From assembly GCF_023155745.1 (NCBI RefSeq), contig NZ_JAKNUS010000005.1, positions 1 through 64,000 of the forward strand: DNA of 64,000 nucleotides, given 5' to 3'. Below the pieces are notes generated by a model. That model ran no database searches and was not told where the DNA came from. It worked only from the letters and a program-made list of their open reading frames with translations. The position numbers and the translations under genes are program-made. Numbering within the stretch: position 1 is the stretch's first letter; each line of letters starts with the position of its first letter. Shown piece after piece: positions 1 through 64,000 of this stretch. The stretch is from Microbacterium kunmingense (GTDB taxonomy: Bacteria; Actinomycetota; Actinomycetes; Actinomycetales; Microbacteriaceae).

Positions 1-21
1 GCACCTACTGGCGAAACAACG

Positions 22-50
22 AAAAAGAGCCCGGCCGATGGCCGGACTCT
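22..50 (-). terminator. Rho-independent terminator of tRNA-Ala
   Basis: On the minus strand an 11-position stem with one C/A mismatch and a 3-nt loop is followed by a run of five T. It lies about 60 nt past the tRNA-Ala 3' end and fits termination of that transcript. Confidence 0.75.
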
Positions 51-60
51 CCTTCATGAC

Positions 61-105
61 ATGTCATCTATGTCGCGACTCAGATGTCTCCTATGTCGCG
101 ACTCA
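61..105. repeat. Two-copy 23-bp tandem repeat
   Basis: The 15-mer ctatgtcgcgactca occurs at 68-82 and 91-105, exactly 23 bp apart, within a slightly diverged 23-bp unit. It sits between tRNA-Ala and its terminator. Multiple short direct repeats of this sort are typical of transposase-binding ends; an insertion-sequence remnant is possible but no transposase is visible. Confidence 0.5.
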
Positions 106-110
106 TCACA

Positions 111-186
111 TGGTGGACCTGAGGGGATTCGAACCCCTGACCTCTTCATTGCGAACGAAGCGCGCTACCAACTGCGCCACAGGCCC
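111..186 (-). tRNA. tRNA-Ala (anticodon CGC)
   Basis: Minus-strand cloverleaf of 76 nt including an encoded CCA. The anticodon loop reads TTCGCAA, so the anticodon is CGC and decodes GCG. The 7-bp acceptor stem has a G-U at the third pair, the main identity element of alanine tRNAs. The T-loop is GGTTCGAATCC. Confidence 0.95.
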
Positions 187-201
187 GAGAACCTCCGTTA
201 C

Positions 202-207
202 ATTATC
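202..207 (-). promoter_or_regulatory. -10 box of tRNA-Ala
   Basis: GATAAT on the minus strand lies 15 nt before the mature tRNA 5' end, giving a leader of about 8 nt. No good -35 hexamer is visible. Confidence 0.4.
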
Positions 208-251
208 ACCCTCGTCGGGTGACCGACGAATGCCGCCGGGTCACCCCGGGC

Positions 252-1151
252 TCACGCACCGGCGGCGCGACGCTCGAGCAGGCGACGGACGTGATCCTCG
301 ATCTCGGCGTCGTCGACGTACCCCATGCGGGCGAAGTCCGGACCCGCCTGTGCGGCACGCGCCGCGCGCGCGACCTCGATCGACGGCGGCTGCTGGGCTT
401 CGGCGCGCATCCGCGCCGCCTCCGAGACCGCGGCCTGACGCAGCTCCTCGCGCGCGTCTTCGACATCGCGCACGGCCGCAGCCTGCGAGCCTGCCGACAC
501 CGTGAGCGGCTTCGGCAGTTCGCGCGGTGCCCACGCCGCTCGCTGGCGGGCCGCGGGCAACGCGACATCCTGCACAGCCGGCGCCTCACGGACGGTGGGA
601 ACAGCGGATGCCGCGGACCGGCGCGCCACCCGCGCGGCCACGCGCGCCATCTGCGCGAGCACGGAGAGAGCCACCACCACGAGACTCAGACCCCCGATGA
701 GGGCGCCGACCGCACCGGTCGAGACCGTGAGCCACGCACCCCACCCCGCAACGGCCAGGCCCGCAAGACCCAGCGTCGTCGCCACGAGCCTCACGCGCCG
801 GCGGGCGCGCGCCCGGCGGGCTTCGGGTGCGGCCTTGGCCGCGGCCTTCTCGGCGCGGGCCCGTTCGAGGTCGATGCGGGCCTGCTCGAGGGCGGCTTCT
901 TCACGTTCGGCCATGGCCCGCTTGGCGAGCTTCTGCTGCGCCGCTGCGGTGCGGGCCGAGAGCTCGAGGTGCACCTCGGCGGGGGTCTCGCTCGTCTCGG
1001 CGAGAACCCGGAGCGCCTGGTTCAGCCGGACGGCGTTGCGCTCCGCGGCGTCGAACTGCCGGCGGCTGTGCCACGAGGGCAAGAGGTAGACCAGCCACAG
1101 CAACACCGCCACGAGCACGATCACCCCGCCACCCAGCACCTGTCCGCCCAT
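252..1151 (-). CDS. GlpR/SepX-like divisome membrane protein
   Basis: About 299 aa. Residues 8-30 form a transmembrane helix ending in the motif LLWLVYLLPSW followed by a basic stretch, characteristic of the actinobacterial GlpR (Corynebacterium) / SepX (Streptomyces) family of FtsZ- and Wag31-linked membrane proteins. A charged Ala/Glu/Arg-rich coiled-coil-like segment follows (about 35-120), then two more helices (about 125-165) and a soluble Ala-rich tail. The family normally lies beside rimJ, the gephyrin-like glp/moeA and galU; here it is downstream of rimJ and galU, which supports the call. The ATG at 1151 is preferred because TACCGT lies 7 nt upstream; a GTG at 1172 is the alternative. 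The function is from family knowledge, not shown here. Confidence 0.65.
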   Translation of the reverse strand: MGGQVLGGGVIVLVAVLLWLVYLLPSWHSRRQFDAAERNAVRLNQALRVLAETSETPAEVHLELSARTAAAQQKLAKRAMAEREEAALEQARIDLERARAEKAAAKAAPEARRARARRRVRLVATTLGLAGLAVAGWGAWLTVSTGAVGALIGGLSLVVVALSVLAQMARVAARVARRSAASAVPTVREAPAVQDVALPAARQRAAWAPRELPKPLTVSAGSQAAAVRDVEDAREELRQAAVSEAARMRAEAQQPPSIEVARAARAAQAGPDFARMGYVDDAEIEDHVRRLLERRAAGA

Positions 1152-1158
1152 GCGCATA

Positions 1159-1164
1159 ACGGTA
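1159..1164 (-). promoter_or_regulatory. Leaderless -10 box of the GlpR-like gene
   Basis: TACCGT on the minus strand lies 7 nt before the ATG at 1151, which suggests transcription starts at or next to the start codon. Confidence 0.4.
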
Positions 1165-1221
1165 TGCGACACCGGCTGGCTGGCCCGGCAAGGCGGTTGC
1201 GTGTCGCCGCGTGGGTTCGCC

Positions 1222-2089
1222 TCATATCTTCGCGAGGGCGGGAAGAACCTCGTCAGCGACGCGCGCCACCCGTCCGACGGGGTCGTCGGGAGAGGCTCCG
1301 AGCACGACCTGGGTGATCCCGAGGGCCGACAGCTTCTCCATCTGCGGGAGGAAGTCGGGGTCGTGCGGATCCGAGAACGCGGCGATGACCGTCTTCTCGA
1401 TCGCGTCGTAGTCGGTTCCGAGGCGATCGCAGTGCCCGCGAAGAACGTCGAGGAGGTGCGCCACCCGCTCGGGGTCCGCGGTGGTGAGGTTCACGATCTG
1501 CGCGTACTGCGCGACCAGGCGCAGGGTCTTCCGCTCCCCCTGACCGCCGATCATGATCGGCGGTCAGGGGCCGCTGGATCGGCGCCGGGCTGGAGAGCGT
1601 CTCCTCCAGCGCGTAGTGCGTGCCCCGGTAGGCGCCGTTGTCGTCGCTCCACATCTGCAATGCGATCTGCAGTGTCTCTTCCAGTCGTTCGAACCGTTCG
1701 GCCAGCGGCGGGAACGGCACGCCCAGGCCGCGGTGCTCCCGGTCGTACCACGCCGCGCCGATGCCGAGCATCGCGCGTCCTTCGCTCAGGACGTCCAGGG
1801 TTGTGACGATCTTCGCGAGCAGTCCCGGATACCGGTACGTCACACCGGTCACGAGCGGACCGATCCGCACGGAGTGCGTGTGCGCGGCCAGGAAGCCGAG
1901 GGTCGTGAAGGCTTCGAGCATCGGCTCCTCGGCCGGGGCGACGCGCTCCATCTGGAACCAGTGGTCCATGACGGTGAACTGCGTGAACCCGCCCTGCTCG
2001 GCGGTACGGGCGGCGCGACCGAGCACCTCGGGGAGGGTGTCGGGAGCGCCGGGGACGGAGAAGTCTCAGAAGTGGAGACCTGCCTGCAT
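1222..2089 (-). pseudogene. Broken LLM-class F420-dependent oxidoreductase
   Basis: Reading from the ATG at 2089 gives a luciferase-like TIM-barrel protein of about 289 codons with two lesions. Codon 8 is TGA (2066-2068). A net +1 frameshift near 1560 then separates the first two thirds (TVMDHWFQ, GVTYRYPGLLAK, MLGIGAAWYDREH) from an intact last third (MIGGQGERKTLRLVAQYA to the stop at 1222). Family members read RPHPPIMIGG at the break. The break lies inside a 34-bp perfect palindrome described separately. The original role would have been an F420- or flavin-dependent redox reaction; it is now almost certainly non-functional. Confidence 0.85.
1537..1570. repeat. 34-bp perfect palindrome at a frameshift
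   Basis: The arms meet between 1553 and 1554 and match base for base over 17 nt. The inner 20 bp is simply the codons for PPIMIGG, which are naturally palindromic. The outer bases on the 5' (coding) side are an exact copy of the opposite arm and replace the expected His codon with four bases. Confidence 0.9.
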
Positions 2090-2278
2090 GCCGTCACGCT
2101 ACGACTGCGCCGAGGCATGCAGCGCGGGTTTCCAGGAGTTTTCGCCTGACGTTCACCGTGGGCGAAATGGTCGCTGCGGGCTCGCGTGCATGCGGTCGGT
2201 CATCGGGTCGGATTCAGATCATCTGGGATGCCGGCCCCGAGCCCTACCTGCGCGGGGTGAGCGTCGCGGGACGCGAGC

Positions 2279-2485
2279 TCAGCGCCCGCCCGAAGCCACC
2301 CGTCGCGATGGCCGCAGCGACCCGATCGGCATCATCGGCACCGCCAGACCGGCGAACATGATCAGGGGCAGGAAGCTGCTCGACACGACAGCCAAAACGA
2401 CGCCCAGGACCGCCAGCCCGATAGCGATCGACCAGACGGTGACCTTCACCCAGGTCGGAACCTCTGCCGGTGTCACGCTGCTCAT
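2279..2485 (-). CDS. Small two-helix membrane protein
   Basis: 68 aa from the ATG at 2485 (MSSVTPAEVPTW). Two hydrophobic segments (about 12-31 and 34-53) are followed by a short basic tail, a common form of uncharacterised actinobacterial membrane protein. It lies between the luciferase-like pseudogene and the DUF222-HNH gene, within the insertion that separates the GlpR-like gene from rimJ. No function can be assigned. Longer upstream in-frame sequence exists but lacks membrane or domain features, so the short form is preferred. Confidence 0.5.
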   Translation of the reverse strand: MSSVTPAEVPTWVKVTVWSIAIGLAVLGVVLAVVSSSFLPLIMFAGLAVPMMPIGSLRPSRRVASGGR

Positions 2486-2653
2486 GCCCGAATCGTAGTC
2501 GCCGCCCTCACCGGCCCGACAAGACGCACACGACGTTCTCAGCGCCAGCCGCCCCGGGATTCTTGTAGCCACCCCGTCGTGGTCAGAGTCGCCTGTGCAG
2601 TCGGGACTCGCCATGGCCTCGCCGGAGAGTCCCCAGGGCACCGGGTCCGGCGG

Positions 2654-2835
2654 GGTCGGCAGAACAACGCGGTCGTCAAAGGGCGCGGATGGCCAGAACG
2701 GCGCGGGCTGTCTGGGGTCGTCAGAACGGCGCGGTCGTCAAGGGCGCGGATCGCCAGACTGGCGGGGTCGGCAGAACAGCTCGGGTTCTCGGAACGGCGC
2801 GGTCGTGACAACGGCGGGGTTGTCAGAAGGGTGCG
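2654..2835. repeat. Degenerate tandem repeats past the HNH gene
   Basis: Four imperfect units starting near 2654, 2716, 2766 and 2818 share the core GGTCGKCAGAAC followed by GCGCGGTCGT. Unit length drifts (62, 50, 52 bp). They fill most of the 340-bp stretch between the small membrane gene and the 3' end of the DUF222-HNH gene. No gene is seen in this stretch. Confidence 0.55.
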
Positions 2836-4211
2836 GGCGCTTGTGGGTCGTCGACCGGGTCGTCCGTGAGCCGGAACTCGATGCCGGGGTTGGTCCATTT
2901 CGCCCACAGGTCGTCGGGCAGGTCTTCTTCGGGCGTGAAGTGGACCCCGTGGCCGGGTGGGTTGTCGATGTAGACCCGCCCGGTCGGGGAGGTCCATTCG
3001 ATGACGCCGCCGTCGAGTTGTTTCACTTTCCAGGCGGTGAACTGTTTCATGCTGTGATGCCTCTGGCACAGACAACACAGGTTGCAGATCTCGGTTTTCC
3101 CGCCCAGGGCGGCGTCGTGGTTGTGGTCGACTTCGCATTTTCGGGCGGGCATGCGGCATCCGGGCCACCGGCAGTGTTTGTCGCGGCCTTTGAGGTAGCG
3201 GTCCATCGCCTTGGTGCGGTGGTAGGTGTCCACCGCCATCGTCAACCCGGTGATCGGGTGGACGAGGAGCCGCTCCCATGTGTCGTAACTGTTCCCTGCC
3301 AGGAGCCGTGCCGTTCCCGCGTCGATCGGTCCCACCCCGGCGAGGTCGCAGGGGACATCGCTTCGGCCCATGAGGGCCATGACGGGGATCACGACCTGCA
3401 CCTTCGCTTTGACCGCGCCCAGCCCGCCCCGCCGGCCACCGGGCTGGTCGCCGTCACCGGTGGGGTCGATGGTGGGGATGGCGGTCAGGAGCATGTCGGC
3501 GAACAGGTCCGCACGAACCTCGTCCAAGGACCGGGTGTCACCCGAGCCCGGCTCCCGAGCAGCGATGACGGCGTTGGCCTGGTCGGTGACGCGCTGGAAG
3601 ATCCCCTCGATCAACACCGAGGAATGCGCAGACCGCAACTCCGACATCCCGTCACCGATCGTGTACCGGACGATCTTCCGCCCCCGGAACGCCTCCGTGT
3701 GCCGCTCCGTCAACGTCCGCGGGTTCATCCGCTCCGCGAGGATCTCGAGATCTGCGCGGGCACGGCCCGGGGTCTCGTCCAGGCAGATCTCCGCGGCGAG
3801 CTGATCGAACTCACCCTTCAACTCCGGGGGCAGCCGCCGGCCGATGTCCTCCACCACCGTCACGTGCGCGCGGGTGAGCAACCCTTTTTCCAGGCAGTGC
3901 ACCGTCGCCGGGTAGTCGTTCACGAGCGTGTAGGCGGAGTCGATCTGGCGTTGCACCGCACGGTCGGACACCCGCACCGCGGCGGCGATCTCCGCCGCGA
4001 CACCGCGGAGCGCCATGTCCCGGTCCCGCACCGCCGCGGGCGACCCCTCCGCAAGCCGCGCCGCGAACGCACCCGCTTTCGCCAACACCCGCGCCTGCGC
4101 CGCCTCCGCGGCCGCAAGGACCTGCTGCGCTTCCTCGGCCTCAGCGAGGATCCCGGTCAGCTCACCACGGTCCTCGTCGCTGAGGAGGGTGAGCCGCGGG
4201 TTCGAACGCAT
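2823..4211 (-). CDS. DUF222/13E12-type HNH endonuclease domain protein
   Basis: About 462 aa from the ATG at 4211 (MRSNPRLTLLSDED). The N-terminal two thirds is the helical DUF222 region typical of the multicopy 13E12 family of actinobacteria. The C-terminal HNH module has a CRWPGC...C zinc knuckle, the EVDHNHDAALGGKTEICN core and LCQRHH. HNH nuclease activity is expected from the motif, but the biological role of the family is unknown; copies are often mobile or recombining. The ORF opens further to a TTG at 4259 without a convincing ribosome site. The 3' end adjoins tandem repeats, consistent with rearrangement. Confidence 0.85.
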   Translation of the reverse strand: MRSNPRLTLLSDEDRGELTGILAEAEEAQQVLAAAEAAQARVLAKAGAFAARLAEGSPAAVRDRDMALRGVAAEIAAAVRVSDRAVQRQIDSAYTLVNDYPATVHCLEKGLLTRAHVTVVEDIGRRLPPELKGEFDQLAAEICLDETPGRARADLEILAERMNPRTLTERHTEAFRGRKIVRYTIGDGMSELRSAHSSVLIEGIFQRVTDQANAVIAAREPGSGDTRSLDEVRADLFADMLLTAIPTIDPTGDGDQPGGRRGGLGAVKAKVQVVIPVMALMGRSDVPCDLAGVGPIDAGTARLLAGNSYDTWERLLVHPITGLTMAVDTYHRTKAMDRYLKGRDKHCRWPGCRMPARKCEVDHNHDAALGGKTEICNLCCLCQRHHSMKQFTAWKVKQLDGGVIEWTSPTGRVYIDNPPGHGVHFTPEEDLPDDLWAKWTNPGIEFRLTDDPVDDPQAPAPF

Positions 4212-4297
4212 GTATGAAGCATCCCACCACCCTCCGACATCCACACCCGAAACCCTCAACCACAGGTTGAACCCAATTCGGGCCCGAAGACCAACCC

Positions 4298-4927
4298 TCA
4301 GGCGTGCAGCCGATCCGCCGGAGGGATCGTCGCGGCATCCTGCGGAACACGTCCCTCGAGCCAGCGCGCGAGCACTCCCCCGGGCACGTCCTCACGCACC
4401 AGCGCGAAGCAGTAGTGATCGCGCCAGTCGCCGTCGATGTGGATGTACCGGCGTCTGAGCCCCTCGTAGCGGAACCCGAGCTTCTCGACCACGCGCAGGC
4501 TCGCGCGATTCTCGGGCCGGATGCAGATCTCCATCCGGTGCAGCCGCGCCTCGGCGAAGCACACGTCGGTCGCGAGCGCCACCGCCGTGGGCGTGATCCC
4601 GCGTCCGGCGAACCGCTCGCTCACCCAGTACCCGATGGTGGCGGTGGCCAGCGACCCCCGGGCGATCCCCCACACGTTCAGCTGCCCGGCAATCACGCCG
4701 TCGTACTCCATGACGAACGGGATGCCGGCGCCGTCTCGGTACTGCTGCAGCAGACGCCGGATGCCCGAGCGCATGTCGAACGACACCGGCCCGTCGGGGC
4801 TGGTGGCCTCCCACGGACGCAACCACGAACGGTTGGTCAGCAACTCGTTCTGCACCACCCGCGCGTCGCGCTGGCGGATGAGCCGGATCGAGATCGGTCC
4901 GTGCTGACGAGGGGATGACAGATCCAC
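4298..4927 (-). CDS. rimJ: GNAT acetyltransferase, RimJ family
   Basis: 209 aa. The GNAT core is clear: IGYWVSERFAGRGITPTAV (acetyl-CoA-binding loop, about 98-116) and IRPENRASLRVVEKLGFRYEG near 137-157, as in RimJ/RimL enzymes that acetylate N-terminal residues or other amines. The start is GTG (MDLSSPRQH) with GAGGGGGG just upstream. It starts 37 nt after galU on the same strand, so co-transcription is likely. In many actinobacteria rimJ lies beside galU, a moeA-like gene and the GlpR/SepX gene. The real substrate is unknown. Confidence 0.8.
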   Translation of the reverse strand: MDLSSPRQHGPISIRLIRQRDARVVQNELLTNRSWLRPWEATSPDGPVSFDMRSGIRRLLQQYRDGAGIPFVMEYDGVIAGQLNVWGIARGSLATATIGYWVSERFAGRGITPTAVALATDVCFAEARLHRMEICIRPENRASLRVVEKLGFRYEGLRRRYIHIDGDWRDHYCFALVREDVPGGVLARWLEGRVPQDAATIPPADRLHA

Positions 4928-4963
4928 ACACCCCCCTCGCTACGGCGATGTCGCCGTGTCAGG

Positions 4964-5851
4964 TCACAGCTTCGCCGCGAAATCCTTGAACCAGGGACGC
5001 AGCTCGGGGCCGAGGTCCTCTCGGTCGGCGGCGAGCTGCACGATGGCCTTGATGTAGTCCACTCTATCGCCGGTGTCATAGCGACGGCCGCGGAACACCA
5101 CGCCGTACACGCCCGGTCCGTCGGGGTCGGCCGCCATCTCCTGGAGGGCGTCGGTCAGCTGGATCTCGCCGCCCTTGCCGGGCTCGGTGCGCTCGAGGAT
5201 CTCGAACACCGACGGCGAGAGCACGTAGCGCCCGATGATCGCGAGGTTGGACGGCGCGTCCTCCTTCGCGGGCTTCTCCACGAGGCCCGTGACCTTCACC
5301 ACGCCCTCGTCGTCGGTGGCTTCGACCGCCGCCGCGCCGTAGAGGTGGATGGAGTCGGGGTCGACCTCCATGAGCGCCACGATTGCCGCACCGCGCTTGG
5401 TGTGCTCGTCGAGCATGGTCGTGAGGAGCGGGTCGCGCTCGTCAATGAGGTCGTCGCCGAGGAGCACGGCGAAGGGGTGGTCGCCCACGTGCGCCTTGGC
5501 ACGCAGCACCGCGTGACCGAGACCCTTCGGCTCTCCCTGGCGCACGAAGTGGATGTCGGCGAGCTCGCTGGAGTGCTGCACCTTCGCAAGCTTCGAGTGA
5601 TCGCCCTTGCGCTCGAGCGTCGATTCGAGCTCGGGCACCGAGTCGAAGTGGTTCGACAGGTTGTTCTTGTTGCGGCCGATGATGATCAGCACATCGTCGA
5701 TGCCGGCGGCGGTCGCCTCCTCCACGACGTACTGGATCGCGGGCTTGTCGACGACCGGGAGCATCTCCTTGGGCATCGCCTTGGTCGCGGGGAGGAACCG
5801 CGTCCCAAGTCCGGCGGCGGGAATCACGGCTTTGAATGAGCTACGAGGCAC
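4964..5851 (-). CDS. galU: UTP--glucose-1-phosphate uridylyltransferase
   Basis: Makes UDP-glucose from UTP and glucose-1-phosphate in the cytoplasm for wall glycans and sugar metabolism. The signature AVIPAAGLGTRFLPATKAMPKEMLPVVDKPAIQ is near the N-terminus, with FAVLLGDDLI, LVEKP and GEIQLTDAL further on; length (about 295 aa) is normal. The GTG at 5851 gives MPRSSFKAVIPAAG, matching usual family N-termini; in-frame GTG codons upstream to 5890 are alternatives. It is divergent from fthC and first in the galU-rimJ order. Confidence 0.93.
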   Translation of the reverse strand: MPRSSFKAVIPAAGLGTRFLPATKAMPKEMLPVVDKPAIQYVVEEATAAGIDDVLIIIGRNKNNLSNHFDSVPELESTLERKGDHSKLAKVQHSSELADIHFVRQGEPKGLGHAVLRAKAHVGDHPFAVLLGDDLIDERDPLLTTMLDEHTKRGAAIVALMEVDPDSIHLYGAAAVEATDDEGVVKVTGLVEKPAKEDAPSNLAIIGRYVLSPSVFEILERTEPGKGGEIQLTDALQEMAADPDGPGVYGVVFRGRRYDTGDRVDYIKAIVQLAADREDLGPELRPWFKDFAAKL

Positions 5852-5931
5852 GCCCCCGATTGTAGGGGGTGGATGTTTCACGGAAAGCACTAGCCGCGCC
5901 CGATCACCGGGATCCGCCAGACCCCTCCGCC

Positions 5932-5937
5932 TAAGAT
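5932..5937 (+). promoter_or_regulatory. Leaderless -10 box of fthC
   Basis: TAAGAT ends 6 nt before the ATG at 5944, and no Shine-Dalgarno sequence is present. Confidence 0.5.
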
Positions 5938-5943
5938 CGACGC

Positions 5944-6540
5944 ATGTCAGACGCGATCGCCGACGCCAAACGGGCGCTGCGCGCCGATCTGCGCGAACGC
6001 CGGAACCTCCTGTCGGAGACGTCGCGCGAGGCCGCGGAAGAAGGCATCGCCGCCCAGCTCGACGCCCTGGTCGACCGCTACGGCGTCCGCTCGATGTCGT
6101 GCTTCCTCTCCACCACGACCGAGCCGGGCACCCGGCGATTCGTCACCGAGGCGGTGCGCCGCGGCATCCGGGTCCTCCTTCCGATCACCCGCACCGACGG
6201 GCTCCTCGACTGGTCGGTGGCGACGCCCGATCTCGACATCACCGAGGGGATGTACGGCCTCCCCGAACCCGTCGGCGAAGTCCTCGGGCCGATCGCGGTG
6301 AACGACGTCGACCTCCTCGTCATCCCCGCCGCCGCCGTCGGACAGGACGGCACGCGCCTGGGCTGGGGACGCGGGTTCTTCGACAAGACCATCGGATCGA
6401 TGGAGCGCTGCCCCCCGGTCTACGCCGTCATCTACGACTCCGAGCTGCTCGACACCGTGCCGCGCGACGTGCACGACCAGCCGGTGTCAGGGGTGGTCAC
6501 CCCGACGCGTACCATCGATCTCGCGCCCACCCGACGCTGA
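5944..6540 (+). CDS. 5-formyltetrahydrofolate cyclo-ligase
   Basis: 198 aa. Converts 5-formyl-THF to 5,10-methenyl-THF with ATP, a folate salvage step. The family signature GTRLGWGRGFFDKT (about 137-150) gives the phosphate-binding loop, and the N-terminal KRALRADLRERR basic helix is typical (YgfA/MTHFS family). It is divergent from galU, the same neighbourhood seen in mycobacteria and corynebacteria. It is followed after 30 nt by the FmdB-type gene, so the two may share a transcript. Confidence 0.92.
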   Translation: MSDAIADAKRALRADLRERRNLLSETSREAAEEGIAAQLDALVDRYGVRSMSCFLSTTTEPGTRRFVTEAVRRGIRVLLPITRTDGLLDWSVATPDLDITEGMYGLPEPVGEVLGPIAVNDVDLLVIPAAAVGQDGTRLGWGRGFFDKTIGSMERCPPVYAVIYDSELLDTVPRDVHDQPVSGVVTPTRTIDLAPTRR

Positions 6541-6570
6541 CGCGGCGCACCCCCGACGAAAGACACCGCC

Positions 6571-6882
6571 ATGCCCACCTACGCCTACGCCTGCAAGCAG
6601 TGCGGGCACCGTTTCGACGCCGTGCAGTCCTTCGCCGACCCGGCTCTCACCACCTGCCCCGAGTGCGAGGGCCCGCTCCGCAAGGAGTACGGCTCGATCG
6701 GCGTCACCTTCAACGGCTCCGGCTTCTACCGCACCGACTCCCGGGCCGGCGGCGGCGAGGGCACCAAGAGCGAGTCGAAGAAGAGTGAGAGCGCACCGGC
6801 GAGTTCCGGTGGCGAATCATCCGGGTCTTCGACATCATCGAAGTCCGAGGCGAAGGCCTCCCCCGCGTCCAGCGGTTCGTAG
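6571..6882 (+). CDS. FmdB-family zinc-ribbon protein
   Basis: 103 aa. Residues 1-50 hold the FmdB regulatory zinc ribbon: MPTYAYACKQCGH and CPECEGPLRK supply four cysteines for one zinc ion. A conserved FNGSGFYRTD motif follows near 50-60, then a low-complexity Lys/Ser/Glu/Gly tail. FmdB-like proteins are small putative regulators; no target is known here. It lies between fthC and mscL on the same strand, the usual actinobacterial order. Confidence 0.88.
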   Translation: MPTYAYACKQCGHRFDAVQSFADPALTTCPECEGPLRKEYGSIGVTFNGSGFYRTDSRAGGGEGTKSESKKSESAPASSGGESSGSSTSSKSEAKASPASSGS

Positions 6883-6917
6883 CCCGGCGGCAGCCGGCGA
6901 CGTCGGAAGGCACATCG

Positions 6918-7355
6918 ATGATCAAGGGCTTCAAGGAGTTCATCCTCCGCGGAAATGTGATCGACCTGGCCGTCGCGGTCGTGATCGGCGCCGCGTTCAC
7001 CGGCATCGTCAACATCTTGGTGACCGCCTTCATCAATCCGCTCATCGGGCTGGTCTTCCAGACCGGCGACCTCGACCAGGCCCTCGTCGTCGAGGTGCCG
7101 ACGCTTCTCGGCGGCGTCTCGGTCTTCTCCTTCGGCGCCATCATCGCCGCGGTGATCAACTTCCTCGCCGTCGCCACCGTGGTCTACTTCGTCTTCGTCA
7201 TGCCGATGAACCACTGGAAGAAGCGCCAGGAGGCCCGCGCCGGCGCGACGACCGAGCCCGCCGCCGACCCGGTTCCGACCGAGCAGGAGCTCCTCGTCCA
7301 GATCCGCGACCTGCTCGCGACCCAGGGGCGCGCCGAGGGCCAGCCGCGTCAGTAG
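6918..7355 (+). CDS. mscL: Large-conductance mechanosensitive channel MscL
   Basis: 145 aa. Forms the homopentameric osmotic safety valve of the cell membrane. The N-terminal MIKGFKEFILRGNVIDLAVAV with first transmembrane helix (about 15-40) and second helix (about 70-100, ending FVMPMNHWKK) are diagnostic. The cytoplasmic tail is rich in Ala/Glu. The last 7 nt overlap the 3' end of a convergent small ORF. Confidence 0.95.
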   Translation: MIKGFKEFILRGNVIDLAVAVVIGAAFTGIVNILVTAFINPLIGLVFQTGDLDQALVVEVPTLLGGVSVFSFGAIIAAVINFLAVATVVYFVFVMPMNHWKKRQEARAGATTEPAADPVPTEQELLVQIRDLLATQGRAEGQPRQ

Positions 7356-7543
7356 TGGGGCGGTTTCTCGCGCAGCATCCGTTCGTCATTCGGTCCGGAA
7401 AGACCATCGGATGCCGCGGGGGCGGCCTCCTCGCTGTCATCGACGGCCGAGGGCTCGGCCACGGTGTCGGGCGCGGGGGTCAGGCGGGCACGCCGTGACC
7501 CGGGCACCCGTTCGACGCGCTGTCGGGGCTCGTCCTCGGGCAT
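7349..7543 (-). CDS. Small acidic hypothetical protein
   Basis: 64 aa (MPEDEPRQRVERVPGSRR to PHY). It starts 4 nt after the stop of the large helicase-like gene on the same strand, so it would be translated from the same message. It is disordered-looking, rich in Glu, Asp, Ala and Pro, with no recognisable domain. The tight spacing is the main support. It converges on mscL with a 7-nt 3' overlap. Confidence 0.5.
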   Translation of the reverse strand: MPEDEPRQRVERVPGSRRARLTPAPDTVAEPSAVDDSEEAAPAASDGLSGPNDERMLREKPPHY

Positions 7544-7547
7544 CGGA

Positions 7548-10500
7548 CTACTCGATGAAATCGACCGGCTGCGTGTCGGGGTCGGCGGTGATCGCTGGCG
7601 CCCCAAGCAGCTCGGCGATGCGCGCGGCGACGCCCGCCGGGTCGCTGTACAGGTCGAAGGAGTGCACGCGCACGTAGTGCCAGCCCAGGCGCCGCAGGAT
7701 CTGGGGTCGAAGCCGCAGGGCTTCGCGCAGGGACTCGCCCCGGGTCTCGGGATCGGTCTCGGCGACGACGGCCTTGCCGTTGTACTGGGCGACGAGGGGC
7801 AACAGCCCCCGGTACTGCACGTCGACCGAGACGCCGAGGCGGCGGAGCTCGCGCGCCAGTGACCGGGTGAGCGGGTCGGCGAGGTCTTCCAGGCGCGCTT
7901 CGCGCGCCCGCGCGGCGATGCCGCCGAGGATGCCCATGAGTGTCGCGGCACCGTGCTCGAGCCGTCCCTCGTCGAACGCCGACGGACGGATGGACGACAC
8001 GATGACCATCGACCGGCGGGCGCGGGTCATGCCGACAGTCAGCAGTCGCTCGCCGTCCGGAGTGGAGAGGTCGCCGAAGTCGCTCAGCACCCGGCCGTGC
8101 TTGGTGAGACCGAACCCGAGCGAGAAGATGACGCGGTCGCGGCTCTCGGCCACCGACTCTTCGAGGCTGAGGACGGCGAACGGCTCGGCGGTGTCGCGCC
8201 CGACGAAGTCGGCCACGTCGGTCCGTCCGGCGAAGGCGGCGCCGACGGCGGCGCGGATGCGCTCGGCGTGCTTCCGCGACGCGGTGACGACCATCAGCGA
8301 CTCCGATGCCCGGTTCACCGCGTGCTCGACCACCAGGGTCACCACGCGGGCCACCTCGGCGTCGGGGCTCTCGACGGCGCCGCTGATCGGGTCGGGCGCG
8401 CCCGTGCCGCCCTCGACATAGTCGACGCTGAGGCTCCCGCGACCGAGGTACGACCCCGCCCACGGGAGCGAGACGATCTCGCCGCCGTAGAAGGCGTCGT
8501 TGACGAGCGCGGCGAGGTCTTCTCCCCCGGCGCGATAGCTGCGGGTCAGGGTCTCGACGGGGAACAGCTCGGAGAGGCGCACGAACACGCTCTCGTCGTC
8601 GAACGGCTCGTCCGGCGCGTCGGGGTCGTCGGTCGGAATGGCCGACGCCACCCGGAAGGGCGTGGGCTTCTGCGTCACCGGGTCGCCGAACACGACGAGC
8701 TGACCGCCGCGCCGCAGGGCGGGTGCCGCTTCGGCGAGGCAGAGCGCCCCGGCATCCGCGATGATGACGACGTCGAAGCGCAGGGTGTCGGGAATGAGCG
8801 GCACGTCGTAGGGCGAGGCGAGCCACACCGGAGCGAGGGTGCGCGAGAGCGTGGGAGCTGCCTCGAGGAACTGCTCGGGGCTGATGTCGCCCGACTTCAG
8901 GGCGCTTCGGAGCGCCGCAGCCTCGTCGGCCTCGTCGACGATGCCGATGCGCCACTGCGTCGCGAGCTGCGAAGCCAGGAGCGGGCCCGAGGCGCCGGTG
9001 TGTGCCTCGTCGACGAGTCGGAAGTCACGTTCGAGGCGGTCGACGACCGCGGTGTTCGCGCCGAGGAGCGCGCGGTCGGTGCGCAGCAGATACTCCAGCG
9101 CCGACTGCCACCAGGCCCACTCGAGCTCGGCGCCCACCTGCTGCTCGGGGACGTGACGCACCGAGAGCTCGGTGAGAAGGGGGTCGAGGCCGAGCCCCGC
9201 GAGCTCGGAGCGCAGGGTCGCCCGCTCGACGAGGTTGTCGAAGACATCCGACTCCGCGGCGAGTTCGGCAAGCGTCCGCACCAGCTGCGACACCGGGATC
9301 GAGCCGAGCGCGTCGGCGCCCGAGCGTCCGAGGACCTCGTCGAGCTCGGCGAGGTCGGCGTCGACGCGCTGCCAGGCGACCTGCACGTCGGCGAGACCGA
9401 ACGGCACCTCGGGGATGACACCGGCCTCGACGTAGCGGTGCCATTCGGTGCGCTGCTGCTGCACGCGAAGGAGTGCCTCGTGCATGTCGACGATGTGCAC
9501 GCCGGGGCGGATGTACTCGCGGGAAAGCCGCTTCAGCCGACGCCGGTTCGACGCGTTCATCGACGGCGAATCACGACGCGGACCGTGCGCCTGGATGAGC
9601 TCGCCGAGCGGCCGCTCGAACACCGTCGGGCTGAACCGGTCGAGCGAATCGCGGATACCCGAGAGAAGCCGCAGCTGCACGCCGAGCTCGGCGACGCTCT
9701 GGAACGGCCGCATGTGGGTCTGGCCCACCATCGCGTAGCCGCGCTCCAGCAGGGCGGGAACGTCGGCGCGGTGGAGGCGCGCGGCGAGGCCGTGCGCACG
9801 ACGGGCGTCGGAGGTGGTGGCGAACGAGACGCCGAACCACGGCGAGTCGTGCGGGCCGAACCGGAACTCCCCGAGGCGCGCCGCGGTCGCGAGCTTCGCC
9901 GCGGCCTCGCGCCGCTTGCCCGCGAGGCGGATGAGCGTGCTGACATCGAACCGCGCAGCGGTCGTCGGGGCGGGGTCGAGGGCTGACAGCTCGGCGAGGC
10001 GCCGCAGCACGTCGAGGGTGCAGATGCCGAGGTCGGAGTGCTTCGTCGTGAGCGCGTGACGGTAGTCGCGGAGCACGGTCCGCAGGCGCACGAGGGCGTC
10101 GTCGACTTCGGCGACGGCGGGCTTCTCGGCCTTCTCGTTGCGCCCGATCGCACGGATGAGGTCGCGGCGCACGTGCCGGGGCGAGACGGTGAGGCCCGGG
10201 AGACCCACCCCCGCGAGGCGGTGACGGACGCCCTCGAGCGTGGCACGCCGAGCGCTCACCACGAGGACGCGTCGCCCCTCGCGCACGAGCGAACCGACCG
10301 CGTTGATGACCGTCTGGGTGCCGCCGGTGCCGGGGAGCGTGTGCACGACGAGGGACTGGCCCGACGCGATCCGCGCGAGCACCCCCTCCTGCTCGGCGTC
10401 GGCGTCGAGCAGCAGCGCATCGGCGGCCGGGGGCCGCTCGTCGGCGGGGAGGATCGAGGGGATCTCCCGGCGGTGCATCACCCGTTCGCGATCGGCAGGA

Positions 10501-11279
10501 TGCCCCGCCAGGGCGTTCAGCACAGGGTGGTCGAGGTGGGCCGCGTCGCGCGACATCACCGAGGCGACGTCGGCGAAGGTCGAGACCACCAGTCGCGGCT
10601 GGACGGCGACGTTCGGCAGCGACGCGGTGAGCGCCCGCAGGTGGTCGATCACCGGCTGCGGCTTGAACACGCCTCCGTCGTAGGCGAGCGCGGCGAGCGC
10701 CCGCGCGTCGACGGTGATGCCGAAGTGGGTCTTCAGCGCCCGGATGAGCTCGGGATTGACCTGGAAGGTGCCGAGCAGCTTCAGCTCGAAGTCGGAGTGG
10801 TGTCGCCGGATGGCGAGCGGCCGCAGCAGCACGGGCGCGGTGCACGCGAGGCCTCCCAAGCGCCAGGAGGCGAGGCCGACGGCGAGGTGGACGGCGTCGA
10901 TGCCCCGGGCGGTCCGCAGCTCGACGTTCTTCGCGGTGATGCGCTCGGCGGCGAGGCGCGCGTTCCGCAGCGCCACTTCGTCGCGGAAGAGCCCCGACAG
11001 CAGCGTCGAGCGTCCGGTGATGAACTGCGGGAGGCTCCCCGGGTGGGCACCGGTGATCTCGATGCCCTCTTCGCGGGAGTCGCTGTAGTGCAGCAGCGTC
11101 GAGCGCCCGCCCAGTTGCGACGCTTGGCGTCGCAGGCGCTCCCGCGCGGGGTCGGCGATATGCGCAACCGTGACACCCGGTTCGGAAAGACCGAGGTCTC
11201 CGGGGTTCACGGCCGCACCGGGCACGGTATTCCCCCGGTTCACCATGACATCGGACTCGACTCGCCACACGTCAGCCAC
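7548..11279 (-). CDS. Large SF1-helicase-like protein with C-terminal Vsr-like domain
   Basis: 1243 aa. The N-terminal region (about 55-250: LGGRSTLLHYSDSREEGIEIT) resembles DUF4011. A superfamily-1 helicase frame follows: Walker A position PGTGGTQT (about 316-323), Walker B position VVIIADAGAL (about 820), a GDPVTQKPTPF motif, TLTRSYRAGG, and motif VI region VGMTRARRSMVIVSS. The last 100 residues (AVVAETDPETRGES, GWHYVRVHSFD) look like the Vsr/MTES_1575-type PD-(D/E)XK domain found at the end of such helicases. The Walker A lysine is replaced by Gly and the Walker B acids are lost, so ATPase activity is doubtful. The GTG start at 11279 is the only early one. The role is unknown; DNA repair or defence is inferred from the fold. 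Confidence 0.75.
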   Translation of the reverse strand: MADVWRVESDVMVNRGNTVPGAAVNPGDLGLSEPGVTVAHIADPARERLRRQASQLGGRSTLLHYSDSREEGIEITGAHPGSLPQFITGRSTLLSGLFRDEVALRNARLAAERITAKNVELRTARGIDAVHLAVGLASWRLGGLACTAPVLLRPLAIRRHHSDFELKLLGTFQVNPELIRALKTHFGITVDARALAALAYDGGVFKPQPVIDHLRALTASLPNVAVQPRLVVSTFADVASVMSRDAAHLDHPVLNALAGHPADRERVMHRREIPSILPADERPPAADALLLDADAEQEGVLARIASGQSLVVHTLPGTGGTQTVINAVGSLVREGRRVLVVSARRATLEGVRHRLAGVGLPGLTVSPRHVRRDLIRAIGRNEKAEKPAVAEVDDALVRLRTVLRDYRHALTTKHSDLGICTLDVLRRLAELSALDPAPTTAARFDVSTLIRLAGKRREAAAKLATAARLGEFRFGPHDSPWFGVSFATTSDARRAHGLAARLHRADVPALLERGYAMVGQTHMRPFQSVAELGVQLRLLSGIRDSLDRFSPTVFERPLGELIQAHGPRRDSPSMNASNRRRLKRLSREYIRPGVHIVDMHEALLRVQQQRTEWHRYVEAGVIPEVPFGLADVQVAWQRVDADLAELDEVLGRSGADALGSIPVSQLVRTLAELAAESDVFDNLVERATLRSELAGLGLDPLLTELSVRHVPEQQVGAELEWAWWQSALEYLLRTDRALLGANTAVVDRLERDFRLVDEAHTGASGPLLASQLATQWRIGIVDEADEAAALRSALKSGDISPEQFLEAAPTLSRTLAPVWLASPYDVPLIPDTLRFDVVIIADAGALCLAEAAPALRRGGQLVVFGDPVTQKPTPFRVASAIPTDDPDAPDEPFDDESVFVRLSELFPVETLTRSYRAGGEDLAALVNDAFYGGEIVSLPWAGSYLGRGSLSVDYVEGGTGAPDPISGAVESPDAEVARVVTLVVEHAVNRASESLMVVTASRKHAERIRAAVGAAFAGRTDVADFVGRDTAEPFAVLSLEESVAESRDRVIFSLGFGLTKHGRVLSDFGDLSTPDGERLLTVGMTRARRSMVIVSSIRPSAFDEGRLEHGAATLMGILGGIAARAREARLEDLADPLTRSLARELRRLGVSVDVQYRGLLPLVAQYNGKAVVAETDPETRGESLREALRLRPQILRRLGWHYVRVHSFDLYSDPAGVAARIAELLGAPAITADPDTQPVDFIE

Positions 11280-11445
11280 ACTAAGCGCCCGCCTGGTCCG
11301 GTGCCGTTAGGCGGGGCGGGTTTTCGCGGTATTGGCGACACGCCGAGTGATCGGCCTTTCCTGCACAGGCGCCCCCGATGACCGATCGCTCACAGATGAC
11401 CCGCCGGCACCCGCGGGCGGGAGCATGACGGGTGAGGATGTCGTC

Positions 11446-11967
11446 ATGATCGCCGCCCTCGCTCCCCGGTTCCTCCTCCACCCCTCCCCCGTCGGCGAGG
11501 TGCTGATCGTCGCGTCGGATGAGGCGCTTCTCACCGTCCACCCGATCCACGGACCGGTCGAACCCGAGCTCGAGGGCCTTGCCCACCGATACGGCGATGT
11601 GGAGCCCGGTCCCGCGCACCCGCTCGCCCGCCGTGCCGCCGACCAGCTCGACGAGTACTTCGCCCGCGAGCGCCGCGCGTTCGACCTTCCGCTCGACCTC
11701 GGAGCGACGAGCGGCTTCACCCGGCTCGCCCTCGAGGCGATCCGGCAGATCCCCTACGGCGAGACCGCCGGCTACGGCGAGGTGGCGATCGCCGCGGGCA
11801 GCCCCGGCGCGGCGCGCGCGGTCGGCACCGCCTGCGCGAACACTCCCTTCTCCATCGTCATCCCCGTGCACCGTGTGGTGCGCGCCGACGGGTCGCTCGG
11901 CGAGTACGGCGGCCATCCCGAGGTGAAGCGGTTTCTCGTCGACCTCGAGCGCGCGGCGGGCGTGTAG
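11446..11967 (+). CDS. Ogt/MGMT-family protein lacking the catalytic cysteine
   Basis: 173 aa from the ATG at 11446, chosen because GAGG lies 8 nt upstream. It has both regions of a methylated-DNA--protein-cysteine methyltransferase: an N-terminal RNase-H-like part and the C-terminal DNA-binding domain (FTRLALEAIRQIPYGETAGYGEVA, about 91-115, with the recognition helix ARAVGTA). The active-site motif should read PCHRV but reads IPVHRVV: the nucleophilic Cys is Val141 (codon GTG, 11866-11868). It therefore cannot repair O6-alkylguanine by the known mechanism. It may act as an alkyltransferase-like lesion sensor, or be inactive. Confidence 0.85.
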   Translation: MIAALAPRFLLHPSPVGEVLIVASDEALLTVHPIHGPVEPELEGLAHRYGDVEPGPAHPLARRAADQLDEYFARERRAFDLPLDLGATSGFTRLALEAIRQIPYGETAGYGEVAIAAGSPGAARAVGTACANTPFSIVIPVHRVVRADGSLGEYGGHPEVKRFLVDLERAAGV

Positions 11968-11982
11968 GCCGCCCGTCGCGCG

Positions 11983-12021
11983 CGGCGGCCCCGCGGGAGT
12001 TTCCTCTCCGCGGGGCCGCCG
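11983..12021. terminator. Bidirectional hairpin between convergent genes
   Basis: A perfect 14-bp GC-rich stem (11983-11996 with 12008-12021) with an 11-nt loop lies between the 3' ends of the Ogt-like gene and the symporter. There is no T-run, so termination is inferred from position and stability. Confidence 0.6.
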
Positions 12022-12049
12022 ATCCGTGGCATCCGGATGTGAACTCTGC

Positions 12050-13681
12050 CTAGTGGTTCGTCGCCTTCTCGGCACCGAAGCCGGTGAGCGAGCGCACCTC
12101 CATCTCGGCTGCCTTGGTACGGCTCTCGCCGCCTCGTGAGGTGACCGATCCGAGCCAGCCGAGGAAGAACCCGACCGGGATCGAGACGATCCCCGGGTTG
12201 TTCAGCGGCCAGATCGCGGTGCCCACCTTGAACACGCTCGTCTCCGACCCCCAGAAGACGGGAGAGAGCACGATGAGGATGATCGCCGCGGCGAGTCCCC
12301 CGTACATGCTCCACACCGCGCCGCGGGTGGTGAAGTTCCGCCAGAAGAGCGAGTACAGGATGGTCGGGAGGTTGGCCGATGCCGCCACCGCGAAGGCGAG
12401 CGCCACGAGGAACGCGACGTTCTGACCCTGCACGGCGATGCCGCCGAGGATGGCGAGGATGCCGATCACGATGACGGTGCGCCTGGCGACCTTCACCTCT
12501 CCGTCGGGCGGGACGTTCCCCTTCTTCACCACGTTGGCGTAGATGTCGTGCGCGAACGACGCCGCCGCGGTGATGGTGAGGCCGGCGACCACGGCGAGGA
12601 TCGTCGCGAATGCGACCGCGCTGATGAATCCGAGGAGCAGCGGTCCGCCGAGCTCGAGCGCGAGCAGCGGCGCGGCGGAGTTGACCCCGCCGGGCGCCGA
12701 GGCGATCCGTTCCGGACCGACGAGCGCCGCAGCGCCGTAGCCCAGCACGAGGGTGAGGAGGTAGAACAGGCCGATCAGCCAGATCGCCCACACCACCGAG
12801 CGACGCGCCTCCTTGGCGGTCGGCACCGTGTAGAAGCGCATCAGCACGTGCGGGAGGCCCGCGGTGCCGAGCACCAGCGCGATCGCGAGGGAGATGAAGT
12901 CCCACGGGTTGCCGCCGTACTGCAGGCCCGGGCCGAGAATCGCGTCGGCCGGCTCGGTGACCGAGGCGGCCACGGCGTTCTCGAGCAGCGTGTTCAGGCT
13001 GAAGCCGTTGATCGCGAGCACCCAGATGGTCATGATCAGCGCGCCGCCGATGAGCAGGAACGCCTTGACGATCTGCACCCAGGTGGTGCCCTTCATGCCG
13101 CCGACGAGGACGTAGACGATCATGATGACGCCGACGACGGCGACGACCACCGACTGCCCCACCGCTTCGTTGATGCCGAGGAGCAGGGCGACGAGTCCCC
13201 CGGCCCCTGCCATCTGGGCGAGCAGATAGAAGAAGCACACCGCGAGCGTTGTGATCGCCGCGGCCATCCGCACGGGGCGCTCCTTCAGGCGGAAGGAGAG
13301 CACGTCGGCCATCGTGAATTTGCCGGTGTTGCGCATGAGCTCGGCCACGAGCAGCAGGGCGACGAGCCACGCGACGAGGAACCCGATGGAGTAGAGGAAG
13401 CCGTCGTATCCGTTGATGGCGATCGCGCCGCAGATCCCCAAGAAGGATGCTGCGGAGAGATAGTCGCCGGAAATGGCAAACCCGTTCTGGGGCCCCGTGA
13501 AAGAGCGTCCGGCGGCGTAATAGTCCGCGGCGGTCTTGTTGTTCCTACTCGCCCGGATGACGATGAACAGGGTCACCGCGACGAAGGCACCGAAGATCGA
13601 GATGTTCAGTACGGGATTGTTCTCGGCGGTGTCGACGGCGGCGCTGACCGCCGACCCGACGGATGCGAAGAATTCGTTCAT
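12050..13681 (-). CDS. Cation/acetate-type symporter (SSS family)
   Basis: 543 aa with about 13 hydrophobic helices. A sodium:solute symporter of the ActP/MctC branch that imports acetate and related short monocarboxylates. Typical segments are AADYYAAGRSFTGPQNGFAISGDYLSAASFLG near the N-terminus, YVLVGGMKGTTWVQ, and TLDTY-free cytoplasmic tail ending GFGAEKATNH. The start overlaps the stop of the DUF485 gene by 4 nt (ATGA), the usual ActP-YjcH pairing, so the two are co-translated. The GAF-LuxR gene is divergent and may control it. The exact substrate is inferred. Confidence 0.85.
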   Translation of the reverse strand: MNEFFASVGSAVSAAVDTAENNPVLNISIFGAFVAVTLFIVIRASRNNKTAADYYAAGRSFTGPQNGFAISGDYLSAASFLGICGAIAINGYDGFLYSIGFLVAWLVALLLVAELMRNTGKFTMADVLSFRLKERPVRMAAAITTLAVCFFYLLAQMAGAGGLVALLLGINEAVGQSVVVAVVGVIMIVYVLVGGMKGTTWVQIVKAFLLIGGALIMTIWVLAINGFSLNTLLENAVAASVTEPADAILGPGLQYGGNPWDFISLAIALVLGTAGLPHVLMRFYTVPTAKEARRSVVWAIWLIGLFYLLTLVLGYGAAALVGPERIASAPGGVNSAAPLLALELGGPLLLGFISAVAFATILAVVAGLTITAAASFAHDIYANVVKKGNVPPDGEVKVARRTVIVIGILAILGGIAVQGQNVAFLVALAFAVAASANLPTILYSLFWRNFTTRGAVWSMYGGLAAAIILIVLSPVFWGSETSVFKVGTAIWPLNNPGIVSIPVGFFLGWLGSVTSRGGESRTKAAEMEVRSLTGFGAEKATNH

Positions 13682-14031
13682 GCGCCGGCCGCCTCTCGCT
13701 GCTCGAGTTCTTCACGGATCTCTTCGGTGATGGGGTCGAGTTTCCGGTTGGCGAACCAGACGTAGAGCATCGTGATGCCGAAGGTGGTGACGAATTGTCC
13801 GAGGCCGAAGAGCAGGCCGACGGTGATGTCACCCCAGACGCGCTGCGACATGAAGTCCACCGCGAAAGACGACAGCAGAACATAGGCGAAGTACCAGACG
13901 AGGAACGCGATGGCGAAGGGGAAGATGAAACTGCGTTGCCGCCTCTTCAATTCACCGAAACGCGGCGATTCCTCCACCGCGATGTAGTCGATTCCACCCG
14001 GCGGGGCGGACTCGGTACGTCGATCGGACAT
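13678..14031 (-). CDS. DUF485 membrane protein, symporter partner
   Basis: 117 aa from the ATG at 14031, preceded by AAGGAGG at good spacing. Two transmembrane helices (about 38-60 and 72-97) and the FANRKLDPITEEIREELE end are typical of DUF485 (YjcH) proteins that are always next to ActP-type symporters. Its function is unknown but it is taken to assist the symporter. The 3' end overlaps the symporter start. Confidence 0.85.
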   Translation of the reverse strand: MSDRRTESAPPGGIDYIAVEESPRFGELKRRQRSFIFPFAIAFLVWYFAYVLLSSFAVDFMSQRVWGDITVGLLFGLGQFVTTFGITMLYVWFANRKLDPITEEIREELEQREAAGA

Positions 14032-14114
14032 GTGGCCTCCTTGCACACAATCCCTGGGCGCTTTTCGCGCCGGTCCCGAACTGAAGACGCCCAACATCGA
14101 CGGAGAGCGCCTGC

Positions 14115-14120
14115 TAGGGT
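14115..14120 (+). promoter_or_regulatory. Possible -10 box of the GAF-LuxR gene
   Basis: TAGGGT lies 52 nt before the GTG start at 14173, in the 140-bp region shared with the divergent DUF485-symporter operon. Confidence 0.35.
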
Positions 14121-14172
14121 CGACGCTACGAAAGGCGGCGACGCAGCCGTCACCCCCGGAAGTAGGTAGTTC

Positions 14173-15030
14173 GTGGTCGGTTCGTCAAGCGCTCCGAGCG
14201 ACGTGCAACTCGTTTCCCGTGCCGTGGGAGATCTCACCCGCCGCACCGGCTTCCCCGTCGCGTTCGGCGGACTCTCGCGCGACGACGCCATTCACGTGTC
14301 GGCGATCTCCGGTGCCCGAACCCGGTACCTCGAGGGGCTCGTCGTCCACCCGATGCGCGGACTCGGCGGCCGCGCCTACGTCGAGAAGCGACCGCGGCTG
14401 GCGCTGGACTACCGCACCGCGCGTAGCATCACGCACGACTACGACCGCGCCATCCTCGGCGAGGGCATCGCCACCCTGTTCGCCGTGCCGGTCCTGGTGT
14501 CGGGGAAGCCGCGGGGCGTCATCTACTGCGGATCGTGGGGCGAACGCCGCGTCGGCGACGTCATCGCCCGCCCGGCCTTCCAGGTCGCCGGGGAGCTCGC
14601 GACCGAACTCCGCGTCCGGGACGAGGTGGCCCGGCGGCTGGAGACCTTCACCCCGTTACAGCTGCCGGCGGCCGCGATGCCCGCCGCCGCGCGCGAGGAG
14701 CTTCGCGAGAGCTACGCCGAATTGCGCAGCATCGCCGCGGGAGTGGATGACGACGGGCTCCGCCAGCGCTTGGCGCGCGTCGAGCAGCGGCTGGCCGCCC
14801 TCACCCACGACGAGCCGAATCCGACGAACACCGACATCCACCTCTCCCCCAGGGAGATCGACGTTCTCGCACGCGCGGCGCTCGGTGAGACCAACAGCGA
14901 GATCGGCGAGACGCTCGGACTTCGCGAAGCGACGGTGAAGTCGTATTTGAAATCGGCGATGGCAAAATTGGATGTCTCGACCCGCCATGCCGCGGTCATG
15001 CAAGCGCGTCGCGCGGGTCTTCTCCCCTGA
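14173..15030 (+). CDS. GAF-domain LuxR-type transcriptional regulator
   Basis: 285 aa. Residues about 10-155 form a GAF-like sensor (GLGGRAYVEKRPRLALDY, AVPVLVSGKPRGVIYCG). Residues about 218-280 are the LuxR helix-turn-helix: LSPREIDVLARAALGETN then ATVKSYLKSAMAKLDVSTR. The start is GTG. The divergent position suggests it regulates the acetate-type symporter operon, but no binding site was identified. Confidence 0.85.
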   Translation: MVGSSSAPSDVQLVSRAVGDLTRRTGFPVAFGGLSRDDAIHVSAISGARTRYLEGLVVHPMRGLGGRAYVEKRPRLALDYRTARSITHDYDRAILGEGIATLFAVPVLVSGKPRGVIYCGSWGERRVGDVIARPAFQVAGELATELRVRDEVARRLETFTPLQLPAAAMPAAAREELRESYAELRSIAAGVDDDGLRQRLARVEQRLAALTHDEPNPTNTDIHLSPREIDVLARAALGETNSEIGETLGLREATVKSYLKSAMAKLDVSTRHAAVMQARRAGLLP

Positions 15031-15078
15031 AAAGCCGAAAATCGTCGGTGCCGCGCCTTTCGCGTCTTGGTCACCCCA

Positions 15079-15084
15079 TAATGT
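15079..15084 (+). promoter_or_regulatory. Leaderless -10 box of lsr2
   Basis: TAATGT ends 6 nt before the ATG at 15091, with no Shine-Dalgarno sequence. Confidence 0.5.
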
Positions 15085-15090
15085 GTGACC

Positions 15091-15438
15091 ATGGCCCGAA
15101 AAATTGTGCACCAGCTCGTCGATGATCTGGACGGAACCGTCCTCGAGATCGGCGAGGGTGAAACCGTCCTCTTCTCGCTCGATGGCGTCGCCTATGAGAT
15201 TGATCTCACCGTCGATAACGCCGCCGAATTCCGGAATGCCCTGTCCCGCTATGTCGACGCCGCCCGCTCGGTGTCGACCGGACGGCAAGCCGAATCCGCG
15301 GCATCCCGCAAGCGCCGCCGCACCGGACAGGCGGACTACACCGCCGTTCGTCAATGGGCGAAGGAACGCGGAATGTCGGTGTCGGAGCGCGGCCGCATTC
15401 CGGCGTCGGTGATGGAGGCGTACGAAGCCGCGAATTAA
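15091..15438 (+). CDS. lsr2: Lsr2 nucleoid-associated protein
   Basis: 115 aa. An H-NS-like protein of actinobacteria that bridges AT-rich, often foreign, DNA and silences it. The N-terminal dimerisation domain starts MARKIVHQLVDDLDG and contains the YEIDLT strand. The C-terminal DNA-binding part (VRQWAKERGMSVSERGRIPASV) carries an RGR AT-hook-like motif at the expected place. ATG 15091 gives the normal N-terminus. It lies just before the tRNA-Arg island, an obvious silencing target. Confidence 0.95.
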   Translation: MARKIVHQLVDDLDGTVLEIGEGETVLFSLDGVAYEIDLTVDNAAEFRNALSRYVDAARSVSTGRQAESAASRKRRRTGQADYTAVRQWAKERGMSVSERGRIPASVMEAYEAAN

Positions 15439-15583
15439 GCGAATCAGGTCGCTCGGTCGGGATCGCGGCTCTTTCCGTGTTTCGTGGGTATCGGGTTGGA
15501 GAACGCTGGGTATCGGCGCCCTCGCTTGCAATGACGCTCGATTCTCGGAAGCGTGGCTGACTCCACCACGGAAGGAGAAGCAC

Positions 15584-15868
15584 ATGCTCACTCTCACCGA
15601 GAACGCCGCCACCGCCGTCAAGGCTGTGGTTGCAGGCACCCCCGACGTCCAGGCCGCAGGTATCCGCATCCGCGGAGCCGAGGCACCCACCGCCGGCTTC
15701 GAACTGACCCTGGCCCCGCAGCCCGAGCCTGCGGACGCCGTTGTCGAAGCGGATGGTGCTCGCGTCTTCCTCGACAGCACCGCGCAGGCGGCGCTGGACG
15801 ACCAGGTGCTCGACGCACAGATGAACGAGGACGGCTCGGTGCGCTTCGCCCTCGCGGCGCAGGCGTAA
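15584..15868 (+). CDS. HesB/IscA-like protein without cysteines
   Basis: 94 aa beginning MLTLTENAATAVKAVVAGTP, the normal start of an A-type Fe-S carrier fold, with AGIRIRGA and GARVFLDSTAQAALDDQVLD matching the family strands. The protein contains no cysteine at all, so the three conserved Fe-S ligands are missing and it cannot carry a cluster in the usual way. AAGGAG lies 8 nt before the ATG. It stands alone and is followed by a strong hairpin. Annotated relatives occur in Microbacteriaceae; the function is unknown. Confidence 0.8.
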   Translation: MLTLTENAATAVKAVVAGTPDVQAAGIRIRGAEAPTAGFELTLAPQPEPADAVVEADGARVFLDSTAQAALDDQVLDAQMNEDGSVRFALAAQA

Positions 15869-15881
15869 CGACCTGAAGTTT

Positions 15882-15923
15882 GACGACGGGCCTCGGTGCA
15901 TACGCACCGGGGCCCTCGTCGTC
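15882..15923 (+). terminator. Hairpin terminator after the HesB-like gene
   Basis: A long interrupted stem (GACGACGGGCC / GGCCC-TCGTCGTC with an inner CGGTGC / GCACCG) starts 13 nt after the stop. No T-run is present. Confidence 0.55.
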
Positions 15924-15929
15924 GGCGGA

Positions 15930-15935
15930 TAGACT
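15930..15935 (+). promoter_or_regulatory. -10 box of tRNA-Arg
   Basis: TAGACT lies 10 nt before the mature 5' end of the tRNA. Confidence 0.4.
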
Positions 15936-15945
15936 CGATCCGCCA

Positions 15946-16017
15946 GCCTCTGTAGCTCAATGGAAGAGCAGTTGCGTCCTAAGCAAACGGTTGGGGGTTC
16001 GAGTCCCTCCAGGGGCA
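15946..16017 (+). tRNA. tRNA-Arg (anticodon CCT)
   Basis: 72-nt cloverleaf without encoded CCA. The anticodon loop GTCCTAA gives CCT, decoding AGG. The acceptor stem GCCTCTG pairs with CAGGGGC. The T-arm and 3' end double as the left attachment site of the island that follows; a T-run begins 3 nt past the end. Confidence 0.93.
15997..16015 (+). repeat. attL (tRNA-Arg 3' end)
   Basis: The sequence gttcgagtccctccagggg within the T-arm and acceptor of tRNA-Arg(CCT). It is identical over 19 bp to 29647-29665. Confidence 0.85.
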
Positions 16018-16030
16018 CTGTTTTTTTACC

Positions 16031-16059
16031 TCTGACCAGGAGTTTTTTCTGTGGTCAGA
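16031..16059. repeat. 8-bp inverted repeat beside attL
   Basis: tctgacca (16031-16038) and tggtcaga (16052-16059) flank a T-rich 13-nt loop; a direct repeat of tttgcccgc follows near 16076. Such repeats beside attL could be integrase arm sites. The about 200 bp between tRNA and integrase holds no gene and is AT-richer than its surroundings. Confidence 0.35.
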
Positions 16060-16224
16060 CCACGCAAAAGCCATTTTTGCCCGCTTTTTGCCCGCATTCT
16101 GAAACTTCGGTGAGCCGAAAATGGTCGTCCGCAACGGCCTGCGCGCGACGTCTGAGAGCGCCAAAATCGAGCGTTTCGGACGAAATCCGCCTCGTCGAAA
16201 ACCTGAGCAATCTGCTCTCGGCGG

Positions 16225-17354
16225 TCACTGCGGTCGGGCGTAGCGGGTTTGCGGACCCGAGGGCAGCACCACGAGGGGCATCTGGTCGTTCAGCCGCGTC
16301 GCCACGGCATCCAGATCGTCGTCGAAGAGATCGGCGTACGTGTCCAGCGTCATCGCCGCCGACGCGTGCCCGAGCATGCGCTGCACCGCCTTCACGTTCG
16401 CGCCCGAGCTGATCGCGAGCGACGCGGCGGTGTGCCGAAGGTCGTGGGGAGTGAGTCGCGGGATCGATGGATCGAACTCCTGCTCACGCCGGACCGCGTT
16501 CGCGAACCATCCCTTGTTGCCCGAGTTGCGCATGTGATTGACCTCGTCGCCGAACAACAGACCCTCCGGACCCTTGCCGACGCACGCCTGCTCGATCATC
16601 GGCGCGAGACGCTCGGGGTACGGGACCGAGCGCTTCTCGTGCGTCTTCGGCGTGCCGACGTGGATCTCGTACGCGATCGTCACCGCGTTCTCCTCGATGA
16701 CGAAGCGCCGGCGGAGGCGGTTCACGCTGCGCACCCGCAGTCCCGTCGCCTCGCCCCAGCGCAGGCCGGTGTACGCCAGCGTCAGGACAAGCGTCGGATA
16801 CGCCGAGCACGCCGCCAGCGTCGCGACCTGGTCGTGAGAGAGATAGACGCGACGCTTGCCAGGCCCGTGCCGAGGGAGACTGCGCACGTGGCGGGCCGGG
16901 TTGCTCGCGAGGCGGCGATCGTCGATGGCGACGTCGAGGATGCCGGCGAGGACTCTTAGGGCGCGAACAACGACGGTCCGTGACTTCTGCGTCGCGAGGT
17001 CAGACACCCAGTCCTGAACCTCCGAGCGGCGGATCGACGAGATCTCGCGGTCTGCCCAGACCGGAGCGACGTGGTTCTTCCACGCCCGTTCCAGCGTCAT
17101 GTAGTACGAGGGCTTTGACATCGCGGCTGCTTGGATCGCAGCCAGCTGTCGGCGAACATCCGGACCGGAACCCGCGACGTGGACGGGTCGATGTACTCGC
17201 CCTTCGACTTCGACACCGTGACCATCGACAGGTACAGCTTCGCTTCGCGCATCATCGTGAAGCCGCGCTTCTCCGCCTCGGTGCGATCGGGCTTGCGATA
17301 GCGCACGCGGTAACGGCGGCCCTTCGCCGATTCGTACGGGGTGATGCTTCCCAT
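16225..17354 (-). pseudogene. Tyrosine integrase, frameshifted
   Basis: Reading starts at the ATG at 17354 (MGSITPYESAKGRRYRVRYRK), a normal phage-integrase N-terminal arm, and runs to MFADSWL near 17145. The frame is then lost and closes at 17097. The other frame resumes at AAIQAAAMSKPSYYMTLERAW and holds the full core-binding and catalytic domains: TGLRWGEATGLR with the first Arg, TPHDLRHTAAS with HxxR, MLGHASAAMTLDTY with His and the Tyr nucleophile. A 1-nt gain or 2-nt loss would restore the protein (about 375 aa). It could be dead, translated from an internal start, or rescued by slippage. It faces the tRNA. Confidence 0.8.
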
Positions 17355-17756
17355 TCCGACCTCCGCTCATGCCGGCTCGACGGTCAGTATCGGGCCAGTG
17401 TCGGACACTGATCGCGCCTCGTCAACGCGGCCAATGACAGATGTGGACAGATGTCGGAAGACGTCGTCAACTGCCGTTGGCAGAGAGGGGAGCCTCCCTC
17501 CGACGCCGAGAGTGTAGCGATCGTTCGCGCCTCCGTCCTCGCCGCTCACTCCTTGCAGACTCCGCGCTGACGCGCTCCGCTTAGCAGCCGTTCGCCGTCG
17601 AGCACTGCGTCGCGCCCTATCGCTGGATGGGCGATTGTCAGAGCAAGGGCGAAGACTGATTCTGGCGGAAGGTGATACACGGCGCGTCCGCCAGAGCGGG
17701 CGATCCGCTCTCGGCGGCATGCCGAGGAGAGGAAGGCGACAGGTAAACGGCCCCTC
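17355..17756. other. Non-coding stretch between integrase and DUF262 gene
   Basis: About 400 bp with no ORF that looks coding on either strand. It is bounded by the integrase start and the 3' end of the DUF262 gene, so it may hold the integrase promoter. No clear regulatory motif was identified. Confidence 0.4.
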
Positions 17757-20204
17757 TCACTCCTCCGTCAGCAACTCGGCGAGTTCGTCCGCCGTGAGCT
17801 CATGCTCGCGCGAGGCGCGCCCTGCCTGGAACAAGACGCCTTCCGCAACGAGCCGTTCTATCGGGTCCCCGCCCGCCTCACTGTCCGACCATCGGAACCC
17901 GCCCGACACACGACCGTCGCTCGTGAGAACGCGATAGGCGTTCGTGCACTGTTGGCAATCGGCGACATGTGCCCCGAGCGGCTGGGCAGCCGTGCCGATG
18001 ACTTCCGCGAGGGCCCCGTACGTGGTCCAGCGACCTGGGGGGATTGCCTCGAGGATCGCGTGCAGAGGCGCCCAGTCGAACCGAGGTGCGGAGACCGGTT
18101 GCCCACGGTGGATGGCGCGTAGATCCTCGAGAAGACGACCGTCGGGTAAGAACCAGAAGTACCACCCGTTCACCGCTCGGCCGAGCGCGAAGGCGCCCGC
18201 TCCGGAGGGAGTCGCGAAGACTTCCTCTCCAATGCGCAATCTGCCGTCTTTCGCGACTACCGCTTCAAACTGGGCGGGATCGCCATGACGTGGTCGAAGC
18301 CGAGTGCCGGCCGACAGCGCCCCACTCTTGATCAGGTCGCGAATGGTCACCTCCGCACTTACACGAGATTGCGGATCAGCAATGGCCCCGATGTGACCCG
18401 GTGATACCGGCCAGATTGCGAGCAGCGCGTCCGTGAGCAGGTCGGTCCGCGCGTCGATCGTCGACTCATCCCAATCCGCTCCTTCGACAGATTTCAGCAG
18501 TCGACTCGTGAGAAGGAGGGTGTCGTGTTCTTGGAACGCTTCGCGCTTCACCTCCCAAGGCCCGTTCGAGACCTTCGAGTTCAGGCTCGTCGTCAGGAGC
18601 GTCAGATTGCCGAGTCGATGGATGTGGTCCGCGCGTATCGCGGCGCTTTCCTCGTCGGGCACCGGCCAGTTGTCCTCCCACTTCTGCGGAAGGACGTGCT
18701 CGATGGGATAGCCGCGCCGAGGAACTTGTGGCTGGTTGGTAAAGGAGCGAAAGCGGTTCTCCACTGCTTCGAGAATCACGCGGAGGCGACCCCGATTGAA
18801 GCGTCTGTAGACCGGATCCGTGCGTAGCGCCTCTCGAAGCTCTTCGTCTCCTGGCCAGTATGTGCTCGCTCGGTTGAGTCGCTCGAGGTGAGAACGGACG
18901 CGACTCTCCAGTTCATCGGGGGCGGCGTCGCGGTTCGCCTTGATCACATCTGCGACGATTCGTCCGAGATCGGAAGTTGTTAGACGCAGGAGCAACCGGC
19001 GCATGACCCAGCTCTCAAGGACCGCGATCACGGCGTCGGCGACATGCTGAGCGATTCCGAGATCCGGCTCGTGAAGCCAGATCATGGCTGGCTTCAGTAC
19101 TTCGATTGAGTTGCTTCGCATGCGGTACATGCACATCTCGACTGGCGATAGCTGTCTGTCGGCCTGCTCTGAATGGCGCGTCCACGCTTCGTACAGGTCG
19201 GCCTGACTCCTGATAACGGGAAGCAGGGTCCTCAGCGGCGTGTCGGATTCATGCTCGACGTAGGTCTTGAATCTGGTGAAGGTCGAGAGCGGGCTGATTT
19301 CTTCGCCGGTACGCGATGCCAGCCACTGATTGAAGAACAGCGAGCTCCGGCTTACGAAGTAGCGACCAACGCTCACCTCGCGCTCCCAGAAGTCGGTTTC
19401 GAACGGCCAATGCTCCTTATGAGCCGTCGTCGTGTCCACTCCCTCCTGCACTAGCTTCTGGAACACGAAGTTGCGGATGAGGTCGGCCGCGGACAACGGC
19501 GTACCACGCGCGTTGAGCGTCTCGAAGATCTCCTGCGAATTCTCGCCGGCCGTCAGCGTGATTGTTACGAGGTGAAGCCCGTGTTCCAGCACGCTGACGA
19601 GTGCACTCGCGCGCGCGGACCGTCCTTCGGGCGCTGCCTCATCCAACCAGGTTCGGCACGACCCGACGAAGTACGCATGCGCCTGAACGATCCTGCTGCC
19701 GGAGTGTCGCAACGATCGGTGATCGACCGGCGGCTCCGCGTTCATGACCTCGTCGAACGCCAACGCGTCCCGATTGGTATGCCGAAGCTTGAGTGGGCTT
19801 TCACCATCTGGGACGAAGATTGGCTGGTTGTGTGTGAGGTTGGCCAACCGGCCCGACAATGTGTCCTCACCGAACTCATCGAGGACGGCGCCGGCCGCAT
19901 CCATCAGGAGCTGCAGGGTAGTGAGACGCTGCTGACCGTCAATCACATTGCTCGCTGGGACGGAGCCGTGCGACGCCTCCTGCATCTGAAGCACGACTGC
20001 ACCGAGAAAGTGCGAGGCGCTGGACTGGGGAGAGCCGAGCCTCAGCTCGGCCATCCGTCGAACGTCATGCCAAAGCGGCGCCCACTGGTCGTCCTCTTTC
20101 CACACGTACGGACGCTGATAGATCGGAACCACAAGATGCTGCGGCAGCCCAAATACCTTCATCGGCGTCTGCAGGTCAGGTTGCATGTTCACATTCTCGT
20201 GCAC
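17757..20204 (-). CDS. GmrSD-like nuclease: DUF262-DUF1524-RAMA-ATL fusion
   Basis: 815 aa with four parts. The DUF262 (GmrS-like, NTP-binding) part shows PIYQRPYVW (27-35), IDGQQRLTTL (88-97) and FETLNARGTPLSAADLI (227-243). DUF1524 is an HNH-type nuclease: EHVLPQKW (502-509) and HRLGNLTLLTTSLNSKVSN (529-547). A RAMA-like domain (about 617-698: IRDLIKSGALSAGTRL, VFATPSGAGAFALG, NGWYFW) is usual in restriction-associated proteins. An alkyltransferase-like DNA-binding domain ends the protein (about 710-795: AIPPGRWTTYGALAEVIG), with NAYRVL (755-760) in place of PCHRV, so no Cys nucleophile. Type IV-type restriction of modified or damaged DNA is inferred. It is divergent from hsdR. The GTG at 20204 has AAGGA upstream; ATG 20186 is possible. 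Confidence 0.85.
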   Translation of the reverse strand: MHENVNMQPDLQTPMKVFGLPQHLVVPIYQRPYVWKEDDQWAPLWHDVRRMAELRLGSPQSSASHFLGAVVLQMQEASHGSVPASNVIDGQQRLTTLQLLMDAAGAVLDEFGEDTLSGRLANLTHNQPIFVPDGESPLKLRHTNRDALAFDEVMNAEPPVDHRSLRHSGSRIVQAHAYFVGSCRTWLDEAAPEGRSARASALVSVLEHGLHLVTITLTAGENSQEIFETLNARGTPLSAADLIRNFVFQKLVQEGVDTTTAHKEHWPFETDFWEREVSVGRYFVSRSSLFFNQWLASRTGEEISPLSTFTRFKTYVEHESDTPLRTLLPVIRSQADLYEAWTRHSEQADRQLSPVEMCMYRMRSNSIEVLKPAMIWLHEPDLGIAQHVADAVIAVLESWVMRRLLLRLTTSDLGRIVADVIKANRDAAPDELESRVRSHLERLNRASTYWPGDEELREALRTDPVYRRFNRGRLRVILEAVENRFRSFTNQPQVPRRGYPIEHVLPQKWEDNWPVPDEESAAIRADHIHRLGNLTLLTTSLNSKVSNGPWEVKREAFQEHDTLLLTSRLLKSVEGADWDESTIDARTDLLTDALLAIWPVSPGHIGAIADPQSRVSAEVTIRDLIKSGALSAGTRLRPRHGDPAQFEAVVAKDGRLRIGEEVFATPSGAGAFALGRAVNGWYFWFLPDGRLLEDLRAIHRGQPVSAPRFDWAPLHAILEAIPPGRWTTYGALAEVIGTAAQPLGAHVADCQQCTNAYRVLTSDGRVSGGFRWSDSEAGGDPIERLVAEGVLFQAGRASREHELTADELAELLTEE

Positions 20205-20292
20205 CGCCGCGATCCTTAACGGGAAGCGCTGAGATTCGCCGAGACCAGCGCAGCCGGACCGGTCAATGCGATGGCAGACTCACCTGCTTCGA

Positions 20293-20298
20293 TACTCT
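20293..20298 (+). promoter_or_regulatory. Leaderless -10 box of hsdR
   Basis: TACTCT ends 6 nt before the ATG at 20305, within the 100-bp gap to the divergent DUF262 gene. No Shine-Dalgarno sequence is seen. Confidence 0.45.
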
Positions 20299-20304
20299 GA
20301 CGTC

Positions 20305-23055
20305 ATGCCTGCCGATGACCGCCTCCCTGCCGAAGCGCGGGCGAGGAAGCTCATCGACTCTCAACTCGAAGCTGCGGGTTGGATTGTGCAGGATCGCAAG
20401 GCGATCAACCTCTTCGCCGGGCAGGGCATCGCCGTTCGCGAATTCGTTATGGCGCCGGGCCACGGTCGTGCCGACTACCTCCTGTACGTCGACAAGAAGG
20501 TCGTCGGCGTCATCGAAGCGAAGCCCGTCGGTACGCCGCTGTCGGGCGTCGAGTGGCAATCAGCGATGTACGCGACAGGTCTGCCTGATGCGCACGCCAA
20601 GCGCGCCGTGGTCGTCGACGGGCGTCTGCCGTTCGTGTTCGAGGCATCCGGAGTCGAGACGCACTTCACGAACGGCTACGACCCGCATCCGCGCGCCCGA
20701 CGGCTCTTCGCGTTTCCCCAACCCGGGACTCTCGCGCGACACGTTCGGGAGGCTGTCGAAAGACCGAATGCCCCTACCTGGCGCGCGCGTGTTCGCTCCT
20801 TGCCCGCGCTCGACACGTCTAGTCTGCGACCGGCGCAGATCGACGCGATCGAAGGGGTCGAGCGCTCGCTGCGCGAGCAGCGGTTCTCGCGATCACTCAT
20901 CCAGATGGCGACCGGCGCCGGCAAGACCTTCACGGCGGTCACGCAGGCGTATCGCCTGCTCGCCTTCGGCGGGTTCACCCGCATCCTGTTCCTCGTCGAT
21001 CGCAACAACCTCGCAGATCAGACACTCGCCGAGTTCCAGAACTATCGCACGCCCGGGGACGGGCGGCGATTCACCGAACTTTACCCGGTGGCGAAGCTCA
21101 CGAGCGCCGGGATGCTGCAGTCCTCGAGCGTCATTATCTCGACGATCCAGCGCGTGTATCGGGCGCTTCAAGGCAAGGAAGTGGACGACCGCGACGATCA
21201 GGGCATCGACGACTTCGTGCCGGACGCGCCGGTGTCGGTGGCCTACAGCGCAACGCTGCCGCCCGAAGCCTTCGACCTCGTGATCGTGGATGAGGCCCAC
21301 CGCTCGATCTACGGGGTGTGGCGCGGCGTGCTCGAGTACTTCGATGCACACATCGTCGGGCTCACGGCGACGCCGGGCAAGCAGACGTTCGGCTTCTTTC
21401 AGCAGAACCTCGTGTCGGAGTACACCTACCCCGAGTCGGTCGCTGATGGCGTCAACGTCGACTTCGACATCTACCGCATCAAGACGCGAGTCAGCGAAGA
21501 AGGCGGCCTGATCGAGGCGGGAACCGTCGTGCCGAAGGTCGACAGGCGCACGCGTCAGCAGCGGCTCGAAGCACTCGACGAGGACCTCGACTACACGCCA
21601 TCCCAACTCGACCGCGCCGTGACGAACCTGTCACAGCTGCGAACGATCCTCGAGACGTACCGCGATCGCATGCCCGAGATCTTCCCGGGGCGTCACGTCG
21701 TGCCCAAGACACTGATCTTCTGCAAAGACGACAACCACGCCGAGACCGTCGTTACCCTCGTCCGCGAGGTGTTCGGAGAGGGCAACGATTTCGCCGCGAA
21801 GATCACCTACAACGCCAAGGATCCCAAGGGCCACCTGCAGGCGTTCCGCACATCGCCGACACTGCGCGTGGCAGTCACTGTCGACATGATCGCGACAGGC
21901 ACCGATGTGAAGCCGCTCGAGTGCGTCTTCTTCTTGCGCGACGTGCGCAGCGCGCAGTACTTCGAGCAGATGAAGGGTCGCGGCGCGCGCACGATCGCAT
22001 CGGCGGACTTCCGGGTGGTGACTCCTGATGCCACGGAGAAGACGCGCTTCGTCATTGTCGACGCCGTCGGTGTGACCGAGCACGCCTTCGTCGAACCGCC
22101 GCTCAACCGCGACCGCGGTATCTCGCTGCAGAAGCTGCTCGCGAAGGTCGCCGACCTGTCGATCACCGAGGATGAGACGGCGACACTCGCCTCACGCCTC
22201 GCCGCCCTGGAGCTGCAGCTGACGCCTGCCGAGCGCACCGAACTCGACGAGGTCGCCGGCGGATCGTTGCGCGACATCGTCCGCGGCATCGTGGATGCCG
22301 TCGATACTGACAAGCAGGCCGCCGCGGTGGCGTCGGCCATCGACCAAGACCAGGCCGTCGCCGCGCTCATCGAGCACGCCATCGAGCCACTCGCCGCGAA
22401 CCCCGAGCTGCGAGCGCGCATCCTCGAGCTGCGCCGCGCGCACGACCAGGTGATTGACGAGGTCACCGTCGACGAGCTCGTGGACGCGTTCGGCGTCGTC
22501 GACACAAGCCGCGCCCGGTCGATCGTCGAGTCGTGGCGCGCCTACCTCGACGAGCATCGCAGCGAGATCAGCGCGATCCAGCTGCTCACCGAGGCGAAGA
22601 CCCGACGCGTGCCGTTCACTGCGATCTCGGAGCTCGCCGACCGCATCGCACGGCCACCGCACAACTGGACCGTCGACCTCATCTGGCACGCTTACGACGC
22701 CCTGCAGATCGAGCGGGTCAGGCCCAACGACCACGCGCGACTGACTGACCTCGTCTCGCTCCTCCGTTACGAACTAGGGGAAGACGCCGAGCTCGTCCCC
22801 TACGCAGACATCGTGCGCTCGCGCTACAACGAGTGGTTAGGTCGCCAGCAGTTCGCCGGCGTGATATTCACCGACTCCCAGCGCTGGTGGCTCGACCGAA
22901 TGGCGGATGTCATCGCGAATTCGGCAGGATTGACGGATGCCGATCTCGATGCCGCTCCCTTCACAGAGCGCGGCGGGGTCGATGGTGCAGTGCGTGATTT
23001 GGGAGCTGGTGCGGGAATGCTGATCGAGGAACTGAACGCGGAGCTTACCGCGTGA
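20305..23055 (+). CDS. hsdR: Type I restriction enzyme, R subunit
   Basis: 916 aa. The motor and nuclease of a type I restriction complex (R2M2S). The nuclease domain is N-terminal: GHGRADYLLYVDKK and VIEAK (Glu71, Lys73). Helicase motifs: MATGAGKT (201-208), VDEAHRS (about 328-334), GLTATPG (about 352-358), then the C-terminal helicase half (ATGTDVKPLECVFF, QMKGRGART) and a helical EcoEI-type C-terminal domain. The length fits the EcoAI/EcoEI (type IB) branch. The start at 20305 fits a TACTCT box 6 nt before it; the frame is open to 20266. The stop overlaps the hsdS start (GTGA). Confidence 0.92.
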   Translation: MPADDRLPAEARARKLIDSQLEAAGWIVQDRKAINLFAGQGIAVREFVMAPGHGRADYLLYVDKKVVGVIEAKPVGTPLSGVEWQSAMYATGLPDAHAKRAVVVDGRLPFVFEASGVETHFTNGYDPHPRARRLFAFPQPGTLARHVREAVERPNAPTWRARVRSLPALDTSSLRPAQIDAIEGVERSLREQRFSRSLIQMATGAGKTFTAVTQAYRLLAFGGFTRILFLVDRNNLADQTLAEFQNYRTPGDGRRFTELYPVAKLTSAGMLQSSSVIISTIQRVYRALQGKEVDDRDDQGIDDFVPDAPVSVAYSATLPPEAFDLVIVDEAHRSIYGVWRGVLEYFDAHIVGLTATPGKQTFGFFQQNLVSEYTYPESVADGVNVDFDIYRIKTRVSEEGGLIEAGTVVPKVDRRTRQQRLEALDEDLDYTPSQLDRAVTNLSQLRTILETYRDRMPEIFPGRHVVPKTLIFCKDDNHAETVVTLVREVFGEGNDFAAKITYNAKDPKGHLQAFRTSPTLRVAVTVDMIATGTDVKPLECVFFLRDVRSAQYFEQMKGRGARTIASADFRVVTPDATEKTRFVIVDAVGVTEHAFVEPPLNRDRGISLQKLLAKVADLSITEDETATLASRLAALELQLTPAERTELDEVAGGSLRDIVRGIVDAVDTDKQAAAVASAIDQDQAVAALIEHAIEPLAANPELRARILELRRAHDQVIDEVTVDELVDAFGVVDTSRARSIVESWRAYLDEHRSEISAIQLLTEAKTRRVPFTAISELADRIARPPHNWTVDLIWHAYDALQIERVRPNDHARLTDLVSLLRYELGEDAELVPYADIVRSRYNEWLGRQQFAGVIFTDSQRWWLDRMADVIANSAGLTDADLDAAPFTERGGVDGAVRDLGAGAGMLIEELNAELTA

Positions 23056-24350
23056 CCTGGGAGCGCCTACCGCTGCGTGAACTCGCTCGTGAAATTCGTG
23101 GTTCGGTTCTGCCGCTGCCAGGACGCACATACGAGCTCTGGAGCGTGCCGTCCTTTCGGAGGGGGATGCCAGAAACTGCCCTTGGTGAGTCCGTCCGGAG
23201 CGCCAAGCGCCCCGTCGACCCAGGGGACGTCCTCCTCTCCAAGATCAACCCACGGATCAATCGCGTCTGGATCGTGGCAGAGCGACGCGGGTATGAGCAG
23301 GTTGCGTCCCCGGAGTGGATTGTCATTCGTACCGATCGTCGGCGACTCGACTCGAGATTCCTAATGTATTACCTCCGATCTCCGCGCTTTCGGCATTGGA
23401 TTGAGGGGGCTGTTTCGGGCGTGACGGGTAGCCACACGAGGGCGAAGCCGGCGGAGGTCATGCAGCAGTTGGTTCCTCTTCCCGCTCTTGCTGAACAGAG
23501 GCGGATCGTCGACATTCTGGAGGACCACCTTTCCCGCCTCGATGCCGCTGTCGCAACGCTTGAGATCTCCGAGCGGCGACTATCAGTGCTCGACGAGCGA
23601 GCGGTGTTGGCCACTCTCCTTGGAGAGAACGAGCGGGTGACGTCGGTGCTAGGCGAGATCAGTCAGGGCAGCCTCCCCTCCCTGCCCACGGGATGGAAGT
23701 GGTCCACACTCGGTGAACTTGCCGAGGTTGTGGGCGGAGTGACAAAAGACGCCAAGAAGCAGTCCGACCCTTCACTGGCCGAGGTGCCGTATCTTCGCGT
23801 CGCCAATGTCCAACGCGCCCGACTCGATCTCTCAGACGTCGCGACGATCCGAGTGCCGGCGGGCGCAGTTCAGCGACTCCGCCTGCAGACGGGGGATGTT
23901 CTACTAAACGAAGGGGGCGATCGCGACAAACTTGCGCGCGGGTGGGTGTGGAACGACGAGGTTCCGGTCTGCATTCATCAGAATCACGTTTTCCGTGCAC
24001 GACCCGATCGGGCGTTGGTGGACTCGTATTGGCTCTCTTGGTGCACGAATAGTTATGGCTCCCTGTGGGCACAGCGCCACGGAAAGCAGAGCGTGAACCT
24101 CGCATCCATTAGCCTCTCGACGGTGCGCACGATGCCGATCGCGGTTCCCCCGCGCGACGAACAGACCTCCTTGCTCGCAGCGCTTGCTGAGACGCAGGAG
24201 GCGAACGCGCGTCTGAGAGTTGCGATCGAAAGAGCTCGAGCGCGGTCAGTTGCCCTTCGGCGCGCATTGCTCACCGCAGCGTTCTCCGGCCAGCTCACTG
24301 GTGGGGCGTCCGATTCAGACCGCATCGAGGAAGTCGCGGCGGCGCTGTGA
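23052..24350 (+). CDS. hsdS: Type I RM specificity subunit
   Basis: 432 aa. It sets the bipartite DNA target for both methylation and cleavage. The two-half architecture is visible: TRD1 (about 1-150), conserved coiled coil 1 (about 155-200, AEQRRIVDILEDHLSRLDAAVATLE), TRD2 (about 208-360, LPTGWKWSTLGELAEVVGG) and coiled coil 2 (about 372-420, ending LTAAFSGQLTGG). GTG start overlapping the hsdR stop by 4 nt implies translational coupling. The two TRDs differ, so the target is asymmetric and cannot be read from sequence. Confidence 0.9.
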   Translation: MTWERLPLRELAREIRGSVLPLPGRTYELWSVPSFRRGMPETALGESVRSAKRPVDPGDVLLSKINPRINRVWIVAERRGYEQVASPEWIVIRTDRRRLDSRFLMYYLRSPRFRHWIEGAVSGVTGSHTRAKPAEVMQQLVPLPALAEQRRIVDILEDHLSRLDAAVATLEISERRLSVLDERAVLATLLGENERVTSVLGEISQGSLPSLPTGWKWSTLGELAEVVGGVTKDAKKQSDPSLAEVPYLRVANVQRARLDLSDVATIRVPAGAVQRLRLQTGDVLLNEGGDRDKLARGWVWNDEVPVCIHQNHVFRARPDRALVDSYWLSWCTNSYGSLWAQRHGKQSVNLASISLSTVRTMPIAVPPRDEQTSLLAALAETQEANARLRVAIERARARSVALRRALLTAAFSGQLTGGASDSDRIEEVAAAL

Positions 24351-24479
24351 CAGGCACGTGGCGAACCGATTCGCTCGGGGCGAGAACCCTGAAAGAAACG
24401 ACGTGACCATTGAGCGTCGCCGGAAAGTAACCTCAGTTCCTCCGTCTTCGATCCGAACCGAACATCTGGAGCTCTGCCC

Positions 24480-25958
24480 ATGACCGATCCGCGTCGGCTC
24501 GTCAACAAACTTTGGGCGTACGCGAACGTGCTGCGCGATGATGGCGTCGGGACGATCGACTACACCGAGCAACTCACCTACCTGCTGTTCTTGAAGATGG
24601 CCCACGAGCGGGCAACTCGACCACTGAGGCCAGAGCGAATCGTGCCTGACGAGTACTCGTGGCAGCGACTGCTCGACGCCGACGGGACGGGGCTCGAGAC
24701 GGAGTACTCCCGCATCCTGCAAGGGCTCGGCCGCGAGCCGGGCACCCTCGGCGTGATCTTTCGCAAGGCGCAGAATCGCGTGCAGGATCCGGCCAAGCTT
24801 AAGCGGCTCATACACGACCTAGTCGACGCAGAGCAGTGGTCGCAGACGGGCGTCGACATCAAGGGCGACGCCTACGAGTCGCTCCTCGCCAAGGGTGCCG
24901 AAGACGTCAAGTCTGGCGCGGGCCAGTACTTCACGCCTCGGGCGATCATCGACGCGATCGTCGACTGCATCCGCCCCACGGTTGCCGACACGGTGACAGA
25001 CCCGGCCTGCGGCACGGGCGGTTTCCTCCTTCAGGCCTTCGAGTACGCGTCGAGGGATGCGGCATCATTCACACCTCCACAGCGCGAGCATCTGCAGAAG
25101 AAGCTTGTACACGGCGTCGAGCTCGTCGACGGCACGGCGCGCCTGGCCGCGATGAACCTGCTGCTGCACGGCGCCGGCGAGGCCAACGGCCCGTCGCTCA
25201 TCGAAGTGAAGGACTCGCTCATCGCCGATCCGGGTCGGCGCTGGAGCGTCGTGCTGTCGAACCCGCCGTTCGGGCGCAAGTCGTCGCTCACGATGGTGGG
25301 CGCCGACGGACGGGAAGCTCGCGAAGACCTCGAGATCGAGCGCCAGGACTTCGTTGTGACGACTTCCAACAAGCAGCTCAACTTCCTTCAGCACATTGCG
25401 ACGATCCTCGACATCAATGGCCGCGCCGCCGTCGTGCTGCCCGACAACGTCCTGTTCGAAGGCGGTGCCGGGGAGACCCTGCGGCGACGTCTGCTGAAGG
25501 ACTTCGATCTGCACACGATGCTGCGGCTGCCGACCGGCATCTTCTACGCAGGCGGTGTCAAGGCCAACGTGCTGTTCTTCGACAAGAAGCCGGCGGGCGA
25601 GCGCCCCTGGACGACGAAGCTCTGGATCTACGACCTCCGCACCAATCAGCACTTCACGCTCAAGCAGAACCCGCTGACCCGCGCCCATCTCGATGAGTTC
25701 GTCGAGTCGTTCGGGAGCGACAACGACGCGCGCGTCGAGACCGAGCGGTTCAAGGCCTTTGGCTACGACGAGCTGATCGCTCGCGACAAGGTCAACCTCG
25801 ACATCACCTGGCTGCGCGATGAGTCCCTGGAAGATCTGGACAACCTGCCGGCACCTGAGGTCATCGCGCGCGAAATCGTTGATGATCTTGCTGCCGCGCT
25901 CGCTGAGTTCGACGCAGTGGCGACGGCCCTCGAAGAAGGCGGGCCGAGGCGGCCCTAG
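24480..25958 (+). CDS. hsdM: Type I RM DNA methyltransferase
   Basis: 492 aa N6-adenine methyltransferase. The HsdM N-terminal helical domain (about 8-135) is followed by the methylase fold with DPACGTGGFLL (174-184, SAM binding) and NPPFG (261-265, catalytic). It protects host DNA and forms the core of the restriction complex. GGAG lies 8 nt before the ATG. It is last in the set, 130 nt after hsdS; that gap holds a TAACCT box near 24428, which may be a separate promoter that makes methylase first after transfer. Confidence 0.93.
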   Translation: MTDPRRLVNKLWAYANVLRDDGVGTIDYTEQLTYLLFLKMAHERATRPLRPERIVPDEYSWQRLLDADGTGLETEYSRILQGLGREPGTLGVIFRKAQNRVQDPAKLKRLIHDLVDAEQWSQTGVDIKGDAYESLLAKGAEDVKSGAGQYFTPRAIIDAIVDCIRPTVADTVTDPACGTGGFLLQAFEYASRDAASFTPPQREHLQKKLVHGVELVDGTARLAAMNLLLHGAGEANGPSLIEVKDSLIADPGRRWSVVLSNPPFGRKSSLTMVGADGREAREDLEIERQDFVVTTSNKQLNFLQHIATILDINGRAAVVLPDNVLFEGGAGETLRRRLLKDFDLHTMLRLPTGIFYAGGVKANVLFFDKKPAGERPWTTKLWIYDLRTNQHFTLKQNPLTRAHLDEFVESFGSDNDARVETERFKAFGYDELIARDKVNLDITWLRDESLEDLDNLPAPEVIAREIVDDLAAALAEFDAVATALEEGGPRRP

Positions 25959-26088
25959 CTCCACTTCAGTTGAGGTTCGCTTCCGTCTTGCCGCGGCGTC
26001 TGGCTCGATTCCGCTTATTAGCCGGCTCCGTTCGGGTCGGAAATCGTTAATATCCGGAAAAGACCATATTCCGTCGAGAGCGGAGGCG

Positions 26089-26094
26089 TATGAT
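26089..26094 (+). promoter_or_regulatory. -10 box of the two-gene cassette
   Basis: TATGAT lies 36 nt before the ATG at 26131 in an AT-rich gap of 170 bp. The gap also contains ccggaa and ttccg elements in opposite orientations (around 26054-26074), possible autoregulatory sites. Confidence 0.4.
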
Positions 26095-26130
26095 TCCCGG
26101 AAGTGCAACTGAGTCGCGCGAGGAGAGTTG

Positions 26131-27243
26131 ATGGCAAGGCCCGACACGCCCCTGCTGAGTGAGGCAGACATCCTCAGCGCCGCCCTCGCCGCGCTGACCG
26201 AGCGTCTACCGAGCGACTGGAGGGCAGACATCCAACGAGAGCCAGCGATCGGCCGCTATCGCGCAGATGCTGTCGTCATGATCATCGCACCAGGTGGCGC
26301 CAGCGCGGCTCTATACGCCGAAGTGAAGCGAAGCCTTGTTACGAAAGACCTCCCCGGGATGGTGGAGCAGACACAGGCGTACATCGAGGCCGACACGGCG
26401 CCCAGACGAGACGCCGCCAAACCGCTGATTATTGCCAGATATCTTGCTCCGCCCCTTCAGCATTGGCTTACTGAGCGCGAGATCCCATATGCGGACGCTA
26501 CGGGGAACATCCGAATCTCGCTGAGGGAGCCCGCGCTGTTCGTCCGCGATGTGGGTGCGCAGCGGGATCCGTGGCGTGGGCCAGGTCGCCCGAAAGGCAA
26601 CTTGACCGGGCCGTCGGCAGCGCGGATCGTGCGAGCCCTGGTCGACTTTCGTCCTCCATACACGGTACCGGCTCTCATGAAGCTGGCGGGTACGCCGAGC
26701 GGAAACACCTACCGCGCTGTTGATTTCATCGAGCAGCAGGATCTCTTAAGCCGAGCTGACAACGGCACGATCGTTGATGTGCGTTGGCGCGCTCTGTTGG
26801 AACGGTGGTCCAAGGACTACAGCTTCGCAACGCTCGCGGTTGGGAACACTTACCTCGCTCCGCGTGGATTGCCCGACCTCATGAACCGGCTCGCCGGCCT
26901 GCATGATGATGACGTGGCTGGACGATACGCGGTGACTGGTTCGATGGCCACGCCTAGGTGGGAGGCGTATGCGCCAGCAAGAAACGCGATGATCTATGCA
27001 GAAAAGCCCAACGAGCTCGCTGCTCGCGCCGACCTCCGACCGGTCGAAGCGGGCGCGAACGTGCTCATTGCAAATGCTGACGCAACCGCCGCTTTCGACC
27101 GCACAGAGCAACTAGGGGGAGCTGTCGTCGTTGGTCCCAGTCAAGCAGCGATCGATCTCCTCACCGCGCCGGGGCGGGGTCCGGAGGAAGGACACGCTCT
27201 TCTGAACTGGATGGAGAAGCATGAACTCGACTGGCGCCAGTGA
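26131..27243 (+). CDS. PD-(D/E)XK-like and winged-helix protein, putative AbiEi-type antitoxin
   Basis: 370 aa; AGGAG lies upstream of ATG 26131. The N-terminal part (about 35-140) has the pattern of a restriction-endonuclease-like fold: IGRYRADAVVMI with Asp46 and LYAEVKR with Glu64 and Lys66, then YADATGNIRISL. A winged-helix segment follows (about 160-212: SAARIVRALVDFRPPYTVPALMKLAG). The C-terminal part has no clear match. It overlaps the nucleotidyltransferase gene by 23 nt. The pairing is like AbiEi-AbiEii and MenA-MenT cassettes, where the upstream protein is an autoregulating antitoxin. Whether the nuclease-like site is active is unknown. Confidence 0.65.
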   Translation: MARPDTPLLSEADILSAALAALTERLPSDWRADIQREPAIGRYRADAVVMIIAPGGASAALYAEVKRSLVTKDLPGMVEQTQAYIEADTAPRRDAAKPLIIARYLAPPLQHWLTEREIPYADATGNIRISLREPALFVRDVGAQRDPWRGPGRPKGNLTGPSAARIVRALVDFRPPYTVPALMKLAGTPSGNTYRAVDFIEQQDLLSRADNGTIVDVRWRALLERWSKDYSFATLAVGNTYLAPRGLPDLMNRLAGLHDDDVAGRYAVTGSMATPRWEAYAPARNAMIYAEKPNELAARADLRPVEAGANVLIANADATAAFDRTEQLGGAVVVGPSQAAIDLLTAPGRGPEEGHALLNWMEKHELDWRQ

Positions 27244-28054
27244 ACACGACCTCGTTGTTCGTGCGCGGTCTGTGCTCATCGACGCTCTGGTTGCCCTCGA
27301 AGCTCACCGAGACGCGGTGATCGTTATTGGCGCGCAAGCCGTCTACCTGCACACCGGCAGTGCGCCCGTGGCGGTCGCAGAAGCGACGAAGGACAGCGAT
27401 CTCGGCATTGATTTGCGCACCCTGGGTGACGATCCCCTGATCGAAGAGGCGATGACTCACGCCGGCTTCTACCACGACCCTGTGGCAGGCCAACCAGGAT
27501 CCTGGCTAAGCCCGGACGGTATTCCGGTCGACCTCATGGTTCCCGAAGCAATGGCTGGAAAGGGCAGCCGAAGTGTAGAAGCGCCGCCCCATGACAAGCG
27601 AGCACTACGCCGAGCGGTAGGGCTCGAAGCCGCGGTAATCGACAACGCCCCGATGCTCATTCATGCGATTACGGTCGACGATCCTCGTTCCGTTGAAGCA
27701 CGAGTTGCCGGTCCCGCGGCGCTGGTCGTTGCCAAGCTGCACAAGCTTGGCGAACGCCTGGAGACACCGCACCGTCTCCTCGATAAAGACGCCTATGACG
27801 TGTATCGGCTCCTAGTAACCGTGCCTACGGGAGAACTCGCCGAATCACTCGAGCGCCTACTCGCCGACGACCTAGCCGGCGAAGTCACACGCGTCGCACT
27901 GGAGTTTCTGGGGAAGATGTTTGCTCAGCCCGACAGCGTCGGGTCCGTGATGGCCGGCCGTGCGGAGGAGCTTGTGGGTGACCCCGCTGTTGTGGCGGCG
28001 GCGTGCGCTGCACTCACTGATGACTTGTTGGTCGCGCTGGGCTGCACCGGCTAA
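27221..28054 (+). CDS. Nucleotidyltransferase, putative AbiEii/MenT-like toxin
   Basis: 277 aa. The N-terminal part has a minimal nucleotidyltransferase pattern: VIGAQAVYLHTG (about 36-47) and EATKDSDLGIDL (about 55-66) giving the metal-binding D-x-D, as in the GSU2403/AbiEii group. ARVAGPAALVVAKLHKLGERL and LLDKDAYDVYRLL are the typical later helices (KxxRxxxKDxxD-like). Family members transfer nucleotides to tRNA or other targets and inhibit growth. The start lies inside the upstream gene (23-nt overlap), so the two are co-translated. Toxicity is inferred. Confidence 0.75.
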   Translation: MNSTGASEHDLVVRARSVLIDALVALEAHRDAVIVIGAQAVYLHTGSAPVAVAEATKDSDLGIDLRTLGDDPLIEEAMTHAGFYHDPVAGQPGSWLSPDGIPVDLMVPEAMAGKGSRSVEAPPHDKRALRRAVGLEAAVIDNAPMLIHAITVDDPRSVEARVAGPAALVVAKLHKLGERLETPHRLLDKDAYDVYRLLVTVPTGELAESLERLLADDLAGEVTRVALEFLGKMFAQPDSVGSVMAGRAEELVGDPAVVAAACAALTDDLLVALGCTG

Positions 28055-28055
28055 C

Positions 28056-28084
28056 CCGGACCCACCCCGGACCCACCCCGGACC
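28056..28084. repeat. 12-bp short tandem repeat
   Basis: ccggacccaccc occurs twice in tandem, followed by a partial third copy, just after the nucleotidyltransferase stop. No function is evident; the 90 bp up to the helicase remnant hold no gene. Confidence 0.5.
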
Positions 28085-28142
28085 GGTCGACGCTGGGGGC
28101 CTTCGAAAGGTGAAGAGGTTGGCACCCCCGTGTCGATTTTGA

Positions 28143-29560
28143 GGGCGACTGACCCAACAGGCTGGTTCGTCCGAGGACGCAAAGCCGACCCAACGCGTTG
28201 CCGCGTGCGCCATCGCCGGCTCGGACGGGCTCGTGACGGTGACCGGCCCCGCCGGCGCGGGCAAGACGACGATGCTGCGCGCGGCGTTCACGGCGCTCAC
28301 GTCCCAACGGCGGCGGATGCTCGTCGTTGCTCCTACGCGAAAGGCGGCATCGGTGGCGTCTCGCGAGGTCGGGGCCGCGGCATCCAGTATTCATGCCTTG
28401 CTTTCGGACCATGGCTACCGATGGGGCACCGACAAGGCCGGCGCGAAGGTGTGGAGCAGGCTTCGAGTGGGAGAGGTCGATCCGCGCACGGGCGCCGTGT
28501 ACGACGGACCAACCCAGTACCTGTTGCGTTCTCGCGATCGTATCGTCGTCGACGAAGCCGGCATGGTCGACCTGCAGACCGCGAACGTCCTCGTGGAGCT
28601 CGCGATCGAGCAGGGTGTCGGGTTGGCGTTCGTGGGTGACACGCATCAGGCATTGCCGGTCGGGCATGCGGGTGCGATGGGTTCTGCGATCCGGCACGCG
28701 AACGCTGCGGTCGAGCTCGACACGGTGCACCGGTTCCGTGATCCCGGTTACGCGGAGCTCACACTGCGGCTCCGGGATGCGGGTGATCGCGAGCGTGCGC
28801 TGGTGGTTGCGGGCGAGCTTGCCGAACGCGGTCACGTCGCTCGGGTCGATCATCACGAAGCGGCGCGTGGGCGGATGATCGACGCGTACTTCGAGTGGCA
28901 CGCGCGCGGCAAGCGGGTGACGTTGGTTTCCGGTACCAACGCTGAGGCGGATGCGATCAACGACGCGATCCAGCAGCGGCGAATCGATCGGGGCGAGCTC
29001 GACGTCCGCGTCGCTGCGTGGGGGATCGGGCAGCAGCGAATCCTCGTCGGCGACACCGTCCAGACCCGTCGCAACGACCGGCTCACGGGAGTTGAAAATC
29101 GCGCGCAGTGGATCGTGCGCGGCATCCGCGACGACTTTCGCGGCATCCGCGACGACTACCTGTCCCTAGTCTCCGTGAGCGACGGCGGCGAGGTGGCGCT
29201 TGTGTCCACCGAGTACGCGCGCGAGCACCTGCAGCTCGCCTACGCGTCCACCGTCCGCGGGGTGCAGGGCGACACCGCCGAGGCGTCCGTGGTCGGGCCT
29301 GACGTGGATGCCGCGGGACTCTACGTGGGCCTCACACGCGGTCGGTTGAGCAACGTCGCGATCGTTGTGGCACGGACGGATGCCGCGGCCCGCGAGTGCC
29401 TCGCCGAGTCGATGCAGCGCGGCACTCCGGAGCTGACGTGCGGGATGCTGTGCGTGCAGCAGAGGCCGAGATGCGGCTGGCGGCGAGGACCCGGGAGGCG
29501 GCGATGGCGACGGCGCCGTTGAGCAGTGCGCCAAGTTCGGGGCGCGGGATAGGGATGTAG
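28143..29560 (+). pseudogene. TraA/MobF relaxase helicase-domain remnant
   Basis: After a TGA at 28140 the frame reads AACAIAGSDGLVTVTGPAGAGKTTML, the RecD-like helicase start of TraA/TrwC relaxases. VVDEAGMVD, FVGDTHQALPVG, VRGVQGDTAEASVVG and YVGLTRGR follow. The N-terminal relaxase domain is absent. Near 29438 one base is missing (ELT then should read MRDAV), after which the correct frame continues as RAAEAEMRLAARTREAAMA to a TAG at 29558. An 18-bp in-frame duplication gives RGIRDDFRGIRDDY. It is a decayed conjugation gene showing that the island descends from a conjugative or mobilisable element. Confidence 0.8.
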
Positions 29561-29562
29561 AG

Positions 29563-29581
29563 GCGCCCGATGGTCGGGCGC
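29563..29581. terminator. Perfect hairpin after the TraA remnant
   Basis: gcgcccga / tcgggcgc, 8 bp with a 3-nt loop, directly after the TAG of the remnant. No T-run. Confidence 0.35.
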
Positions 29582-29646
29582 TCAACGAGGACAGCTCGGG
29601 CCGACTATTCGGGCGCGACCTGCGAGGGCCCGGCCTCGACAGTCTT

Positions 29647-29665
29647 GTTCGAGTCCCTCCAGGGG
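29647..29665 (+). repeat. attR of the island
   Basis: A 19-bp exact copy of the tRNA-Arg 3' segment at 15997-16015. It is followed by acca, possibly the original discriminator and CCA of the target tRNA with one C lost. Confidence 0.85.
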
Positions 29666-29684
29666 ACCACAGACCTCTGAGGGG

Positions 29685-30206
29685 TCACGCCTGGGGGTGC
29701 GCCGTGTCACCTATAGGCGGAGCGGCCGACGTGCTCTGCGTCGTGTTCGCCAGCACGCTCTGGGCCCGCAGCAACTCGTCGGGCCTCACGGTAACGTCCC
29801 ACCGCTCCGCGAGGAACTGCTTGATGGAGCTGAAGTCGCGGCGGCCTCGGGTGGCCGCATGTCCGACGAAGCCGAACACCGCTCCCCAGAGCGCGCCGAG
29901 TCCGAGGCCGAGGAGCAGCAGCAAGATCCACGCCGCGATGTTGTCGGACAGCAGCCCGAAGAGCAGCCCGATGAGGAGGCCGAACCAGGCGCCGGAGGCG
30001 GCGCCGTAGCCGGCGGCCGTCCAGTTCGTCATCCGCCCGGTCACCTGCTCTTCGATCCGGACGTTGTAGCCGATGATCGCGACGTGCTCGACGGGGAACT
30101 GCTGGTCGGACAGTCTGTCGACCATCGCTTGCGCGTCGGCGTACTCGGTGAAGCTGGCCAGCACGGAGCGTGCCTGGCTGGAAGCTGATGCGTCGGTCAC
30201 GGTCAT
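29685..30206 (-). CDS. General-stress-type membrane protein
   Basis: 173 aa from the ATG at 30206 (MTVTDASASSQ), which has GGGGGG before it. Residues 13-48 (VLASFTEYADAQAMVDRLSDQQFPVEHVAIIG) are the ferredoxin-like fold of general stress protein 17M-type domains. Two glycine-rich transmembrane helices (about 67-88 and 90-115) follow, then a soluble tail. The role is unknown; the family is linked to stress. It is the first chromosomal gene after the island. Confidence 0.75.
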   Translation of the reverse strand: MTVTDASASSQARSVLASFTEYADAQAMVDRLSDQQFPVEHVAIIGYNVRIEEQVTGRMTNWTAAGYGAASGAWFGLLIGLLFGLLSDNIAAWILLLLLGLGLGALWGAVFGFVGHAATRGRRDFSSIKQFLAERWDVTVRPDELLRAQSVLANTTQSTSAAPPIGDTAHPQA

Positions 30207-30333
30207 CCCCCCGATTCCTGCGGTATCGCGCCCCTCGCCGGATCCCCGGCTGGGTCTTGAGCCCATGGTGCGACACCACGTCGATCGCGTCAACAGCCCG
30301 GGAGAACGCCGCTTCGACCGTGGTCCCCCGCCG

Positions 30334-31431
30334 TCACGCGCCGGCGATCAGATGACGTCGCTGGTCCACGAGTGGGCAGGTGAAGACATCGCGTTCGCCC
30401 AATCCGACGCGGTTGATGTACCGCAAGACGATGGCGTAGGAGGCGAACAGCCCGGTCTGGGTGTACGGCACCCCGCGATCGCGGCAGTAAGCGGCGATGA
30501 TCGGCGCCGATCTGCGAAGGTGCGGGCGCGGCATCGACGGGAAGAGGTGATGCTCGATCTGGTAGTTCAGGCCGCCCATCAGGAAGTCGACGATCCGGTT
30601 GCCGCGGATGTTCCGGCTCATCCTCACCTGACGCTCGAGGAAGTCCAGCGACATCCCCTTCGGCACGATCGGCATGCCCTTGTGGTTGGGTGCGAACGAC
30701 ATCCCCATGTAGAAGCCGAACAGCGCCAGCTGCACCCCGAGAAAAGCGAAGGCGATTCCGGGCGAGAGGACGAGGAAGACCAGGGTGGTGAACCCGATGA
30801 GGCGAACGCTCAAAAACGCGATCTCGACCCACCGGCGTTTCAGCGCACCCCCGGCGAACACCCGGCGCACGCCGGAGGCGTGGAGCGAGATGCCCTCGAG
30901 GAAGAGGATGGGGAAGAAGAACAGGCCCTGATGCGCACGGAGCCACGACACAACGCGCCCCCTCGGCCGCGGCGCCGACCCGGGTGCGACCGTGATGACG
31001 GGCAGGTCGATGTCGGGGTCGGCACCCACCTTGTTCGGGTTCGCGTGGTGGCGGGTGTGCTTGTGCTGCCACCACCCGTAGCTCATCCCCACGAGGAGGT
31101 CGCCGAGGACGAGGCTGGTCCAGTCGTTCCATCGGCCCGACGCGAACATCTGCCGGTGGGCGGCGTCGTGCCCGAGGAAGGCGATGTGGGTGAAGACGAC
31201 GGCGAGCGCGGCGGCGGTAAAGAGCTGCCACCAGGTGTCGCCGGCCCAGACGAAGAGCACGAGGGTCGCAGCGAGAACGAGCGGGAGCACGATCAGCTTG
31301 GCCCAGTAGTAGCCGTACCGGCGGCGCAGCAACCCGCTCTCGCGGATGTGCTCGGCCAGATCGGTGAAGGCGCTCGCCGCACGCGCGGCGCCGCCCTTCG
31401 GGCGTGGAGTGGTGGAACGGATGGCGGACAT
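30334..31431 (-). CDS. Membrane fatty acid desaturase
   Basis: 365 aa with four or more membrane helices. The three histidine boxes of the di-iron desaturase family are present: GHDAAH (87-92), HKHTRHH (123-129) and QIEHHLFP (about 305). It would introduce double bonds into acyl chains, probably of membrane lipids. The first box HDxxH and third box QxxHH resemble front-end or DesA3-like acyl desaturases. It stands alone, divergent from the monooxygenase; no partner reductase is adjacent. Confidence 0.9.
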   Translation of the reverse strand: MSAIRSTTPRPKGGAARAASAFTDLAEHIRESGLLRRRYGYYWAKLIVLPLVLAATLVLFVWAGDTWWQLFTAAALAVVFTHIAFLGHDAAHRQMFASGRWNDWTSLVLGDLLVGMSYGWWQHKHTRHHANPNKVGADPDIDLPVITVAPGSAPRPRGRVVSWLRAHQGLFFFPILFLEGISLHASGVRRVFAGGALKRRWVEIAFLSVRLIGFTTLVFLVLSPGIAFAFLGVQLALFGFYMGMSFAPNHKGMPIVPKGMSLDFLERQVRMSRNIRGNRIVDFLMGGLNYQIEHHLFPSMPRPHLRRSAPIIAAYCRDRGVPYTQTGLFASYAIVLRYINRVGLGERDVFTCPLVDQRRHLIAGA

Positions 31432-31624
31432 CGGGGGGATCGTCGCCGCGTCGGTGGCCGCGTCAGCGGCCGAGGTGCGCCTGTAGGGGGGTATTCATGT
31501 CTGGACAGTACGCCTGCATTCTGTGCGGCTCTCAGGTAAGGGGTCTCCCCCGACATCCCTCTGTTCTGTGACGCCCGATGACGGCCGGTTCGGTCACCGC
31601 AGGCTCGGTCCCGATGCTGGAGGC

Positions 31625-33010
31625 ATGAGCAAGCAGATCCGGTTCAACGCCTTCGATATGAACTGCGTCGCGCACCAGTCATCCGGCATGTGGCGGCATC
31701 CCGATGACCAGTCCGCCCGATACAAGGACCTCTCCTACTGGACCGACCTCGCTCGCCTCCTCGAACAGGGCACCTTCGACGGCATCTTCATCGCCGACGT
31801 GCTCGGCACGTACGACGTGTATGGCAACTCCAACGAGGCCGCGATCCGCCACGGCGCGCAGGTGCCGGTGAACGACCCGATCCTGCTCGTGTCGGCCATG
31901 GCCGCCGTCACAGAGAACCTCGGGTTCGGGGTGACCGCGGGCACCGCGTACGAGCACCCCTACCCGTTCGCCCGGCGCATGTCGACGCTCGACCACCTCA
32001 CCAAGGGCCGGGTCGGCTGGAACGTCGTCACCGGATACCTGCCGAGCGCCGCGCGGAACATCGGGCACGACGACCAGCTCGAGCACGACCAGCGCTACGA
32101 CGTCGCCGACGAATACCTCGAGGTGCTCTACAAGCTCTGGGAAGGCTCCTGGGAGGATGACGCGGTCATCCGCGATCGCGAGAGCGGCGTCTTCACCGAC
32201 CCCAGCAAGGTGCACGAGATAGGCCACTACGGCACTCACTACACCGTCCCGGGCATCCACCTGTGCGAACCGTCGCCGCAGCGGACGCCCGTGATCTACC
32301 AGGCGGGGGCCTCACCGCGCGGGATCGCGTTCGCCGCCGGCAACGCCGAGGCGATCTTCGTCGCTGCGCCCACAAAGCACGTCTTGAAGGCGACGGTCGC
32401 GCGCATCCGCGACGCCCTCGAAGCGGCGGGGCGCCCGCGCGACGCGGCGAAGATCTACACCCTGCTGACGATCATCACCGACGAGACCCCGGAGAAGGCG
32501 CGGGCCAAGCACGCCGACTTCCTCCAGTACGCCAGCCCCGAGGGCGCGCTGGTGTTCATGTCGGGGTGGATGGGCGTAGACCTGTCGGAGTACGACCTCG
32601 ACGACCCGATCGGAAACGTGAAGAGCAACGCGATCCAGTCGACGGTGTCGAACTTCCAGGCTGCGAACGATGACGGCGAGGAATGGGTCGTCCGCGACAT
32701 CGGCCGTCACAGCGCGATCGGGGGCCTCGGCCCGCTGATCGTCGGAGGGCCCGAGGAGATCGCCGACGAGCTGCAGGCGTGGGTCGACCAGACCGACGTC
32801 GACGGCTTCAACCTCGCCTACGCGATCACCCCCGGCACGTTCGAAGACATCGTGAAGTGGGTCATTCCCGAGCTGCGGCGCCGGGGCGTCTATCCCGAGG
32901 CGTACGCGCCCGGCACCCTGCGGCAGAAGCTGCACGGGCGCGGGGACCGCCTCCCGACCGACCACCACGGATCGCGCTACACCGTCGGGCAGGCCCTCCC
33001 CGTCGGGTAG
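31625..33010 (+). CDS. LLM-class FMN-dependent monooxygenase (NtaA/DszA type)
   Basis: 461 aa from the ATG at 31625 with GGAGG just upstream. Features of the NtaA/SnaA/DszA/SoxA family: MNCVAHQSSGMWRHP, FDGIFIADVLGTYDVY, GVTAGTAYEHPYPFARRMSTLDHLTKGRVGWNVVTGY-type core and VIYQAGASPRG. Such enzymes use FMNH2 from a separate reductase to oxidise organosulfur compounds, chelators or similar substrates. The substrate is unknown and no flavin reductase is adjacent. Confidence 0.9.
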   Translation: MSKQIRFNAFDMNCVAHQSSGMWRHPDDQSARYKDLSYWTDLARLLEQGTFDGIFIADVLGTYDVYGNSNEAAIRHGAQVPVNDPILLVSAMAAVTENLGFGVTAGTAYEHPYPFARRMSTLDHLTKGRVGWNVVTGYLPSAARNIGHDDQLEHDQRYDVADEYLEVLYKLWEGSWEDDAVIRDRESGVFTDPSKVHEIGHYGTHYTVPGIHLCEPSPQRTPVIYQAGASPRGIAFAAGNAEAIFVAAPTKHVLKATVARIRDALEAAGRPRDAAKIYTLLTIITDETPEKARAKHADFLQYASPEGALVFMSGWMGVDLSEYDLDDPIGNVKSNAIQSTVSNFQAANDDGEEWVVRDIGRHSAIGGLGPLIVGGPEEIADELQAWVDQTDVDGFNLAYAITPGTFEDIVKWVIPELRRRGVYPEAYAPGTLRQKLHGRGDRLPTDHHGSRYTVGQALPVG

Positions 33011-33142
33011 CGTCGCGGTATCGGACAGGATGCCACGGCTGCCGCGCCGCACCCGCAGAATCGTCACCTCGGTGGCGGGCTTGAGGTTGCGCCGCGGCCC
33101 CCGGCGAGCGGGCGGGCGTCGATCGTCACGGCTCTCGCCTGG

Positions 33143-34711
33143 GTGACGGTCATCGGCGCACCGCTCCTCGCGGGGGCGCTCGACCCTGGCACGGGCCTGG
33201 CGCTGCGGGTGCCGGTGGAGACGATCCTCGTCCTGCTGATCGCCGTCGCCGTTCCCGAGGGCGTGATCCGGCGGGTCGTCGCTTACGCGTTCGGGGCCGT
33301 CACGATCGCCGCGGCCCTCGTCGCGCTGCTCGACCTGTCGTTCCGGGGAACGATCGACCGCGGATTCGCCGCCACCGAAGACTGGCGCGCCGTCATCAAC
33401 GCCTACAAGGTCGTCCAAGACGTGGTGGGGCCGATCACCGCCGCTCTCCTGGCCGCCGTGGTCATCGCGCTCGCGGTCGCCGCGGTGGCCGTCGTCGGCC
33501 GGTGCGTGCTGCGGTGCGCGCGGACGGTGTCGCACCTGGGCGCGCGGGGGCGGATGGCGGTCGCCGCCGCGGCGACCGCATGGGTGATCTTGTCGGTCGT
33601 CGGGGCGCAGCATCCCACCGGAGCCGCTGTCGCCGCGGCGGATGTCACGACCACCCTTGTCGGCGAAGCCGTGCAGGCGGCGAAGAGCATTCCCGAGCAG
33701 GAGGCCTTCGAGCGGGCGGTCCAGGACGACACTCTCGCGGGGGCAGCCTCGGACGAGCTGCTCGCAGGGCTGCGTGGCAAGGACGTCGTCATCGCGTTCG
33801 TCGAGAGCTACGGCGAGGTCGCGATGGCCGGCTCCGAGCCGATGGCGGGCATCACCCGGGTGATCGACGACAGCGCCGCGCGGCTGGAGCAGAACGGGTA
33901 CCGCGCCCAGAGCGCGTTCCTCACCTCCCCCACCTTCGGCGGTGTCAGCTGGCTCGCCCACGGCACGCTGCAGAGCGGGGCGTGGGTCGACACGCAGCAG
34001 AAGTACGATGCGCTGCTCTCGAGCGACCGGATGACGCTGAGCCGCCTCTTCGGCGAGACCGGCTGGCGCACGGTCACGGTCAACCCCGCCCACACCGAGC
34101 CCTGGCCGGAGGGTGAGGCGTTCTACGGATTCGACCGGATGCTCGACGAACAGGAACTGGCCTACGACGGCCCCGCCTTCGGCTTCGGGCGCGTACCCGA
34201 TCAGTTCACCTGGCAGCGCTTCGTCGACGAGGAGCTGGGCCGTGACGACGCACCGATCATGGCCGAGGTCTCGCTCGTCTCATCCCACACGCCCTGGACG
34301 CCGACGCCCCGGCTCGTGCCGTGGTCGGACCTCGGCGACGGCAGCATCTTCGCCGGTCAGCTGGACGACGCGGCCGCGGCGAGCCTCTGGCCCGACGAGC
34401 GACGCATCCGCGCCGACTACGCCGAGGCCATGCAGTACTCCCTCGGCGCGACCCTGTCGTTCGTCGAGACCTACGACCCCGACGACCTCGTGCTCGTGCT
34501 GGTCGGCGATCACCAGCCCTCCCGCGTCGTCAGCGGGCCGGACGCCGACAGCGACGTGCCCATCACGATCGTTTCGAAGGATCCCACGGTGTTCGAGCGG
34601 ATCGAGGCCTGGGGGTGGGATGCCGGGTTCCGGCCGTCGGCGGACGCGCCGGCGTGGCGCATGGACGCCTTCCGCGACCGGTTCGTCGACGCGTTCAGCG
34701 ACGGACCCTGA
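33143..34711 (+). CDS. Sulfatase-like membrane protein (LTA-synthase-like)
   Basis: 522 aa. The N-terminal half has several transmembrane helices (about 3-20, 25-45, 48-65, 95-120). The rest is an extracytoplasmic alkaline-phosphatase/sulfatase fold: KDVVIAFVESYGEVAM (metal and nucleophile region), SPTFGGVSWLAHG and VLVGDHQPS. It resembles phosphoglycerol or phosphoethanolamine transferases. The GTG at 33143 cuts into the first helix; codons up to 33011 are open but contain no ATG or GTG in frame, while an ATG at 33030 in another frame begins MPRLPRRTRRIV. The N-terminus is uncertain. Confidence 0.8.
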   Translation: MTVIGAPLLAGALDPGTGLALRVPVETILVLLIAVAVPEGVIRRVVAYAFGAVTIAAALVALLDLSFRGTIDRGFAATEDWRAVINAYKVVQDVVGPITAALLAAVVIALAVAAVAVVGRCVLRCARTVSHLGARGRMAVAAAATAWVILSVVGAQHPTGAAVAAADVTTTLVGEAVQAAKSIPEQEAFERAVQDDTLAGAASDELLAGLRGKDVVIAFVESYGEVAMAGSEPMAGITRVIDDSAARLEQNGYRAQSAFLTSPTFGGVSWLAHGTLQSGAWVDTQQKYDALLSSDRMTLSRLFGETGWRTVTVNPAHTEPWPEGEAFYGFDRMLDEQELAYDGPAFGFGRVPDQFTWQRFVDEELGRDDAPIMAEVSLVSSHTPWTPTPRLVPWSDLGDGSIFAGQLDDAAAASLWPDERRIRADYAEAMQYSLGATLSFVETYDPDDLVLVLVGDHQPSRVVSGPDADSDVPITIVSKDPTVFERIEAWGWDAGFRPSADAPAWRMDAFRDRFVDAFSDGP

Positions 34712-34742
34712 GCCCACCGGCCGTCGGGCCGCCTCGGTCGGG

Positions 34743-34748
34743 TAGCGT
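34743..34748 (+). promoter_or_regulatory. Leaderless -10 box of the PEP-mutase family gene
   Basis: TAGCGT ends 7 nt before the ATG at 34756. Confidence 0.5.
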
Positions 34749-34755
34749 CGCGGGT

Positions 34756-35538
34756 ATGACCTCCGGTACCACCATCCAGGACAAGGCCCGCACGCTGGAG
34801 GCGCTTCACCAGGCGCCCGAGATCCTCCAGGTGGTGAACGTCTGGGACGTCATCAGCGCCAAGACGATCGCCGACCTGCCGGGCACCCGCGCCCTCGCCA
34901 CCGCCGGGCACTCGATCGCCGCGAGCCTGGGGTACCCCGACGGCGGGATGCCGCTCGACACCGCCCTGGAGGCCGCGGGACGGATCGCGCAGTCGGTCGA
35001 CCTGCCGGTCAGCGCCGACCTCGACGACGGCTACGACGAGCCGGGCGAGACCGTGCGCCGGGCGATCGGGCTCGGCATCGTGGGCGCCAACGTCGAAGAC
35101 CGGATGCGGCCCTTCGACGAGGCCGTCGCGCGGGTCCGGGCGATCATGCAGGCGGCGGAGGCCGAGGGCATCGCCTTCCAGCTGAACGCCCGCACCGACG
35201 CCCTCATCCGCGGCGGCGACGCGCCCATCGATGAGCGCATCGACGAGGCCATCCGACGCGGCCAGGCGTTCCTCGACGAGGGCGCCGCGGTGGTGTTCGT
35301 CCCCGGCGCGATCCAGCGCCCACACGTGGAGCGCATCGTCGAGGGGCTCGGTCGCGGCAAGCTCTCGGTCATCGGCTTCCCCGGCGCGCTTCCGGCGAAG
35401 GAGTACGAAGAGCTGGGCGTCGCCCGCATCTCGTACGGCCCGCTCACCCAGCGCGTCGCGCTCCGCGCGCTTCGTGACCTCGGTGAGTCGCTCTACGCCG
35501 GCGGGGTCATCCCGGCCGACACCCCCGAGCTGAACTGA
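34756..35538 (+). CDS. Isocitrate lyase/PEP mutase family protein
   Basis: 260 aa TIM-barrel. NVWDVISAKTIADL (N-terminal substrate loop), LPVSADLDDGYDE with the metal-binding acids, GANVEDRM and QLNARTDALIRG are standard for the family that includes carboxyphosphoenolpyruvate mutase, 2-methylisocitrate lyase and oxaloacetate hydrolases. The Cys of the isocitrate-lyase KKCGH motif is absent. The reaction cannot be named. It is followed after 13 nt by an SRPBCC gene. Confidence 0.88.
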   Translation: MTSGTTIQDKARTLEALHQAPEILQVVNVWDVISAKTIADLPGTRALATAGHSIAASLGYPDGGMPLDTALEAAGRIAQSVDLPVSADLDDGYDEPGETVRRAIGLGIVGANVEDRMRPFDEAVARVRAIMQAAEAEGIAFQLNARTDALIRGGDAPIDERIDEAIRRGQAFLDEGAAVVFVPGAIQRPHVERIVEGLGRGKLSVIGFPGALPAKEYEELGVARISYGPLTQRVALRALRDLGESLYAGGVIPADTPELN

Positions 35539-35551
35539 CGCCGCTTCGCTC

Positions 35552-35983
35552 ATGTTCACCGTCACCGAGGTCGTCGTGATCGCGCGTTCACGCTCCGACG
35601 TGTTCGCCTACCTCACCGACGCCGGCCGGCGCCCGGACTGGGATGACACCGTCATCTCCGAGTCGCTGACATCCTCGCCCCCGGTCGGGGTGGGGAGCAC
35701 CATCCACAGCGTGATGCGCGTCATGGGCCGCGAAGTGGAGTTCGACTGGCAGGTCACCGAGTACGTCCCGCCGGGACGGATGGCCATCAACAGCACGAGG
35801 GGGACGTTCCCGACATCCCTGCTGTTCGATCTGGCCGACCACGGCGACGGAACCCGCGTGAGCGCCACGATCGACGGCGAGCCATCGGGCATGCTGCGGC
35901 TGGTGGAACCGATGATCGAGGACACCATCCGCTCGACCCTGGCGACCGGGCTCGGTCGCGTCGTCCGCATCCTGGAGGCGTGA
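35552..35983 (+). CDS. SRPBCC-family lipid-binding-type protein
   Basis: 143 aa. The fold is shown by VIARSRSDVFAYLTDAGRRPDWDDTV (about 8-33) and the C-terminal MIEDTIRSTLATGLGRVVRILEA helix; the middle holds the usual beta strands. Members bind small hydrophobic ligands (polyketide cyclase/START-like). It starts 13 nt after the PEP-mutase gene on the same strand, so co-transcription is likely. The ligand is unknown. Confidence 0.82.
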   Translation: MFTVTEVVVIARSRSDVFAYLTDAGRRPDWDDTVISESLTSSPPVGVGSTIHSVMRVMGREVEFDWQVTEYVPPGRMAINSTRGTFPTSLLFDLADHGDGTRVSATIDGEPSGMLRLVEPMIEDTIRSTLATGLGRVVRILEA

Positions 35984-36032
35984 CCCGGTCTATCGGGATC
36001 TCGGGTGCTGTCGAGACATCCTCGGTCACCGG

Positions 36033-36230
36033 ATGACGCGGATGCGCCATCATGGAGGGGTGACCTCCCGCCTCCCGCTCCTGCTGTCCCTGGCCTCGCT
36101 CGGCATCCTGTTCCTGTCGATCATCTTCGTCTTCCTGCTCGTGACCGGCAGCTACTTCGGCATCGTGCCGTTCACCGAGAACCACGAGTCCACCGAGGCG
36201 CTCGCGCACGCGCTCGCTCTCGTCGCCTGA
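36033..36230 (+). CDS. Small single-helix membrane protein
   Basis: 65 aa if started at ATG 36033; GTG 36060 and ATG 36042 are alternatives. One strong helix (LLLSLASLGILFLSIIFVFLL) with a short acidic tail. It resembles in size and design the small membrane protein at 54392. No function can be assigned. Confidence 0.5.
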   Translation: MTRMRHHGGVTSRLPLLLSLASLGILFLSIIFVFLLVTGSYFGIVPFTENHESTEALAHALALVA

Positions 36231-36276
36231 CCGCCGCCCGGGGCCAACGACCCTGGTCGCGGCTCCGCCGCCCTGG

Positions 36277-36282
36277 TAGCGT
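36277..36282 (+). promoter_or_regulatory. Leaderless -10 box of the VIT1-family gene
   Basis: TAGCGT ends 6 nt before the ATG at 36289. Confidence 0.5.
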
Positions 36283-36288
36283 CGGCAC

Positions 36289-37014
36289 ATGACCGAGGAA
36301 CCCGCGACGACAGGGCATCCCGACGAGCCGCACCGGCCCGGGCTCGCCCAGCGCCTGAACGGACTGCGCGCCGGCGTTCTCGGTGCCAACGACGGCATCG
36401 TCTCTACCGCCGCGGTGGTCGTGGGTGTGGCGGGTGCGACGGCGGAGGTCGGTCCGGTTCTGCTCGCGGGCGCCGCGGCCCTCGTCGGCGGCGCGGTCTC
36501 GATGGCCCTCGGCGAGTACGTGTCGGTGTCGAGCCAGCGCGACAGCGAGCACGCGCTGATCGAGAAAGAACGTCGAGAACTCGCCACCGACCCCGAGGGC
36601 GAGTTCGCCGAACTCGTCGGGCTCTACCGCGCCCAGGGGCTTAGCGAGCAGACCGCGACCGCGGTTGCGAGGGAGCTGACCGACAGCGACGCCCTCGCCG
36701 CGCACCTCTCGATCGAGCTGAACATCGATCAGAGCGACGTCGTCAGCCCCTGGTCGGCCGCCATCGCCTCGGCGATCGCGTTCACGATCGGCGCGCTCCT
36801 CCCCCTCGCCACGATCCTCCTCGTCCCCCACCCGGCCCGAATCTGGTTGACCTTCGCGAGCGTGCTCGTCGCGCTGGCCGTCACCGGGTACGTCGCGGCG
36901 TGGATCGGTGGCGCTCGTCGAGGGCGCGCCGTCATCCGCACGGTGATCGGCGGAGCCTTGGCGCTCGGCGCCACCTTCCTCATCGGCTCGCTGCTCGGAA
37001 CCGGGGTGGCTTGA
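36289..37014 (+). CDS. VIT1/CCC1-family metal transporter
   Basis: 241 aa with five hydrophobic helices. The first helices carry LNGLRAGVLGANDGIVSTAAVVVGVAGA and LVGGAVSMALGEYVSVSSQRDSE, the signatures of Fe2+/Mn2+ transporters of the vacuolar iron transporter family; a charged metal-binding loop follows (about 85-150). It probably exports iron or manganese. No DtxR box was seen upstream. Confidence 0.92.
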   Translation: MTEEPATTGHPDEPHRPGLAQRLNGLRAGVLGANDGIVSTAAVVVGVAGATAEVGPVLLAGAAALVGGAVSMALGEYVSVSSQRDSEHALIEKERRELATDPEGEFAELVGLYRAQGLSEQTATAVARELTDSDALAAHLSIELNIDQSDVVSPWSAAIASAIAFTIGALLPLATILLVPHPARIWLTFASVLVALAVTGYVAAWIGGARRGRAVIRTVIGGALALGATFLIGSLLGTGVA

Positions 37015-37118
37015 CCGCGCGGGCGGATTTTGCCACACACTGACTCGAAGCGAAAGGGAGCAGTCAGCACGCCGGAAGTGGAGTTCACTGGTGTTCCAGG
37101 CAGAAGGACGAGGACGCC

Positions 37119-37412
37119 ATGCTGACCGAGTCACCGCGCACATCGCCGGAGCCGTTCGACAGAGAGCCCTTCGGTAGAGAGCCGCTTGGAACGGACCAGC
37201 TCGAACTGGTGCGGCTTGCGGCCGGAGGATGGGTCATCACCGATCTCGCACTGCCGCACGACGACCCGGCGTGCCTCCTCGCCTACGTGCAGGAAGACGG
37301 GGCGCGTTTCGAGGTCGTCTGGGTCCAGTCACCGGTGCGGACGGCATGGTTCGACTCGCTCGACGCGATCCTCGACGAGGCCCGCGCCCGCCGGCACCGT
37401 CGCGTCGCCTGA
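37119..37412 (+). CDS. Hypothetical protein
   Basis: 97 aa. After a variable Pro/Arg/Glu N-terminus, residues 30-92 read GGWVITDLALPHDDPACLLAYVQEDGARFEVVWVQSPVRTAWFDSLDAIL as a compact alpha/beta fold with no recognised family (given here in part: GGWVITDLALPHDDP, FEVVWVQSP). Coding potential is supported by high third-position GC and alternating hydrophobic pattern. It is convergent with dnaE2. Confidence 0.6.
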   Translation: MLTESPRTSPEPFDREPFGREPLGTDQLELVRLAAGGWVITDLALPHDDPACLLAYVQEDGARFEVVWVQSPVRTAWFDSLDAILDEARARRHRRVA

Positions 37413-37449
37413 GCGTCGCGTCACCGTCGGCCCGAGGCATCCACCGCCA

Positions 37450-40400
37450 TCAGCGGAAGTCCCGCGAGCGGTGACCTACCCCTACCCGCAGGTCTTCGAA
37501 CCGGTCGGCGACGAGGTTCGTCACCCCCTCCTCCGACCTCTCGAGCATTCCCCGCACGATGAGCGCCGGCGCATCCCGGGCCACCCGTCGGTAGCGGTTC
37601 CACACCCCGACCGAGCAGATGACATTGACCACCCCGTGCTCGTCCTCGAGGTTGAGGAAGGTGATGCCCGACGCCGTGGCGGGGCGCTGACGGTGAGTGA
37701 CGAGCCCCGCCACCTCTACGCGCCGCCCCGGGTCGTGCGTCCGCAGCTCGCGTGAGGTGAGCACTCCGCGGGCATCCAGCCCTGAGCGGAAGTGCGTGAG
37801 GGGATGATCGTCGGTGGAGATCCCGGTCGCCCAGAGATCCGCGGCGAGGATGTCGTAACTGGACTGGTCGGGGAAGAGCGGCGGCTGGACGGCGACCATC
37901 GAGTCGGGGAGGAACTCTGCACGATCCTGCGCGGCGGAGCCGGCGATCCACAGCGCCTCGCGCCGGGTGATGCCGAAGCACTCGAACGCCCCCGCCGTCG
38001 AGAGCGCCTCCAGCTGCGCAACGGTCGCTCCGGTGCGACGGACGAGATCCCGCATGTCGCGGAAATCACCGCGCTGCCGTCGCTCCGTGACGATCTTCGT
38101 CGCGAGCGTCTCACCGATCCCCTTGATCGCCGCGAGCCCGAGACGCACGGTGTGATTCCCGTCGCGCCGATGCGCGGCGGACTCGTCGGGCGCGGCCGGA
38201 TCGAAGGCCGGCACCGGAGGCTGGGTGCGGTGCGCGCACTCGGGGCGGCCGGTGACCCCGCTTTCGTCGCCGAGGGCTTCGAGGGTCGCGTGCACATCGG
38301 AGCGGAGCAGATCGGGGCGCTGCACCTCGACCCCGTGCCGCCGCGCGTCGGCGACGAGGGTGGCGGGCGAGTAGAACCCCATCGGCTGCGCCCGCAGGAG
38401 CCCCGCGAGGAAGGCGGCCGGATAGTGCAGCTTGATCCAGGAGCTTGCGTAGACGAGGAGCCCGAACGACAGCGAGTGCGACTCGGCGAAGCCAAAGTTG
38501 GCGAAGGCCTGGATCTGACGGTAGATCGCGTCGGCGTCCTCTCCGACGAGGCCGTTGCGCGCCATCCCCTCATAGAGCCGCTCGCGCAGCGACTCGATCC
38601 GCTCGACACCGCGCTTGGATCCCATCGCGCGACGCAGCAGGTCGGCATCCTCCCCCGAGCAGTCTCCGATGGCCATCGCCATCTGCATGAGCTGCTCCTG
38701 GAACACCGGCACGCCCAGCGTGCGCTGCAGCACGGGCGCGAGCTTGGGGTGGGCGTAGGTGACCGGCTCCTGCCCGAGTTTCCTCCGGACGAACGGGTGC
38801 ACCGCCCCACCCTGGATGGGCCCCGGACGGATGAGGGCGATCTCCACCACGAGGTCGTAGAACCGCCGCGGCTGCAGCCGCGGGAGCAGGCCCATCTGGG
38901 CGCGAGACTCGACCTGGAACACCCCGATCGAATCGGCGCGGCAGAGCATGTCGTACACCGCCTGCTCCTCTTTCGGCAGGGTGGCCAGCTCCCACCGCTC
39001 CCCCGTGGCGGTGTGGATCATGTCGAAGCAGTACTGCAGGGCCGCGAGCATCCCGAGGCCCAGCAGGTCGAACTTGACCAGCCCCATCCAGGCCGCGTCA
39101 TCCTTGTCCCACTGGATGACGGTGCGATCCTCCATGCGAGCGTGCTCGATCGGGACGACCTCGCCGACGGGGCGGTCGGTGAGCACCATCCCCCCGGAGT
39201 GGATGCCGAGGTGGCGGGGGGCCTTCAGCAGCTCGGAGGCGTACTCGATCACCTGGTCGGGGATGTCGTTGTCGGGACCCGACTCCAGCGACGCCCCCCA
39301 GCGCTCGACCTGCTTCGACCACGCGTCCTGCTGGCCGGTGGAGTAGCCGAGGGCCTTGGCGACGTCGCGGACGGCGTTCTTCGGCCGGTACTGGATGACG
39401 TTGGCGACCTGGGCGGCGCGGTCGCGACCGTAGGTGGCGTAGACCCACTGGATGATCTCTTCGCGCCGGTCGGAGTCGAAGTCGACGTCGATGTCGGGCT
39501 CTTCGTCGCGGAGGCTGGAGAGGAACCGCTCGAAGGGCAGCTCGTAGGCGATGGCGTCGACCGCGGTGATGTCGAGCAGGTAGCAGACCGCGCTGTTGGC
39601 GGCCGACCCGCGCCCCTGACAGAGGATGCCGCGGCGCCGCGCCTCTTGCACGATGCCGTGCACGATGAGGAAGTAGCCGGGGAAGTCCTTGGTCTCGATG
39701 ACCTGCAGCTCGCGTTCGATGCGGGCGCGGTTGTCGGCGGACAGGTCGGGGTACTTGCGGGGAACGGCCTCCCAGACCAGGTGCCGCAGCCACGACATCG
39801 GCGTGTGCCCCTCGGGGACCTTCTGGCGCGGCAGCGCCGGGCGCGCGCGCCGGAGCGGGAAGGCCAGCTCGTCGGCGAGCTGCACCGTGCGTGCCACCGC
39901 TCCGGGGTAGCGGGCGAAGCGCTCGGCCATCTCGGCCCCGGAACGCAGGTGCGCGGCGGCGTGGGCGGGCAGCCACCCGTCGAGTTCATCCAGGCCCCGG
40001 CGCGCACGGATCGCGGCGACGGCGGCGGCGAGCCGCGCCCGTTCGGGGGCGGCGTAGTGGACGTTGTTGGAGGCCAGCAGCGGCAGCCCGCGCTCCCGGG
40101 CGAGGGCGGTGAGGAGGTCGTTGTCGCGGGTGTCGGTCGGGTTGCCGTGGTCCACGAGCTCGACGTTCACCGCCTCCGGACCGAACAGTGCCACGAGGCG
40201 GTCGAGCGCCGCGGCGGCCCCGGTCGGTCCGTCGTCGGCGAGCGCCCGGCGGACGGCTCCCTTGCGGCATCCGGTGAGGATCGCCCAGTGCCCGTCCGCC
40301 CGCTCGGCCAGCTCATCGAGGTCGTAGACGGGACGCCCCTTCTCCGACCCCGCGAGCTGGGCACGGGTGAGGGCGGCGGCGAGGCGGTGGTAGCCCTCCT

Positions 40401-40878
40401 CCCCCCGGGCGAGGACCAGCAGGTGCGACCCCACCGGGTCGGGATCGCCCGCCCGCGACGGGGTGGGAGCGCGATCGTCGTGCCCGAGCGACAACTCCGC
40501 TCCGAACACCGTCTTCACCTGCAGGTTCTCGGCGGCCTCGGCGAACCGCACGATGCCGTAGAACCCGTCGTGGTCGGTGACGGCGAGGGCATGGAGGCCG
40601 AGACGCTCGGCCTCCTCCGCCAGCTCCTCCGGCGAGGACGCCCCGTCGAGGAACGAGAACGACGAGTGCGCGTGCAGCTCGGCATAGGGCACCGTCTCGG
40701 CGGGCCGCTCGATGGCGGGCGGGACGTAGGGGCCCCGCTTGTGCGACCAGGCGGGACTGTCACCCCCGTCGGCACCCGCGGGGATGTTGCGTGGTCGACG
40801 CCGGTCGCTGAGGACGCGCTCGAGCTCCGACCAGGGGACGCCGGGATTGTTGAAGCCCATCAGCGGACCCGACCGCAT
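37450..40878 (-). CDS. dnaE2: Error-prone DNA polymerase III alpha subunit DnaE2
   Basis: 1142 aa. Translesion replicase of the ImuA'-ImuB-DnaE2 mutasome. The PHP domain (YAELHAHSSFSFLDGASSPEEL, about 65-85) is followed by the C-family catalytic core with the acidic residues in PDIDVDFDSDRREE, then the helix-hairpin-helix (AIKGIGETLATKI) and OB region near the end. It lacks the long tau-binding C-terminus of DnaE1, as expected. It starts 4 nt after imuB, in one operon. ATG 40860 (MGFNNPGVPWSELE) is a likely alternative start. Confidence 0.95.
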   Translation of the reverse strand: MRSGPLMGFNNPGVPWSELERVLSDRRRPRNIPAGADGGDSPAWSHKRGPYVPPAIERPAETVPYAELHAHSSFSFLDGASSPEELAEEAERLGLHALAVTDHDGFYGIVRFAEAAENLQVKTVFGAELSLGHDDRAPTPSRAGDPDPVGSHLLVLARGEEGYHRLAAALTRAQLAGSEKGRPVYDLDELAERADGHWAILTGCRKGAVRRALADDGPTGAAAALDRLVALFGPEAVNVELVDHGNPTDTRDNDLLTALARERGLPLLASNNVHYAAPERARLAAAVAAIRARRGLDELDGWLPAHAAAHLRSGAEMAERFARYPGAVARTVQLADELAFPLRRARPALPRQKVPEGHTPMSWLRHLVWEAVPRKYPDLSADNRARIERELQVIETKDFPGYFLIVHGIVQEARRRGILCQGRGSAANSAVCYLLDITAVDAIAYELPFERFLSSLRDEEPDIDVDFDSDRREEIIQWVYATYGRDRAAQVANVIQYRPKNAVRDVAKALGYSTGQQDAWSKQVERWGASLESGPDNDIPDQVIEYASELLKAPRHLGIHSGGMVLTDRPVGEVVPIEHARMEDRTVIQWDKDDAAWMGLVKFDLLGLGMLAALQYCFDMIHTATGERWELATLPKEEQAVYDMLCRADSIGVFQVESRAQMGLLPRLQPRRFYDLVVEIALIRPGPIQGGAVHPFVRRKLGQEPVTYAHPKLAPVLQRTLGVPVFQEQLMQMAMAIGDCSGEDADLLRRAMGSKRGVERIESLRERLYEGMARNGLVGEDADAIYRQIQAFANFGFAESHSLSFGLLVYASSWIKLHYPAAFLAGLLRAQPMGFYSPATLVADARRHGVEVQRPDLLRSDVHATLEALGDESGVTGRPECAHRTQPPVPAFDPAAPDESAAHRRDGNHTVRLGLAAIKGIGETLATKIVTERRQRGDFRDMRDLVRRTGATVAQLEALSTAGAFECFGITRREALWIAGSAAQDRAEFLPDSMVAVQPPLFPDQSSYDILAADLWATGISTDDHPLTHFRSGLDARGVLTSRELRTHDPGRRVEVAGLVTHRQRPATASGITFLNLEDEHGVVNVICSVGVWNRYRRVARDAPALIVRGMLERSEEGVTNLVADRFEDLRVGVGHRSRDFR

Positions 40879-40881
40879 CGA

Positions 40882-42450
40882 TCAGTCATAGCGGCCCTCG
40901 GCGATCCACGAACCTCCGGCGCACACCAGCAGCCAGGCGGTGCGGTCGGCGTCGACCACCTGGAACCGGTGCGCCCGGCGGCTGCGGGCGGCATCCCAGC
41001 TGCGCTCCACGATCGGCCACGGGCCCGCCCACTCCCGGATCGCCCGGGGGCGCCCGGACTCCACCAGCACCGACGGCGTCGCCGTCATCCGGTCGCGGTC
41101 GTCGACGGCGACCGGCCCGCCCTCGCCGGTGACGACCTGCACCGGCACCGGCTCGGGGAAGACCGTGCCCGGGAGGGGATCGGGAAGGCTCCCCGGCCAG
41201 GGCCGGGTGCGCTCGGCGGTCACGACGGTGCGGTCTCCCCACGGCACGAGCACCTGGCGCTCGGCGAGCCACCGGCCCCCTCCCACCTCGGCGGTCAGCA
41301 CGCCGCGATGACCGAGCATCGCCTGCACCCGGGAGAGGACGTGATGGACCCGCTCATCGGTGCCGGCGCCGAACATCGCCGGAGCGTGGTGCGAGGCGGC
41401 GTCGACGGCCTCGGGTGAGACGCGCACCAGTGCCACGCCGCTGGCGAGCACTCCCCCGTCCTCTCCCGCCGCCTCCTCGGCCAGCTGCCACCGGACCCGG
41501 TCGACGACGGCCGCCGCGTCGAAGGAGTGGGGGTGGAGCCAGACCCGTTCGCTCCGCTCCCCCCGGTCACCGGTGAGCTCGACCCGCAGCTCGGTGCAGA
41601 CGAGGTCGATCGCACCGAGGCGCGCGATGAACTCGTCGGCGGCGATGCGCAGGGCGAACGCCACCTGCTCGGCGATCTCGAGGGGCGGTTCGAAGGCGAC
41701 CTCGCGATGCAGCTCCGGTGGCGGCACACGCGGTTCGACGGGACGCGAATCCAGACCCGAGGCCAGCCGATGCAGCCGCATCCCGGCCTCTCCCAGCCGT
41801 TCCCGCACCCGGTCGGCGTCGAGGCGGCTGAAGTCGCCGAGCGTCTGCACGCCCAGACGCGCCAGGAGCGCCACGACGTCGGGATCGGCGAGCGCGGTGA
41901 TCGGAAGCGGCGCGAGGAAACCCGCCGCTCCCCCGGTGGGAACGATCGACACCGGGTCGGAGGGGCGGGTGATGCGGGCGGCCTGTTCGGCGGTGAAGGG
42001 TCCGTCGGCGACGCCGGCACGCACGTCGGCGACACCGAGTGCGCGGACCGTACCGAGGAGCACGCGGGCGGCCTCGAGCTCACCCCCGTAGTACCGGGCG
42101 GGTCCGCGGGCACGCAGCGCGCACAGCCCCGGACGGATGATCTGCACTCCGGGTGCCCGCTCCTCCAGCGCTGCGACCAGCGGCGCGAACGCGCGGTGGT
42201 CGCGGGCGTCGTCAGCGTCGACGACGCGCAGGCCCGGGCATCGCGACTGCGCGTCGCGGCGACGCTGTCCGCGGCGGACGCCGTCCGCGCGGGCCGTCGC
42301 CGAGCAGGCGGTCACCATCCCCCCGCCGATAATGGCCACCGGGGCGTCGTCGGTCGCCGAACCCGCACCCGCAGCATCCCGCGACAGCGCCGCCACGGGC
42401 CAATCCGGAAACCACAGCACGAGGCTTCGCACCGGCGCGTCGGGGCGCAT
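40882..42450 (-). CDS. imuB: ImuB, inactive Y-family polymerase
   Basis: 522 aa. Y-family fold starting LVLWFPDWPVAALSRDA, where active polymerases have the DxDxFFASVE metal site; the acids are missing, as in known ImuB proteins. GVQTLGDFSRL is the helix-hairpin-helix region. ImuB is the hub that binds the beta clamp, ImuA' and DnaE2. ATGA overlap with the upstream imuA' gene and a 4-nt gap to dnaE2 show one operon. Confidence 0.92.
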   Translation of the reverse strand: MRPDAPVRSLVLWFPDWPVAALSRDAAGAGSATDDAPVAIIGGGMVTACSATARADGVRRGQRRRDAQSRCPGLRVVDADDARDHRAFAPLVAALEERAPGVQIIRPGLCALRARGPARYYGGELEAARVLLGTVRALGVADVRAGVADGPFTAEQAARITRPSDPVSIVPTGGAAGFLAPLPITALADPDVVALLARLGVQTLGDFSRLDADRVRERLGEAGMRLHRLASGLDSRPVEPRVPPPELHREVAFEPPLEIAEQVAFALRIAADEFIARLGAIDLVCTELRVELTGDRGERSERVWLHPHSFDAAAVVDRVRWQLAEEAAGEDGGVLASGVALVRVSPEAVDAASHHAPAMFGAGTDERVHHVLSRVQAMLGHRGVLTAEVGGGRWLAERQVLVPWGDRTVVTAERTRPWPGSLPDPLPGTVFPEPVPVQVVTGEGGPVAVDDRDRMTATPSVLVESGRPRAIREWAGPWPIVERSWDAARSRRAHRFQVVDADRTAWLLVCAGGSWIAEGRYD

Positions 42451-43154
42451 CAGCCGACCGCCTCGAGGCGGGGAAGAGCCGGAACCGAGGCCCCCGACGA
42501 TCCGACGGCACCGACGCCGCCGTCAGCCGCGGGCAGGGTCATCCGCACCCGCCGGGGCATCGGCCACCGTCTGCTGCGCACATCGATCGTGACCTCGCGC
42601 GCCGCGAGGTATCCGTGGCCGCGCCCGACCCCCGACCACTCCGGCTCGGCGAGGTCGAGCGAAGCCTCGGCCTGGGGCCAGGGCCCCTGCACCAGCAACA
42701 CCGCACCGCGATCGCGCAGGCGTGCCCCCAGCCGCGACACCTCGGCGTCGGCCGTGCGGGACGCCGGGCGCACCGCCACCACGGGGATGACCTCGGCGAG
42801 GGTGGCGGCCACCGCCAGCCAGCGGGGACCGGGGTCGGGGACGAGCACGAGGTGGGAGAGGTCGACACCGGCGCTCTCGGCCGCTTCGACACCGAAGTCG
42901 GGCATGCCCACCACCGCGCACCACGTGCCGTTCTGCGAGGGACCGGCCAGCAGCCCCGACACCAGCGACGAGGAGCGGGCGAGGGAGTACGCCGACCCGG
43001 CGCGGAGGCCGCCACCGGGCAGGACCTCGGCGAACGGTTCGAGAACCGGCAGCACCGGAGCATCCATCCGACGCCCCTGCACACGCTCGAGTTGCGCGCG
43101 GAGGCGATGCACTTCGCCGCGAACGTCGTCGCGGGTCGTCGTCTCGGTCTGCAC
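42450..43154 (-). CDS. ImuA'-like protein
   Basis: 234 aa from the GTG at 43154, with TGAGGG 5 nt upstream; the frame is open to 43172. A RecA-like fold without a Walker A: LPGGGLRAGSAYSLARSSSLVSGLLAG, WCAVVGMPDFGVEAAES and VLVPDPGPRWLAV are typical of actinobacterial ImuA'. It works with ImuB and DnaE2 in damage-induced mutagenesis. It is first in the operon, 22 nt after a LexA-type palindrome. Confidence 0.87.
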   Translation of the reverse strand: MQTETTTRDDVRGEVHRLRAQLERVQGRRMDAPVLPVLEPFAEVLPGGGLRAGSAYSLARSSSLVSGLLAGPSQNGTWCAVVGMPDFGVEAAESAGVDLSHLVLVPDPGPRWLAVAATLAEVIPVVAVRPASRTADAEVSRLGARLRDRGAVLLVQGPWPQAEASLDLAEPEWSGVGRGHGYLAAREVTIDVRSRRWPMPRRVRMTLPAADGGVGAVGSSGASVPALPRLEAVG

Positions 43155-43176
43155 GATCGCCCTCACCTCCACAGGC

Positions 43177-43192
43177 TAGAACATGCGTTCTA
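43177..43192. promoter_or_regulatory. LexA-type SOS box of the imu operon
   Basis: TAGAACATGCGTTCTA is a perfect 16-bp palindrome matching the actinobacterial LexA pattern (GAAC-N4-GTTC core). It lies 22 nt before the imuA' start, where it would block the promoter. Confidence 0.85.
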
Positions 43193-43268
43193 TGATCTCA
43201 ACGCCTGTGATGAGCGTAGGAGGGGCCTCCGACATCCTTTGCGCCCGGAAACGCGGAGGATGTTCGAA

Positions 43269-44537
43269 TCACGGCCGCGTCGGCGACATCCTGATCTCCT
43301 CGACGACCGCGTCGCGGCCGAGGCGGACGGGAACCGCCGGCTCCCCCGCCACGCTCACGGAGTACTCGCCCCGGAAGCCCGACACCCGCACCCGCCCCTC
43401 ACCGTCGGTGCGCACGGTCGCGGGCGACACCCACCACTCCTCGGCGATGATCCGGCGGAGGGCCTCGTAGGCGGGCTTCGGTGAGCCGTCGGCGCGGACC
43501 AGCCCGCCGGGCGCACCCAGCCACATACCGCGGTCGCTGAACCCCCAGTAGGTGATCGCCTCGACGGCGGGATGCGACACCAGCGACCGGTAGTGACGCT
43601 CGATCTCGTCGGCCTGCCGGGCCTCGCCTTCGGCGGTCGAGGGCCACGAGGTCACCTGATAGTCGTTGAGGTCGTCGATCTCGGGGGGCATGAGATCACC
43701 CGACAGCAGCGTCGTCTCGGTGAAGTGCAGGGGCAGATCGAAGCGCGCGAACCGGTCGGCGACGGCGAGGATCTCCTCCTCGCCGCGGTACCCCTGGTGC
43801 ATGTGCGTCTGCAGCCCGATGGCGTCGGGGCGGATGCCGGCCTCGAGCATCTCGTCGATGACCCGCTCGTACGCCGGCGACAGATCGAAGTCGTTCACCA
43901 GCAGGACCGCGTTCGGGTTGGTCTCGCGCGCCTCCTCGAACGCCAGCCGCAGCATCGCCAGGCGCCCCCGGTCTTTCGCGAGCCGGGTGATGCCGTTGTC
44001 ACCGTTGTCGAACACCGGCATGATCACCGTCTCGTTGATGGCATCCCAGGTGTCCACCAGCCCGGCGAAGTCGGCGACGTCGCGCCGGATGCGCTCGCGC
44101 TGCGCGCGTTCGATCTCGTCGAGCTCGAGGTCGAGCAGCCACGGCGCGGTCACGGTGTGCCAGACGAGCGGATGCCCCTTCAGCGCCACTCCGCGCTGAC
44201 GAAGCCACTGCGCGGTGCGGCGCATCTCGTCGGTGCGCGGAGCCCCGCGCACGGGCTCGAACCGGCCCCAGTAGAACGGGAGGGTCGCGGCGTTGTGGAT
44301 CTGCAGCCACAGGTCGGCCTCGGCGGCGCTGAGCATCCACTCCTCCCCCGGAGCGTCGCCCGGCTCGTCACCGCCCTGCACGTCGAAGCCGGTGTTGCCG
44401 AAGAGGAACTCGTGGCGGGTCTGGGCGATCGTCACCTCCACTCCCGCGCAGGGGCGGCCGTCGGCATCGACGACCTGGATGACGGCCTCGCCGAGACGGT
44501 GGGCGGGAACGATGGCGGAGAGCTCGACGGTCTGCAC
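43269..44537 (-). CDS. GH10 endo-1,4-beta-xylanase
   Basis: 422 aa. The barrel holds the GH10 catalytic residues: acid/base Glu169 in DTWDAINETV and nucleophile Glu274 in LPLHFTETTL; GHPLVWHTV and LQTHMHQGY are also family motifs. A small beta domain precedes (VQVVDADGRPCAGVEVTIAQ-type, about 5-50) and another follows. There is no signal peptide, so it is either cytoplasmic, acting on imported xylo-oligosaccharides, or exported by an unknown route. GTG start with TAGCAT 6 nt upstream. No sugar transporter is adjacent. Confidence 0.9.
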   Translation of the reverse strand: MQTVELSAIVPAHRLGEAVIQVVDADGRPCAGVEVTIAQTRHEFLFGNTGFDVQGGDEPGDAPGEEWMLSAAEADLWLQIHNAATLPFYWGRFEPVRGAPRTDEMRRTAQWLRQRGVALKGHPLVWHTVTAPWLLDLELDEIERAQRERIRRDVADFAGLVDTWDAINETVIMPVFDNGDNGITRLAKDRGRLAMLRLAFEEARETNPNAVLLVNDFDLSPAYERVIDEMLEAGIRPDAIGLQTHMHQGYRGEEEILAVADRFARFDLPLHFTETTLLSGDLMPPEIDDLNDYQVTSWPSTAEGEARQADEIERHYRSLVSHPAVEAITYWGFSDRGMWLGAPGGLVRADGSPKPAYEALRRIIAEEWWVSPATVRTDGEGRVRVSGFRGEYSVSVAGEPAVPVRLGRDAVVEEIRMSPTRP

Positions 44538-44543
44538 CCGACG

Positions 44544-44549
44544 ATGCTA
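44544..44549 (-). promoter_or_regulatory. Leaderless -10 box of the xylanase
   Basis: TAGCAT on the minus strand ends 6 nt before the GTG at 44537. Confidence 0.45.
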
Positions 44550-44589
44550 TGCCGATGCCGGCATTCGTCGCGGGGCCCTTGACGCCACC

Positions 44590-45888
44590 CTAGGTGGCAC
44601 TCGCGCGGAGCGCCGTGATCGGCTCGATCCTGCTCGCCCGCCGAGCGGGGATGCCGCCGGCGAGAAGCCCCACGACGGCGCCGAGGATCACTCCGCCGAT
44701 CGCGACGAGCGGATCGGCGACGGGCGCCCAGCCCTGGACGGCGGAGACGACGAGGATGGCGAACACCCCGACCGCCGCACCGAGCAGCCCGCCCAGCAGG
44801 CCGATGACGATCGACTCGAGCACGAACTGCGCGGCGATCTGCCGGCGCGTCGAGCCCAGCGCCCGACGAAGACCGATCTCGCCGACCCGCTCCATGACCG
44901 AGAGGGTGGTGACGTTGGCGATGCCGAGGCCACCGGCGAGAAGCACGATGACGCCGAGGATCACGAACACGACCGTGATGTCGGACTGCACGCTCTGCCC
45001 GAGCTCCGACCGTCCGGCGGGCGCACTCACGTCCAGGCTCTCGGGCGCGTCGGGGACGAGGGCGATCGGTGCCTGCCGTTGTAGCTGCGGCCCTGCGCCC
45101 ACGACGATCCGCGCCTGCAGCTCCTCCGGCGCCGCCACCGCGAAGTCCGCCCGGGCGGCGCCGGTGGGGACCACGACGGCGTTGAGGAGCTCCCCCCGTT
45201 GCTGCACGTCTGCGAACACGCCGATGACGGCATAGGCGAGTCCGTCGATGAAGATCGACGGCTGCGTGTCCACCCGCATGACGCCTAGCTGCTCCGCCGC
45301 GCGCGAGCCGACCAGAGCCACCCGGTCACCGCGTGCATCGTGACCGACGTCGAAGCCGCGCCCTGTCACGATGGAGCCGCCGACGGTGTCGATGAGTCCC
45401 GCCGAGGCGGCGACGAGCGGCGGCGGGGCGGCCGCCGCAGCGGATGGGTCGTTCACCGGCACGGAGGTGATGGTCATCCCGGCGGTGTTGACCTCGGTGA
45501 CGAGCGCGGCCGACTCCACGCCGGCCAGGGTGGTCACGCGGTCGACGGCGTCCCACGGCAGCGTGCCCGCGGCGACCGCTCCTCCGTCGCGCGTCTGCGC
45601 CTCGGCCGGCGACACGACCAGCTGCGTCGCGGCGGCCGCATCGAACTGACGCGCGATCTGCGCCGCCGCGGTCTGCGAGAAGCCGATCGTCGCCACCAGC
45701 GCGGCGGTTCCGAGCACCGTCCCGGCGAGGGTCATCACCAGGCGAGCGGGGCGGGAGCCGATGTCGGTGGTGGCCTCGGTGAAGAGGTCGCCGAACCCGA
45801 AGCGATCCGCCCTGGCGATCGGCCGCAGCGGAAGGCCGTCGTCGGCTGGGTCGGAGCGTCGCCGACGCACGGGAAGCCACCGTCTCAT
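44590..45888 (-). CDS. ABC transporter permease (MacB/FtsX type)
   Basis: 432 aa. An N-terminal helix (about 45-68) is followed by a large extracytoplasmic MacB-type periplasmic-core domain and three C-terminal helices (about 305-325, 355-380, 390-410) with GLGIANVTTLSVMERVGEIGLRRALG, the FtsX-domain signature. It is last in a four-gene operon and overlaps the ATPase gene by 4 nt. Such systems export peptides or lipoproteins, or transmit mechanical signals; the substrate is unknown. Confidence 0.88.
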   Translation of the reverse strand: MRRWLPVRRRRSDPADDGLPLRPIARADRFGFGDLFTEATTDIGSRPARLVMTLAGTVLGTAALVATIGFSQTAAAQIARQFDAAAATQLVVSPAEAQTRDGGAVAAGTLPWDAVDRVTTLAGVESAALVTEVNTAGMTITSVPVNDPSAAAAAPPPLVAASAGLIDTVGGSIVTGRGFDVGHDARGDRVALVGSRAAEQLGVMRVDTQPSIFIDGLAYAVIGVFADVQQRGELLNAVVVPTGAARADFAVAAPEELQARIVVGAGPQLQRQAPIALVPDAPESLDVSAPAGRSELGQSVQSDITVVFVILGVIVLLAGGLGIANVTTLSVMERVGEIGLRRALGSTRRQIAAQFVLESIVIGLLGGLLGAAVGVFAILVVSAVQGWAPVADPLVAIGGVILGAVVGLLAGGIPARRASRIEPITALRASAT

Positions 45889-46565
45889 GCGCTCACCAGC
45901 TCGCTCAGCCGACCGTCGGCGATGCGGATGGTCCGGCCGGCGCGACGCGCGACGCCGGCGTCGTGGGTGATCACGATGAGGGTGAGACCATCGGCGTTCA
46001 ACTCCTCGAACAGCGCCATGATCTCGCCGGTGGTGACCTGGTCGAGGTTGCCGGTCGGCTCGTCCGCGAGCAGCACGCGCGGTCGCGTGACGATGGCACG
46101 GGCCACCGCGACCCGCTGTCGCTCACCGCCCGAGAGCACACCGGGCAGAAAGCCGATCCGGTGCCCGAGACCGACGCGTTCGATCGCCGCGCGGGCCAGC
46201 TCGTCCCGGCGCCCACGCGGGGTGCCGCTGTAGAGCATCGGCAGCGAGACGTTCTCGAGCACCGTCCGCCGCGACATCAGATGGAAGGACTGGAAGACGA
46301 AACCGAGCAGCTGCGCGCGGAGCGCCGCGCGTTGATCCTCGGTGAGCCCGCCCGTCAGCGCGCCCGCCAGCCGGTATTCGCCGACGGTCGGGCGATCGAG
46401 GAGCCCCAGGAGGTTCAGCATCGTGGATTTGCCCGAGCCGCTCGGCCCCACGATCGACAGGTAATCGCCGGCATCGACCCGGAGGTTGACGCCCTTCAGA
46501 GCCTGCACCTCGGGCGGCCCGGGGAAGGACCGGGTCACATCGCGCAGCTCGATGACCGGGCTCAT
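45885..46565 (-). CDS. ABC transporter ATP-binding protein (MacB/LolD type)
   Basis: 226 aa. Complete ATPase: Walker A GPSGSGKST (about 39-47), Q-loop GFVFQSFHL, signature LSGGERQRVAVARAI (about 138-152), Walker B VLLADEPTGNLD and switch His in VITHD. The SGKSTMLNLLGLLDRPTVG run is typical of the LolD/MacB group. It overlaps both neighbours by 4 nt and powers the adjacent permease. Confidence 0.94.
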   Translation of the reverse strand: MSPVIELRDVTRSFPGPPEVQALKGVNLRVDAGDYLSIVGPSGSGKSTMLNLLGLLDRPTVGEYRLAGALTGGLTEDQRAALRAQLLGFVFQSFHLMSRRTVLENVSLPMLYSGTPRGRRDELARAAIERVGLGHRIGFLPGVLSGGERQRVAVARAIVTRPRVLLADEPTGNLDQVTTGEIMALFEELNADGLTLIVITHDAGVARRAGRTIRIADGRLSELVSA

Positions 46566-48169
46566 CGGCCCACCACGACGAGGTCGCCCTCATCGAGGGC
46601 GCCGTCGACCGGCGTGACCTCGACCGCCCCGGTGGCGGCGAGACCGGTCTCGACCACGACCAGCCGTGTCTCGGCGCGGGCCCCGTCCCGCGGGTCGCCG
46701 ACCACCACTTCGACGCGCGACTCGCCTCCCGGCCCCGCGGACAGCGCCGCGAGGGGGACGAAGAGCACTTCCCCGGTCGTGGATCCCACCGGGATCGAGA
46801 CCCGGACGTTGGTGCCCTGCAGTTGCAACAGCTCCTCGGGGGTCAGCGGGGCCGGTTCGAGCGTGACCGTCCACCGGGTCTCGCCGTCGGCGGGTGAGGT
46901 GAGGGCCGTCACGACCGCGGGATGCGGGGTGTCGTCCGGCAGCAGGAAGCTTGCCGCCGCCCCCACCTCCAGGAGAGCGGCATCGGCCTCGGCGGCCGAT
47001 CCGGTGAGGGCGACCGTCGCTCCCGAGACCGTCATCGCCGGGTTGTCGACCACCGACCCGCGCTCGACCGACACCGCGTCGACCCGCCGGGGCAGCTCCG
47101 TCAGGTACAGTACCTCCCCGGAGGGGAGGAACGGCAACGCGTCCTGCGTCGTCTGCTGAAGCGCCTCGCGGGCCTGCGCCAGCGCGGCGTTCGCGGCGTC
47201 GACGGCGGCGCGCTGCGAGCTGGTGTCCTGCGGCACGTCGAGCGACTGCCGCCGCAGCTCGGCGAGCGCGAGCGCATCCTGCAGGTTTCCGATGAGCACC
47301 GCGTCTGCGGGGTCGGTGGCGCGAGCGGCGTCGAGTTCCCGCCGCGCGGAAGCCACGGCGTTGTCCGCTTCGCGGATCTCGACCGCCGACGGACCGCTCT
47401 GAGCCTGCGCGAGATCGTTCTGCGCGGCACGCACCGACTGCTCCGCGGCGCGGACGTTCTCCTCCGCGGCCCGGACGGCGTCACCGGCATCGCCCTCCAG
47501 GACGGGGGGCGGGTACCCGGCCTGCGCGTACAGCGTCGTCACCGCGCGGGCGGCGGTCTCGTCGAAGACGTTGCTGGAGGGATCGCCCGCGTCGATGCCG
47601 ACGGCGCGCATCGCTTCTTTGAACTGCACGACGTCGGGGCCCGAGACGCCGAAGCGGAGCGTGCGGTATGCCGGAAGCTCGCCGGGGAGGACGATGACCG
47701 GACGCCCCGCAACCTCGAGGGCGACCCCCAGCGCAGCGAGTTCGGCGCCGACCGCGGGCACCTGGCCGGTCACGACCGCGGGGCCGGAGAAGGCTGACGT
47801 GTCGACATCCACCTCGACGGGGTCGACGTACCCGAACTCCCCGCGAATCGTCACGTCGTTGCTCAGCTCGCCGAACTCGACCGGCACGGTCACGAGGCCC
47901 GCCGCGGGCGGCTCCGCGCCCGCAGCCTCGGCGGGGGCGATGAGGTAGCGCCCGGCCAGCAAACCCGCCACGAGGGCCACGACGGCGACGGCCGCCGTGA
48001 TCCACAGCGCGCGGTTGCGCGAGACCAGCGCCGGCAGCGCCGCGAGCCGGCGGCGGATTCCGCCCGGTCGTTCGGCAGCGTCGGCACCCTCAGGGGTCAG
48101 CAGATCCGTCTCCCAGGCGTCGTCGTGGGCGACCTCGTCCGTCGGCGAGGTCTCGGAGTTCCCGATCAC
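46562..48169 (-). CDS. Periplasmic adaptor-like protein (HlyD/MacA type)
   Basis: 535 aa. A cytoplasmic Asp/Glu/Arg N-terminus, one helix (about 54-72) and an extracytoplasmic part. A peptidoglycan-binding-like segment (about 165-225: FGVSGPDVVQFKEAMRAVGI, AVTTLYAQAGY) interrupts the adaptor fold, then a long Ala/Glu/Gln coiled coil (about 232-340) and beta-barrel strands. This layout is common for Gram-positive MacA-like partners of MacB permeases. It lies between the lipoprotein and ATPase genes with 4-nt overlaps. Confidence 0.87.
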   Translation of the reverse strand: MIGNSETSPTDEVAHDDAWETDLLTPEGADAAERPGGIRRRLAALPALVSRNRALWITAAVAVVALVAGLLAGRYLIAPAEAAGAEPPAAGLVTVPVEFGELSNDVTIRGEFGYVDPVEVDVDTSAFSGPAVVTGQVPAVGAELAALGVALEVAGRPVIVLPGELPAYRTLRFGVSGPDVVQFKEAMRAVGIDAGDPSSNVFDETAARAVTTLYAQAGYPPPVLEGDAGDAVRAAEENVRAAEQSVRAAQNDLAQAQSGPSAVEIREADNAVASARRELDAARATDPADAVLIGNLQDALALAELRRQSLDVPQDTSSQRAAVDAANAALAQAREALQQTTQDALPFLPSGEVLYLTELPRRVDAVSVERGSVVDNPAMTVSGATVALTGSAAEADAALLEVGAAASFLLPDDTPHPAVVTALTSPADGETRWTVTLEPAPLTPEELLQLQGTNVRVSIPVGSTTGEVLFVPLAALSAGPGGESRVEVVVGDPRDGARAETRLVVVETGLAATGAVEVTPVDGALDEGDLVVVGR

Positions 48170-49140
48170 GAGGCGCGCTGAGCGGCCGCGGCCTTGAGCG
48201 CGTCGAGGTCGGCCTTGTGGTCGGCGATGAACTCCTCCTCCGCGGCGAACTGGACGGTGCGGTAGCGGTCGCGGTAGTCGACCTCCTCGCGGCAGTCGAG
48301 ATCGGCGAGAGCGAGCTCGATCTCCTTCTCCTGCAACGCCTTCATGTCGGCGTCGTCCATGCCGGGCGCCTCTGGGTTGCTCTCCCAGTACGCGTTCTGC
48401 TCTTCGATGATGGACTCCTGCGCGTCGGTCTGCGCCGCGAAGCCGGGGAAGCCCGCCTCATCCATGCAGGTCGACCACTCCGCGTCGAGCTCGACGAACT
48501 CGGGCCGGGTGGGGAGGCCGGTCCAGAACTCGTCCATCGCCTCCATGAGCGGGGCGAACTCGTCGGACTGCGTGGGGTCCTCCTGCGACATCTCGTTCTG
48601 CGCCCAGCCGTAGCATCCGGCGGTCTCCCAGTCCCATTCGTAGGAGCCGTCATCGTTCATCTGGTCCTCGGGCACCGGCGGACCGTAGAGAGCCTCGTAG
48701 AAGGCCTCCTGCTCGTTCTCCGACAGGCTGTTGACGTAGTCGGCGTTGGGGTCGACGTACTCCTCGTCGGGCGGAACGTCCGACCCCGGGCTGTCCACCA
48801 TCCCATAGCCGTACTTCTCGACCCAGTCCCGGTCATCCGGTCGCCAGTCGTCGGCGCTGCCGAACGACAGACTGCCGGTCTGGACATTGGGGACGTAGTC
48901 GAACCCCTCCTCCGCCATGCATTCCGCGGTCAGCTCCTCGCGCTGGCGGTCCTCCTTCTCGAACCGGGCCTGCTGCTCCTCCTCGCTGAGGTCACCGCCC
49001 CACACCGCGTTGAGGTACTCCGCCAGCGGCGACGGCGGCTCCTCTTCAGACGACGTCGCGTTCGGCGACGAGCAGGCGGTCAGCACGAGCAGGAAGCCGA
49101 TGGCTCCCGAGACGGCGATGGACGAACGCTTCTGGCGCAC
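48166..49140 (-). CDS. Acidic lipoprotein, first gene of the MacAB-like operon
   Basis: 324 aa. A lipoprotein signal with lipobox LVLTAC (Cys near residue 23) is followed by a Ser/Glu linker and a soluble domain very rich in Asp, Glu, Tyr and Trp. Several Cys-Met motifs (AECMAEEGFDY, STCMDEAGFPGF, DLDCREEVDYRDRY) recur, suggesting two related half-domains with disulfides. No named family is recognised. Four-nt overlap with the adaptor gene implies a shared function, perhaps substrate or sensor. Confidence 0.8.
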   Translation of the reverse strand: MRQKRSSIAVSGAIGFLLVLTACSSPNATSSEEEPPSPLAEYLNAVWGGDLSEEEQQARFEKEDRQREELTAECMAEEGFDYVPNVQTGSLSFGSADDWRPDDRDWVEKYGYGMVDSPGSDVPPDEEYVDPNADYVNSLSENEQEAFYEALYGPPVPEDQMNDDGSYEWDWETAGCYGWAQNEMSQEDPTQSDEFAPLMEAMDEFWTGLPTRPEFVELDAEWSTCMDEAGFPGFAAQTDAQESIIEEQNAYWESNPEAPGMDDADMKALQEKEIELALADLDCREEVDYRDRYRTVQFAAEEEFIADHKADLDALKAAAAQRAS

Positions 49141-49291
49141 CAGTTCTCCTCGGTGTGTTCACGCTCCTCCCCCCTGGTGAAGCGGCACCACCGAAGCTAC
49201 CCGTCGACCGCGCGCCTTCCATCCATCCAGAGGATGAGAAGTCCCTCACGCAGCGTCGTGCTGCGGGATGACCCGGCCGCCGACGTCGACG

Positions 49292-49789
49292 TCAGGCGGC
49301 GAGGGCCAGGTACGGCTCCCAGCGGGGGTCGGAGCGCTCGGTGCCGCGCACCGTCCACTGCCCACCGCGTGGCGGTTGCGGCGTGACCCGCAGCTCCCAC
49401 GCCATCTCCTGCGGAGTGCGATCACCCTTGACGTTGTTGCAGCGCAGGCAGCAGGCGACGAGGTTCTCCCACGAGTCGGCGCCGCCCCGCGATCGGGGCA
49501 GGATGTGGTCGATCGTCGAGGCCGACTTCCCGCAGTAGCCGCAGCGGTGCCCGTCGCGGCGGAGCACGCCCCGCCGGGTGACCGGTACGCGCCGGCTGCC
49601 CGGTACGCGCACGTATCTGGTCAGCAGGATGACCGCGGGTCGGTCGTACGCCCCCGTGGCCCCCCACACCGGTTCGTCGCGGATGTGCTCCACGACGGTG
49701 GCCTTGTCGTTCATGACGAGCACGAGCGCCCGCTTGAACGACACGACGGCCAAGGGCTCGTAGCCCGCATTCAGCACCAGAGTGCGCAT
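49292..49789 (-). CDS. HNH endonuclease family protein
   Basis: 165 aa. Starts MRTLVLNAGYEPLAVVSFKRALVL, the usual start of this actinobacterial HNH family. The HNH core is RDGHRCGYCGKSASTIDHILPRSRGG followed by WENLVACCLRCNNVKGDRTP: two CxxC pairs bind zinc and the DH pair is catalytic. It is a probable nicking or repair-type nuclease of unknown role. Its GAGGGG ribosome site, 7 nt before the ATG, lies in a stem of the leader described separately. Confidence 0.9.
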   Translation of the reverse strand: MRTLVLNAGYEPLAVVSFKRALVLVMNDKATVVEHIRDEPVWGATGAYDRPAVILLTRYVRVPGSRRVPVTRRGVLRRDGHRCGYCGKSASTIDHILPRSRGGADSWENLVACCLRCNNVKGDRTPQEMAWELRVTPQPPRGGQWTVRGTERSDPRWEPYLALAA

Positions 49790-49796
49790 TCCTGTT

Positions 49797-49853
49797 CCCC
49801 TCGAATGGCCGGGACGGCTTTCACGGTTATTCGACTCGTGACGTTTCGAGGGG
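49797..49853 (-). promoter_or_regulatory. SD-sequestering stem in the HNH leader
   Basis: cccctcgaa (49797-49805) and ttcgagggg (49845-49853) are exact complements. In the minus-strand transcript the 3' arm contains the GAGGGG Shine-Dalgarno of the HNH gene, so the stem would hide it. Confidence 0.5.
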
Positions 49854-49864
49854 CGGAGGGCATG

Positions 49865-49894
49865 AAAAAAGGCGCTGTCTACAGACAGCGCCTT
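49865..49894 (-). terminator. Intrinsic terminator overlapping a 36-codon ORF
   Basis: An 11-bp perfect stem (49869-49879 with 49884-49894), 4-nt loop and a T6 run on the minus strand. The stop codon of the small ORF sits at the tip of the hairpin, and its last codons form the 5' arm. The HNH gene lies downstream. Confidence 0.8.
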
Positions 49895-49989
49895 GGCGCC
49901 ACGGTCATCCCGTGGCCTCCATCGACATGATGCCGAAGGACGAGCAGTCCCAACGCATCCATGGTTCGGATACGTGGTGCGCCGTTCAT
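49879..49989 (-). CDS. 36-aa small ORF upstream of the HNH gene
   Basis: ATG 49989 to TAG 49879, too short for routine gene finding. It starts MNGAPRIRTMDALG, contains LRHHVDGGHG, and ends RRCL. GGAGGG lies 6 nt before the ATG, one of the best ribosome sites in the window, and a TAGCCT box lies 38 nt upstream. The 3' end is built into an intrinsic terminator, so translation would affect whether RNA polymerase reads into the HNH gene. It may be a leader peptide or a free-standing small protein. Confidence 0.6.
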   Translation of the reverse strand: MNGAPRIRTMDALGLLVLRHHVDGGHGMTVAPRRCL

Positions 49990-50026
49990 CGGCTCCCTCC
50001 GCTTCTCTTGAGCGTCAGCTGAGGCC

Positions 50027-50032
50027 AGGCTA
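50027..50032 (-). promoter_or_regulatory. -10 box of the 36-aa ORF transcript
   Basis: TAGCCT on the minus strand, 38 nt before the ORF start, leaving room for a 5' leader with the Shine-Dalgarno. Confidence 0.4.
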
Positions 50033-50094
50033 GTACACGCGACACGCCCGGGGGTTCAGCGACGTGAACATCGTGTGACGTGTCGGAGAACGGC

Positions 50095-50125
50095 GAAGGG
50101 CGCCGGGGATGCCCCGGCGCCCTTC
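50095..50125. terminator. Perfect 14-bp hairpin after the M23 gene
   Basis: gaagggcgccgggg (50095-50108) pairs without mismatch with 50112-50125 around a 3-nt loop, 19 nt past the M23 peptidase stop. It has no long T-run, but its stability supports termination of the minus-strand gene. Confidence 0.65.
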
Positions 50126-50143
50126 GTCAGTGATCGCTGCGTG

Positions 50144-51058
50144 TCAGCCCGCGTTGGCGAGGAGCCATTCGTAGGAGTCGACGACGGAGCCGTTGATGTA
50201 GGTCTCGAAGTGGACGTGGCACGCGGTCGAGCGACCGGTGCTGCCTACGAGACCGATGATCTGCCCGGCAGAGACGGTCTGACCCGCCTGGACGGCGCGG
50301 CTGCCGTAGGTCATGTGGCCGTAGAGCGTGGACACGCGCTGGCCGTTGATGACGTGGTCGATGGTGACCGCGACGCCGTAGCCGCCGTAGCTCTCCTGGG
50401 AGACGCGGACGACGCCGGCGGCGGCGGCGAACAGCGGCTCACCACAGGGGGCGAGCATGTCGGTGCCCATGTGAGCCCCGCCGCGGGCGAACGTGCGGTC
50501 GCCGACGGTGAAGCCCGAGAGCGGCCAGCGCACCTCGCCGGTGCCCGGGGCGACCATCGAGAGGTCGACATTGGCGCGCGAGCCCGACGACGAAGAGGAC
50601 GACGCCGCGGAAGCGGCGAGCTCGGCCGCGATGCGCGCACGCTCCGCGGCGGCCTCCTCGGCCTTCTTCTTCTCGATCTCCTCCGCGGTGGTGGCGGAGT
50701 AGCTGCTGCGCGAGAGTTCTGATCCTCCGGCGTCCGAGGCGACCACGAGCGACTGGGCGTCGTCGACGGCCACCTGCTGCAGGGTCATCGGGTCGGCGGT
50801 GGCGCTCTCGACGGCGGCGTAGGCGGGCAGCGCCACGGTGGCGATGAGGCCACCGACCATCGTAAGGATCACGAGGGTGCGCGCCGGCTTCCGGCCGTTT
50901 CGAGGCCGTCGGCTCTTCGGCGGAGCGGCAACCGCCGGGCGGGCGGTCTTGAGAGTGCTGGTGCGAGCCGCGGGCTTGCGTCGGGTGCGGTCTCGGCGTT
51001 CGAGCCCCGGTCCGTCGGTCGCCGACGGGGAATCGGGGGTGTTGTCTAGATCGGCCAT
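50144..51058 (-). CDS. M23-family metallopeptidase
   Basis: 304 aa from ATG 51058, with GGAGG 5 nt upstream. A basic cytoplasmic N-terminus, a helix ending in ALPAYAAVESA (about 55-78, signal peptide or anchor), a charged coiled-coil linker (about 105-135) and a C-terminal LytM domain. Zinc ligands and catalytic His are visible: HMGTD and HVHFE, with GYGVAVTIDH and LYGHMTY. It should cut peptidoglycan cross-bridges or activate amidases during growth and division. Confidence 0.9.
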   Translation of the reverse strand: MADLDNTPDSPSATDGPGLERRDRTRRKPAARTSTLKTARPAVAAPPKSRRPRNGRKPARTLVILTMVGGLIATVALPAYAAVESATADPMTLQQVAVDDAQSLVVASDAGGSELSRSSYSATTAEEIEKKKAEEAAAERARIAAELAASAASSSSSSGSRANVDLSMVAPGTGEVRWPLSGFTVGDRTFARGGAHMGTDMLAPCGEPLFAAAAGVVRVSQESYGGYGVAVTIDHVINGQRVSTLYGHMTYGSRAVQAGQTVSAGQIIGLVGSTGRSTACHVHFETYINGSVVDSYEWLLANAG

Positions 51059-51231
51059 TGTCCTCCGGCGCCTCCGCGCATTCCTGCGCTGGCTCGTCGA
51101 CACTCAGTGTGGGGGCACGATGTGCGGGGCGGGCCGCGTGAACGACGAGCCGATGAGGCAATTCACGCGGAGTCCGTCGGCGGGCTTCTCGCCTGTGGAC
51201 CCTCAGAGGCTACCCGAAGGTAACGAATAAG

Positions 51232-53192
<1,961 letters not shown>

Positions 53193-53216
53193 CGCCCGGA
53201 CGGTGTGCGCGAGGAG

Positions 53217-53828
53217 TCAGTCCTCGTCGTCGCCGTCCGCGTCGTCGTCATCCGCGTCGTCGTCGCCGTCCTCGTCGTCGTCATCCGCGTCGTCGTCGTC
53301 GTCATCCGTGTCGCTGTCGGCGAGCTCGTCGATGTCGACGCCGTCCAGATCTCCCGCGTGGAGGATCGGCGACCCGTCCTCGTCGAAATCCGAGGCGTCC
53401 AGGTCGTCGAGGTCATCGACGTCGGCGTCATCGTCGTCCTCGTCGAACTCGGCGTCGTCGTCCTCGTCCTCGTCGGAGTCGTCATCCTCGCCCGATTCGG
53501 CGGCCGCGGCCTGGGCGGCCTGATACTCCGCCAGGCGCACCGCCCACGGAACCCACTCCGGCGCGAGGAGCGCGCCGTCGCCGGGGAGCAGCTCGACCTC
53601 GAGCACCGTCGGCTCGGCATCCTCGACACGGGCGAGGCTCACCGTCCAGAACCACCCCGGATAGCCGTGCAGACGGTTCTCGAACCGGAGCGAGACGACA
53701 CCGTCGTCTTCGATCCGGTAGTCCGCGGGCTCGCCGATGGTGTCGGCGGGCGTGATCTCGCGAAGCGCCGCGAGGGCCAGATCGTGGGCTTCGAGCAGCC
53801 GGGGATCGGGCTCAGGCTTCGAAGTCAT
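53217..53828 (-). CDS. DUF3027 protein with long acidic tail
   Basis: 203 aa. Residues 8-105 match the DUF3027 pattern (AHDLALAALREITPADTIGEP, NRLHGYPGWFWTVSLARV, LLAPEWVPWAVRLAEY). The C-terminal 90 residues are nearly all Asp and Glu, encoded by a repetitive GTC/ATC-rich stretch on the plus strand. DUF3027 is an actinobacterial protein of unknown function always near a cold-shock gene; here it starts inside the last codons of that gene (17-nt overlap). Confidence 0.88.
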   Translation of the reverse strand: MTSKPEPDPRLLEAHDLALAALREITPADTIGEPADYRIEDDGVVSLRFENRLHGYPGWFWTVSLARVEDAEPTVLEVELLPGDGALLAPEWVPWAVRLAEYQAAQAAAAESGEDDDSDEDEDDDAEFDEDDDDADVDDLDDLDASDFDEDGSPILHAGDLDGVDIDELADSDTDDDDDDADDDDEDGDDDADDDDADGDDED

Positions 53829-54195
53829 CGGCGACCTTGCGGAGGACGGCGGCGACCTTCTTCGACTGCGACGAGCTGGGGTACCGGCCGCGACGCAGGT
53901 CGGCGCCGATGCCGTCGAGCAGCTTCACCAGGTCCTCGACGATGACGGCCATGTCGTCGGCGGGCTTGCGGGCACGCTTGGCCAGGCTCACCGGAGCCTC
54001 CAGCACCCGCACCGACAGCGCCTGCAAACCGCGGCGGCCGTCCGCGACGCCGAATTCCACGCGCGCGCCGGGCTTGGGCGCCGCCGAGCCCGCGGGGAGC
54101 GCGGTGGCGTGCAGGAACACGTCCTGGCCCTCATCGGTGGTGATGAAGCCGAAACCCTTCTCCTCGTCGTAGAACCTGACCTTGCCGGTGGGCAT
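53812..54195 (-). CDS. Cold-shock domain protein with C-terminal extension
   Basis: 127 aa from ATG 54195 with GAGG upstream. Residues 1-67 are a CspA-type OB fold: MPTGKVRFYDEEKGFGFITT contains RNP1 (GFGFI) and DVFLHATAL contains RNP2. The C-terminal extension (about 68-127) is helical and specific to actinobacterial forms paired with DUF3027. It should bind single-stranded nucleic acid. Confidence 0.92.
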   Translation of the reverse strand: MPTGKVRFYDEEKGFGFITTDEGQDVFLHATALPAGSAAPKPGARVEFGVADGRRGLQALSVRVLEAPVSLAKRARKPADDMAVIVEDLVKLLDGIGADLRRGRYPSSSQSKKVAAVLRKVADDFEA

Positions 54196-54377
54196 GAGAC
54201 CTCGCTGAAATCGGTGCCTGCGTGTCGCGGGCATGACGGATGACGGGCAGAGTTGTGCCCGCCCCAAGCCTACGCGGGCGGGCGCGACATCGTCACCGCG
54301 GGGTCACCGCGGGGTCGCGGCGAGCTCACCGCACGTCACCGCGGGTCATCCGATCACCGCCGCGAGGGCGGAGCAGA

Positions 54378-54383
54378 TAGGCT
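54378..54383 (+). promoter_or_regulatory. Leaderless -10 box of the 54392 gene
   Basis: TAGGCT ends 8 nt before the ATG at 54392. Confidence 0.45.
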
Positions 54384-54391
54384 GATCGTCG

Positions 54392-54658
54392 ATGAGCACG
54401 CCGACTTCGAACGCCGACCTTCCGGTGCGGCGGATCGACCGCATCCTGGCCTTCATGTCGCTGGGCCTGATCCTGCTGTCGATCGTGTGCTTCCTGTCGA
54501 TCATGATCGGCTCGGCCGCCGGCGCCGACATGGCCGGCGGGATCTGGCCGACCGTGGGCGTGATCGTCTGGATCGCCCCGCCGCTGGCGTTCGTGCTGAT
54601 GCTGACCGTCCTCATCATGAGCTTCGTCCGGAGGGCACGGGCCAACCGGGCGGGCTGA
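54392..54658 (+). CDS. Small two-helix membrane protein
   Basis: 88 aa. Helices at about 21-45 (ILAFMSLGLILLSIVCFLSIMIG) and 53-77, in short form LGLILLSIVCFLSIM and APPLAFVLMLTVLIM, with a basic C-terminus. It overlaps the next gene by one base (TGATG), so it is translationally coupled to the helicase-associated gene. The function is unknown. Confidence 0.75.
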   Translation: MSTPTSNADLPVRRIDRILAFMSLGLILLSIVCFLSIMIGSAAGADMAGGIWPTVGVIVWIAPPLAFVLMLTVLIMSFVRRARANRAG

Positions 54659-56391
54659 TGGCTTCCGACGAGCGCGCCCTCGCGACGTGGCTCGCCGGTC
54701 GCGACGACCGCGAGCTCGCCGACATCCTCGCCGCCCGGGGCATCTCCCCGACGGCGCCCTGGAAAGACTTCTTCGATGCGGCCGACGCCCTGCTGGAGCC
54801 GTCGTCGATCGACCGCGCGCTGGTCCACCTCACCCGCGGGGAACTGATCGCCCTGGCGGCAGCCGCCGACGACGCCGACCCGTCCGCGGAAGCTCCGGCC
54901 TCGGCGACGCGTCTGGCCCTGACGGGCGAGGACGGCGCCCCGTGGCATCCCGTGACGGAGGCCCTCCGCCGGCTGCGCGCGGATCGTCCCGACGCCTTCG
55001 TCGCCGGGGCGGAGGAGACCCCTCCCGAGCCGGCCTCCGAGGAGGAGACGCTCGCCTCGGCCGAAAGGGTGTTCACCACCGTCGGATCGCTGGCCGATGT
55101 GCTCGCGGCGGCCCTGCACACCCCCCTCACCCGGATCACCTCGGGCGACATCAGCGCCGCCGACCGGCGCAAGCTCGTCGACGCCGGGGCCCTCGGCGAC
55201 GGCGCAGAGCTCGACGACATCGTCGGCGCCGCTGCCGCCGCCGGACTGCTGACCTCGAGCGGACGGGACTGGGAGGTCGCCGAGGCGGGTTCACGCTGGC
55301 TGGAGACATCGACCCCCGAGCGCTGGCGCATCGTCGTCACCGGCTTCCGGGCATCCCTGCCGTCGGGGCTCCGCACCCCCGACGGCGGCTATCTCCCGGT
55401 GACGGCCTGGCCGGCGCGATATCCGCTCGACGAGGACTGGGACCGGCGAGCGGCGTCCCTGGCACGGATCGCGGTGCAGTGGGGCCTCCTCACCCCGGAG
55501 AGTCGCGAGCCGGCGTGGGCGACGACGCTCCGAGACGGCGACGCCCCGCAGACCCCCGAACTGGCCCGGCACCTCCCCGCCGAGATCGACCGCGTCTACC
55601 TTCAGGCAGACCTCACCGCGATCGCGCCCGGTCCCCTGGCGCCGCGCCTCGAGCTGCGGCTGCGGCGGCTGGCGGCACGCGAATCGCGGGCGCAGGCCTC
55701 GACGTACCGGTTCACCGCCGAATCCCTCACCGCGGGGCTCACCGAGGGTGAGACCGCGGCGTCGATCCGCGAGTTCCTCACCGGACTGTCCCTCACCGGT
55801 CTCCCCCAGCCCCTCGGCTATCTCATCGACAGCACCGCGGCCCGGCATGGTCTCATCCGGGTCCGGACGGATGCCGCGACGCGGCGCACCATGGTCGAAA
55901 GCGGCGATCCCGCGCTGTTGGACGCGGTCTCGGTCGATCAGGGCCTGCGGGCCCTCGGCCTCGTCGCCGACGGCGACGCCCTCACCACCGGCGTCTCGCA
56001 GGACACGGTGGCCTGGGCCCTGAGCGACGCACGCTATCCGGTGATCTCCGTCGGCGAGGACGGCGCCCCGGCCAGGCTCCGCCATCGCGTGCGACCGAAC
56101 CCCGAGCGGAGCGAACCCGCGCCCGAACCGCACGCCGCCCTCATCCGCGTGCTGCGTGGATCGCACGACGCCGATGCCGAGAACGCCTGGCTCGAGCGCG
56201 AGATCGTCCAGGCGGTGCGCACCCGCGCGGTGATCGACGTCGTCGTCCGGATGCCCGACGGCACCGAGCGCACCTTCACCCTGGAGGCGACGGGATTCGG
56301 CGGCGGGCGCCTCCGCGGGCGCGATCAGTCGAGCGACGTCGAACGCACCCTTCCGCTCTCGCACGTCGTGACCGTCCGCAGCGTCGCCTGA
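54658..56391 (+). CDS. Helicase-associated (XPB/Ssl2-linked) domain protein
   Basis: 577 aa beginning MASDERALATWLAGRDDREL. An N-terminal helical repeat region resembling winged-helix pairs (about 10-330) and a C-terminal helicase-associated domain ending DGTERTFTLEATGFGGGRL. It is the regular neighbour of the XPB helicase in actinobacteria. It has no ATPase motifs. A partner or regulator of XPB in DNA repair or transcription is inferred from synteny. Confidence 0.82.
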   Translation: MASDERALATWLAGRDDRELADILAARGISPTAPWKDFFDAADALLEPSSIDRALVHLTRGELIALAAAADDADPSAEAPASATRLALTGEDGAPWHPVTEALRRLRADRPDAFVAGAEETPPEPASEEETLASAERVFTTVGSLADVLAAALHTPLTRITSGDISAADRRKLVDAGALGDGAELDDIVGAAAAAGLLTSSGRDWEVAEAGSRWLETSTPERWRIVVTGFRASLPSGLRTPDGGYLPVTAWPARYPLDEDWDRRAASLARIAVQWGLLTPESREPAWATTLRDGDAPQTPELARHLPAEIDRVYLQADLTAIAPGPLAPRLELRLRRLAARESRAQASTYRFTAESLTAGLTEGETAASIREFLTGLSLTGLPQPLGYLIDSTAARHGLIRVRTDAATRRTMVESGDPALLDAVSVDQGLRALGLVADGDALTTGVSQDTVAWALSDARYPVISVGEDGAPARLRHRVRPNPERSEPAPEPHAALIRVLRGSHDADAENAWLEREIVQAVRTRAVIDVVVRMPDGTERTFTLEATGFGGGRLRGRDQSSDVERTLPLSHVVTVRSVA

Positions 56392-56446
56392 GCGTCGCCG
56401 CCCCGTCTGATCGCGGCCGCCACCGCCCGGGGCATCACGGCCCGGG

Positions 56447-56452
56447 TAGACT
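56447..56452 (+). promoter_or_regulatory. Leaderless -10 box of the XPB gene
   Basis: TAGACT ends 8 nt before the ATG at 56461. Confidence 0.5.
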
Positions 56453-56460
56453 GGAACGCT

Positions 56461-58104
56461 ATGGCTGACGGACCCCTCATCGTGCAGAGCGATCGGACGG
56501 TGCTGCTGGAAGTCGCCCATCCCGAGGCGGAATCCGCGCGGCACGAGCTGGCGATCTTCGCCGAGCTCGAACGCGCGCCCGAGCACATCCACACCTACCG
56601 GATCACCCGCCTGGGGCTGTGGAACGCCCGCGCCGCCGGCCACGGGGCCGACGACATGCTCGCCACCCTCGACCGGTGGTCGCGCTTCCCCGTCCCGCCG
56701 TCGGTGTCCCTCGACATCCGCGAGACCGTCGGACGGTACGGCCGACTCGTCATCGAGCGCGACGAGGACGGCACCCTCGTGCTGCGCTCCGGCGACGCCG
56801 CGGTGCTGGCGGAAGTATCGCGGAACAAGCGGATCCAGCCGCTCCTCATCGGCCACCCCGCACCCGACACCTACGTCGTCGACGCCTGGGCTCGCGGTCA
56901 GATCAAGCAGGAGCTGCTGAAGATCGGCTGGCCCGCCGAAGATCACGCCGGGTACACGCCGGGGACGCCGCATCCGATCGATCTCGCTGAGAACGGCTGG
57001 CACCTGCGCCCCTACCAGCAGAAGGCCGTCGAGACCTTCGCCGACGGCGGCTCGGGCGTCGTCGTCCTCCCCTGTGGTGCCGGAAAGACCCTCGTCGGGG
57101 CCGGAGCGATGGCCGAGACGAAGACGACCACGCTCATCCTCGTCACCAACACCGTCAGCGCCCGGCAGTGGCGCGACGAACTGCTGCGCCGCACCAGCCT
57201 CACCCCCGAGGAGATCGGCGAGTACTCCGGTCAGGCCAAGGAGGTCAAGCCGGTCACGATCGCGACTTACCAGATCCTCACCGCCAAGCGGAAGGGTCAG
57301 TACGCCCACCTCGCGCTCCTCGACGCCCTCGACTGGGGACTCATCGTCTACGACGAGGTGCACCTCCTCCCCGCCCCGGTGTTCAAGCTCACCGCCGACC
57401 TGCAGGCGCGCAGGCGCCTGGGCCTCACCGCCACGCTCGTGCGCGAGGACGGGCGCGAGGGCGACGTGTTCAGCCTCATCGGCCCGAAGCGGTTCGACGC
57501 CCCCTGGAAGGAGATCGAGGCGCAGGGCTTCATCTCCCCCGCCGTCTGCTACGAAGTGCGCGTCGACCTTCCCGCCGGCGAGCGCCTCGAGTACGCCGCC
57601 GCAGCCGACGAGGAGCGCTACCGGCTGGCCGCCACGGCCCCGGCGAAGATCGACGTCGTGCGGCAGCTCGTGTCGCGTCACCCGGGCGAGCGCATCCTCG
57701 TCATCGGGCAGTACCTCGACCAGATCGACGAGCTCGCCGAGGCCCTCGGCGCACCCAAGATCACCGGAGCGACCCCCGTCGACGAACGCGAAGAGCTGTA
57801 CGGCGCTTTCCGCGACGGCGAGATCTCGCTGCTCGTGGTGTCGAAGGTGGCGAACTTCTCCGTCGACCTGCCCGAGGCGTCCGTCGCCATCCAGGTCTCG
57901 GGCTCGTTCGGTTCGCGTCAGGAGGAGGCGCAGCGCCTCGGACGGCTGCTGCGCCCGAAGGAATCGGGCCGCACCGCGAGCTTCTACACCCTGATCGCCC
58001 GAGACACCGTCGACCAGGACTTCGCCCAGAACCGCCAGCGCTTCCTCGCCGAACAGGGCTACAGCTACACGATCCTCGACGCGGAAGAGGTCGCGGCAGC
58101 CTAG
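56461..58104 (+). CDS. XPB-type DNA repair helicase
   Basis: 547 aa SF2 helicase. The N-terminal damage-recognition-like domain (about 1-170) is followed by LRPYQQKAVETFADGG, Walker A LPCGAGKTLVG, DEVH in IVYDEVHLLPAP, GLTATLVREDG and the C-terminal helicase half with SGSFGSRQEEAQRLGRLLRP. This is the bacterial counterpart of eukaryotic XPB, with 3'-5' unwinding activity known for mycobacterial forms. It lies 69 nt after the helicase-associated gene. Confidence 0.93.
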   Translation: MADGPLIVQSDRTVLLEVAHPEAESARHELAIFAELERAPEHIHTYRITRLGLWNARAAGHGADDMLATLDRWSRFPVPPSVSLDIRETVGRYGRLVIERDEDGTLVLRSGDAAVLAEVSRNKRIQPLLIGHPAPDTYVVDAWARGQIKQELLKIGWPAEDHAGYTPGTPHPIDLAENGWHLRPYQQKAVETFADGGSGVVVLPCGAGKTLVGAGAMAETKTTTLILVTNTVSARQWRDELLRRTSLTPEEIGEYSGQAKEVKPVTIATYQILTAKRKGQYAHLALLDALDWGLIVYDEVHLLPAPVFKLTADLQARRRLGLTATLVREDGREGDVFSLIGPKRFDAPWKEIEAQGFISPAVCYEVRVDLPAGERLEYAAAADEERYRLAATAPAKIDVVRQLVSRHPGERILVIGQYLDQIDELAEALGAPKITGATPVDEREELYGAFRDGEISLLVVSKVANFSVDLPEASVAIQVSGSFGSRQEEAQRLGRLLRPKESGRTASFYTLIARDTVDQDFAQNRQRFLAEQGYSYTILDAEEVAAA

Positions 58105-58111
58105 CCGGCTC

Positions 58112-59338
58112 ATGGGCAGCGGGGAGCGGGACTACGACATCGTCCTGGTGGGCGCCACCGGCTTCGTCGGGCGGCTGACCGCCGAGCACCTCTCGCGCAG
58201 CGCGCCCGAAGGTGCGCGCATCGCCCTCGCGGGCCGCTCCCCCGAGCGTCTGGCGGCCCTCCGCCGGGAGCTGGATGTCGCGTGGGACACGCTCGTCGTC
58301 GATATCGCCGACGCCGCGGCGCTCGACCGGCTGGCCGCCTCCGCACGCGTGATCGCCTCCACCGTCGGGCCCTATGCGCGACACGGCCTCCCCCTGGTGC
58401 GGGCCTGCGCCCGCGCCTGCACGGCGTACGCCGATCTCACCGGGGAGAGCACGTTCGCCGCGCGGAGCGTGGCGGAGGTGCACGCCACCGCGCGGGACAG
58501 CGGCGCGCGGATCGTGCACTCGTGCGGTTTCGACTCGATCCCCTCCGACCTCGGCGTCGGGCTCGCCCACGCAGCCGCCGGCGGCGGGCCGCTCGCCGAG
58601 GCGGACGTGCAGGTGCGCGCGATCAAGGGCGGGGTGAGCGGCGGGACGATCGACTCCCTCCGCCAGCAGCTGCTCGACGCCCGCCACGACGGGTCGGCCC
58701 GACGTGTCGTGGCCGACCCTTACGCGCTCACCCCCGGTCCCTCCCGGCGCCTCCCCGCGAGCAGCCGGCCGCGCGGGCTGCGCCTCGACGAGGCATCCGG
58801 AATCTGGCAGGCCCCGTTCGTGATGGGTGCCTACAACCAGCAGATCGTGCAGCGCACCAGCTGGCTCGGCGGCTGGTCGTACGGCGAGCTGATGCGCTAC
58901 CGCGAGGTCGTCGACACCACGACCGGTGCGCCCGGACGCATCATCGCCGCCGCCGTGTCGGCGGCGACCGGAGCCCTCGTCGCGGGGCTTCTGTTCCCTC
59001 CCACCCGCGCGCTCCTCGACCGCATCCTGCCGAAACCCGGAGAGGGGCCGAGCGCGCGGGCGAGGGAGGCCGGCCGGTTCACGGTCGAGGCCGATGTCTA
59101 TCCGGTCGAGGGCACGCCGACGCGCACCCGGATCTCGGCGCCGTACGACCCGGGCTACGACGGCACGGCGGTGATGCTCGGCGAGTCGGCGCTCTGCCTC
59201 GCGTTCGACGACCTGCCGCCTCGCGGCGGCGTGCTCACTCCGATGTCGGCGATGGGCGAGGCGCTCGCCGAGCGCCTTCGGCGGCATCGCTTCGTGATCC
59301 AGACGGCACCGCTGAGCGAGACCGCCGGCTCACGCTGA
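58112..59338 (+). CDS. Saccharopine dehydrogenase-like / trans-acting enoyl reductase family protein
   Basis: 408 aa, starting 7 nt after the XPB stop. The Rossmann fold begins IVLVGATGFVGRLTAEHLSR with the GxTGFxG nucleotide-binding loop; GRSPERLAAL and ASTVGPYARHGLPLVRACA and CGFDSIPSDLGVGLAH are hallmarks of the Rv2449c/Rv2953-like group. Members are NAD(P)H-dependent enoyl reductases that act in trans on polyketides, or are uncharacterised. The substrate is unknown. Confidence 0.85.
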   Translation: MGSGERDYDIVLVGATGFVGRLTAEHLSRSAPEGARIALAGRSPERLAALRRELDVAWDTLVVDIADAAALDRLAASARVIASTVGPYARHGLPLVRACARACTAYADLTGESTFAARSVAEVHATARDSGARIVHSCGFDSIPSDLGVGLAHAAAGGGPLAEADVQVRAIKGGVSGGTIDSLRQQLLDARHDGSARRVVADPYALTPGPSRRLPASSRPRGLRLDEASGIWQAPFVMGAYNQQIVQRTSWLGGWSYGELMRYREVVDTTTGAPGRIIAAAVSAATGALVAGLLFPPTRALLDRILPKPGEGPSARAREAGRFTVEADVYPVEGTPTRTRISAPYDPGYDGTAVMLGESALCLAFDDLPPRGGVLTPMSAMGEALAERLRRHRFVIQTAPLSETAGSR

Positions 59339-59357
59339 CGGCGGTGCGCCCCGGACA

Positions 59358-60254
59358 TCACGCCGCGCGGGCGAAGAACTCCCTCGTGAGCTCGGTGACG
59401 GCGCCGGGGTTGTCGTCCGTGGCGAAGTGTGCGGCGCCGGGCACCGGAGCGAACTCGACGTGGTCGGCGAACCGCGAGACATCGCCGCTCTGCGTCCGCA
59501 CGAACGAGGCCGTCAGCGGCTCGTCCCTCTCGCCGAAGCAGTACAGGGTCGGAACCGTCAGACGTCGCCGGCGGTAGGCGCCGGTGGCCAGCGCCGGCAT
59601 CTCACCGCCGATCAGCAGGCCGCGATAGACCTCGCTGATCGCGGCATCCTTGGCGGGGTCGCGGAGCGGCGCCAGGTAGGTCATCTTCGTCGGCTCGCTC
59701 ATCGGTGTGGCGACGTAGGGCGGCGCGAGGACCCAGTCCAGCGAGGAACCCGCCCGGCGCCATCGGAGCTTGGGCACATGACGCATCGCCGGCAGCATCC
59801 CGAGGCCCAGCCTCATGAAGGGCGGCGGCACGCTGAGGATCACCATCGCCCGCACGCGATCGGGATTCCCATAGGCCAGTTGCGCCGCTACGACCGCTCC
59901 CATGTCGTGCGCGACCAGACGGACCCGCTCCAGCTCAAGGGCGTCGAGGAGGGCCAGCACGTCGTCCCGCATCGCATAGCGGGAGATCCGCGGCGACTCG
60001 GCCTGCGTCCAGCCGAAGCCCCGCGCATCCGGACAGACGACGCGATAGCGTTCGGCCAGCGCGGAACCCACCGCCCGCCACTGCCACCAGTGCTGGGGCA
60101 GTCCGTGCAGCATGAGGACCGGCTCGCCCTCTCCGGCCGTGGCCACGTGGACCCGAAGACCCGGGATGTCGACGAACTTGTGCGTGAAGCCGGGAACCGC
60201 CGGCATCTGCGGCACCTCCGCCGGAAGTCCCGCGCGGGTCACCTTCTCGTCCAT
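59358..60254 (-). CDS. Alpha/beta hydrolase (epoxide-hydrolase-like)
   Basis: 298 aa. The oxyanion HGLPQHWWQWRAV (about 50-62), the nucleophile elbow VAHDMGAVVAAQLAY with Asp, and the late catalytic His in PGAAHFATDDNP mark the epoxide hydrolase/haloalkane dehalogenase-like branch (Asp nucleophile). It is divergent from the TetR gene with a tandem operator between, so it is probably repressed by that regulator. TAGTAT on the minus strand lies 9 nt before the ATG. Confidence 0.88.
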   Translation of the reverse strand: MDEKVTRAGLPAEVPQMPAVPGFTHKFVDIPGLRVHVATAGEGEPVLMLHGLPQHWWQWRAVGSALAERYRVVCPDARGFGWTQAESPRISRYAMRDDVLALLDALELERVRLVAHDMGAVVAAQLAYGNPDRVRAMVILSVPPPFMRLGLGMLPAMRHVPKLRWRRAGSSLDWVLAPPYVATPMSEPTKMTYLAPLRDPAKDAAISEVYRGLLIGGEMPALATGAYRRRRLTVPTLYCFGERDEPLTASFVRTQSGDVSRFADHVEFAPVPGAAHFATDDNPGAVTELTREFFARAA

Positions 60255-60265
60255 GTCTGCACGAT

Positions 60266-60301
60266 ACTACGTCTCTAGTGCCGTGTCACTACTTCTCTAG
60301 T
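60266..60301. promoter_or_regulatory. Tandem TetR-type operator and divergent promoter
   Basis: ACTACGTCTCTAGT (60266-60279) and ACTACTTCTCTAGT (60288-60301) differ at one base and are 22 bp apart, two helical turns. Each has ACTA/TAGT half-sites. The first overlaps the TAGTAT -10 box of the hydrolase (60264-60269); the second lies just upstream of the regulator's own -10 box. Confidence 0.6.
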
Positions 60302-60315
60302 AGCGTCGCGACACC

Positions 60316-60321
60316 TAGGGT
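60316..60321 (+). promoter_or_regulatory. Leaderless -10 box of the TetR gene
   Basis: TAGGGT ends 6 nt before the GTG at 60328. Confidence 0.5.
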
Positions 60322-60327
60322 CAAAAG

Positions 60328-60876
60328 GTGGCCACCACTCGGGACAGAGCCCTGGACGCGGCCCTCGCGCTCGTCGGCGAGCAGGGCATCCGCGCTCTCA
60401 CCCATGCGCGCGTGGACGAGCGGGCGGGGTTGCCGAAGGGATCGACGTCGAATTGGTTTCGCACTCGCGACGCGCTCGTCGCCGGGGTGGTCACGCACCT
60501 GGCCGAGAGAGAGCGGGCCGATTTCGCCGCCGCCCCGCTGCCGCCGATCGAGACACCCGAGCAGCTGACGGACGCCCTGACGTCGATGGTCGACGTCGAG
60601 ACCGGTCCTTTCGCCGCCCGAACCCGGGCCCGGTTCGCGCTCTTCCTCGAGGGCGCCGCCGACCCCGAGGTGCTGACGCCGCTCCTGGAGCAGCGCCGCA
60701 CCTACGTCAGGTGGATGGTCGAACTGCTCGCGCAGGTGGGTGCCCGCGCGCCCGCCGAGGCATCCCGCTCGCTCATGGCGGCTGCAGACGGTCTCGTGCT
60801 GCACCGCGTGACGGTGGATCCCGACGCCGCCATCCGACCCGTCATCGAGCGCGCCGTCCGGGCGAGCCTCGACTGA
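60328..60876 (+). CDS. TetR/AcrR-family regulator
   Basis: 182 aa. The N-terminal helix-turn-helix reads RDRALDAALALVGEQGIRALTHARVDERAGLPKGSTSNWF in the usual TetR pattern (short form LTHARVDERAGLPKGST, about 28-44). The C-terminal ligand-binding part (about 60-180) is variable. It probably represses itself and the divergent hydrolase by binding the tandem operator. The inducer is unknown. GTG start. Confidence 0.9.
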   Translation: MATTRDRALDAALALVGEQGIRALTHARVDERAGLPKGSTSNWFRTRDALVAGVVTHLAERERADFAAAPLPPIETPEQLTDALTSMVDVETGPFAARTRARFALFLEGAADPEVLTPLLEQRRTYVRWMVELLAQVGARAPAEASRSLMAAADGLVLHRVTVDPDAAIRPVIERAVRASLD

Positions 60877-60961
60877 GACGGCGTGAGAGCGGGAGAAGCC
60901 GCATCCCGCCTCTCCGCGCGATATCCAGACAGCGCGTAGCCCACCTCGACATAATGAGGGG

Positions 60962-61654
60962 ATGACTGCACCCCGCATCCTCGTTGTGGACGATGAGCCG
61001 AACATCCGGGATCTGCTCATCACGAGCCTCCGTTTCGCCGGCTTCCAGGTCAGGGCCGTCTCCAACGGTGCGCAGACGATCTCGGCTGTGCTCGAGGAAG
61101 AACCCGACCTCATCGTGCTGGACGTCATGCTCCCCGACATGAACGGGTTCAGCGTCACCAAGCGCCTGCGCGGCGCGGGGTACACCGCCCCCATCCTCTT
61201 CCTGACGGCGAAGGACGAGACCGAGGACAAGATCACGGGCCTGAACGTGGGAGGCGACGACTACGTCACCAAGCCCTTCAGCCTCGACGAGATCGTGGCC
61301 CGCATCCAGGCGATCCTCCGCCGCACGATGCAGGCCGACGAGGAGTCGGTGATCCGCGCCGGCGAGCTGACGATGGATCAGGACACCCACGACGTCCGGG
61401 TCGGCGACGTGTCGATCGACCTCTCCCCCACCGAGTTCAAGCTGCTGCGCTACCTCATGCTGAACCCCAACCGGGTGCTGTCCAAGGCGCAGATCCTCGA
61501 CCACGTGTGGGAGTACGACTTCAACGGCGACGCCGGAATCGTCGAGAGCTACATCTCCTACCTCCGCCGCAAGATCGATCCGCACTCGTCCGAGGCGCTG
61601 ATCCAGACCAAGCGCGGATTCGGATACATGCTCAAGGCCGGCAAGACCGTCTGA
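60962..61654 (+). CDS. OmpR-family response regulator
   Basis: 230 aa. The receiver domain has VVDDEPNI (Asp10, Asp11), the phosphorylated Asp54 in LIVLDVMLPDMNG and the TAKDETEDK/KPF switch residues. The C-terminal winged helix (about 130-228) includes LSPTEFKLLRYLMLNPNRV and SYISYLRRKID. CATAAT lies 6 nt before the ATG. It pairs with the downstream histidine kinase. Confidence 0.94.
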   Translation: MTAPRILVVDDEPNIRDLLITSLRFAGFQVRAVSNGAQTISAVLEEEPDLIVLDVMLPDMNGFSVTKRLRGAGYTAPILFLTAKDETEDKITGLNVGGDDYVTKPFSLDEIVARIQAILRRTMQADEESVIRAGELTMDQDTHDVRVGDVSIDLSPTEFKLLRYLMLNPNRVLSKAQILDHVWEYDFNGDAGIVESYISYLRRKIDPHSSEALIQTKRGFGYMLKAGKTV

Positions 61655-61697
61655 CGCGAGGCGCCCCCGCGCCCCGGACACGCCAAGGAGCAGACCC

Positions 61698-63446
61698 CTG
61701 GGAACACAGCCCGACGCGATCACGCGATGGTGGCGCGGCACCAGCCTGCGCACGAAGGTGACCGGGGTCACGGTTGCGCTGCTCATCGTGGGTCTCTTCG
61801 CGGCCGGCGTCGGCACGGCGATCTTCCTCCGCAACAGCCTCGTCGCAAGCCTGGACACACAGGTCGAGGCTCTGGCGACGACGGACTCCGCCGACCCGTT
61901 GATCGACATCGGCGTCGAGGACGGCGTTCTCACTGCGCGAGCGATCCCGGGCGCACCGCTGGCGGACTACTTCGTGGCGATCTACGACCGCAACGGCGAG
62001 CTTCTGACGACAGCAGGCGGTCGCGGCGGCACGCAGCCTCAGCCGCAGTTCCCCGACGCTTACCCCGTCGCAGACGCTCAGACGAATCAGCTCAACATCG
62101 TCACTCTCCTCTCCCGCAACGGGGAAGCGGAGTTCCGGGCGACGGTGGCGGTCAGCGAGTATCCCGGCGGTGGCGGCCTGTACTCCGAGATGGTCGCGCT
62201 TCCCGTCTCGTCGGTGAACCGCACGATCGCCAACTACATCGCGATCTACGGCATCCTCGCCGTCATCATCATCGGTGTCGCCGCCGCGCTCACGCGATTC
62301 CTCGTGACCCTCACCTTCCGCAGCCTCGGCCAGGTGGAGACCACCGCCGATGCGATCGCCGCCGGCGACTTCAGCCAGCGGATGACCGACATCGAGCCGA
62401 AGACCACCGAGGTGGGCCGGTTGAAGACCGCGATCAATGCGATGCTCTCTCGCGTGGACGCCGCGATCTCGCAGCGTGACGCGACCGTCCGTCAGATGCG
62501 CCGCTTCATCGGCGACGCCAGCCACGAACTGCGGACGCCCCTCGTGACCGTCCGTGGTTACGCCGAGCTTTACCGCATGGGAGGGATCTCCGGCGACGAG
62601 GCCACCGGCCAGGCGATGGAGCGCATCGAGAAGGAGGCCGTCCGGATGGGCCTTCTCGTGGAGGACCTCCTCGCCCTCGCCCGCCTCGACGAGCGCAAGG
62701 ATGTCGCGATCACCCCCGTCGACCTCGTGCCGATCGCGCGGGACGCGGGCCTGGACGCTCGGGCCGCCTCCCCGCAGCGCACGGTGACCGTGCTCGACGC
62801 GACCGTGCACCAGCTCCGCCCCGCGCTCGCCCCCGAACCCGAGCCCGAGGCGGCCGACGGCGGACGCCGCGGAGGTTCGCCCCGCACCGCTGCCATTCCT
62901 CGCCGCGGCGCGTCGCTCTCACGCCTGCGCCGGCGCCCGCGCACTCCCGCCGACGCCCCCGTGGCGCCGGAGGCGACGGCACCCGCAGCTCCTGCCGCCG
63001 TCACCGCGGCCGCGGCCTCCGCCGTCGTGGTCTGGGGCGACGAGAACCGCATCCGGCAGGTCGTCGCGAACCTCCTCGGAAACGCTCGGCGATTCACCCC
63101 CGACGACTCCCCCATCGAGCTGCGGGTGGGCGTGGACCGCGACGCCAACCTGGGCTGGATCGAGGTGATCGACCACGGGGAGGGCGTCCCCGACCAGATA
63201 AAGGACAAGATCTTCCAGCGGTTCTGGCGAGCAGACACCTCCCGCACCCGCGAAACGGGGGGAACAGGGCTCGGGCTGTCGATCGTCGCCTCCATCGTCG
63301 ACGCGCTGCACGGGTCGGTCGAGGTCTTCGACACCCCCGGCGGCGGGGCGACATTCCGGGTCGGCTTCCCGCTCGCCGAATCGAGGGATGCCGCGGAGCA
63401 CCTGCTGCTCGAGACGCAGCCGCTCCCGCGCCCGCCTCGCGACTGA
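61698..63446 (+). CDS. HAMP-domain sensor histidine kinase
   Basis: About 582 aa. Two helices (about 23-45 and 175-200) flank an extracellular sensor. HAMP (about 200-250), the phospho-His segment FIGDASHELRTPLVTVRGY (about 275) and the HATPase with NRIRQVVANLLGNARRFTP and TGGTGLGLSI follow. A long Ala/Pro/Arg low-complexity insertion (about 375-435) separates the last two. No ATG or GTG is in frame before SLRTKVTGVTV, a conserved stretch, so CTG 61698 with AGGAG 7 nt upstream is the likely start; GTG 61758 would remove the N-terminal basic segment. Confidence 0.88.
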   Translation: MGTQPDAITRWWRGTSLRTKVTGVTVALLIVGLFAAGVGTAIFLRNSLVASLDTQVEALATTDSADPLIDIGVEDGVLTARAIPGAPLADYFVAIYDRNGELLTTAGGRGGTQPQPQFPDAYPVADAQTNQLNIVTLLSRNGEAEFRATVAVSEYPGGGGLYSEMVALPVSSVNRTIANYIAIYGILAVIIIGVAAALTRFLVTLTFRSLGQVETTADAIAAGDFSQRMTDIEPKTTEVGRLKTAINAMLSRVDAAISQRDATVRQMRRFIGDASHELRTPLVTVRGYAELYRMGGISGDEATGQAMERIEKEAVRMGLLVEDLLALARLDERKDVAITPVDLVPIARDAGLDARAASPQRTVTVLDATVHQLRPALAPEPEPEAADGGRRGGSPRTAAIPRRGASLSRLRRRPRTPADAPVAPEATAPAAPAAVTAAAASAVVVWGDENRIRQVVANLLGNARRFTPDDSPIELRVGVDRDANLGWIEVIDHGEGVPDQIKDKIFQRFWRADTSRTRETGGTGLGLSIVASIVDALHGSVEVFDTPGGGATFRVGFPLAESRDAAEHLLLETQPLPRPPRD

Positions 63447-63572
63447 CGCGGATCCGTCCTCTCCTGCACAGCCTGGGTGCTCCCGCAGTTCTCCACGGAT
63501 GAGTCCGCCGTCGCCGATCGGACCCGGCCGGCTCTCTAGCGTGAGCGGTGTCCACTTCGAAAAGGAGCACCC

Positions 63573-63860
63573 ATGGCCACCTACTCCGTCGACAGCGATT
63601 CCCTCCTCGCCGCGACATCCACCATCCGCGGCACCATCGACCGCATCCAGGCCGACACGCAGTCGATGTTGGCGCAGCTGACCCACCTGCAGGGCACCTG
63701 GACCGGAAGCGCCGCCGTGGCGTTCCACTCGGTTGTCGACCAGTGGCGCGCCACCCAGCGTCAGGTCGAAGACAGCCTGAACGGCATCAACACCGCCCTG
63801 GCCTCCGCCGGCCGGCAGTACGCCGACGCCGAGCTGGCGACCGCGAGCCTCTTCCGCTGA
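63573..63860 (+). CDS. WXG100-family protein (ESX target)
   Basis: 95 aa helical hairpin with the W-x-G turn in LQGTWTGSAAVAF (near 42-45). Members are secreted by type VII (ESX) systems as dimers. AAGGAG lies 7 nt before the ATG. No ESX machinery gene is seen in the window; the next gene lies beyond the terminator on the other strand. The C-terminal YxxxD/E secretion motif may be YADAE. Confidence 0.9.
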   Translation: MATYSVDSDSLLAATSTIRGTIDRIQADTQSMLAQLTHLQGTWTGSAAVAFHSVVDQWRATQRQVEDSLNGINTALASAGRQYADAELATASLFR

Positions 63861-63888
63861 CCCCCACACGAAGCTGCAGCGGAAGACC

Positions 63889-63917
63889 GAACGGTCCCTC
63901 CCCCGGAGGGACCGTTC
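63889..63917. terminator. Perfect 12-bp hairpin after the WXG100 gene
   Basis: gaacggtccctc pairs with gagggaccgttc around a 5-nt loop, between the WXG100 stop and the convergent gene at the window edge. It probably serves both strands. Confidence 0.7.
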
Positions 63918-63934
63918 ACCCGTGCGGGCGTCGG

Positions 63935-64000
63935 CTACCGCCGACCGGGCCGCTCGCGATCAGGGCGGATCAGCAGGTCCCCCAGGTTCTCCGAGAGCCA
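63935..64000 (-). CDS. 3' end of a gene continuing past the window
   Basis: Open frame on the minus strand from the window edge to a TAG at 63935, coding WLSENLGDLLIRPDRERPGRR. The reading frame, position next to a bidirectional hairpin and codon use suggest a real C-terminus. The product cannot be identified from 21 residues. Confidence 0.5.
   Translation of the reverse strand, partial: WLSENLGDLLIRPDRERPGRR

Follow-up and report, generated by a model that had tools for sequence, protein, structure and literature searches.

Attenuators of the pyrBI type, of which pyrE is another, have a U-rich tract at which the polymerase pauses, and protein-binding leaders of the ribosomal-protein type are autoregulatory. 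In Escherichia coli, according to the accessible part of PMC4824070, a stop codon placed 5 rather than 28 bp before a terminator cut termination from ~90% to under 10%, ribosomes are unlikely to catch the polymerase within the first 100 bp, and the terminators of amino-acid attenuators lie more than 20 bp away, whereas the pyrBI terminator lies inside the leader frame. An upstream open reading frame (uORF) and a terminator precede one actinobacterial gene, ilvB-II of Corynebacterium, in an attenuator of the trp/his type (PMC10272879, in its accessible part), and in the Streptococcus fthC motif a leader stem often holds the in-frame stop of a uORF (PMC11109978, in its accessible part).

We describe a leader before an HNH endonuclease gene of Microbacterium kunmingense that shares features with each of these systems. 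As in E. coli pyrBI and pyrE, its frame overlaps an intrinsic terminator that a close ribosome would block with no need of an antiterminator (for pyrBI, the accessible part of PMC4824070), and by analogy the position of its stop codon in the terminator loop comes close to the pyrBI arrangement. The frame runs into the terminator and a competing antiterminator was not found; in contrast to pyrBI and pyrE, the window has no TTTT between the putative transcription start and the hairpin, and thus no pause tract, while the leader has a conserved peptide N-terminus, a start codon within a covarying helix and a nuclease as its target. It differs from fthC in phylum and gene, and in fthC the third hairpin, not the stop-bearing P2, is terminator-like (PMC11109978, same part). 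The window, by which we mean the whole stretch of 64,000 nucleotides that was analysed, contains the following elements, in the order in which a polymerase on the minus strand would meet them:

51103-50144, minus strand: M23 peptidase gene, upstream of the leader
50027..50032, minus strand: putative -10 box TAGCCT of the leader promoter; relatives have a box of the same type before the uORF
49995..50000, minus strand: uORF Shine-Dalgarno sequence GGAGGG, five bases 5' of the ATG, read from the sequence
49879..49989, minus strand: uORF MNGAPRIRTMDALGLLVLRHHVDGGHGMTVAPRRCL, 36 codons, ATG start, stop codon TAG at 49881-49879
49984..49993, minus strand: 5' strand of P0, GCCGATGAAC, holding the uORF start codon; partner 49941-49932, from covariation
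49954..49974, minus strand: P1 hairpin CGTATCC-GAACCAT-GGATGCG within the uORF, from pairing in the alignment
49932..49941, minus strand: 3' strand of P0, GTCCTTCGGC, uORF codons 17-20; partner 49993..49984, from covariation
49898..49916, minus strand: P2 hairpin GCCACGG-GATGA-CCGTGGC, directly 5' of the terminator, from covariation
49869..49894, minus strand: putative intrinsic terminator hairpin, 11 bp, G+C-rich, with the uORF stop in its loop, from a scan, covariation and the stop position
49845..49853, minus strand: CCCCTCGAA, 5' strand of a 9-bp stem covering the HNH Shine-Dalgarno sequence, from the window fold
49809..49826, minus strand: P3 hairpin with loop AAGCCGT (49820-49814), from loop conservation and covariation
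49797..49805, minus strand: TTCGAGGGG, 3' strand of the same 9-bp stem, including GAGGGG (49802-49797), from the window fold
49292..49789, minus strand: HNH endonuclease gene (PF14279 HNH_5, PF01844), 165 aa, ATG at 49789

The terminator reads AAGGCGCTGTC-TGTA-GACAGCGCCTT (49894-49869) with six T at 49870-49865, and 75 bases separate this T run from the HNH start in the window. The 241-nt window leader folds better than its shuffles (z = -5.08, 0/200 equal). A terminator scan taken alone performed about as expected by chance (2 found vs. a mean of 1.3 in shuffles); the terminator rises above chance because its stop-in-loop position is conserved, its stems covary and a single strong model match falls at the HNH gene, as set out below. 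Two repeats lie nearby, namely a perfect 14-bp G+C-rich inverted repeat at 50095-50125, located after the M23 gene and ahead of the leader promoter (seen by eye), which is perhaps the terminator of the M23 gene, and an 18-bp tandem repeat of 2.2 copies within the HNH gene (49572-49610).

The HNH protein passes the Pfam cut-off for PF14279 HNH_5 (52.4 bits vs. 27.5), and its gene is single-copy, being the sole match in its own genome. A match was present in 193 of 198 genomes of the genus and in 90 of 98 genomes of the class (E 0.001; weak HNH-domain matches are counted in the class figure). An AlphaFold model of the protein made from 20 similar sequences had a mean pLDDT of 44.4, too poor to use, and no search was based on it. 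Relatives from named genomes were the best 80 of 366 confirmed and hence the nearest ones, mostly Microbacterium. Leaders were extracted from 108 loci and the window, giving 109 (L044 was omitted as too short), and a script detected a T-run terminator in 101 of them and none in the other eight (L080, L087, L090-L093, L104 and L107).

To ask how closely the leader is tied to this gene, we used two covariance models, one of P0, P1, P2 and the terminator (R1) and one of P3 (R2). In the genome of the window R1 found the leader at E = 1.7e-35, followed by the same hairpin on the other strand (7e-4), and beyond those two no match below 0.5; R2 found P3 at 2e-13 and nothing elsewhere below 0.04. Across 32 chosen genomes of the family, 26 had one R1 match each with E below 1e-10, of which 25 adjoin the HNH gene and the remaining one is located at the end of a contig. 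R1 gave no match at 0.01 in two genomes that are 99% complete and have no HNH match; of four genomes that are less complete and have no good HNH match, two had no R1 match and two had weak ones only. Judged by its genomic context, the leader belongs to the HNH gene. In two loci the leader is kept while the HNH gene looks broken or misread: the HNH motifs of L301 are spread over more than one reading frame, and the HNH frame of L302 stops part-way.

These results bear on a different reading, in which the uORF would be a stand-alone small protein or a dual-function small RNA with its own terminator and the HNH gene would be reached by unregulated read-through. The presence of a promoter box, a terminator and a conserved peptide of its own is what such an element would have, but its strong matches adjoin the HNH gene (all except the one at a contig end), the two near-complete genomes that lack HNH lack the leader too, the stop in the loop is retained through switches of reading phase (below), and P3 and the HNH Shine-Dalgarno sequence form one conserved block downstream; we consider this reading very improbable.

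Sixty-two uORFs, from the named loci and the window, could be matched to a terminator, and 57 of these carry a shared peptide motif (I-R-T-M/T-D-A-L-G-x-x-V-L-x-H), the ORFs without it (L067, L096, L108, L109, L110) having been left out of the count. Scored by the first base of the stop codon, the stop begins within the terminator loop in 55/57 motif-bearing uORFs vs. 0/57 and 0/57 in the other two frames; the whole stop codon is inside the loop in only 5/62, because its last base or bases usually lie on the 3' arm. Two of the ORFs without the motif, L067 and L096, still stop in the loop. When phase is measured against the conserved core of the arm (a script-set arm end gave 28, 19 and 10 instead), 38 loop-stopping uORFs cross the arm in one phase, reading RRCL, and 17 in another, reading KALS, and the HNH gene tree implies about six switches of phase, which indicates that the position of the stop is kept though the frame over the arm changes. 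One further leader, L105, has its uORF in the third phase, with the stop short of the loop.

Nine uORFs were recovered from twelve further, mostly HNH-divergent loci; three have their stop in the loop, and the other six continue across the hairpin and end 16-29 nt beyond the HNH start. The hairpin is also read through by the uORFs of L007, L062, L079, L081, L098 and L108, the stop of L116 is at the edge of the loop, and those of L099, L105, L109 and L110 lie 12-17 nt short of the 5' arm's end. In all of these non-loop cases a ribosome finishing the uORF would lie on or past the 5' arm, and the more divergent relatives often appear to read through the hairpin rather than stop there. The earlier note on this DNA, drawn from its letters, had claimed a small ORF with a strong Shine-Dalgarno sequence that ends in the terminator, and the sequences of relatives bear this out.

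The peptide itself seems to matter over part of its length. Codons 7-20 had a pN/pS of 0.27 in frame vs. 1.39 and 1.10 in the other frames, while codons 21-33 had a pN/pS of 1.08 (53 uORFs in each case), so that the N-terminus appears to be under purifying selection and the tail to be free; some more distant Microbacteriaceae leaders encode a peptide like IHTMDARALFRIRHSSQ. This pattern could also be read as that of an arrest peptide, which would stall the ribosome near codon 20 on a small-molecule or nascent-chain cue and, by leaving P2 and the terminator free, turn HNH off. The sharp end of amino-acid conservation at H20 would agree with it, as would the spacing, which is what we would expect if the motif occupied the upper part of the exit tunnel while codon 20 was in the ribosome; but P0 and P1 constrain the same codons at the RNA level and could explain part of the conservation, and we regard an arrest-peptide sensor as quite unlikely.

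Stems were assessed in alignments of 49 leaders from the uORF start to the T run (A1) and of 54 and 48 leaders extending to the HNH start (A2 and A3), with redundant or oddly built leaders excluded, and pairing was counted against slid partners and against shuffles, a test that ignores relatedness. In A1, 91.9% of cells in P1, P2 and the terminator were paired, with 43 double-changed cells vs. 10.2 in shuffles; in the tests of P0, of P1, P2 and the terminator together, and of P3, the cells paired, the double-change cells and the covariation score each exceeded all 500 shuffles. Parsimony on the HNH gene tree counted 13 kept double changes in P2, 13 in P3, eight in the terminator, five in P0 and none in P1, and slid controls gave one for P3 and none for P0. 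P0, indicated by RNAalifold, joins the region of the uORF start (GCCGATGGAC) to codons 17-20 (GTCCTTCGGC) and has one A.C mismatch among its pairs in the window genome. Its double-change cells number 13 vs. 3.5 in shuffles and are confined to two positions (one has CCG/CGG, CUG/CAG and CAG/CUG, and the other changes mainly from G-C to A-U), its pairs with a double change are not above shuffles (2 vs. 1.9), and 33 of its 68 inferred changes break a pair. P1 is paired in 91.8% of cells, yet has no kept double change in A1; its compensated changes are in outlying rows only (e.g. L007, L092, L098, L109, by eye), and the peptide alone can explain it.

The same material speaks to amino-acid attenuation. 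Starvation attenuators of the trp/his kind have a short translated leader before a terminator, as here, and a family of the same order (f13) has a His-rich frame over a similar hairpin (by eye). In the codon table of 53 uORFs, though, we found no run of regulatory codons, and a helix scan with partial folds of the 49 A1 leaders revealed no conserved helix of more than 5 bp that could act as an antiterminator, so we rejected His/trp-type attenuation for Microbacterium. The leader stop and the terminator are, moreover, no more than 20 bp apart, unlike in such attenuators (PMC4824070, accessible part), and against the trp/his type as seen in ilvB-II (PMC10272879, accessible part) the HNH leader lacks diagnostic codons and an antiterminator and has its stop inside the terminator loop. 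For the leaders as a whole, starvation sensing of this kind is scarcely credible. The lack of an amino-acid run had been pointed out before and is confirmed, with the addition that the peptide itself appears selected.

Transcription of the leader would start near 50020. In 56/62 leaders a TAGCCT-type box is found 28-38 nt 5' of the uORF (0.3 expected from shuffles), and this is the sole candidate promoter that we found. A simple scan of both strands of 48500-51500 returned no sigma-70-like site, but the scan overlooks the conserved TAGCCT box as well and is thus of limited sensitivity and weak as evidence. An independent promoter for HNH between 49790 and 49865, which the earlier note had named as a finding that would speak against its proposal, was not picked up in that interval by the simple scan, nor was a conserved box seen there by eye in A2. 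Taken with the conserved uORF frame, peptide N-terminus, stop and terminator, the promoter box supports the translation-controlled attenuator layout which that note had put forward.

We then considered the region just before the HNH start. The 9-bp stem between CCCCTCGAA and TTCGAGGGG had been suggested to hide the ribosome site of HNH. It is indeed a perfect pair in the window that covers GAGGGG, and the predicted minimum-energy fold of the window favours it over P3; it is common to the near-identical leaders L002 and, in extended form, L031, but is not a general helix, so that in the alignments proposed as a check the codon-level conservation of the uORF and the covariation of the terminator were borne out and this stem was not, P3 being the conserved element. 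A conserved stem covering the Shine-Dalgarno sequence is not claimed in any other form either: predicted mean pairing of this sequence is above 0.6 in 36/54 leaders, a figure that has no shuffled control, and the partners in those leaders differ between clades.

P3, by contrast with that stem, has a nearly fixed loop, AAGCCGU, in which A, A, C, C and U occur in 54/54 rows, the first G in 53 and the second in 50. P3 with its outer stem is paired in 94.4% of cells (48 rows), with 29 double-change cells vs. 5.2 in shuffles; in the window genome its closing pair is A.C. Beyond the family, a hairpin with an AGCC(A/G) loop lies about 13-37 nt before the start codon in 22/60 class-level regions vs. 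0.48 expected from shuffles (eight of the 22 come from closely related members of family f31, and L201 is counted through a different hairpin) and in 5/43 order-level upstream regions vs. 0.73 expected, ten loci without a recognised start having been dropped before the 81 upstream regions were taken. The stems of these hairpins vary and compensate while AGCC is kept (21 double-change cells vs. 4.8 in the 18 rows of alignment A5, which omits repeats of near-identical hairpins and L163 and whose rows were selected for having the hairpin, so that its pair counts lean towards it). An exact 15-mer, GCGCGAGCCACGCGC, has 24 copies in the 98 genomes of the class, and 12 of these copies are at the HNH start; in a class search with a third model (R3) 21 of the top 24 matches were just 5' of HNH; R3 was built from those sites or near copies and therefore informs on specificity only. 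Outside the class an AGCC-type hairpin was seen in 1/16 upstream regions (L250), which may be chance. Two loci of family f32 (L235, L236) have a strong hairpin before the HNH start, CGAGCCC-TGACC(C/T)-GGGCTCG, whose loop differs from AGCCA.

Autoregulatory leaders are marked by a conserved hairpin of fixed loop sequence close to the start of a single gene, and P3 resembles them as a single covarying hairpin with a near-fixed loop next to the Shine-Dalgarno sequence of one gene in several families; it differs in being known here from sequence alone and in having no Rfam family at cut-off. The occurrence of AGCC[AG]-loop hairpins before orthologues suggests a trans-acting, perhaps autoregulatory, site, for which P3 is a candidate, and the grouping of P3 within this wider set of hairpins before HNH appears to be new. 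Alternatively, P3 could be part of a pseudoknot or a general feature of mRNAs instead of a protein site, which we think unlikely. In several class-level orthologues the Shine-Dalgarno region has a GGC with which the loop GCC could form pairs (by eye), but Microbacteriaceae have GAGAGGA there, without GGC, and still keep the loop; a general mRNA feature is hard to square with the exact 15-mer, half of whose copies across the class are at the HNH start. A possible pairing between the P3 loop and either P2 or the Shine-Dalgarno sequence was a judgement by eye and was not kept.

In other families of the order, inspection by eye found a similar hairpin, GGCG(C/T)(C/T)GT...ACGGCGCC, before HNH in rows of f7, f8, f13, f14 and f16 and did not find it in rows of f2, f5 and f6. 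In f13 (L120, L126, L128, L131, L132) the frame over the hairpin is His-rich, e.g. HHHVHHHH, and no T run follows the hairpin; in f7 a uORF-like frame of L179 ends in the hairpin loop, and frames of L180, L182 and L183 seem to reach an ATGA overlap with the HNH start. The f7 and f13 frames were likewise read by eye, and open frames are cheap in such G+C-rich DNA. A broader evolutionary account, possible but doubtful in our estimation, is that the AGCC-loop hairpin is an ancient site for the HNH protein on its own mRNA across much of the class, to which several families later added a ribosome-gated terminator.

From the anatomy, conservation, covariation and gene specificity that we observe, we infer how the leader might work, and consider it fairly probable that it is a cis-acting control leader of HNH with two layers, pyrBI-style translation-coupled attenuation and translational control through P3. 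In the first layer, RNA would begin near 50020 and the terminator at 49894-49869 would stop transcription by default. A ribosome that initiates promptly and stays close behind the polymerase would occupy the 5' arm and loop as the 3' arm is made, turning HNH on; if the ribosome is late or absent, P0 would close over the uORF start, the terminator would form and HNH would be off. Since P0 pairs the start codon with codons 17-20, a late ribosome would be locked out and the leader would act as a timer of the pace of translation. P0/P1 or P2 would need to pause the polymerase, which must be assumed because ribosomes are unlikely to catch it so early (PMC4824070, accessible part). In the second layer, P3, beside the HNH Shine-Dalgarno sequence, would act on translation through a factor in trans that reads its loop and may be the HNH protein.

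We rejected a known RNA family as an explanation, as none reached cut-off in the window, the leader or the loci of seven relatives. At gathering score Rfam gave only two tRNAs in the window and no family in the relatives' loci, and its best weak match to the leader was BcKCsr2 (20.9 bits vs. 40 needed). Weak matches to two Burkholderia sRNA families at 49864-49973 on the minus strand are far under their cut-offs and probably reflect a shared terminator shape. In the main texts of the open-licence literature searched, including the accessible parts of PMC6429828, PMC11109978 and PMC2965389, the HNH leader is unmentioned (an earlier listing elsewhere is possible), and the same search, with sources partly accessible, returned no paper on the function of this HNH gene.

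The HNH gene is near-universal in the genus and common in the class, and a conserved, gene-specific leader with two layers suggests that its dose is closely watched. The peptide, the terminator with a stop in its loop and the hairpin with a near-fixed loop offer handles for experiment. As a natural test case from a high-GC actinobacterium, the locus could show whether ribosomes stay close enough to the polymerase for a terminator about 125-150 nt past the inferred start to be blocked. If the doubtful evolutionary account given above is true, a near-universal orphan HNH nuclease would be an RNA-recognising, self-limiting enzyme and, in the families that added the terminator, would be produced only while translation stays in step with transcription.
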